Origin: Planctomycetota bacterium
GTDB lineage: Bacteria > Planctomycetota > UBA8742 > UBA2392
Direction: 5' to 3'
Assembly: GCA_020425515.1 (NCBI GenBank)
Contig: JAGQRI010000006.1
Span: forward strand, 1-32,028
Length of the DNA stretch: 32,028 nucleotides
Position 1 is the stretch's first letter; each line of letters begins with the position of its first letter. The notes beneath the pieces are model-generated. The model saw only the letters and a program-made list of their open reading frames with translations. It was not told where the DNA came from and searched no databases. A program made the translations under genes and the position numbers. This document shows, piece by piece, positions 1 to 32,028 of the stretch.

Positions 1-2
1 AA

Positions 3-1298
3 GCGCTCGACGATTCCACGGTGCGGATCACATTGAATCAGCCTTTCCCGCAGTTCCTGATGGCGATCACGCTGTCCTACGGCGCGATCATGCCGATTGA
101 AGCCGCGCAGAAGTACGACATGAACGAGCACATGGTCGGCACCGGGCCATATGTGTTGAAGGAAGCAAACGACGAATTGATCCGCTACGAGCGCAACCCC
201 AACTATCGCGCCGTGCGTCTGCGCGACGTTCCGGACGGCCACCCGCTGAAGCACTTTGAAGGCGCGCGCCTGCCTCTGACCGACCAACTGCGCTACGAAA
301 TTGTCCCGGAAGACGGTGACCCCTTTCAGGAGTTCCTGGATGGCAAACTGCCGACGACGGGAATGGACAACGATCAGTTCGTCAAGGTGATGGACGGCGA
401 AGCCCTCAAGGCCGGCAAGCAGGGCGACGACCTGCTCAAACAAGAGTATCGCGACAAGGGTATACACCTTCGCACTTACGCCGAGCCCACGCTGCACTAC
501 ATCTCGTTCAACATGAACGACGACGTCTTCGGCACGCCGGCCGGCAAGAAGGGTACCGCCCTGCGGAAGGCCGTGGCGATGTGCGTTGACCGGCAGGACT
601 ACGTCGACAGGTTGCTCAACGGGCGCGGCGAGCCGGCCGACCAGCTGGTGCCGCCGGGTATTCTTGGGCGCGCCGATGACTGTCGCCTCACGAACCAGAA
701 GCACGATCCCGCCGCCGGGCGCAAGCTGCTGATGGACGCTGGTTTCACCGTGACTGAAGACGACGCCGGCTGGACCACCCGGGACGCCAAAGGCAAGCAA
801 GTGACGCTCGAAGTCTGCTTCCGGAGTCAAAGCGGCTCGACACTGGAGTACGGGGAATGGCTCGAGGAGGCAGTTGCCTCGGTTGGAATCAAGCTCAAGA
901 CGGCATACTTGACGTTCCCCGAGTTCCTGAGACGCCAGGACGAAGGCAAAGGCCAAGCCTACGACGCCGGCTGGGTGATGGACTACCCGGACGCCCAGAA
1001 CATGCTGCAGTTGCTGTACGGCCCCAACAAGCCGCCCGGCATCAACAGCGCAAGCTACGGTTCAGAGAAGTACGACGAGTTGTACGAGAAAATGGCCGTG
1101 CTGCGTGAAGACGTCCCCGAACAGGCCGAAGCCAAACGCAAGCTGATCATCGACATGCACAAGCGGATCGACGAGGACACCCCCTGGGTGCTGATGGAGT
1201 ACCGCAAGATCTTCACCCTCTATCACGAAGGCTTCCTGCAACCCCCACCTAACCCGTTCGCCTGCAACTTCACCAAGTACACCCGCTGGGACCGCTGA
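3..1298 (+). CDS. Peptide ABC transporter substrate-binding protein (SBP_bac_5), 5' partial
   Basis: The reading frame is open from the window edge, so the signal peptide and N-terminal lobe are missing; 431 residues are visible. The family binds oligopeptides or similar solutes outside the inner membrane and delivers them to DppB/DppC-type permeases. Family signatures are the VGTGPYVL turn (from about base 135), HYISFNMN (about base 496) and the hinge stretch DAGWVMDYPDAQNMLQLLYG (about base 965). The protein is a close paralogue of the fourth binding protein (4963-7029): a 41-residue block around the hinge is identical. Unlike that paralogue it ends without a C-terminal membrane segment. 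The next gene starts 9 bases downstream, so this is one operon. Ligand specificity cannot be read from the sequence. Confidence 0.9.
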   Translation, partial: ALDDSTVRITLNQPFPQFLMAITLSYGAIMPIEAAQKYDMNEHMVGTGPYVLKEANDELIRYERNPNYRAVRLRDVPDGHPLKHFEGARLPLTDQLRYEIVPEDGDPFQEFLDGKLPTTGMDNDQFVKVMDGEALKAGKQGDDLLKQEYRDKGIHLRTYAEPTLHYISFNMNDDVFGTPAGKKGTALRKAVAMCVDRQDYVDRLLNGRGEPADQLVPPGILGRADDCRLTNQKHDPAAGRKLLMDAGFTVTEDDAGWTTRDAKGKQVTLEVCFRSQSGSTLEYGEWLEEAVASVGIKLKTAYLTFPEFLRRQDEGKGQAYDAGWVMDYPDAQNMLQLLYGPNKPPGINSASYGSEKYDELYEKMAVLREDVPEQAEAKRKLIIDMHKRIDEDTPWVLMEYRKIFTLYHEGFLQPPPNPFACNFTKYTRWDR

Positions 1299-1307
1299 GG
1301 ATCCGAG

Positions 1308-3035
1308 ATGCCGCGACGCCTGCTGATCCCGCTGGCCCTGCTGCTCGCAAGCACGATCTGTCTGGCCGGGCCGCCTCCCAAAAAACCGGACCCGCCCGCG
1401 CTGCATCCACTTCGCATCGCCCTGAACTGGACAAAGGACCCGTGCGACCCACAGATTCACGTTCGACCGCTGCTGGCCCCTGTGTGTTTCGATCCTTTGT
1501 ACATATGGGAAAGTGGCGAGAATGGGCTTGCCGTAAAACCCTGCCTCGCAGAAGGGTGGCCCAGTTATTCCGACGACGGGTTGACCTGCACGATCCGCCT
1601 GCGCGCCAATGCGGGCTTTGAGGACGCCTCGCCCGAGCAGAGGAAACGCGACTACTACAAAGAGCACCCGGAAGAACGCATCATTCCGCTGACCGCGAAA
1701 GACGTCCTGTTCACACTCAAGCGCGCGGCCAAGTACCGGAACTACAACTCGTACACAGTGATCCAGGGCTTGATTGCCGGGCTGGAGAAAATGCCCGCAG
1801 CGAAATGGCCGGACTATCGGCTCGACTGGGACGAACAAGACGATGCCTTTGAACCGGACGGTATCCGGATTGTCGACGAGCGCACGCTGACGTTCACGCT
1901 GACCCGGCCTACCCGCCTCCTGCCGGTATGGCTGGCGAATCCGTGCTTTTGCGTCGTGAGCCCAACATTCATGGATCGGGACGCTACGGAAAACACACAT
2001 CTCCACCTGGACTCTCCCAGCCACACTTCAGGGCCATTTTCGTACGGCCACGTCTGGAACGCGGATTGGGCTTTCGAGCCAAAGGCGCCTAGCCCTGCAT
2101 TGGCGCCCCGCCACATCATCGATGACGACACATCCTACCCGGGCGCAATCAGAGCGATGGACGACGGCAAGCTGGACTACAGCTTCGGCCTCTCGATTCC
2201 CGGTAGCGTGAAGCCGGAAGAACGCGACCCGCGCATTCGCCCGGTTCCGCTGGAGTTGATGTACTACCTCGCATTCAACATGAAGGACAAAACCTGGGGT
2301 GGTTTGGACACAGATGGCCGGGCGCTGCGTAAGGCGGTCTCGCTGGCGTTTGAGCGTCGAAAGTTTGCGCAGAATTGGACGTCCACCAGCGACGGCTACG
2401 CAGGCGAGTGCGATTCAGCCCTGCCACGCAGGCGCGGTGCAGCAGGTCTGGGAGGCGCGGGGCAATGGAGTCAGGGCAGCGCGCAGGACGCACGCGACGC
2501 GTTGAAAGACAGCGCCTGGGAGAAGATGCCGGAGGAAGGGCTCAAGCTTCGCGTCGCCACCGGCGCCAAGCTGAGTGAGCGCGAACGCGCGACCATCGAT
2601 TCCTCGCTCAAGGCCATCGACATCCGCATCGACTGGATCATTCTCAGTGAAGACGAGTTCCGAAAATCGGTCGCGGAAGGCAACGCCGACGCCTGGCTGG
2701 TTGGCTGGATGAACGACTCCCCACACCCGGCCGAATTCCTGAGATTGTTGAGTTCGTACCACGCCATGGATGACACGGGGACGGCGCTCTTCCCCGGCGG
2801 CTATTCATCGGAAGAGTTCAACGACGCTTTCCGCAGACTCGAAGAACTCGACGCCGCCCATACGAACCTTGCAAATGCCGACCAGGCTGCAAGCGCGGCT
2901 ATCGCCATTCTTGAGAAAGACCGCCCGTACGTCCCACTCGTCGAGCTCTACACGCACGAAGCAGTCGCCCCGGGGGTTCGGGTGCCGGAAATACCGCTTT
3001 CGTGTGGCACACTGATTCGCCAGTTGAACCGCTGA
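1308..3035 (+). CDS. Peptide ABC transporter substrate-binding protein (SBP_bac_5), divergent copy
   Basis: 575 residues. Residues 1-21 form a signal peptide (basic start, then LLIPLALLLASTICLAG). SBP_bac_5 features in order: a beta-rich start with FDPLYIWESGENG, TAKDVLFTLKRA (helix following the first lobe), LMYYLAFNMKDKTWG, and DGRALRKAVSLAFERR, all shared in position with the next binding protein (3164-4966). It lacks the usual VGTGPY/F turn at the expected place, where the sequence reads TSGPFSYG, and residues about 365-400 are Gly/Arg/Ala-rich and align poorly with the paralogues. The frame stays open and the downstream part is normal, so I see no frameshift. A GAGG ribosome binding site overlaps the end of the previous gene. 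This is the least conserved of the four receptors and may bind a different ligand. Confidence 0.88.
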   Translation: MPRRLLIPLALLLASTICLAGPPPKKPDPPALHPLRIALNWTKDPCDPQIHVRPLLAPVCFDPLYIWESGENGLAVKPCLAEGWPSYSDDGLTCTIRLRANAGFEDASPEQRKRDYYKEHPEERIIPLTAKDVLFTLKRAAKYRNYNSYTVIQGLIAGLEKMPAAKWPDYRLDWDEQDDAFEPDGIRIVDERTLTFTLTRPTRLLPVWLANPCFCVVSPTFMDRDATENTHLHLDSPSHTSGPFSYGHVWNADWAFEPKAPSPALAPRHIIDDDTSYPGAIRAMDDGKLDYSFGLSIPGSVKPEERDPRIRPVPLELMYYLAFNMKDKTWGGLDTDGRALRKAVSLAFERRKFAQNWTSTSDGYAGECDSALPRRRGAAGLGGAGQWSQGSAQDARDALKDSAWEKMPEEGLKLRVATGAKLSERERATIDSSLKAIDIRIDWIILSEDEFRKSVAEGNADAWLVGWMNDSPHPAEFLRLLSSYHAMDDTGTALFPGGYSSEEFNDAFRRLEELDAAHTNLANADQAASAAIAILEKDRPYVPLVELYTHEAVAPGVRVPEIPLSCGTLIRQLNR

Positions 3036-3106
3036 GACTGACTTTGGCCCACCCTGCAGACGCGCCTCATCGTATCAGCAACGTCTGGCTGGACAGTTTG
3101 TTACGC

Positions 3107-3134
3107 TGGAAAGCACGGTGTGATCGGGTATGAT
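3107..3134 (+). promoter_or_regulatory. Weak candidate promoter before the third binding protein
   Basis: The only sizeable gap in the transporter operon (128 bases, 3036-3163) contains TGGAAA (3107-3112), a 16-base spacer and TATGAT (3129-3134, five of six matches to TATAAT). The same bases can also form an RNA hairpin: GATCGGG (3122-3128), loop TATGAT, CCCGGTC (3135-3141), with one G-U pair. The GGAGG ribosome binding site is at 3155-3159, five bases before the ATG at 3164. The element could be an internal promoter or an intercistronic hairpin that uncouples receptors 1-2 from 3-4; sequence alone does not decide. Confidence 0.3.
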
Positions 3135-3163
3135 CCCGGTCCCCCTGGAATTGCGGAGGCTTT

Positions 3164-4966
3164 ATGCTGCAGCGGAACGGACTGCTTTTTCTTGCAGTTA
3201 CTGTTGTCCTGTTCGGGCTGCAGGTCTCCACGGTTGCGCAGCCGGCGCCGCCGGTTCCCGCGCCGGTCGCACCCGCCAAGCCGGCCGCCGAGGGTACCAA
3301 GACCCTGCGGATCGCGTTCTCACCCAGCGAATCGCCGACGCTCGACCCCCACGCCGCGCGTGACCCGTTCAGCTTCCGGCTGATCGCCACGGCATACGAA
3401 ACCCTCTACATGTGGGCTCCCGGCGAGCACCCGCACGTAGTGCCCTGCCTGGCGAAGGACTTCCCGCAGGTTTCGGAAGACGGGCTGACCGTCACCATCA
3501 AGGTCGACACCGACGCCAAGTTCCACTCCAGCGAGTGCTTCGGCGAGGAGCGCACCCGCAATCTCAAAGCCTCGGACGTTGTCCACAGCTTCAAGCGCCT
3601 GGCGGTGTACGGCGACAACGGCATGTACTGGCTGATCGGCGGGCTGATCCAGGGGCTGGACGAATACGCCTCAAAGGCCCGCTACGACATGAACTACGAA
3701 ACGACGGACACCAAGGTCGAAGGGCTGACCGCCCCCGATGATGGCACCGTCGTCATCAAGCTCACGCGCCCGTACGCCCCGCTGGTGACCATGCTGGCGC
3801 ACCCCAGCTTCTCGATCATCGCGCGCGAGGCCATCGACCACTACTCCGGCATGCTCGATGAGCGCATGGTCGGCACCGGCCCCTACCGCCTGAACGCCGT
3901 CGCCGACGGTCGCCTGTACGTCTTCAAGGGCTGGGACGACTACCGCGGCGAGAAACCGGTCTTCAAGCGCGTGACTTTCACGCGCCGCAACTACTGGAAC
4001 GAGTTCATTGAAGGGTTCCAGAGCGGCCAGTTCCAGGAAATGCCGATGTGGGCCGACTACTACGACCGCGTGGTCAAGGACGGCAAGCCGGCCGGCGTGC
4101 TCGCCAAGACGGCAACCGAGGTTGTCCAGCAGGACGAACACGGCTACTACTTCCTCGCTTTCAACATGGAGGACCCGATCTGGGGCGCCATGGACGACGA
4201 CGGCCGGGCGCTGCGCAAGGCTGTTTCCCTGTGCATCGACCGCAAGCAGATTCTCGAGGACGCGGGCTGGACGGCCGGCTGGAACGGTGCGCAGGAAGAC
4301 CTGTTCCCGACGGGAATGGAATTCGAGGATGCGGACGATGAACTAGCTTACGGCAAGTCCGACATCGCACTGGCAAAGAAGACGCTGAACGCCAGCAAGT
4401 ACAAGGGCGGCGTCGATCCTTCCTCGGGCGATGCTTTGACGCTGAGCTTCCTGATTTACGATACTTCGCGCATCCTTGAGCAGTACGCGAACCTGTACAA
4501 CCAGTTGATCGTCAACCTGCGCTCCGGGCTGAAAGCGCTGGGCATGAAGCTTGATGTGCGCTATCTGGATACCACCAACTACCGCGAAGAGGTCACCACG
4601 GCCGACGAGCAGTTGTTCGTCTCGGGCTGGTTCCTGGATTACCCGGACCCGGCCAACTTCCTGCAGTTGTTCTGGTCCGAGAACGCGAAGACCAGCCTTG
4701 AGTTCAACAACGCGTCGCGCTATCACTCGCCCGAGTTCGACAAGCGCTTCCTCGAGTACGAATCGCTGGCGCCGGTCGAGGGCAACCTGGCACGCCGCCG
4801 CGAGCTTGTTTCGGCCATGGCAGGCGAGATCGCGAAGGACCAGCCGACGATCCCGCTGGTGCACAAGCGCACGATTTTCCTGCGCAACACCGGCACACAG
4901 GAATGGCCGCAGATGCCCCGCCAGACGTACAACGACATCCGCTTCGTAAAGGAGACGGATAAATGA
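3164..4966 (+). CDS. Peptide ABC transporter substrate-binding protein (SBP_bac_5)
   Basis: 600 residues with a signal peptide (residues 1 to about 25, ending VSTVAQ) followed by a Pro/Ala-rich linker of about 20 residues before the folded domain begins at KTLRIAFSPSESPTLDP. The classic family pattern is complete: ETLYMWAPGEHP, KASDVVHSFKRL, VGTGPYRLNAV, YYFLAFNMEDPIWG, GRALRKAVSLCIDR and GWFLDYPDPANFLQLFW near the C-terminal hinge. The start is set by GGAGG five bases upstream. The last four bases overlap the next gene (ATGA), so the two are translationally coupled. It presumably acts as an extracytoplasmic receptor for the permease pair downstream. The ligand is unknown, although the family mostly binds oligopeptides. 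Confidence 0.92.
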   Translation: MLQRNGLLFLAVTVVLFGLQVSTVAQPAPPVPAPVAPAKPAAEGTKTLRIAFSPSESPTLDPHAARDPFSFRLIATAYETLYMWAPGEHPHVVPCLAKDFPQVSEDGLTVTIKVDTDAKFHSSECFGEERTRNLKASDVVHSFKRLAVYGDNGMYWLIGGLIQGLDEYASKARYDMNYETTDTKVEGLTAPDDGTVVIKLTRPYAPLVTMLAHPSFSIIAREAIDHYSGMLDERMVGTGPYRLNAVADGRLYVFKGWDDYRGEKPVFKRVTFTRRNYWNEFIEGFQSGQFQEMPMWADYYDRVVKDGKPAGVLAKTATEVVQQDEHGYYFLAFNMEDPIWGAMDDDGRALRKAVSLCIDRKQILEDAGWTAGWNGAQEDLFPTGMEFEDADDELAYGKSDIALAKKTLNASKYKGGVDPSSGDALTLSFLIYDTSRILEQYANLYNQLIVNLRSGLKALGMKLDVRYLDTTNYREEVTTADEQLFVSGWFLDYPDPANFLQLFWSENAKTSLEFNNASRYHSPEFDKRFLEYESLAPVEGNLARRRELVSAMAGEIAKDQPTIPLVHKRTIFLRNTGTQEWPQMPRQTYNDIRFVKETDK

Positions 4967-7029
4967 AGTACCTGAAGTTCGCGCTCACACAGACCCCACT
5001 CGCCATCTTCGCCATCCTGCTAGTCGCCACCAGCCTCACCCCAGGCTGCGGCAGCACGGCCGCGTCCAATGCCGCGGAAGACGAGGGCCTGATCGTCGTT
5101 CGCCGCGACGAAGCCGGCGATCCGCGCAGCATGGACCCGCACAAGGCCGGCGACGTCGTCAGCAGCCGCCACTGCGGAATGACCTACGAATGCCTGTTCC
5201 AGTACGACTATCTGGCGCGCCCGGCCAAGCTGATCCCCTGCCTCGCCGACAAAATGCCGGAGTACGACGAAAAGACCCTGACTTACACGTTTAAGCTGCG
5301 TACCGATGTCCGCTTCCAGGACGACCGATGCTTCCACGCGGACGCCGCCGGGAAGCACTATCGGGACAGTGGCGAAGGTGAAGGTAAACAGGACGACAAA
5401 GGAGAAGGGCGCGCACTCGAAGCTGAGGACATCGCCTACTCGTTCAAGCGACTGGCGGCCTTGCCGGACAGCGGCGGCTTCTGGGTGATCGAGGGCCAGA
5501 TCAAAGGCCTTGATGAGTTCCGCAACAAGGCGCTGGATCTCTCAAAGGAGGGCCCGCCCGAAGACCCGGACAAGCTGTGGCGCGATCACCTCAATAATGC
5601 CGAGGTCGAAGGCCTGCACGTCGTCGACAAGCACACCATCCAGATCACGCTGAACCAGCCGTACCCACAGTTTCTGTACGCCATCACCCTGTCCTACGGT
5701 GCGGCGGTTGCGCGCGAAGCCGCCGAGTACTATGGCGACGACTTGTTCCGTAAGCCGGTCGGCACGGGCCCCTTCGTGCTGAAAAGCTGGCGCTCGAACT
5801 GGGAGATTGTCTGGGAGCGCAACCCGAACTTCCGCGAGGAGTACTTCCCGGTTTCGGACAAGCCCGAAGACGCCCCTTACAAAGACCTGATGGGCAAACG
5901 ACTGCCTATCGCCGACCGTATTGACTTTCGCATCATCAAGGAATCCGGCGCCAGCTTCCTGAACTTCCTGGCGGGCAACATTGACACTTCCGGGCTCGAC
6001 AAGGACCAGTTCGCTCAGGCGATCACGCCCCAGCGCGAACTGACGCCAGCCATGAAGGAAAAGAACATCCACCTTCAGAAATATGCCGAACCCACGATTC
6101 ACTACATCAGCTTCAACATGAACGACACCATCGTCGGGACACCGGCTGGAGAAAAGGGCAGGGCGATCCGTAGAGCGCTGGCTTTGTGTGTGAACCGGGA
6201 TGACTACATCGATCGCTACGCCAACGGGCGTGGCGAGCCGGCGCGCCAGCTGGTTCCGCCAAGTGTAAAGGGCTACCAGAAAGCCAGTACGCTTGAAAGC
6301 CAGCGGTACGATGCAGAGGCCGGGCGCAAGGTGCTGCAGGACGCCGGCTTCGACGTGAACCGCAAAGGCACCAAGTACGAGGCCATCGACAAAGATACCG
6401 GCAAGCCGGTGACGATCACAATTGCCTACCGCAGTCAGTCCGAGACGACCAAACAGTACTCAAACTTTCTCGCCTCGCAGGCGGCGCAGGTCGGCATCAA
6501 CCTGCAGTCCGAATTGCTGACGTTTTCCGAGTTCCTGAAGCGGCAAGACGAAGGCAAGGGACAGGCCTACGATGCCGGCTGGGTGATGGACTACCCGGAC
6601 GCGCAGAACATGCTGCAGTTGCTGTACGGCCCAAACAAACCACCCGGTATCAACAGCGCCAGCTATGCATCGTCCGAATACGACAAGCTGTATGAGGAAA
6701 TGTCGAAGCTCGACGACCAGGTGCCTGATCAACTGGACCATAAAGTCGACCTGATCCGGCAAATGCACGAGGTTCTGGACCGCGACGTGCCCTGGGTGCT
6801 GATGGAATTCCGCGTCATATTCGCGCTCTACCACGACTGGTATCTGCCGTCGCTGGACCCGAACCCATTTGCATACACCTATTTCAAGTTCGCTTACTCG
6901 AACTCCGAGCAGCGGGCTGAATCCGCCCAGCAATGGACTGATTCGCCGTTCCTGCCCGGCTTCTTCATTATTGTCGTCGCTTTGGTGCCCGTCTGCCTGA
7001 TGGGCTACAAGGTCTACCAGCAGAAGTAG
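4963..7029 (+). CDS. Peptide-binding lipoprotein (SBP_bac_5) with a C-terminal membrane anchor
   Basis: 688 residues, long for the family (about 500-600). The N-terminus is a probable lipoprotein signal, hydrophobic to about residue 25 with a possible lipobox TPGC (C29; Pro at -2 is not ideal). The body carries the SBP_bac_5 pattern: EDIAYSFKRLAALPDS, VGTGPFVLKSW, HYISFNMNDTIVG, DAGWVMDYPDAQNMLQLLYG. Residues about 665-682 are a hydrophobic helix (FFIIVVALVPVCLMG) followed by a short basic tail, which predicts a C-terminal transmembrane anchor, unusual for a binding protein. Its start overlaps the previous gene by four bases, with AAGGAG at 4948-4953. It is the closest relative of the partial first gene. 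Position next to the permeases suggests it is the receptor docked most permanently on the transporter. Confidence 0.92.
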   Translation: MKYLKFALTQTPLAIFAILLVATSLTPGCGSTAASNAAEDEGLIVVRRDEAGDPRSMDPHKAGDVVSSRHCGMTYECLFQYDYLARPAKLIPCLADKMPEYDEKTLTYTFKLRTDVRFQDDRCFHADAAGKHYRDSGEGEGKQDDKGEGRALEAEDIAYSFKRLAALPDSGGFWVIEGQIKGLDEFRNKALDLSKEGPPEDPDKLWRDHLNNAEVEGLHVVDKHTIQITLNQPYPQFLYAITLSYGAAVAREAAEYYGDDLFRKPVGTGPFVLKSWRSNWEIVWERNPNFREEYFPVSDKPEDAPYKDLMGKRLPIADRIDFRIIKESGASFLNFLAGNIDTSGLDKDQFAQAITPQRELTPAMKEKNIHLQKYAEPTIHYISFNMNDTIVGTPAGEKGRAIRRALALCVNRDDYIDRYANGRGEPARQLVPPSVKGYQKASTLESQRYDAEAGRKVLQDAGFDVNRKGTKYEAIDKDTGKPVTITIAYRSQSETTKQYSNFLASQAAQVGINLQSELLTFSEFLKRQDEGKGQAYDAGWVMDYPDAQNMLQLLYGPNKPPGINSASYASSEYDKLYEEMSKLDDQVPDQLDHKVDLIRQMHEVLDRDVPWVLMEFRVIFALYHDWYLPSLDPNPFAYTYFKFAYSNSEQRAESAQQWTDSPFLPGFFIIVVALVPVCLMGYKVYQQK

Positions 7030-7038
7030 GAACCGCGG

Positions 7039-8658
7039 ATGTTCGCCTACATCGTTCGAAAACTGGTGTACATGCCGTTCATCCTGCTGGGTGTCATCTT
7101 CATTACGTTCGTGCTGTTCCAGATGTCCACGACGCCCGAGTCGCTCGCGAAGATCCAGCTTGGCGAGAAGGCCAGCGGCCGGCAAATCTATGAATACCTT
7201 AGCGACAAGGGACAGGTTTCATGGACCGACGCCGGAAACGCCAAGCGCGAACTGCTCGGCCAGGGCGTGCTCGACAACAAGCGCACGCCGTTCTTCGTCG
7301 CCGGCAAGCTGGATGAGTTCGCGGACAAGCGCGACGACCTGCACGAGCGCATGGTTGACCTGCAGACCGACATCGCCGAGTTGGAAGCCGAAGAACGCGA
7401 GGAGCACGGCGGCGGAGAGGGCGACACCAGCTTCAGCCCTTCGGAAGACCTGAAAGACCTGGGGCACAAGAAGGGGCAGGCCGCCAACCGCCAACTGGAG
7501 AACCGCATCCACATCGCGGAGGCATTGCTTGACGCGCGCCGCGTCGAGGAAACACTTCTGATTCGCGAACAACTCAAGAAGGATGGCGTCGCCGACGACG
7601 ACCTCAAGGACGCCGCGGGCGGGCGCGTTGCGGAGCTGCAGGGGCTGGACAACCTGGACATCGAGCTGGCCTTCCTGAAGGAAGACGTCGAGATACTCGA
7701 ATCCGTCGATCATGAGATCCTCAAAAAGCAATTGGAGGAAGCAAAGGCCAGCGTCAAGGAGATCGAGGATGCGATTGCCGCCAAGCTGAAGCAGGCATCT
7801 GCAGACAATCCGGACAGCACGCTTGCAGCCGACTGGAAGGCATGCTCGGAAATCCGAGACAACCTAAGCAAGATCGAAGGCGTCGAGCCGGACCTCGTCT
7901 ACACGGCATGGTACGTCAACTTCGTCTACTACATTCGCGACATCGCGACCCTCGACTTCGGCGACACCAACAACCGCCGCCCGGTGATGGACGTGATCAA
8001 GGAAGGCATGTGGCCCAGCCTGGCGCTGGCGATCCCCGGCTTCTTCATTGCAGAGTTGATCGGCGTCTTCTTCGGGCTGTTCGCCGCGATGTACCGACAG
8101 ACCAAGATCGACCACGTGATCGTGATCAGCTCGATCCTGTTGATGAGCATCAATGCCATCGCGCTGATCATGTTCGGCCAGAAGTTCCTGGCAGCCGACT
8201 GGAATTACTTCCCGATTACGGGCTACGCGTCAGGGTTAGGGGCAATCCGCTTCCTAATATTGCCGATCATGCTGTACGTGATCATCACGTTCGGCGAGCG
8301 TGTGCGCTTCAACCGCATCGTCATGCTGGACGAAACCAACCAGGACTACGTGCGCACTGCCCGTGCCAAGGGCGTCAGCGAGAACAGCGTGCTGTTCAAG
8401 CATATCCTGCGGAACACGCTGATCCCACTCATCACGCGTTGGGTTGTTGCCATTCCGTCGCTGTACCTGGGTTCTCTGGTGCTGGAAACGTTCTTCGCGA
8501 TCCCCGGCCTTGGCTACCTGACCGTTGAGGCGATCGGGAACAGTGACGCCAATGTGATTCGCGCGGTTGTTGTGTTCGGCTCGGTCAGCTTCATGCTGGC
8601 AGCCCTGCTTTCGGACGTGCTGTACGCGGTTGTGGACCCGCGCGTGAAGTTGAGCTGA
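7039..8658 (+). CDS. DppB/OppB-type peptide ABC transporter permease with large coiled-coil insert
   Basis: 539 residues, against about 310-340 for ordinary DppB/OppB. The N-terminus (LVYMPFILLGVIFITFVLF) is transmembrane helix 1. Residues about 40-290 are an extra, charged, heptad-like region (for example VDLQTDIAELEAEEREE and DIELAFLKEDVEILESVDHE). The normal permease then resumes with TLDFGDTNNRRPVMDVI and helices 2-6 from about residue 325. The cytoplasmic EAA loop that contacts the ATPase is intact at about 432-465 (DYVRTARAKGVSENSVLFKH). As the loop after helix 1 faces outward in this family, the insert should project into the periplasm towards the binding proteins. The ribosome binding site (TAGGAA) overlaps the end of the previous gene. 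Operon position supports a role as half of the membrane channel. Confidence 0.92.
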   Translation: MFAYIVRKLVYMPFILLGVIFITFVLFQMSTTPESLAKIQLGEKASGRQIYEYLSDKGQVSWTDAGNAKRELLGQGVLDNKRTPFFVAGKLDEFADKRDDLHERMVDLQTDIAELEAEEREEHGGGEGDTSFSPSEDLKDLGHKKGQAANRQLENRIHIAEALLDARRVEETLLIREQLKKDGVADDDLKDAAGGRVAELQGLDNLDIELAFLKEDVEILESVDHEILKKQLEEAKASVKEIEDAIAAKLKQASADNPDSTLAADWKACSEIRDNLSKIEGVEPDLVYTAWYVNFVYYIRDIATLDFGDTNNRRPVMDVIKEGMWPSLALAIPGFFIAELIGVFFGLFAAMYRQTKIDHVIVISSILLMSINAIALIMFGQKFLAADWNYFPITGYASGLGAIRFLILPIMLYVIITFGERVRFNRIVMLDETNQDYVRTARAKGVSENSVLFKHILRNTLIPLITRWVVAIPSLYLGSLVLETFFAIPGLGYLTVEAIGNSDANVIRAVVVFGSVSFMLAALLSDVLYAVVDPRVKLS

Positions 8659-8679
8659 TGCCAAGTTAAGGATATCGCA

Positions 8680-9852
8680 ATGCCCTGGAGGGAAGTCATC
8701 CGGCTGCTGATGAAGCGCAAGCTCGCTGTTGCGTGCTTCGTAGTGGTCGTGATCTGCGCGTTCGTTGCCGCTACGGCGCAGGTCTGGGTGCCGGATTCGG
8801 ACCTGGATGCCAACCCCGGGGCCGACACGGCCGCAAACCTCAAAGAACGCGAAACCCTGCTGCTACTGCAGGAAATCCACGACGACTATCCGGACAAATC
8901 CGACAAGGAAGCACAGGAGGAAGCCGAAGCCGAAATCAAGGAACGCTACGATGGTGTCGACATCACCGTCACAGGGCTGAAGCGCAGCTACCACCCGCCA
9001 AGTTGGATACTTGCCCTCGACAAGGACGACCCCCACTGGAAGGAAACCGGCGGCGAACCGGTACCCATGGAAGACCGCGATTGGGGGCTTTTCAGCGCGA
9101 AAGCCTGGCGCTTCCCGATGGGCTGCGACGTCGAAGGCGTGAGCATCCTTGCAAAGCTGATCCGAGGGCTGCAACTGGCGTTCATCATCGGCATCATCCC
9201 GACCGTGATCAGTTCGATCATCGCCGTCGTCATGGGCTTGCTGGCTGGTTACTTCGGCAAGCTGTTGGATGACATCATCGTCTTCATCATCTCGACCATG
9301 GCGAGCATCCCACTACTGCTGCTGCTGATCGCCTTCATCCAGGCGGTGCGCAACAGCGAGATGATTACCCAATGGTTCGAGGCCGTTGGACTGGGCGAAG
9401 ACGAGAAACATTGGCGCAACCTGTTCCTGGTGCTGATCGTGATTGGGCTGACCACGTGGATCGGGTTGTCGCGCCTTGTCCGCGCCGAGGTCATGAAGCA
9501 CAAGAACCGTGAGTACATTGATGCCGCCCGCGCACTGGGCTACAGCACACCGCGGATTCTGTTCAAGCACGTGCTGCCGAACGTCTTCCACATCGTGATC
9601 ATCACCTTCACCATCGGCTTCATTGGCGCCGTGGGGCTGGAGGTATTCCTCAGCTACGTCGGCATCGGCGTCGAGGCCAAGCTGCCGACCTGGGGCCAGA
9701 TGATCTCCGGCGGACGGACCGAGTTGCAGCGCGATCCTTCAGTATGGTGGCCGCTGACATTCGCCACCATGTTCCTGTTCATTCTGTCACTGGCGTTCAG
9801 CCTGTTCGGCGACGCGCTGCGCGATGCGCTTGATCCTAAGTTGCGCACCTAG
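8680..9852 (+). CDS. DppC/OppC-type peptide ABC transporter permease with extended periplasmic loop
   Basis: 390 residues, longer than the usual 280-310. Transmembrane helix 1 is at about 12-33 (KLAVACFVVVVICAFVAA). An acidic region of about 120 residues follows (EAQEEAEAEIKER-like stretch, then the DWGLFSAKAWRFPMGCD segment, which corresponds to the conserved loop of DppC proteins). The permease core begins at about residue 163 (GLQLAFIIGIIPTVIS). The EAA loop is intact at about 278-310 (REYIDAARALGYSTPRILFK). AAGGA lies 11 bases before the ATG. With the upstream gene it should form the heterodimeric channel of a peptide importer. No ATPase gene follows: bioD begins 22 bases downstream. Confidence 0.92.
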   Translation: MPWREVIRLLMKRKLAVACFVVVVICAFVAATAQVWVPDSDLDANPGADTAANLKERETLLLLQEIHDDYPDKSDKEAQEEAEAEIKERYDGVDITVTGLKRSYHPPSWILALDKDDPHWKETGGEPVPMEDRDWGLFSAKAWRFPMGCDVEGVSILAKLIRGLQLAFIIGIIPTVISSIIAVVMGLLAGYFGKLLDDIIVFIISTMASIPLLLLLIAFIQAVRNSEMITQWFEAVGLGEDEKHWRNLFLVLIVIGLTTWIGLSRLVRAEVMKHKNREYIDAARALGYSTPRILFKHVLPNVFHIVIITFTIGFIGAVGLEVFLSYVGIGVEAKLPTWGQMISGGRTELQRDPSVWWPLTFATMFLFILSLAFSLFGDALRDALDPKLRT

Positions 9853-9874
9853 TAGCGTTGCCGGCGAGGTCTGA

Positions 9875-12453
<2,579 letters not shown>

Positions 12454-12464
12454 GACCCCCACGT

Positions 12465-13220
12465 TCAGTCGATACTGTCCAGCGTTTCCTTCGCCTTCTT
12501 GCGCAACTTCTGGACGCTTTCTTTACGCGTCTGGAGCTTCTTCTTAAGGCTCTGGGCGTTGGTGACCAGCAGATCGCCGTCGTCAGCCGACTTCACTTTC
12601 TCTTTCGCGCCGATCAGCTCATCGGCCTGCTTGATCTCGGTCTCGAGGCGCTTTTCTTCCGCGGCTGCCCAGTCGTCGTAGGCTTTGAGTTGCTTCTTGT
12701 CCTCGGCCCTGACTGCCTTTTGCGCAAGCGGATCGGTAATTCCCTCAACGCTGCGCAGCTTGGGCACATCGGGCAAACCCTTCACTGCATCGTCCCAGTC
12801 GTCCAGAGCGGTGAGCGCCTCGGCCACCCGCACGGCCAAGTTGCCGGACGCGTTAATCTGCGAGACGGCGTACTTGGCTGCTGCAGCCCGCAACTCGCCC
12901 TGTTGGTTGCCCAGTTTTTGCTGCGCCTCGGCAAGCAGATCCGCCTTCTCGCCAGCCTTGCGAGTGAGCTCCTTCGCTTCCTTTTTCAGCGTCGCCAGTG
13001 CGGCGCCTTCTGCGCGCTTCTGCGCGGCACGATTATTGGCCACTTTCTGGTCGGCAGCGTCACGCTCATCGCGCGCCAGCCTGACGGCCTTCTCGAGCTC
13101 GGGTATCTCTTTTTTCAGCTTCTTGTAGTCGGGCTCGGCCAATACGCTCCCGGCCGCGACCAGCGCGAGGACACACACGAGCAGCAGACGCCCGAGGCTA
13201 ATCCGGCTTCTTGAGTCCAT
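12465..13220 (-). CDS. Secreted coiled-coil protein of unknown function
   Basis: 251 residues. The N-terminus has a signal peptide (RLLLVCVLALVAAGSVLA, cleavage near residue 29). The mature part is almost entirely charged and helical with heptad character: two long Lys/Glu/Ala-rich segments (about 33-115 and 185-250) flank a less charged middle (about 118-165, with ALDDWDDAVKGLPDVP). There are no cysteines after the signal and no enzyme motif. The ATG lies inside the end of the response-regulator gene in another frame (23-base overlap including the stop), so translation is probably coupled. The next gene begins 11 bases after its stop. The context suggests a periplasmic helper or spacer for the envelope proteins of this operon; no function can be assigned. 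Confidence 0.75.
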   Translation of the reverse strand: MDSRSRISLGRLLLVCVLALVAAGSVLAEPDYKKLKKEIPELEKAVRLARDERDAADQKVANNRAAQKRAEGAALATLKKEAKELTRKAGEKADLLAEAQQKLGNQQGELRAAAAKYAVSQINASGNLAVRVAEALTALDDWDDAVKGLPDVPKLRSVEGITDPLAQKAVRAEDKKQLKAYDDWAAAEEKRLETEIKQADELIGAKEKVKSADDGDLLVTNAQSLKKKLQTRKESVQKLRKKAKETLDSID

Positions 13221-14541
13221 ACTTCTTCATCTTGTATTGCAGAGCGGTCCGGCCCACACCCAGTATGCGCGCAGCGCGCGACACATTCCAACCCGTTTCC
13301 TTGAGCGCATTCAGCAGCGAGTTGCGCTCGATACGTTCAAGGTCGCCGACCAGCCCCTGTGGCGGCTCTTCGCCCGGCGGCAGGCGGGTTGCCTGTGTAA
13401 TCTCCGGCGGCAGATCTTCAACCTTGATGCTGTCATCGGTCGCAAGGGCAATGCAGCGCCGGATGACGTTTTCAAGCTCACGGACGTTCCCCGGCCAGTG
13501 GTACGCCTCAAGGCGCGACATGACCTCTTCGGGCATGGCCAGCTTCGAGCCTTCCTTACCAAGGAAGTACTGCACCAGGCGCGGGATATCACCGCCGCGT
13601 TCGCGTAGCGGAGGCAGAGTTACCGTGACCACATTGACCCGGTAAAACAGGTCTTCGCGGAACCCACCTTCTTTCACCATCTCGCGCAGGTTGCGGTTCG
13701 TCGCACAGACCAGCCGTACGTCCGTGCGCAGTTGCTCCGAGCCGCCGACGCGCTCGAATGTCTTGTCCTGCAGCACGCGCAGCAGCTTCACCTGCGTCGT
13801 CTGCGGGATTTCGCCCAGTTCGTCCAGAAACAATGTACCGCCGTCCGCGGTTTCGAAGCGCCCCTTGCGCTGGCTGTCGGCGCCGGTGAACGCGCCCTTT
13901 TCGTGGCCGAACAGCTCGCTTTCCAGTACACCCGCAGCCAGAGCCCCCGCATGCACGGCGACGAACGGGTTCGTCTCGCGCGGCGACAGTTCGTGCACAG
14001 CGCGGGCCACGAGTTCCTTGCCGGTCCCGCTTTCGCCGAGGATCAATACCGGTACGGTGCTGCGGGCCGCACGCCGGACGATGTCGGCAACTTCAAGCAA
14101 CTGCGGCGCCGATCCGACCAGCCCCGGCAGCGCTTCATCGCCGGTGGGCCGGGTGGGTTCCAGTGCAGCCCCGCCCTCCTGGATGGCTCGTTCGACCTTG
14201 AACTCGAACTCGGCCAGCTCGAACGGTTTCTCCATGAAGTCGGCAGCGCCCAGCGACATCGCCTCCACGGCGTCCTTCACGCTGCCGTGGGCAGTGATCA
14301 TGATGAACGGCGGCGGCTCGCCCTTTTCACTCAGCGCCCGCAACAGCCCAAGCCCGTCGAGCTTCGGCATTTTCAGGTCGCTGACGATGGCATCGAAGCG
14401 CTTTCCTTCGGCAGCTTCCAGCGCCTTCTGCCCGTTTTCGGCCTGGGTAACTTCCATGCCTTTGGCAGTGAGCGCCATCGCCAGCATGTCGCGCATGCTG
14501 GCCTTGTCGTCAACCACGAGCACATTGGGCTTGTTCGCCAC
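13198..14541 (-). CDS. NtrC-family sigma-54-dependent response regulator
   Basis: 447 residues in the order receiver, AAA+, Fis-type helix-turn-helix. Receiver: acidic pair D11/D12, phosphoacceptor D55 in VSDLKMPK, T83 and K105. AAA+ domain: Walker A GESGTGK (169-175), the sigma-54-contacting loop GAFTGA intact at 216-221, Walker B LFLDE with D240/E241, and arginine-finger region FREDLFYRVNV. C-terminus: NVSRAARILGVGRTALQYKM, a Fis-type DNA-binding helix-turn-helix. It should therefore activate RpoN promoters when phosphorylated. The start is GTG, sharing its first base with the TAG stop of the kinase gene, with AGAGG eight bases upstream, so kinase and regulator are coupled and presumably cognate. 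A matching sigma-54 site lies upstream of this operon. Confidence 0.95.
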   Translation of the reverse strand: MANKPNVLVVDDKASMRDMLAMALTAKGMEVTQAENGQKALEAAEGKRFDAIVSDLKMPKLDGLGLLRALSEKGEPPPFIMITAHGSVKDAVEAMSLGAADFMEKPFELAEFEFKVERAIQEGGAALEPTRPTGDEALPGLVGSAPQLLEVADIVRRAARSTVPVLILGESGTGKELVARAVHELSPRETNPFVAVHAGALAAGVLESELFGHEKGAFTGADSQRKGRFETADGGTLFLDELGEIPQTTQVKLLRVLQDKTFERVGGSEQLRTDVRLVCATNRNLREMVKEGGFREDLFYRVNVVTVTLPPLRERGGDIPRLVQYFLGKEGSKLAMPEEVMSRLEAYHWPGNVRELENVIRRCIALATDDSIKVEDLPPEITQATRLPPGEEPPQGLVGDLERIERNSLLNALKETGWNVSRAARILGVGRTALQYKMKKYGLKKPD

Positions 14542-15851
14542 TAGTCCGCCTCTTTCTCGAATGTCGCTCGGAACATGGTACCTGACGAGCCGCTGCGAAT
14601 CAGTTCCAAGTCGCCACCGAGGTCACGCAGCAATCTCCGCGCAATCGGCAGGCCCAACCCCGTGCCGTCCGCCTTGCCCGTTACGAACGGTTCGAACAGT
14701 TTTTCACGCACGTCGTCCGGCATGCCCGGCCCGGTATCCTCGACTTCGATCGTGACCAGCCGGCCGTTGACGTGCGCGGCAAAGCGCAACTCGCCGCCAT
14801 CCTCGCGCATCGCCTCGGCCGCGTTGACGGCAACGTTGGACAGCGCCTCGCGAAGAGCGGTTGAATCTACCTCCAGCTCGACACCCGGCAGGTCCAGTGC
14901 GGGAACTTCCACCTTTCCGCCGCCCGCCGACCGAGCGCTCTCCACAACCGGGCGCAGGACGGCCTCAAGTGAAATCCGCTCCACGGAGCCATGTGCGCCG
15001 CGGCTGAATTGAAGGAAGTCGCGCACGATCCGGTCCAGTGCGGCGATCTCGCTGACCAGCTTGTCCGCGATCTGCTTCTGCATCGGGTCGTCCAATCCGC
15101 GCGCAAGCAACTCGACGTAGCCGCGCAGCGCCGCCAGCGGGTTCTTGATCTGGTGGGCCATACCCGCGCTGAACTGGGCCTGCTCCGCCAGACGGGTCTG
15201 CCTTGCAAGGTCGCGTTGCAGGCGGTTCCAGGCATTTGCCAGCAGCAGCGCCGCACCCAACGTCACCAGGAAGACACAGGCGACGGTCAGCCCCATGGTC
15301 ATCGCGATTGCGTCCAGCTTGTCGGCATAGTCAGCCTCGACCTCAACGGCTACGGCGTAGTCACTTGCACTGCCGTCGTCGTTCGGGATCGGCGCGAAGC
15401 CGTTGCGGTAAAGGCTGCCGTCCGCGTCTTCATAGGTGATCGTCGCAACCGGGCCGCTTTCGAAACACTGTTCCAGCTCGTTCGCATCGGCGGCGAAGCC
15501 GTAGTCGCGGCTGCCGAGGGCGTGGTCCTGCGTGTCGAGCACCAGTGTTCCGTCACGCTTCAGAACCGCCGCGCGACGCACGCCGCTGTTCTGCCGCAAC
15601 GCCTCCAGCCGTTTGCGATAGAGTTGCGCCAGCTCATCATCCGTGCCGGTGATCATGTCCAGCGCTTGCGGGCTGATCCCCGCCGCCGAGGTGGCCGCGT
15701 AGGTCTTCAGCCGGCGCTCAAGCTGTTCCTCATAGCCGGTCCGGATGATCTGGAATGCAACGAGCGCGCCCACCATGAGCGCGCCCGCCATAATCATCGT
15801 GAACGCCCAGCCGAGCAGAAATCCAGTCCTGGTGCCGGGCCTTTTGCTCAT
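14541..15851 (-). CDS. Membrane sensor histidine kinase
   Basis: 436 residues. Two membrane helices (about 11-36 and 183-206) enclose a periplasmic sensor region of about 145 residues with a PAS/Cache-like feel (VRRAAVLKRDGTLVLDT) that I cannot assign to a named family. The kinase core is complete: H-box GMAHQIKNPLAALRGY with the phosphorylatable H233, N-box NVAVNAAEAM (339-348), G1 DTGPGMPDD (372-380), F-box KLFEPFVTGK and G2 GTGLGLPIARRL (396-407). This is the NtrB/ZraS-like arrangement usually paired with sigma-54 regulators, matching the next gene. The ATG overlaps the previous stop (TAATG). The stimulus is unknown; position after a barrel gene suggests envelope sensing. Confidence 0.94.
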   Translation of the reverse strand: MSKRPGTRTGFLLGWAFTMIMAGALMVGALVAFQIIRTGYEEQLERRLKTYAATSAAGISPQALDMITGTDDELAQLYRKRLEALRQNSGVRRAAVLKRDGTLVLDTQDHALGSRDYGFAADANELEQCFESGPVATITYEDADGSLYRNGFAPIPNDDGSASDYAVAVEVEADYADKLDAIAMTMGLTVACVFLVTLGAALLLANAWNRLQRDLARQTRLAEQAQFSAGMAHQIKNPLAALRGYVELLARGLDDPMQKQIADKLVSEIAALDRIVRDFLQFSRGAHGSVERISLEAVLRPVVESARSAGGGKVEVPALDLPGVELEVDSTALREALSNVAVNAAEAMREDGGELRFAAHVNGRLVTIEVEDTGPGMPDDVREKLFEPFVTGKADGTGLGLPIARRLLRDLGGDLELIRSGSSGTMFRATFEKEAD

Positions 15852-17059
15852 TACCAGCCGATCTCCAGGAACGCAGTAATCTCGTGCTGCGCGTAGCCCG
15901 CGTTGTCGATGTCGCTGGTGCGCCGGATGTACGCGTAGCGCGCACCCACCGCGAAGAACTCCCAGAAATTCCAGGCCAGCTCAACGTAGCCGTTCAGGTA
16001 TCGCTCCTGCACGGTCTTGGTGCCGTTGACGCCCACGTTGTCAACGTCGACGCGGTCGTCATATTCGCGTGTCCAGAAGTGCGCACCCACGGTCAGGCGC
16101 ACATCGCCGACCAGGTTCAGGTCCGCCGCGGCACGCAGCCCGTACTGCCAGTAACGCTCATAGCCCGCAGCCGAGTCGTCCTGCCGAATGCTGTACACAC
16201 GCCCGGCCGCTTCGATGAAGGGCAGGTTGAGTTTGAAGTCTGAACCATAATTGAACTTCAGCAGTTGGAGCTTGTCCTCGGTGCTGAGCGGCGTGCCATC
16301 GTCCTGCAGGTCGAGTTGGTCGCGGAACCACTCGTAGTCAAACGCGACGTACGGGTGCAACTCGAGGAAACCGAGAATATCGAAGTAGATGCCGAAGTCG
16401 GACCCGATCGTCCAGCTGTCCAGGCTCGGGATCTGCTGTTCCTCGGTGAAGTCGGTGGTCTGGCCCGTAAACCCGAGCTCAAAGATAATGAATCCCGCAA
16501 CCTCGTACCCGACGTAGGCGCGCGCAATGGCGCCGCTGGCACGCAGGTCGTCCTGCCGGATCAACGGGCCGGTGACTTCATAGGTGGTAAGCTGCTGGTA
16601 CAGGACATCGGCGCTGATCCCGAAGCCGAAGCCGCCGTTGTAGGGCATCTTGAAAAAGCCGCCGAGCTTGACGTCCCAGCGGTCAGCGTCGGGGTCACCG
16701 AAGTACAGGCGCCCGGCAATCTGCCCGCGAGCGCCGATCGAGAACAGCCCGAGGTTCAGCCCAGCGTAGGCATAGCTGGCGCCGTCGATGAACAGCCCGG
16801 TGTCGTCATCCTTGTCTTCGCGGAAGATGTTCGAATCCCAGCCGAATGAGCCACGCGCGCGCAGCCCTATGCCGGTACGATCGCGGCCAAGCGTCAAAGG
16901 CAGGTACTCGCCGTCGGCCAGCCCGCTGACTTCGAAATCGGCCCAGGGATCGACGGGTTCCGCGTTGCTGTCGGGATCGGTGCCCGAGTTGCCGCCCTCC
17001 TGTTGTGCGTATACCGGCGCGGCGAGAAGAACTGCCAGAATGATCAGCCACTTGGCCAT
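15851..17059 (-). CDS. Predicted outer-membrane beta-barrel protein
   Basis: 402 residues from the ATG at 17059, chosen because GGAG lies seven bases upstream and the signal peptide starts at once (MAKWLIILAVLLAAPVYAQQ). The frame stays open upstream to 17122 without a better start. After an acidic linker (GTDPDSNAEPVDPW) the protein alternates polar and aromatic residues in short strands (for example GFIIFELGFTGQTTDF and YVELAWNFWEFFAVGARYAY), and ends in a Trp, typical of the C-terminal aromatic signal of outer-membrane barrels. No family name could be recognised. It heads the five-gene operon with the two-component system and two secreted proteins. It could be a porin-like channel or a signal-input partner; this is inference. 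Confidence 0.75.
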   Translation of the reverse strand: MAKWLIILAVLLAAPVYAQQEGGNSGTDPDSNAEPVDPWADFEVSGLADGEYLPLTLGRDRTGIGLRARGSFGWDSNIFREDKDDDTGLFIDGASYAYAGLNLGLFSIGARGQIAGRLYFGDPDADRWDVKLGGFFKMPYNGGFGFGISADVLYQQLTTYEVTGPLIRQDDLRASGAIARAYVGYEVAGFIIFELGFTGQTTDFTEEQQIPSLDSWTIGSDFGIYFDILGFLELHPYVAFDYEWFRDQLDLQDDGTPLSTEDKLQLLKFNYGSDFKLNLPFIEAAGRVYSIRQDDSAAGYERYWQYGLRAAADLNLVGDVRLTVGAHFWTREYDDRVDVDNVGVNGTKTVQERYLNGYVELAWNFWEFFAVGARYAYIRRTSDIDNAGYAQHEITAFLEIGW

Positions 17060-17093
17060 CGAAATACTCCGACGGGGGTCAGGGGTAGCGCGT

Positions 17094-17122
17094 AGGTTAA
17101 GCGTGTGTTGGCAAAGTGACAA
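17094..17122 (-). promoter_or_regulatory. Sigma-70-like promoter for the barrel/two-component operon
   Basis: On the minus strand TTGTCA (17122-17117, five of six to TTGACA), a 17-base spacer and TAACCT (17099-17094) precede the barrel gene. A start near 17087 would give a leader of about 28 bases ending in the GGAG ribosome binding site. The -10 box is poor, so a housekeeping basal promoter is plausible but not certain. Confidence 0.45.
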
Positions 17123-17152
17123 GCTTCGCGCGCCCTGCCCGGGAATGAGTAT

Positions 17153-17187
17153 GGCAGCCGGTCGGTGGGGCCATACCGCCGGCTGCC
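17153..17187 (-). other. Long hairpin in the leader of the predicted sigma-54 transcript
   Basis: GGCAGCCGG (17153-17161) pairs with CCGGCTGCC (17179-17187), a perfect 9-bp stem, continued after one bulged base by CGGT (17163-17166) with ACCG (17175-17178) and closed by an 8-base loop. No T-run follows on either strand. It lies downstream of the sigma-54 site and upstream of the sigma-70-like site on the minus strand, so it would be in the RNA only of the sigma-54 transcript. Confidence 0.5.
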
Positions 17188-17234
17188 TTCCTCATTTTGC
17201 CTGAGAACCCTTATTCCCAGACAAAAGTAGCTAA

Positions 17235-17251
17235 AGCAGGAGGCGTGCCAA
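17235..17251 (-). promoter_or_regulatory. Sigma-54 (RpoN) -24/-12 promoter for the two-component operon
   Basis: The minus strand reads TTGGCACG (17251-17244), four bases CCTC, then CTGCT (17239-17235). The known consensus is YTGGCACG-N4-TTGCW. The -24 element matches fully and the essential GC of the -12 element is in the correct register; one base of the -12 element differs. Predicted transcription start is near 17225, giving a leader of about 165 bases to the barrel gene ATG. The operon itself encodes a GAFTGA-containing sigma-54 activator, which makes autoregulation likely. Confidence 0.65.
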
Positions 17252-17335
17252 TCCGGATGAGCATGCGGCGGGATTAGGCGAAATGCTTTGACGTAGGGGT
17301 TGGGAAGCACTTTCACCTTTCAGGCGTTCCTCAAG

Positions 17336-17386
17336 GATGCCGGTTGTCAGGCAGATTCCCGGCAGAACTGCCAGATTTCCGGCATC
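17336..17386. promoter_or_regulatory. Nested dyad with two 13-bp direct repeats, candidate activator binding site
   Basis: GATGCCGG (17336-17343) and CCGGCATC (17379-17386) are a perfect 8-bp inverted repeat. Inside, GGCAG (17350-17354) and CTGCC (17368-17372) form a second inverted pair. In addition CAGATTCCCGGCA (17352-17364) and CAGATTTCCGGCA (17372-17384) are direct repeats with one mismatch, 20 bases apart (about two helical turns). The element lies about 110-160 bases upstream of the predicted sigma-54 start, the usual distance for an NtrC-type enhancer, and also just before the XPB gene. Confidence 0.5.
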
Positions 17387-17404
17387 GCCTCCCCATGCTA
17401 AGGT
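17376..17404 (+). promoter_or_regulatory. Weak candidate promoter for the XPB operon
   Basis: TTTCCG (17376-17381), a 17-base spacer and TAAGGT (17399-17404) preceded by TGC, an extended -10 pattern. The start would be near 17411, giving a short leader into the GGAGG at 17430-17434. The -35 part overlaps the second direct repeat, so a bound regulator could repress or tune this promoter. Support is modest. Confidence 0.3.
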
Positions 17405-17442
17405 GCGGAATTCTGGCCCGTTGGGCCCTGGAGGTATTTAAC

Positions 17443-19176
17443 TTGGCGGATACACGCGGACCGGCAATCGTCCAGGCGGATCTCACGATCCTCCTTGAAG
17501 TCGATCACCCCGACTACGAGTCGGCCCGTGACGCGTTGGCCGCGTTCGCCGAACTGGTCAAAAGCCCCGAGCACATCCACACCTACCGCATCACCCCACT
17601 GAGCCTGTGGAACGCTGCGGCTTCGGGCATCACGGCGGCACAGGTGCTGGACGCGCTTGAGAAGTACTCGCGTTACGAAGTGCCCGAGCTGGTACGCACC
17701 GAAGTCGTTGAATACATCAGCCGCTATGGGCGCCTGGTACTTGAGCTGCGCGACGGGCAGTACATCCTGCGCAGCGACGATGCTGTCCTGCTGAAGATGC
17801 TCACGAACCAGAAGGGCGTTGCGCAGTACTTCGAGGGAATGCTGGACGACAACACCGCGCTGATCAGCCCGTCGGCGCGCGGCTACCTGAAGCAGGGGCT
17901 GGTCAAGATCGGCTTTCCTGTTGAGGACTTGGCCGGCTACACCCCCGGCGAACATCTCGATATCGAACTGCGCGACCAGACGCTCGGCGGGCGCGACTTC
18001 GGACTGCGCCGCTACCAGAAGGAAGCGGCTGAAGTCTTCTACGCCGGCGGCGGCGTCAAGGGCGGCAGCGGCGTGGTGGTGCTGCCGTGCGGCGCGGGCA
18101 AGACAATCGTCGCGATCGGCGCGATGGGCCAGGTGCAGGCGCACACGCTGATCCTGACCGCCAACGTAGTTGCCGTGCGCCAGTGGATTCGCGAGATCAT
18201 TGACAAAACCAGCCTGCGTGAAGACCAGGTCGCGGAGTACACGGGCGACAGCAAGAACATCGCGCCCGTGACCGTCGCGACTTACCAGATTGTGACCTAC
18301 CGCAAGCGCAAGTCGGACGAATTCCCGCACTTCGAGATCTTCAACAAGGGCGACTGGGGGCTGATCGTTTACGACGAAGTGCATTTGCTGCCCGCGCCCG
18401 TGTTCCGCGCCACGGCCGAGATACAGTCGCGCCGGCGCCTCGGCTTGACCGCGACGCTGGTCCGCGAAGACGGCCACGAGGAAGACGTCTTCAGCCTCGT
18501 CGGGCCCAAACGCTACGACGTGCCGTGGCGGGAACTGGAGAAACAGGGCTGGATCGCCACGGCCGACTGCACCGAGGTTCGCGTGGAGCTGCCGGGCACC
18601 CAGCGCATGCCGTACGCGCTCGCGGGCCAGCGCGACCAGTACCGCATCGCCGCCGAGAACCCGCAAAAGATGGACGTGCTGGAGGCGCTGCTGAAGCTGC
18701 ACGAAAAGGACCGCACGCTCGTCATCGCGCAGTACCTTGACCAGTTGCACGAACTGGCGACGCGCTTCGACCTGCCGTTGATCGAAGGCAAGACGCCCAG
18801 CAAGAAACGCGACGAGCTGTACGAGAAGTTCCGCAGCGGCGAGATCACGACGCTGGCGGTGAGCAAGGTCGGCAACTTCGCGGTGGACCTGCCGGACGCG
18901 AACGTGATGGTCCAGCTCAGCGGCACGTTCGGAAGCAGACAAGAGGAAGCGCAGCGCCTCGGGCGGATTCTGCGCCCGAAAGACGACGGCACGCTGGCGC
19001 ACTTCTACACCATCGTGACGCGCGAAACCCGCGACCAGGACTTCGGGGCCAACCGGCAACTCTTCCTGGTCGAGCAGGGCTACCGCTACCGCATCGTCGA
19101 CGGCAGCGAAGTACTGGGCGGCGAGTTCAAGCCCGCCGAGCCCGACCCGCACATCGAGCAGGAGGCCGCGCCATGA
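17443..19176 (+). CDS. XPB/Rad25-family DNA helicase
   Basis: 577 residues from the TTG at 17443, which is preceded at eight bases by GGAGG (17430-17434); upstream in-frame starts have no such site. The N-terminal 100 residues (IVQADLTILLEV onward) resemble the Helicase_C_3 domain. Then come the XPB damage-recognition-like region and superfamily-2 motor: Walker A GAGKT (217-221), DEVH box (311-314), LGLTATLVRED with the XPB-specific RED at 341-343, and motif VI QRLGRILRPK (504-513). The bacterial XPB family are 3'-5' DNA helicases related to the TFIIH subunit and are thought to act in DNA repair. The four-base ATGA overlap with the next gene shows coupling. No Bax1-type nuclease is adjacent. 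Confidence 0.9.
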   Translation: MADTRGPAIVQADLTILLEVDHPDYESARDALAAFAELVKSPEHIHTYRITPLSLWNAAASGITAAQVLDALEKYSRYEVPELVRTEVVEYISRYGRLVLELRDGQYILRSDDAVLLKMLTNQKGVAQYFEGMLDDNTALISPSARGYLKQGLVKIGFPVEDLAGYTPGEHLDIELRDQTLGGRDFGLRRYQKEAAEVFYAGGGVKGGSGVVVLPCGAGKTIVAIGAMGQVQAHTLILTANVVAVRQWIREIIDKTSLREDQVAEYTGDSKNIAPVTVATYQIVTYRKRKSDEFPHFEIFNKGDWGLIVYDEVHLLPAPVFRATAEIQSRRRLGLTATLVREDGHEEDVFSLVGPKRYDVPWRELEKQGWIATADCTEVRVELPGTQRMPYALAGQRDQYRIAAENPQKMDVLEALLKLHEKDRTLVIAQYLDQLHELATRFDLPLIEGKTPSKKRDELYEKFRSGEITTLAVSKVGNFAVDLPDANVMVQLSGTFGSRQEEAQRLGRILRPKDDGTLAHFYTIVTRETRDQDFGANRQLFLVEQGYRYRIVDGSEVLGGEFKPAEPDPHIEQEAAP

Positions 19177-19370
19177 AGTTCCACCTGCACGTGGGCGTAA
19201 TCGAAACGGTCGACGAAACAACGCTCAATGAAGTGCTGGCCGTGGCCGATTGCACCGAGCGCGTGCTGGCAAGGCTGGCACCGAACCTGGCCGTGCTTGA
19301 GCGTGAGGACTGCGAAAAGGTAATCACCGCGCTCGAAGGCAACGGGCTGCACCCGAAGGTAATGCGATGA
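19173..19370 (+). CDS. Small protein encoded between XPB and its companion
   Basis: 65 residues, overlapping the XPB gene by four bases at its start and the next gene by four bases at its end (ATGA both times), so it is very likely translated. It is a compact alpha/beta-looking polypeptide: FHLHVGVIETV, then a helix TTLNEVLAVADCTERVLARL, and a C-terminal EDCEKVITALEGNGLHPKVM. There is no signal peptide, no membrane helix and no recognised domain; the two cysteines are about 40 residues apart. Its strict coupling suggests a subunit or adaptor of the helicase. The function is unknown to me. Confidence 0.75.
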   Translation: MKFHLHVGVIETVDETTLNEVLAVADCTERVLARLAPNLAVLEREDCEKVITALEGNGLHPKVMR

Positions 19371-21079
19371 CGGATACGGCGATCAAAACCGCCCGCGGCT
19401 TCCACACCGCCGAGCTTGACCTGCTCAGCGTGCTGGAAGTCGTCATCGCACGCTCACCGAAGGTGCTCAAGAACGGCCTGCCCAACCTGGCATTCTTCCG
19501 CGCCGCAAACGCCGCGCTTCACGAACCGGACGATGAGGCTGACGGCGTCGGTTTCGTGCAGGTCGAGTTCTGGCTCACCCTGGCGCGCAACCTGGAACTG
19601 CTCGCCAATGCGGATGGCCAGCTGGTCGTCACACCGGAGGCAGACCAGTTCTTCGCCATCAGTTCCGGCGAGCGTTTGCTCAGGCTGCGGGAAACCTGGC
19701 TTGCCGCGACGGAGCTGAACGAGTTCGCGCTCACGCCCGAGCTGGAGTTGCCTGCGCTCAAGAAGGGCCGCACCGTGGACGTTACGTCCGACGTGCCGGT
19801 GGCCGACCGCATCTTGGAAGCGCGGCGTCTGCTGGTGGACGTCGTCAGCAGCCTCGACGCCGAGATCACGCTGGCCCAGCTACTGCGTCGCCTCGAGCGC
19901 GAACATCGAAACCTGTTCGTCAACCACGACGACGACAGCAGTTGGCGCCACACCTACTACCGCGGGATCCGCGAACGCGGCGGGCGCGAAGACGTCGAGC
20001 GTGACGGTAGCTGGCAACTGGTGGAAGGCGCCGTCCTGCGCCTGATGTGCACGCTGCCGTTGGCCCGGCTGGGCTGGATCGACTACGACCCGCAAAGCGA
20101 CGTGATCACACCCGCCGGCGAAGGCGGGCTTACGGAGCCGTCATTCGAAGTAGTGGTGCAGCCGAACTTCGAGGTCGTCGCGCTGGGCGACCGCCCGGAC
20201 CCGTCGGCGCTCTGGAAACTCGCCCGTTTCACCACGCCCCGCCCCGAGGGCCGCGTGCGCACCTACGTACTGGAACGCAAACCGTTTGCCGATGCCCTGG
20301 GCCGGGGCGAACCCGCCGCAGGGCTGGTCGACTTTCTGGCCGGGCTGTCGCGCTCGCCGATTCCGCAGAACGTGCGCTTCTCACTGGATGACTGGGCGAC
20401 GCTTTCCGAGCGCATCAAGATCTGGCCGGACGCGCTGCTGATCGAAGCCGAGGGAGTCGAAGAACTCGCGAAGGTTGTGCCCGAAAAACTGCTGCAAGCC
20501 TTGCAGCCGACGCAGCTGGCCGGCGGACACTACGCCGTGCCGGCGCCCGACCCGGGCGTGCTGCGCGAAAACCTGCCGCCGCGCCGCGCCGTGCTGGACT
20601 ACTCGCGCCGTCTGGCGCCGGTGATCAACCCCACCGAAGGCACCGACCTGCTCGCGCCGCGCGAAGAGTTGCACTTGCGGGCACGGCAGCTTCTGGCACT
20701 CGTCAGCCACAGCCGCTCGACCGATCGCTATGAACTCGACGCCGAACTGGTGACTCTCTCATCCCAAGCCATCGGTGGCGAAGAATTATTGCGCCGCCTG
20801 CGCGAAGGGCTCAGCAGGCCGCTGTCATCCGCGCTGTCGCTCGCGATTCGTACCTGGGCAGGCGAGTTCCCGCGCCCCTACGCCGGCGGGGCCGAGGTGC
20901 TGCTGGCCGAGAATCGCGAACAGGCCGAGTTGCTTGACGAGATGCCCGAGTTCCGCCGCTGGGTGGACCGGCGCCTGGCGCCGGGCGTGTTCCTGCTGCG
21001 CCCGAACGGGACCATCGAGTTGCGAAAGCTGCTTGAGGGGCTGGGAATTGAGCTGCGCAAGGACGCGCGAGGACGTTGA
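19367..21079 (+). CDS. XPB companion protein with Helicase_C_3-type domain
   Basis: 570 residues, cytoplasmic. Residues about 258-380 match the Helicase_C_3 (XPB/Ssl2 N-terminal-like) pattern: EVVVQPNFEVVALG, a region of helices, FLAGLSRSPIPQNVRFSLDDW, then WPDALLIEAEG. The N-terminal 240 residues are winged-helix-like in composition (FWLTLARNLELLANADGQLVVT) but cannot be assigned firmly. Helicase-associated proteins of this kind are known next to bacterial XPB genes, for example in actinobacteria. No ATPase motifs are present, so it is probably a DNA- or helicase-binding partner rather than a motor. It overlaps its neighbours on both sides (ATGA upstream, TGATG downstream). Confidence 0.8.
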   Translation: MTDTAIKTARGFHTAELDLLSVLEVVIARSPKVLKNGLPNLAFFRAANAALHEPDDEADGVGFVQVEFWLTLARNLELLANADGQLVVTPEADQFFAISSGERLLRLRETWLAATELNEFALTPELELPALKKGRTVDVTSDVPVADRILEARRLLVDVVSSLDAEITLAQLLRRLEREHRNLFVNHDDDSSWRHTYYRGIRERGGREDVERDGSWQLVEGAVLRLMCTLPLARLGWIDYDPQSDVITPAGEGGLTEPSFEVVVQPNFEVVALGDRPDPSALWKLARFTTPRPEGRVRTYVLERKPFADALGRGEPAAGLVDFLAGLSRSPIPQNVRFSLDDWATLSERIKIWPDALLIEAEGVEELAKVVPEKLLQALQPTQLAGGHYAVPAPDPGVLRENLPPRRAVLDYSRRLAPVINPTEGTDLLAPREELHLRARQLLALVSHSRSTDRYELDAELVTLSSQAIGGEELLRRLREGLSRPLSSALSLAIRTWAGEFPRPYAGGAEVLLAENREQAELLDEMPEFRRWVDRRLAPGVFLLRPNGTIELRKLLEGLGIELRKDARGR

Positions 21080-22491
21080 TGCGGTATCTGCTTACTGCCT
21101 GCCTTTTGCTGCTCCTCGCCGGTTGCACGCTTACGCCCGCCGAAAACGACGAGTTGCCGGCCGGCGTCAGCGACCCGAAAGAAGAACTGGTCGCGCACAT
21201 CAAGGACAACCCGGAAGACCTGGACAGCCATGCCGACCTGCTGCGCCTGCAGATCAAGGACGGCGACGTCGAGGGCGCCGGCACTACGGTCGCGCATGCG
21301 CTGAAGTTCAACGGCGGCGACTACCGGGCGCACCTGCTGGCAGCGCAGTTTCACCGCTGGCAGGGCGACCTGATCAGCACCGAAAAGTCACTGATCACCG
21401 CACGTGACATGGCCCCCGCCAAGCTGGAGCCGCGCGTCGCGCTGGCAGCGTTGTACAACCAGACCTACCTTGAGGAAGATGAACTTGAGCAGCGCCGAAT
21501 CGCGCTGGAGTTGGCCGAGCCCCAGTTCAAGGCGGAGTTCATGGTCGACTACGCCTACGCGGCTGCGGCGCTCGGACAAACCGACAAGGCGCGGGAACTG
21601 GCCGATCAGTTGATCGCGGACAAGAACGCGCCGGCCGAGCGGTTGTCGCGGGCCCACGTTCTACTGTGCGAGCTCGCCCTTAACGACGGCAAGGAAGACG
21701 ACGCCATCAAACAGTTGGTTCAAGCGCAGAAGCTGCAGCCTGACTATGAGGGCCTGGTGCAGTATGCCGCACGACTGGTGACCGCGGTTTCAGACGGCGC
21801 CGCGCTTGAGCCGATTTTCGTCAAGACGCTTGAAACGCAGGACCGCGCCGAGATGCGCTGGGCGGCTTTGTTCGGAAGCTGGATGCTCGACGTGCAGCGT
21901 GCGGCAAAATCAAACGGGGACCCGCTGGCCGAGGACGTGGACAACTGGTGGCGCCGGTTGGATGCGGTTTCGCCTTCGCACCCGGACACACTGTCGCGGC
22001 GCTATCAACTGTTGAAGCTCGACAAAAAACACGACGACGAAGCCTCGAAGGCCGCCGAGCAACTCAAGGAAATGGAGTTCGGCAAACCGCCCATTGCGAC
22101 GAAGCTGTCGAACCTGATGCGCCTGTGGCGCGCGGAAGACGCCATGCGACTGGGCGCGCCATCCATCACGCTGCAGGAAGTCGCGCAGCTCGAAATTCGT
22201 GAGCCCGGCATGGAAGGCCTGCAGGTCATGAAAATCATGGCGCTGTTCAAGGCGCGCGATGACGGCCCCTGCCTGGAGACGCTGAACACAGTGCTGGCCG
22301 AGCAGGAAAAACCGGACGATTTCCTGGCGGCCATGCGCTGGTGGATCCTGCTGCGCACCGGCCACGCCATGGAAGTAAAACAGGAACTGGAGAAGCGGGA
22401 AGAAGAGCCGACCAACGCGACACTCTGGATTCATGAGGTCGCCAAGTTCCACATCTACCGCAAAGGCGCCCAGCCGCCGGACGAAGGCTGA
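21079..22491 (+). CDS. TPR-rich lipoprotein
   Basis: 470 residues from the ATG at 21079, which shares a base with the previous stop (TGATG) and has GAGGA six bases upstream. The lipoprotein signal is clear (LLLLLAGC, lipobox Cys near residue 16). The rest is helical, with tetratricopeptide-like units: a run resembling AGTTVAHALKFNGGDYRAH, then LEPRVALAALYNQTYLEE, then DDAIKQLVQAQKLQPDYEG. There are no enzyme motifs. It is the last gene of the XPB transcript although it is predicted to be exported, so the functional tie to the helicase is obscure; it may simply be co-transcribed. It ends seven bases before the convergent yraN stop. Confidence 0.82.
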   Translation: MRYLLTACLLLLLAGCTLTPAENDELPAGVSDPKEELVAHIKDNPEDLDSHADLLRLQIKDGDVEGAGTTVAHALKFNGGDYRAHLLAAQFHRWQGDLISTEKSLITARDMAPAKLEPRVALAALYNQTYLEEDELEQRRIALELAEPQFKAEFMVDYAYAAAALGQTDKARELADQLIADKNAPAERLSRAHVLLCELALNDGKEDDAIKQLVQAQKLQPDYEGLVQYAARLVTAVSDGAALEPIFVKTLETQDRAEMRWAALFGSWMLDVQRAAKSNGDPLAEDVDNWWRRLDAVSPSHPDTLSRRYQLLKLDKKHDDEASKAAEQLKEMEFGKPPIATKLSNLMRLWRAEDAMRLGAPSITLQEVAQLEIREPGMEGLQVMKIMALFKARDDGPCLETLNTVLAEQEKPDDFLAAMRWWILLRTGHAMEVKQELEKREEEPTNATLWIHEVAKFHIYRKGAQPPDEG

Positions 22492-22502
22492 TTCGCAATC
22501 AG
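22488..22502. terminator. Small hairpin across the convergent stops
   Basis: CTGATT (22488-22493) and AATCAG (22497-22502) pair around a three-base loop and cover the stop codons of both the TPR lipoprotein gene and yraN. The stem is only six pairs, half A-T, and there is no T-run. It may be a weak bidirectional terminator. Confidence 0.3.
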
Positions 22503-22966
22503 GCTCTTCGACGTTTCTTGAGCACGCTGCGGTCGAAGGCATCTTCGAAATGTTCGGCCCGGACCGGCTCGTCGCGGTCGTTCAGGTAGACGCCGACGAT
22601 GTCGAAACGCAGCACGTCGTAGAAACCTTTGCGCCTCAGCAACCGCTGCGCCGTTTTCACCACCTGTTGCTGCTTCTTAAAATCTACGGCCTCGCGCGGC
22701 GTAAGCATGCCACCCTCTTTGCGTGCGCGCACCTCGACCACCACCAATCCCTCGTTGCCTTTGACGCGCCCGACCAGGTCCAGTTCGCCGTCCTCATCCA
22801 TCATGCCGCGCTCGACCAGGCGGAAGCCCTTCTCCTTCTTCAGGAAGGCCAGCGCGAATTCCTCGGCCGCGTCCCCCACCGCGCGCGTACGCGACCGCCC
22901 CCGCGCCTCCACCTTGCGCGGGCGCAGCTCACGAAACAACGCGCCTATCAGCTCAAAGAAGAACAT
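22499..22966 (-). CDS. yraN: YraN family protein (UPF0102, endonuclease-like fold)
   Basis: 155 residues from the ATG at 22966, two bases after the stop of the upstream gene; a GTG at 22996 would lie inside that gene. The family is about 120-130 residues, with a restriction-endonuclease-like fold. Seen: GDAAEEFALAFLKKEKGFRLVER (shown in part), the conserved GELDLVGR (GE[IL]DL motif), VVVEVRARKEGG carrying the ExK-like position as E-V-R, and LTPREAVDFKKQQQ. A basic N-terminal extension of about 35 residues precedes the core. The biological role of YraN is still not firmly established. It forms a two-gene unit with the DUF2199 gene upstream. Confidence 0.85.
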   Translation of the reverse strand: MFFFELIGALFRELRPRKVEARGRSRTRAVGDAAEEFALAFLKKEKGFRLVERGMMDEDGELDLVGRVKGNEGLVVVEVRARKEGGMLTPREAVDFKKQQQVVKTAQRLLRRKGFYDVLRFDIVGVYLNDRDEPVRAEHFEDAFDRSVLKKRRRA

Positions 22967-22968
22967 AG

Positions 22969-23478
22969 TCAGCCGTGAAGGAGTTGCTCGGCCCACCGCT
23001 GGACCCGGGCAATGTCGATTCCGTTTCGCTGATCAACCGCCAGCGGGTGGTCTGTCGGCTCAAGCGTGATAAGAGGAACTACCCCGGCGGGCCGCGTCTG
23101 TACGCTCGTTTTCAGAAACATGGTATCGGGATAAACCGGCAGTCTTGTGCACAGCCAACCGAAGTAAGGCGGTTCATTTTCACGCCCCTCCGCGCCCCAC
23201 AATTCCATGCTGCGCGCGAAATTCTGCTCACTTAGAGACACCCAGACGCTCCACAAGAATGCCTCCGAAAGGCCTTGGACGGGAATCTCGATGTGCCCCC
23301 GAACAAAGAACGCCGTCTCCTCCGCGGTCTCGATCAGGCACGCCGATTCCGTCAGCTCGGAGTTTTGTCGTTCAGTTTCGCCAAGTTTGCTCCACTGATC
23401 AGGTGCGTCGCTACCGAAGCACATTGGCAGCTCCTCATGCCATTCGCCGCAAGTGCCGCACTGCCATCGGTAGCTCAT
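22969..23478 (-). CDS. DUF2199 domain protein
   Basis: 169 residues from the ATG at 23478, preferred because GGAG lies seven bases upstream. Two in-frame ATGs at 23493 and 23490 sit right against the rplS terminator and lack such a site. The sequence follows the DUF2199 pattern throughout: YRWQCGTCGEWHEELPMCFG, ACLIE, FFVRGHIEIPV, WSVWVSLSEQNF, PPYFGWLCTRLPVYPDT, VPLITLEPTDHPLAVDQRNG. The CxxC near the N-terminus may bind a metal. The function of this family is unknown. Cytoplasmic by composition. Transcribed with yraN, possibly by read-through from rplS or from a TGCTACCCT extended -10 box at 23530-23522. Confidence 0.85.
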   Translation of the reverse strand: MSYRWQCGTCGEWHEELPMCFGSDAPDQWSKLGETERQNSELTESACLIETAEETAFFVRGHIEIPVQGLSEAFLWSVWVSLSEQNFARSMELWGAEGRENEPPYFGWLCTRLPVYPDTMFLKTSVQTRPAGVVPLITLEPTDHPLAVDQRNGIDIARVQRWAEQLLHG

Positions 23479-23497
23479 CACGTGCTCCATCATGCAA

Positions 23498-23520
23498 ACA
23501 GGGCCGCTAGGCGGCCCTGT
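23498..23520 (-). terminator. Strong hairpin terminator after rplS
   Basis: ACAGGGCCGC (23498-23507) and GCGGCCCTGT (23511-23520) form a perfect 10-bp stem with a three-base loop. Reading leftward it is followed by TTTGC, a short T tract. It lies 28 bases after the rplS stop and ends the ribosomal transcript. It also abuts the DUF2199 ribosome binding site, so it will affect that gene if there is read-through. Confidence 0.75.
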
Positions 23521-23548
23521 GAGGGTAGCAATCGGTTGTGTGGCGCGC

Positions 23549-24058
23549 CTAGCTTTCGGCCTTGGCTTCTTCCTTGGACTCTTCTTTGCCTTCGTCCTTG
23601 GCCTCAGCTTCTGCCGGTTTCTCTTCAGCCTCGGCCGGCTTTTCTTCGGCCTTCGGGGCTTCCTGCTCGTCGGCCGTGCGCTTGTCGTCGGTCTGGCCCA
23701 TGTGCGTGGCGTTGAGCTTCTCGGCGATGCGAGTGGCCTTGCCGACGCGGTCGCGCAGGTAGTACAGCTTGGCGCGACGCACCTTGCCGGCGCGCTTCAC
23801 TTCGATCTTGGCGACGTTGGGGCTGTGCAGCGGGAAAATACGCTCCACACCCTCGCCCTCAACGATGCGGCGCACCGTGAAGGTTTCACGCAGGCCGCCG
23901 CCCTTGCGGGCGATGCAGACGCCGCTGAAGACCTGGATGCGTTCTTTCTCGCCTTCCTTGATTCGAACGTGCACGTCTACCGAGTCACCCACGTGGAAGA
24001 CCGGGATGTCGGTCTTGGTGACTTCCTTGCGTTCGAGTTCGTGTGCGAAGCCGGTCAT
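23549..24058 (-). CDS. rplS: 50S ribosomal protein L19 with acidic/Ala-rich C-terminal tail
   Basis: 169 residues, against about 115 in most bacteria. The core is normal: [26 protein letters not shown] (in part), [43 protein letters not shown]19 sits at the 30S-50S interface. From about residue 119 to the end, the protein has a low-complexity tail rich in Glu, Ala, Lys and Pro with repeated EEKPAEA units. A similar tail ends S5 in this same window. GAGAAGGAA precedes the ATG. It follows trmD at 27 bases, the usual neighbour pair, but rpsP and rimM are not upstream. Confidence 0.96.
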
Positions 24059-24085
24059 GGTTCCTTCTCCGGGGGCTTTCCCCCA

Positions 24086-24787
24086 TCATTCCTCGTCCAG
24101 CAACTCCGGACGACGTTCCTTCGTTTTCTTTCGCGCCTGTTCGAGGCGCCATTTTGCTATCTCGCCGTGGTGGCCTGACTGCAGCACTTCGGGCACTCGC
24201 ATGCCCTCGAATTCGACGGGCCTGGTGTAGTGCGGGTATTCAAGCAGCCGCCCTTCCAGCCCGGGGCCGAAGCTGTCGTGCTCGGCGCTTGCGTCGTCGC
24301 CCAGCACGCCCGGCAGCAGCCTGACAATCGCATCTGTGATCACCAGCGCCGGCAGCTCGCCGCCGGACAGCACGTAGTCGCCGATGCTGATCTCGTCCCA
24401 TTCGAAGCCCTGCCTGATCCGCTCATCAAACCCCTCGTAGCGCCCGCACAACATCAGGATGCGGGGTTTACCCGCCAGCTCCTGCGCAACGCCCTGGGTG
24501 AACACGCGTCCCTGCGGGCTCAGCAGCACCAGGTGAGCCGGCTGCTCAGCGAGTGGCTGCACCTGACGGATCGTTTTGAAAATCGGCTCGGGCTTCAGCA
24601 CCATCCCCGCGCCCCCGCCATACGGGCGGTCGTCCACGGCCTGGTGGACGCCTTCCGCATTGTCGCGGAAGTTGTGCAGGTGGTACTCCACGGCGCCCTT
24701 TTCTTCCGCAATGCGGGGGATGCTTTCCGAAAGCACCGCCCTCAGCATCGAGGGGAAAAGGGTCAAGATGTCAAAGCGCAATGCCAT
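24086..24787 (-). CDS. trmD: tRNA (guanine37-N1)-methyltransferase
   Basis: 233 residues. Transfers a methyl group from S-adenosylmethionine to N1 of G37 in tRNAs, preventing frameshifting. Seen: [12 protein letters not shown] at the N-terminus, [17 protein letters not shown] (substrate loop), the SPOUT trefoil-knot segments [22 protein letters not shown] and [17 protein letters not shown], and the C-terminal LEYPHYTRP. Length matches the family (about 230-260). It follows rplQ by 45 bases in the alpha-operon transcript instead of the common rpsP-rimM-trmD-rplS unit. Confidence 0.97.
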
Positions 24788-24811
24788 TGGGCGTTACCTG
24801 TGGGCCGAACA

Positions 24812-24831
24812 GGCGGCCACATGGGGCCGCC
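24812..24831 (-). other. Intercistronic hairpin, rplQ-trmD
   Basis: GGCGGCC (24812-24818) and GGCCGCC (24825-24831) form a perfect 7-bp stem with a six-base loop, starting one base after the rplQ stop. No T-run follows. Probably a transcript-processing or stability element, or a partial terminator. Confidence 0.5.
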
Positions 24832-24832
24832 T

Positions 24833-25297
24833 CTACTTCTTTTCAACCTTCGTCCAGGGCGACTCGACCAGCTCGAAGATGCACTGGCTGGCGTTGTCCC
24901 CGGTGCGCGTCCGCGCCATACGGATGATGCGCGTATAGCCGCCGTTACGGTCCTTGTTGCGCGGGCCGATGTCGCGGAACAGCTTCTGCACCGTCGTCTT
25001 GGCGAGGGTGCGGGTCTTGGTGACCTTTTCCTTGCCTTCGCCGCTGGTCTCGGTGGCCGTGATCTCGTTCTCGAGCTTGCGGTTGCCGGCCAGCTTCACG
25101 ACGCGGCGCACATTGTGCAGCGAATCGCTCTTGCCGAGGTGAATGATCTTCTCGGCAAGCGGCTGAAACTGCTTGGCCTTCTCGACGGTGGTAACGATGC
25201 GTTCCTGGTCGATCAGGGCCTGCACCATGTTCCGCCCCATGGCCTTGCGATGGGCCGGGCTGACACCGAGTTTTCTTCCACGTTTGCGATGCCGCAT
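24833..25297 (-). CDS. rplQ: 50S ribosomal protein L17
   Basis: 154 residues. The N-terminus MRHRKRGRKLGVSPAHR is diagnostic of L17, followed by NMVQALIDQERIVTTVEKAK. The central part (about 82-104, with TETSGEGKEKVTKTR) is longer than in the shorter L17 proteins. The end has GGYTRIIRMARTRTGDNA. It is a large-subunit protein near the tunnel exit. GGAG lies nine bases before the ATG and the gene follows rpoA at 25 bases, the normal alpha-operon order. Confidence 0.97.
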   Translation of the reverse strand: MRHRKRGRKLGVSPAHRKAMGRNMVQALIDQERIVTTVEKAKQFQPLAEKIIHLGKSDSLHNVRRVVKLAGNRKLENEITATETSGEGKEKVTKTRTLAKTTVQKLFRDIGPRNKDRNGGYTRIIRMARTRTGDNASQCIFELVESPWTKVEKK

Positions 25298-25322
25298 TGG
25301 TTTGCTCCTGCCGGGTGGCTAC

Positions 25323-26375
25323 CTATTCGTTCAGCGCGCCGGCCATGCTTCCTGATTCGACCCCGCCCTCGCTGCCCATACCGAACTCGGTAAGGCTCAT
25401 GCCGAAGTGCAGGCCCATGTCTTCGATCTTCTTCTTGATTTCCTTGAGCGTGGTCTTGCCCAGGTTGCGGATCTCGAGCAGGTCGTCTTCGCTGCGCGAG
25501 ACAAGGTCCGCAATGGTGTGAATCCGCTCCGCGCGCATGCAGTTGTTGGCACGCACATTCAGGTCGAGCTCGGTGATGGGGCGCAGCAGCAATTGCTTGA
25601 GGCGTTCCATCTCGTCGCTCTTGCGCCCGGCGTCGCCGACCTTGGCGCCTTCCGCCACGAGCTGGTCCTTCAGCTCGTAGTACTGGACGAACGGGTTCAG
25701 GTGCTTGCGCATGATCTTCGCGCTCTCGACCAGGCAGAACTCGGGGTCTTTGGTGCCGTCGGTCCAGATTTCGAGGATCAGGCGGTCATAGTTGGTCAGC
25801 TTGCCGACGCGGGTGTACTCGGTCTTGAAGCGCACGCGCGTAACCGGGCTGAAGTTGGCGTCGAGCCAGATCAAACCGTGCTCGCTGCTGCTCTGGCTCA
25901 GTTCCTCGGCCGTCTGGTAGCCGCGCCCACGCTTGACGGTCACTTCCATCTCGAAGGGCTGCGCCGCGGTGAGGTGACAAATCACGAGTTCCGGGTTGAT
26001 GACCTCGGCCTCGGCGTCCGGCGCGAAATCACCGGCGGTGACCTCGCCCTTCTTGTTGACCTTGAGGGTCAGCGTGCGGGGCTGGTCGGTGGTGAGGGCA
26101 ATCTGGAGCTTCTTGACGGCCAGCACGATGTGCGGGACGTCTTCGAGAACGCCCTTGGGGCTCTCGAATTCGTGGCTGACTCCCTTGATCTTCATCGAGA
26201 CCGGGGAGGTTCCTTCAAGACTGGAAAGCAGAATGCGTCGCAGGCTGTTGCCGATCGTGGTACCAAAGCCACGCTCGAACGGCTCGACGACGAATCGTCC
26301 GTAGCTGTCGCTCTGGGTTTCCTTATCGCAAATCAGTCGGTTCGGCAGCTCTAGCCCACGCCAGCGGATTCTCAT
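25323..26375 (-). CDS. rpoA: DNA-directed RNA polymerase subunit alpha
   Basis: 350 residues. Alpha dimerises to begin RNA polymerase assembly and contacts upstream promoter DNA and activators. N-terminal domain: RFVVEPFERGFGTTIGNSLR followed by RILLSSLEG, the dimerisation signature. C-terminal domain at about 270-330: LDLNVRANNCMRAERIHTI, with the Arg, Asn and Cys positions of the DNA-binding surface, and LLEIRNLGKTTLKEIKKK. The tail after that (EFGMGSEGGVESGSMAGALN) is short and polar. GAGGAG precedes the ATG. The gene is separated from rpsK by 113 bases that contain two hairpins but no rpsD. Confidence 0.98.
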   Translation of the reverse strand: MRIRWRGLELPNRLICDKETQSDSYGRFVVEPFERGFGTTIGNSLRRILLSSLEGTSPVSMKIKGVSHEFESPKGVLEDVPHIVLAVKKLQIALTTDQPRTLTLKVNKKGEVTAGDFAPDAEAEVINPELVICHLTAAQPFEMEVTVKRGRGYQTAEELSQSSSEHGLIWLDANFSPVTRVRFKTEYTRVGKLTNYDRLILEIWTDGTKDPEFCLVESAKIMRKHLNPFVQYYELKDQLVAEGAKVGDAGRKSDEMERLKQLLLRPITELDLNVRANNCMRAERIHTIADLVSRSEDDLLEIRNLGKTTLKEIKKKIEDMGLHFGMSLTEFGMGSEGGVESGSMAGALNE

Positions 26376-26414
26376 ACGGCATCTCCTCGCTTCCCTGGCC
26401 TGCCCGGGGTTCCC

Positions 26415-26429
26415 GGTGCGCCGCGCACC
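26415..26429 (-). other. Intercistronic hairpin, rpsK-rpoA
   Basis: GGTGC (26415-26419) and GCACC (26425-26429) pair around a five-base loop. Immediately beside it (26404-26416) CCGGG and CCCGG form a second overlapping candidate stem. Both are about 30-60 bases after the rpsK stop on the minus strand side of the rpoA ribosome binding site. No T-run. Confidence 0.35.
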
Positions 26430-26488
26430 ATCTGTTACCCGCGCATCGTAATCACATCATGCGGCGAAAAATGTTTGTCCAGCGTGAT

Positions 26489-26896
26489 TTACACGCGTCG
26501 CTTCTTCTTGGGGCGGCAGCCGTTGTGCGGCAGCGGCGTGACGTCTTCGATCGACTTCACGTCGATGCCACGCTGCTGGATGGCGCGCACGGCGCTTTCG
26601 CGACCGGCGCCAGGACCCTGCACGCGCACTTCCACTTCGCGCACGCCCATCTTCTTGACCTTCTCGGCCACGTTCTCGCCGGCGCGCTGCGCCGCGAAGG
26701 GCGTACCCTTGCGCGAGCCCTTGAAGCCCATGCTGCCCGCGCTGTCCCAGGCGAGGGTGTCGCCGTTCAGGTCGGTCACAGTCACGATGGTGTTGTTGAA
26801 GGTGCTTTTCACATGAAGGATCGCGCGCGGTACGTTGCGCTTGATCTTCTTGACCTTGACCTTCTTTTCCTTGCCTTTGGCAGCCTGCTTGGCCAT
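26489..26896 (-). CDS. rpsK: 30S ribosomal protein S11
   Basis: 135 residues. S11 belongs to the small-subunit platform and contacts the mRNA exit region. Seen: [49 protein letters not shown], and the conserved C-terminal [18 protein letters not shown]. The N-terminus has the usual basic extension ([14 protein letters not shown]). Order rpsM-rpsK-rpoA is the standard alpha operon. A GGAGGAAAG ribosome binding site precedes the ATG. Confidence 0.98.
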
Positions 26897-26951
26897 CTGT
26901 CTTTCCTCCGCGGGCTCAACCTTGAATGAATCAAGTACCCCGCAATGTTCA

Positions 26952-26981
26952 CGCCGCCCCGCGTAATCCCGCCGGGCGGCG
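26952..26981 (-). other. Intercistronic hairpin, rpsM-rpsK
   Basis: CGCCGCCC (26952-26959) and GGGCGGCG (26974-26981) form a perfect 8-bp GC-only stem with a 14-base loop, 14 bases after the rpsM stop. A second small dyad, CTTGA and TCAAG around five bases (26921-26935), follows. No T-run. Confidence 0.5.
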
Positions 26982-26995
26982 CATTGAAATTTCCG

Positions 26996-27373
26996 TTACT
27001 TGGCGACCTTCTTCTTGCCGGCGATCGTCTTGCGCGGGCCCTTGCGGGTGCGCGCGTTGGTACGGGTACGCTGGCCGCGAACCGGCAACCCGGCACGATG
27101 GCGCAGACCGCGGTAGCACTTGATGTCGCGCAGGCGGTTCACGTTCTGCGTGCGCTGGCGGCGCAGGTTACCCTCGACCACGTAGTTCTTTTCGATGAAC
27201 GCGGCAATGCGGGCGAGTTCTTCGTCCGTCAAAGTGTGGGCCTTGCGGCTGGTATCCAGGTTCAGGCCTTCGCAGACCTGTTTGGCAACCGAGCGGCCGA
27301 CACCGAAGATGTATTGGAATGCGTAGGGCAACTGCTTGTTGCCCGGAATATCAACACCCAGAAGACGCGGCAT
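26996..27373 (-). CDS. rpsM: 30S ribosomal protein S13
   Basis: 125 residues. S13 lies in the small-subunit head and makes intersubunit and tRNA contacts. Seen: MPRLLGVDIPGNKQLPYAF, YIFGVGRSVAKQVCE, LRRQRTQNVNRLRDIKCYRG, and the C-terminal RGLRHRAGLPVRGQRTRTNA (overlapping) then basic tail. AGGAG lies nine bases before the ATG. The 68 bases before it carry a nested stem-loop with a GCAA tetraloop (27388-27418). Confidence 0.98.
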   Translation of the reverse strand: MPRLLGVDIPGNKQLPYAFQYIFGVGRSVAKQVCEGLNLDTSRKAHTLTDEELARIAAFIEKNYVVEGNLRRQRTQNVNRLRDIKCYRGLRHRAGLPVRGQRTRTNARTRKGPRKTIAGKKKVAK

Positions 27374-27387
27374 TTCTCTAAACTCCT

Positions 27388-27418
27388 GTTGGGCTCAACG
27401 CCTTGCGGCTACCCCAAC
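27388..27418 (-). promoter_or_regulatory. Nested stem-loop with GNRA tetraloop before rpsM
   Basis: On the minus strand GTTGGG (27418-27413) pairs with CCCAAC (27393-27388), and inside it GCC-GCAA-GGC (27409-27400) forms a small GNRA-capped hairpin. It ends 14 bases before the rpsM ATG. In E. coli the leader of rpsM is the target of translational control by S4; a similar role here is only a guess since rpsD is not in the operon. Confidence 0.35.
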
Positions 27419-27441
27419 CTTGTCCAATTCAGCCGGGGCTA

Positions 27442-27558
27442 CTAGCCCTGGCGCTGCTTGTGGCGCGGGTTCTTGCTGCAGATCACGCGTACGACGCCCT
27501 TGCGTCGGATGATCTTGCAGCCATCACAGATGCGCTTGACGGAGGCCTTCACCTTCAT
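27442..27558 (-). CDS. rpmJ: 50S ribosomal protein L36
   Basis: 38 residues, found by translating the gap between rpsM and inf[20 protein letters not shown], then [19 protein letters not shown]. It is the zinc-ribbon form of L36, with C11, C14, C27 and H33 as the four ligand positions. GAGGAAA lies five bases before the ATG. Order infA-rpmJ-rpsM is the normal one. Confidence is high because sequence, length and position agree. Confidence 0.97.
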
Positions 27559-27588
27559 CGTTGTTTCCTCAAATCCTGCTTGCTCGAC

Positions 27589-27804
27589 CTAGTTGCGGTA
27601 GACGATGCGTCCCTTTTCCAGGTCGTACGGGCTAAGCTCAACTACCACGCGGTCCCTGGGGAGAATCCGGATGTAGTGCTTGCGCATTTTGCCGGAGATC
27701 GTGCACAGCACTTTCTCTCCGTTTTCGAGCTCGACCCGGAACATCGCGTTGGGCAGAGACTCCACCACAACACCGTCGACTCGAATGGCATCATCCTTGG
27801 ACAT
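27589..27804 (-). CDS. infA: Translation initiation factor IF-1
   Basis: 71 residues, the normal length. An OB-fold protein that binds the A site of the 30S subunit during initiation. Seen: [60 protein letters not shown] and the terminal IVYRN. It is preceded by a 171-base gap with a good promoter and not by map, which normally sits between adk and infA. GGGAG lies about six bases before the ATG. Confidence 0.97.
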
Positions 27805-27908
27805 AAGCTCCCGACCAGGTACTCCGCTAAACGTATCTTCTTGCCTTACAGTGGGTTACGCCCGGCCTGACAACAGCCTGACGGACCCTCCCCAATTCAG
27901 GGCGCGGC

Positions 27909-27937
27909 ACGGTAGCATGGGGGTCAACCCCTTGCAA
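27909..27937 (-). promoter_or_regulatory. Promoter for infA-rpmJ-rpsM-rpsK-rpoA
   Basis: On the minus strand TTGCAA (27937-27932), a 17-base spacer and TACCGT (27914-27909) preceded by TGC (extended -10). Start near 27902 would give a leader of about 98 bases to infA. The leader contains two direct copies of GTCAGGC. The site splits the ribosomal block into a secY-adk part and an alpha-operon part. Confidence 0.5.
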
Positions 27938-27975
27938 GCTCCGGGCCGGAAAAACAGCGCTTTTTACTTGACGCC

Positions 27976-28644
27976 TCAGGCCTGTGACTTCAAGCCCTCG
28001 GCGAAAGCCTTCACCTGCGCGTAAATCTCGTCAACGCCGCCCTGCGCGTCGAATTCTTTCAGCAGGCCCTTCTCACGGTAGTGCGGCACGAGCGGGCCGG
28101 TCTTGTTGTCGTACTCGCTCAGGCGCTCGCTGACCTTTTCCGCGGCGTCGTCCTCGCGCTGATAGGTCTCGCCCCCGCAGGCATCGCAAACGCCGTCCTG
28201 CTTCGTGGGCGCGTACTTCACGTGGTACATCGCGCCACAGCCGCGGCAGGTTCGCCGCCCGCTGATGCGCTCGACAATGGTGTCGCGCGGCGCGTCGAAG
28301 TAAAGCGCGGCGGAAACCTTCTCACCGTTGGCCGACAGCGCCTTCTCGAGTGCTTCATCCTGGGCGACAGTGCGTGGAAAGCCATCGAGGATGAAACCGG
28401 CGTTGCAGTCTTCGTTCTTGATGCGATCCATGACCAGGTCCACGACCAGCTCGTCCGGAACGAGCTTGCCCTCGTTCATGTAGCCCTTGGCCTTGAGTCC
28501 CAGCTCGGTCTCGCGCTTCAGGTGGTCGCGAAACAGGTCGCCGGTACTGATGTGCGGCAGCTTCAGATCCGCCGCCAGTTTCGCGGCCTGGGTACCCTTG
28601 CCGACGCCCGGGGGGCCGAGGAAAACGAAGATCTGCTTGCTCAT
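27976..28644 (-). CDS. adk: Adenylate kinase (zinc-lid type)
   Basis: 222 residues from the ATG at 28644, which has GAGG six bases upstream; a TTG at 28656 would overlap that site. Interconverts ATP + AMP and two ADP. Seen: P-loop GPPGVGKGT (10-18), AMP site STGDLFRDH, GFILDGFPRTVAQ, and a long LID with a four-cysteine zinc site (C133, C136, C153, C156 in TCRGCG and VCDACG), then the arginine pattern VSERLSEYDNKTGPLV. It follows secY after a 75-base gap with a strong hairpin. Neighbouring map is absent. Confidence 0.97.
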   Translation of the reverse strand: MSKQIFVFLGPPGVGKGTQAAKLAADLKLPHISTGDLFRDHLKRETELGLKAKGYMNEGKLVPDELVVDLVMDRIKNEDCNAGFILDGFPRTVAQDEALEKALSANGEKVSAALYFDAPRDTIVERISGRRTCRGCGAMYHVKYAPTKQDGVCDACGGETYQREDDAAEKVSERLSEYDNKTGPLVPHYREKGLLKEFDAQGGVDEIYAQVKAFAEGLKSQA

Positions 28645-28662
28645 GGCTTGCCTCAAATTTCA

Positions 28663-28712
28663 GAGCCCGAAGCGTCAACAGGGGGCCATGCCCCGCGTCA
28701 AGCTTCGGGCTC
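28663..28712 (-). other. Strong nested hairpin between secY and adk
   Basis: GAGCCCGAAGC (28663-28673) and GCTTCGGGCTC (28702-28712) form a perfect 11-bp stem. Inside, GGGGC and GCCCC (about 28682-28694) form a second stem with a three-base loop. On the minus strand the internal bulges contain two direct copies of TTGACG (28701-28696 and 28678-28673). The following bases TGAAATTT are only partly T-rich, so this may be an attenuator or RNA-processing site rather than a full terminator. Confidence 0.6.
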
Positions 28713-28719
28713 AGAGTCT

Positions 28720-30141
28720 CTAGCGCTTGCGCTGCCCCACCATGCCGGTGTAGCCCTCGTAGTTGCGCTGGATGAGCGCAACTTCGACCTTCTGCACCAG
28801 GTCAAGCGCCACGTGCACGACAATCAGCAGGCCTGTGCCGCCCATGACGCGGAAGAACAATCGATTCTGGTGCAATGTCGGCGAATCACCGAACACGAAA
28901 ATCATCAGGTTGGGCAGCTCGTTCGGGATCACGGCCACCAGGCACAGGAACGTCGCACCCGCGAGCGTCATGCGCCGCAGGATTTCGGACAGGTAGGTCA
29001 CCGTGTCCTTGCCGGGACGGACCCCGGGTATGAAAGCGCCCCATTCCTTGAAGTTCTTCGCCAGCTCGATCGGGTTGAACTGCAGCTGCACCCAGAAGTA
29101 GGTGAAGAAGAAAATCATCGTGCAGTAGATCAGCGTCCAGGTGAAACCGCCCTTGTTGAAGGCGTCACTCAGGTCGGCCAGCATGTTCGACATGAAACCG
29201 CCGCTCTCCACCACGTTCTGCAGGCTGCCGAACAGGATGGTGGGCAGGGTCATCAGCGCGCTGGCGAAGATGATCGGGATAACGCCGGCCTGGTCGACGC
29301 GCAGCGGGAAGGTCTGGCGCTGGCCGCCGACGGTCTTGGCGCCGCGTACGTGCTTGGCGTGCTGAATCACGATTTCGCGGCGTCCCAGTGTTATCAGCAC
29401 GATGCCGAAGGTGATCACCACGAACATCACGATCAGGGTGGACAGGCTCAGGAACGCGTCGAGGCTGACCTCAGGCGCGATGGTGCTGTCCAGCATGGGC
29501 TGCAGGAAGCCCAGCAAAGCATTCGGGATCGAAGCGATGATGCCCGCCATGATCAACAGGCTGACGCCGTTGCCGATGCCGTGCTCGGTGATCTGATCGC
29601 CGAGCCAGATCAGGAAGAACGCGCCGGCGGTCATGGTGACCATGGCGACGATGGTGAACGTGTTCAGGTCCCAGACGACCGCGCTGGCGAGGTTCGCCTG
29701 GCTGGTGAGCAACTTGATCGTGAAGAAGGACTGCACCAGGCAGATGGGAATGGTCGCAAGGCGCGCGTACAGGCGGATCTTGCGCTGGCCGCTCTGGCCT
29801 TCCTTCTGGATTTCCTCAAGCTTGGGGACCACCTTGGTCAGCAACTGGAAAATAATCTCCGCGCTGATGTACGGCATGATGCCGAGGCTGAAGATGGTGA
29901 AGTCGGTCAGGCCGCCGGCGGACAGCGCGTTGTAGATGCCCAGGAAGCTGTACACCCACGAGCTGGAAGTCTGCTCGGCGAAGGTCTTGGCGAACTCAAT
30001 GTTGTCGATGCCCGGGACCGGGATTGTGCGCCCGATGCGGAACACCGCCAGGATCATCAGTGTGAACAAGGCCTTCTTGCGCAGCTCGGGAACCTTGAAC
30101 AGGTTCATGAAAAGCTCGGATGGCCCTGCTGACTGCGACAT
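28720..30141 (-). CDS. secY: Preprotein translocase subunit SecY
   Basis: 473 residues from the ATG at 30141, five bases after GAGGGAA; an upstream in-frame start at 30183 lacks such a site. SecY forms the protein-conducting channel of the inner membrane. The ten-helix pattern is present, beginning KALFTLMILAVFRIGRTIPV and PGID; the plug/helix-2 region LGIMPYISAEIIFQLL, SLLIMAGIIASIP, the C4-C5 loop HAKHVRGAKTVGGQRQTFPL, and NPIELAKNFKEWGAFIPGVR plus the C-terminal IVVHVALDLVQKVEVALIQR. Normal position between rplO and adk. Confidence 0.98.
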   Translation of the reverse strand: MSQSAGPSELFMNLFKVPELRKKALFTLMILAVFRIGRTIPVPGIDNIEFAKTFAEQTSSSWVYSFLGIYNALSAGGLTDFTIFSLGIMPYISAEIIFQLLTKVVPKLEEIQKEGQSGQRKIRLYARLATIPICLVQSFFTIKLLTSQANLASAVVWDLNTFTIVAMVTMTAGAFFLIWLGDQITEHGIGNGVSLLIMAGIIASIPNALLGFLQPMLDSTIAPEVSLDAFLSLSTLIVMFVVITFGIVLITLGRREIVIQHAKHVRGAKTVGGQRQTFPLRVDQAGVIPIIFASALMTLPTILFGSLQNVVESGGFMSNMLADLSDAFNKGGFTWTLIYCTMIFFFTYFWVQLQFNPIELAKNFKEWGAFIPGVRPGKDTVTYLSEILRRMTLAGATFLCLVAVIPNELPNLMIFVFGDSPTLHQNRLFFRVMGGTGLLIVVHVALDLVQKVEVALIQRNYEGYTGMVGQRKR

Positions 30142-30168
30142 CGTTCCCTCGATGATCCCTGATCCGGA

Positions 30169-30192
30169 CCCGGCTGAATCCAAGGCGCCGGG
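30169..30192 (-). other. Intercistronic hairpin, rplO-secY
   Basis: CCCGGC (30169-30174) and GCCGGG (30187-30192) form a perfect 6-bp stem with a 12-base loop in the 86-base gap between rplO and secY. No T-run follows. Confidence 0.4.
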
Positions 30193-30227
30193 ATTAACAC
30201 ACGCTGCTCAATTTGGCCAGTACCGCG

Positions 30228-30692
30228 TTACTTCGCCTGCTTTGCCTCGATCTGCTCGCACTTGCCGCCCTTGGCTTCGATCTTTTCACGGGCGGTCTTG
30301 CTGAAGCGGTGGGCGCGCACGGTCAGCTTCTTCTCGATCTCACCGTTGCCGAGCACCTTCACGCCGTCAGCCAGCTTGTTGATCAGGCCGGCCTTCAGGA
30401 AATCTTCGGGGCCGACTTCCGCACCGTCGTCGAAGCCGTTCAGCTTCTCGACGTTCAGCACCACGATGTCGTTGCTGAAGCGGTAGTTGTTGAAGCCGAT
30501 CTTGGGCAGGCGGCGCACCAGGGGCATCTGGCCGCCTTCAAAGTAGTACTTCATCGAGAAACCGGTGCGGGCGCTGGCGCCCTTGCCGCCCCGGCCTGAA
30601 GTCTTGCCCTTGCCGGTGCCCGGGCCGCGGCCCTTGCGCACCATTGCCTTCTTGCGCGTGTTGCCGCGCTTTTTGATTTCGCTGAATTCCAT
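30228..30692 (-). CDS. rplO: 50S ribosomal protein L15
   Basis: 154 residues. A large-subunit protein of late assembly. Seen: the Gly/Lys-rich N-terminus KGRGPGTGKGKTSGRGGKG, ARTGFSMKYYFEGGQMPLVR, RLPKIGFNN, VLNVEKLNGFDDGAEV, and VKVLGNGEIEKKLTVRAHRF. It directly follows rpsE; the rpmD (L30) gene usually between them is missing, and the 59-base gap holds no coding sequence. Confidence 0.97.
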   Translation of the reverse strand: MEFSEIKKRGNTRKKAMVRKGRGPGTGKGKTSGRGGKGASARTGFSMKYYFEGGQMPLVRRLPKIGFNNYRFSNDIVVLNVEKLNGFDDGAEVGPEDFLKAGLINKLADGVKVLGNGEIEKKLTVRAHRFSKTAREKIEAKGGKCEQIEAKQAK

Positions 30693-30751
30693 CTCTCGCT
30701 CCGTCGGCTTCGCGCCGCGTCACTCGGCATTTCGCCTGTCGTCCTGCGGCG

Positions 30752-31510
30752 CTATTCCTTGTCGCCGCCCTTGTTTTCGTCGGTCTTAGGGGCTTCCGCC
30801 GGCTTTTCGGCCTTCGGCTCCGCTGGCTTTTCTGCCGCGGGTGCTTCGGCCGCCTTTTCAGCGGCGGCATCGCCCGGCTTGCCGCGCCCGCCACGTCCAC
30901 CGCGACCACGGGCTCCGCCGTCCTTGCCGCCGCGCTGGCGGCGCGTGTCCTTGCGTCCTTTGCGGCGCTCGTCCGGCTCGAGCCCGACGGGCTCCAGCTT
31001 CGGCCCCTCACGATCCGGGTGCACGGGCAGCCCGCGCAGCTCAAAGACGTCCTTCTTGGAAAGTAACTGGTCGAGCCCGTTGAGCGTCGCCTTGACGATG
31101 TTCACCGGGTTACGGCTGCCGTAGACCTTGGTCAGGATGTTTCGCACCCCGAGTTCTTCGACAACGGCACGCACCGTGGCGCCGGCCTTAATACCGGTAC
31201 CGGGCGCCGCGGGGCGCAGCAGCACACGCGAGGCACGATAGCGTCCCCACACCGTGTGCGGGATGGTGTCGCCGCGCAGCGGATAGCGAACGAGGTTCTT
31301 GCGGGCATCGCGGACGGCCTTCTCGATGCTGGTCGGCACCTCGCGGGCTTTGCCCTGTCCGTAGCCGACCACGCCGCGTCGGTCGCCGATGATAACGACG
31401 GCCGCGAAGCTGAAGCGCCGGCCACCCTTCACGACGGCCGATGTGCGGTTGACGCGCACGACCTTCTCTTCGCCAAGTTCCAGGTCTCGTGCTGAAATAC
31501 GCTGACCCAT
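30752..31510 (-). CDS. rpsE: 30S ribosomal protein S5 with long C-terminal extension
   Basis: 252 residues, versus about 165-175 in most bacteria. Core: KVVRVNRTSAVVKGGRRFSF, VVGYGQGKAREVPTSIEKAV, IPHTVWGRYRASRVLLRPA, APGTGIKAGATVRAVVEELG and GSRNPVNIVKATLNGLDQL. S5 lies near the mRNA entry channel and affects accuracy. After about residue 178 there is a basic Arg/Gly-rich stretch (GARGRGGRGGRGKPG, about 200-215) and then an Ala/Glu/Pro/Lys tail (AEKPAEPKAEKPAEAPK). The tail resembles the one on L19 in this window. Start is ATG; an AGGA-type site lies a few bases upstream. Confidence 0.97.
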   Translation of the reverse strand: MGQRISARDLELGEEKVVRVNRTSAVVKGGRRFSFAAVVIIGDRRGVVGYGQGKAREVPTSIEKAVRDARKNLVRYPLRGDTIPHTVWGRYRASRVLLRPAAPGTGIKAGATVRAVVEELGVRNILTKVYGSRNPVNIVKATLNGLDQLLSKKDVFELRGLPVHPDREGPKLEPVGLEPDERRKGRKDTRRQRGGKDGGARGRGGRGGRGKPGDAAAEKAAEAPAAEKPAEPKAEKPAEAPKTDENKGGDKE

Positions 31511-31575
31511 GCTTAATCCTGTGTCTGGTTCCTGCTAACGACTGCCGTGGCAGCCAGGTTTCTCAATTCCTTCGA

Positions 31576-31938
31576 CTAAAACTCGAGGCCTGCTTCCCGC
31601 GCGGACTCCGCCAGGGCCTTGATGCGCCCGTGATAGCGGAAGGGCCCGCGGTCGAACGCAACCTGCTTGACGCCCGCCGCAATCGCGAGTTCGGCGATCT
31701 TCTTGCCAACCGCCTTGGCGCCTTCCATGTTGCCCGAGTTCTTGTCGGCGTTCGCCTTCCCCACCGTGGTGGCGTAGGCGAGCGTCTTCTGCGACTGATC
31801 GTCGATGATTTGCGCCGTGATGTGGCGCGCGGTGCGGTGCACCGACAGGCGCGGGCGTGTGCCCGACGACCGGATCCGGTTGCGGTTGCTGAGCGCGCGG
31901 CGCTTGGTGCGACGATATGCCTGCTTGTGAGCCTTCAT
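31576..31938 (-). CDS. rplR: 50S ribosomal protein L18
   Basis: 120 residues, the usual length. Binds 5S rRNA. Seen: [66 protein letters not shown], and [20 protein letters not shown] with the conserved end. Standard position between rplF and rpsE. The gap before it contains a small CGCCA/TGGCG hairpin (31959-31973). Confidence 0.97.
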
Positions 31939-31958
31939 CTTCTTGCCTCTGTCCCTGT

Positions 31959-31973
31959 CGCCATCAACTGGCG
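31959..31973 (-). other. Small intercistronic hairpin, rplF-rplR
   Basis: CGCCA (31959-31963) and TGGCG (31969-31973) pair around a five-base loop in the 42-base gap between the end of rplF and rplR. No T-run. Confidence 0.35.
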
Positions 31974-31980
31974 TTGTTCT

Positions 31981-32028
31981 TTACTTGCCGCCGCCGACGA
32001 ACGACTTGCCGGCCTTGCGGACGATGCG
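31981..32028 (-). CDS. rplF: 50S ribosomal protein L6, C-terminal end only
   Basis: Only the last 15 codons and the TAA stop are in the window; they read RIVRKAGKSFVGGGK. The basic RKAGK ending fits L6, and rplF is the gene that precedes rplR in the spc operon of nearly all bacteria. The assignment rests mainly on position, as too little sequence is visible for domain evidence. Confidence 0.7.
   Translation of the reverse strand, partial: RIVRKAGKSFVGGGK

Follow-up and report, generated by a model that had tools for sequence, protein, structure and literature searches.

A predicted sigma-54-dependent small RNA beside a two-component system operon in one family of Planctomycetota

Gene organization at the locus

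The window, that is, the whole stretch of DNA analyzed here, is a 32,028-nt contig (C122) of a 4.1-Mb Planctomycetota genome assembly, which comprises 410 contigs and is about 80% complete. The closest named relatives of this genome are Planctomycetota metagenome assemblies. The features discussed below are listed in Table 1. A barrel gene located 3' of a sigma-54 promoter was also found in 15 more genomes of the same family (six genera, that of the window included). The resulting set of 16 genomes represents one Planctomycetota family and thus few independent lineages; together with three duplicate loci, it yielded 19 loci for alignment. The gene order, namely XPB helicase (divergent), RNA, barrel, kinase, regulator, and coiled-coil protein, is conserved, with one contig cut short.

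Table 1. Features of the locus in window coordinates, and the leader of the candidate target gene
Feature	Position	Strand	Basis
Operator 1, TGCCGGAAATCTGGCA, beginning near -160 relative to the predicted start	17369..17384	-	TGCC-N8-GGCA enrichment
Operator 2, TGCCTGACAACCGGCA, starting about -129	17338..17353	-	TGCC-N8-GGCA enrichment
Sigma-54 promoter, -24/-12 element TTGGCACGCCTCCTGCT	17235..17251	-	GG and GC invariant in 19/19 loci
Predicted small RNA gene, start near 17224, end about 17140 (ends inferred)	17140..17224	-	Covariance model
Hairpin 1, predicted 5' end of the RNA	17197..17224	-	Fold; two-sided changes in 4/10 pairs
Hairpin 2, long, G+C-rich, possibly also terminator	17153..17187	-	Fold, covariation
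Invariant loop UGGCCCCA, proposed pairing seed	17166..17173	-	Identical in 19/19 copies; complementary to conserved ribosome-binding site
Sigma-70-like promoter of the operon, TTGTCA-N17-TAACCT	17094..17122	-	Strict scan, 12/16 genomes
Outer-membrane beta-barrel protein, first gene of the operon	15851..17059	-	Structure model, OmpG-like best match
Sensor histidine kinase	14541..15851	-	HisKA and HATPase_c; two membrane segments
NtrC-type response regulator, probable activator of the RNA promoter	13198..14541	-	Receiver, sigma-54 AAA+, Fis-type HTH
Exported coiled-coil-like protein, linked gene	12465..13220	-	No family match; conserved synteny
Leader of the secreted-protein gene (candidate target), TTGGGGCCAGGAGGACAACGTTATG

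The barrel protein had no family match. Its structure model has about 16 strands at moderate confidence, with OmpG as the best structural match, and no sequence-related solved structure was found. The response regulator noted in the first-pass annotation is present and carries the GAFTGA motif. Its resemblance to NtrC and AtoC is a general one, and none of the equivalog cut-offs, GlrR included, was reached among the matches listed. On the other side of the RNA, and divergent from it, window positions 17443-21079 encode two proteins that keep their place family-wide. One is an XPB-type bacterial helicase (NCBIfam NF045503, 864 bits), and the other is a further Helicase_C_3 protein.

The sigma-54 promoter and its putative upstream operators

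The -24/-12 site was found on the minus strand as first annotated, and it is kept in 16/16 family genomes and in the three duplicate loci. TGGCAC and the GC of the -12 element were invariant (2.0 bits) in the 19 homologous loci, and the upstream bases mostly carried <0.5 bit. The genome encodes rpoN (TIGR02395, 399.8 bits, above cut-off), and a genome-wide scan for TTGGCACGNNNNNTGCW gave 6 sites in 4.1 Mb versus 1 in the reversed control. The 19-locus invariance, the sharp drop of information upstream, and the presence of RpoN together indicate a genuine, maintained sigma-54 promoter. Two further strong -24/-12 sites in G000 (L100 and L101) lie directly 5' of other genes, one Hsp20-like and one encoding a secreted protein; neither site has a TGCC-N8-GGCA dyad within 220 bases upstream.

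The region upstream of the promoter had been described as containing an 8-bp dyad and two 13-bp direct repeats. The repeats, CAGATT.CCGGCA, were confirmed at 17352-17364 and 17372-17384, 20 bases apart. The dyad also exists, as GATGCCGG at 17336-17343 with its inverted copy at 17379-17386, but these are halves of two different elements, and we replaced this operator by two TGCC-N8-GGCA palindromes, which are the conserved unit. TGCC-N8-GGCA occurred 15 times in 13/19 loci, compared with 0.11 expected by shuffling. When one changed outer base was allowed, two dyads close to -160 and -130, at a distance of 31-33 bp from each other, were found in many loci; other loci have a TGCC-N3-GGCA copy. 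The distance of these tandem dyads from the promoter is within the usual range for NtrC-type activators. Because of the gene linkage, we infer that the dyads are bound by the adjacent regulator, although another activator could bind the predicted operator instead. We also considered a wider regulon: the 16 genomes contain 40 operator-like sites versus 6 in the reversed control, and among those fetched away from the RNA none had a good -24/-12 site nearby, so this idea was dropped. The 16-bp operator TGCCGGAAATCTGGCA recurs without a mismatch at G000:C138:12334-12349 (L163), where no -24/-12 site lies within 260 bp.

A predicted, conserved two-hairpin RNA

Comparison of the loci predicts that the sigma-54 site first starts a previously undescribed small regulatory RNA of ~75-90 nt, which would form two hairpins directly 3' of the promoter. 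Across the 19 copies, the structure was 97.3% paired. Two-sided compensations numbered 23; shuffling gave 7.4, and sliding the partners gave 2-8. The covariance model built on this structure matched 16/16 family genomes, and its scores were strand-specific (about 90 bits versus about 30 on the opposite strand). The apex of hairpin 2, GUAUGGCCCCAC, is the invariant apical sequence of the RNA, and in the predicted fold almost no energy is needed to expose seven bases of the loop. Behind hairpin 2, the next 12 nt contain 3-6 T, and the U-run is weak in the window's genus.

No Rfam family came near its gathering score, and the matches below threshold were at chance level. Outside the family, the sole match among 392 phylum-wide genomes was G193 (E 9.6e-5), and an earlier covariance search had given G059 (E 5.7e-4); homology beyond the family is unsupported at these values. 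A conserved small peptide within the RNA was rejected, as the frames starting from the loop ATG diverge in length and sequence.

Conserved complementarity to the leader of a secreted-protein gene

Candidate targets were searched as the 8-nt complement of the loop within 25 nt before an ATG, and the totals were near control. One match recurred: TGGGGCCAGGAGGAC, followed by a few bases and then ATG, was found in G000, G001, and G002. The three genes are orthologues; their product has ~630-680 aa, starts with a signal-peptide-like segment, and belongs to no Pfam family. In G002, the gene is flanked by a T2SS-K-like gene on one side and a Ser/Thr kinase gene on the other. A homologue was present in 16/16 genomes. 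In 6/6 members of the window's genus, TGGGGCCA or GGGGCC adjoins the Shine-Dalgarno sequence of the orthologue, giving 7-8 nt of complementarity in leaders whose flanking sequence differs. GGGGCC occurred in every orthologue examined in this genus, including the second copy in G004.

In the five other genera, the complementarity is weaker, yet persistent. Two genomes of genus g2 have TGGGGTTA, in which 8 pairs are kept through G-U, and the third (G011) has six pairs. Genus g6 has AGGGCCA at the same 12-nt distance, with six pairs, and G008 also has six. The match is located further upstream in g4 and g5 and comprises only five pairs in g3; in G007, five pairs are found 51 nt upstream.

Because the target gene had been chosen in the window's genus by pattern search, the main statistical test was run on the other genera. 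There, the mean duplex energy was -13.66 kcal/mol versus -8.27 for permuted loops, and 0/1000 permutations equalled the real loop. Random sets of eight genes, drawn from 387, reached the real value in 0/20000 draws. When all 16 genomes were included, 4/1000 permuted loops did as well as the real loop. Within a 400-kb stretch of G002, the target gene ranked second of 303, after an open frame without a Shine-Dalgarno sequence. The target site in G000 would cost about 5.1 kcal/mol to open. Pairing beside the Shine-Dalgarno sequence predicts repression.

Two other candidates were rejected. The Ser/Thr kinase gene, which is next in the target operon, has complementarity in G002 that is lost in other genera, and the 10-nt complement GTGGGGCCAT occurs in G000 only as the antisense of the RNA itself. 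No consistent target was found inside the barrel-kinase-regulator operon.

The complete invariance of the loop could also reflect a protein partner. In that case, a sigma-54-dependent small RNA would bind a protein via its loop and titrate it, and the leader match would be a by-product of G-rich ribosome-binding sites. The loop, identical in 19/19 copies, is indeed stricter than many pairing seeds, and GlmY and CrcZ are known sigma-54-controlled small RNAs that act on proteins (PMC7073468; PMC8871633). Nevertheless, we consider titration unlikely. The complementarity stands out against both permuted loops and other genes, the G-U changes keep the pairing in two genomes while the neighboring gene does not keep its complementarity, and neither Hfq nor RapZ was found as a protein to titrate in the six family genomes searched.

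In G004, a small secreted-protein gene of another family (G004:C55:92391, L209) has TGGGGCCAGGAG at its ribosome-binding site, and its leader also holds a TGCC-N8-GGCA dyad. On this sequence match, it is a possible second target in the species of G004.

The RNA and the operon as probable separate transcription units

Second copies of the RNA, each with its own -24/-12 site, were found elsewhere in G010, G013, and G015. At all three, the gene that follows is oriented convergently, with its end some 34-43 nt 3' of the loop. The copy in G015 adjoins what we take, from the sequences, to be purQ and a peptide-binding protein gene; in G010 and G013, the convergent gene is followed by genes that are presumably argininosuccinate-synthase-like and -lyase-like. 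Since a leader could not work in front of convergent genes, these copies indicate a stand-alone small RNA gene and not only a leader.

The operon also appears to have a promoter of its own. A strict scan for TTGTNN-N17-TANNNT between the RNA and the barrel gene detected a sigma-70-like site in 12/16 genomes, with 0.37 expected and a spacing that is always 17; a looser scan added the loci of G010, G011, and G013, and only that of G015 was missed. The distance from the RNA to the ATG varies about threefold. The second copies and the operon's own promoter make it likely that the RNA and the operon are transcribed as two separate units. Read-through into the operon is possible, because the window's genus has a weak U-run 3' of hairpin 2 and because glmY and qseEGF are co-transcribed in Proteus mirabilis (PMC8745638).

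These results modify the earlier interpretation, in which the regulator activates its own operon from the sigma-54 promoter. The promoter, the tandem dyads, rpoN, and the fixed linkage to the kinase/activator pair all stand, but the comparisons do not support the view that the promoter simply drives the operon: a separate RNA gene comes first downstream, and the operon has its own promoter. We regard as quite improbable a version in which the sigma-54 promoter mainly serves the barrel-kinase-regulator operon and the hairpins form a 5' leader, that is, an attenuator or stability element of an autoregulatory switch. The fixed synteny agrees with it, as do the weak U-run and the Proteus co-transcription, whereas the three copies before convergent genes, the conserved promoter beyond the RNA with its constant spacing, and the variable distance to the ATG do not. 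That the hairpin is a DNA-level element (a protein-binding inverted repeat or cruciform) or a terminator with no functional RNA is very unlikely: a perfect G+C-rich stem would fold as DNA too, and the model gives weak matches on the reverse strand, but the two hairpins keep a fixed spacing from the sigma-54 start, hairpin 1 contains G-U pairs, and the scores differ strongly between strands.

Proposed circuit and comparison with known systems

The probable explanation, based on the comparisons above, is that a small RNA, sigma-54-dependent and apparently independent of Hfq, is switched on by the kinase/regulator pair and blocks translation of a secreted protein, with the operon expressed apart from its separate sigma-70-like promoter. 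An envelope signal would lead the adjacent kinase to phosphorylate the adjacent NtrC-type regulator, which would bind the two TGCC-N8-GGCA dyads and activate E-sigma54. The resulting two-hairpin RNA would expose its C-rich loop UGGCCCCA, and this would pair with UGGGGCCA beside the Shine-Dalgarno sequence of the ~630-680-aa secreted-protein mRNA and block translation.

We searched six family genomes for known RNA chaperones and adaptors. Hfq (PF17209) was absent from all six, with 5 controls positive, and so was RapZ (PF03668), with 6 controls positive. These genomes are 80-94% complete, and loss through incompleteness is unlikely because the genes are absent in all six.

The layout parallels glmY-glrK-yfhG-glrR of E. 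coli. In the GlmY system of Enterobacteriaceae with QseE/QseF (GlrK/GlrR), a sigma-54 small RNA gene with upstream dyads and an NtrC-type activator likewise directly precedes an operon for the kinase, the regulator, and an outer-membrane protein (PMC6075780). In E. coli, glmY is directly followed by the operon's sigma-70 promoter, and there is no autoregulation of the operon (PMC6075780). The systems differ in that the RNA here has no Rfam match to GlmY and is found with neither RapZ nor Hfq; the operator is TGCC-N8-GGCA, not TGTCN10GACA; the outer-membrane protein is a barrel, whereas QseG is a lipoprotein; and the regulator scored 349 bits against the GlrR cut-off of 763. CrcZ/CrcY of Pseudomonadaceae is likewise a sigma-54-dependent small RNA, a separate unit beside its activating two-component system CbrA/CbrB (PMC8871633). 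However, crcZ is downstream of cbrB and its product titrates Hfq/Crc, whereas the RNA here is upstream and much shorter, and no Hfq was found. At the level of the promoter, the predicted RNA would function as GlmY and CrcZ do; it is a member of neither family.

The Qrr small RNAs of Vibrio, which are made by the NtrC-type regulator LuxO with sigma-54, are short base-pairing RNAs, as predicted here. They are Hfq-dependent; the present RNA has no Rfam match, and its regulator scored 352 bits against the LuxO cut-off of 800.

A more specific reading, to which we give somewhat less than even confidence, is an Hfq-free envelope circuit of Planctomycetota, in which barrel, kinase, and sigma-54 regulator jointly give rise to a single dedicated small RNA whose 8-nt loop alone represses the secreted protein. 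This would be a convergent counterpart of GlmY-QseEF without a known chaperone. The literature that we searched contained no work on small RNAs under sigma-54 control in Planctomycetota, and a review counted only 8 small RNA families for the whole PVC group (PMC9029176). For the predicted RNA, the promoter and operators, a probable activator, the seed, and a candidate target can all be named, in genomes without detected Hfq. This RNA suggests that sigma-54-driven small RNAs came to lie next to their own two-component systems on more than one occasion, and it offers a compact case for how base-pairing small RNAs may work without Hfq.

Variation of the gene cluster within the family

In three loci (L103, L104, and L106), about 115-158 extra bases lie between the kinase and regulator genes. 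The regulator matches of L103 and L104 and the barrel match of L106 are split into two overlapping pieces, which represent frameshifts, small duplications, or assembly errors. The repeat-protein gene that closes the cluster (10603-12462 in the window, where it is single) has two homologues in tandem in L102-L105, L110, and L113. G007:C46 (L019, L120) contains a second barrel paralogue that has neither the RNA nor a sigma-54 site in front.
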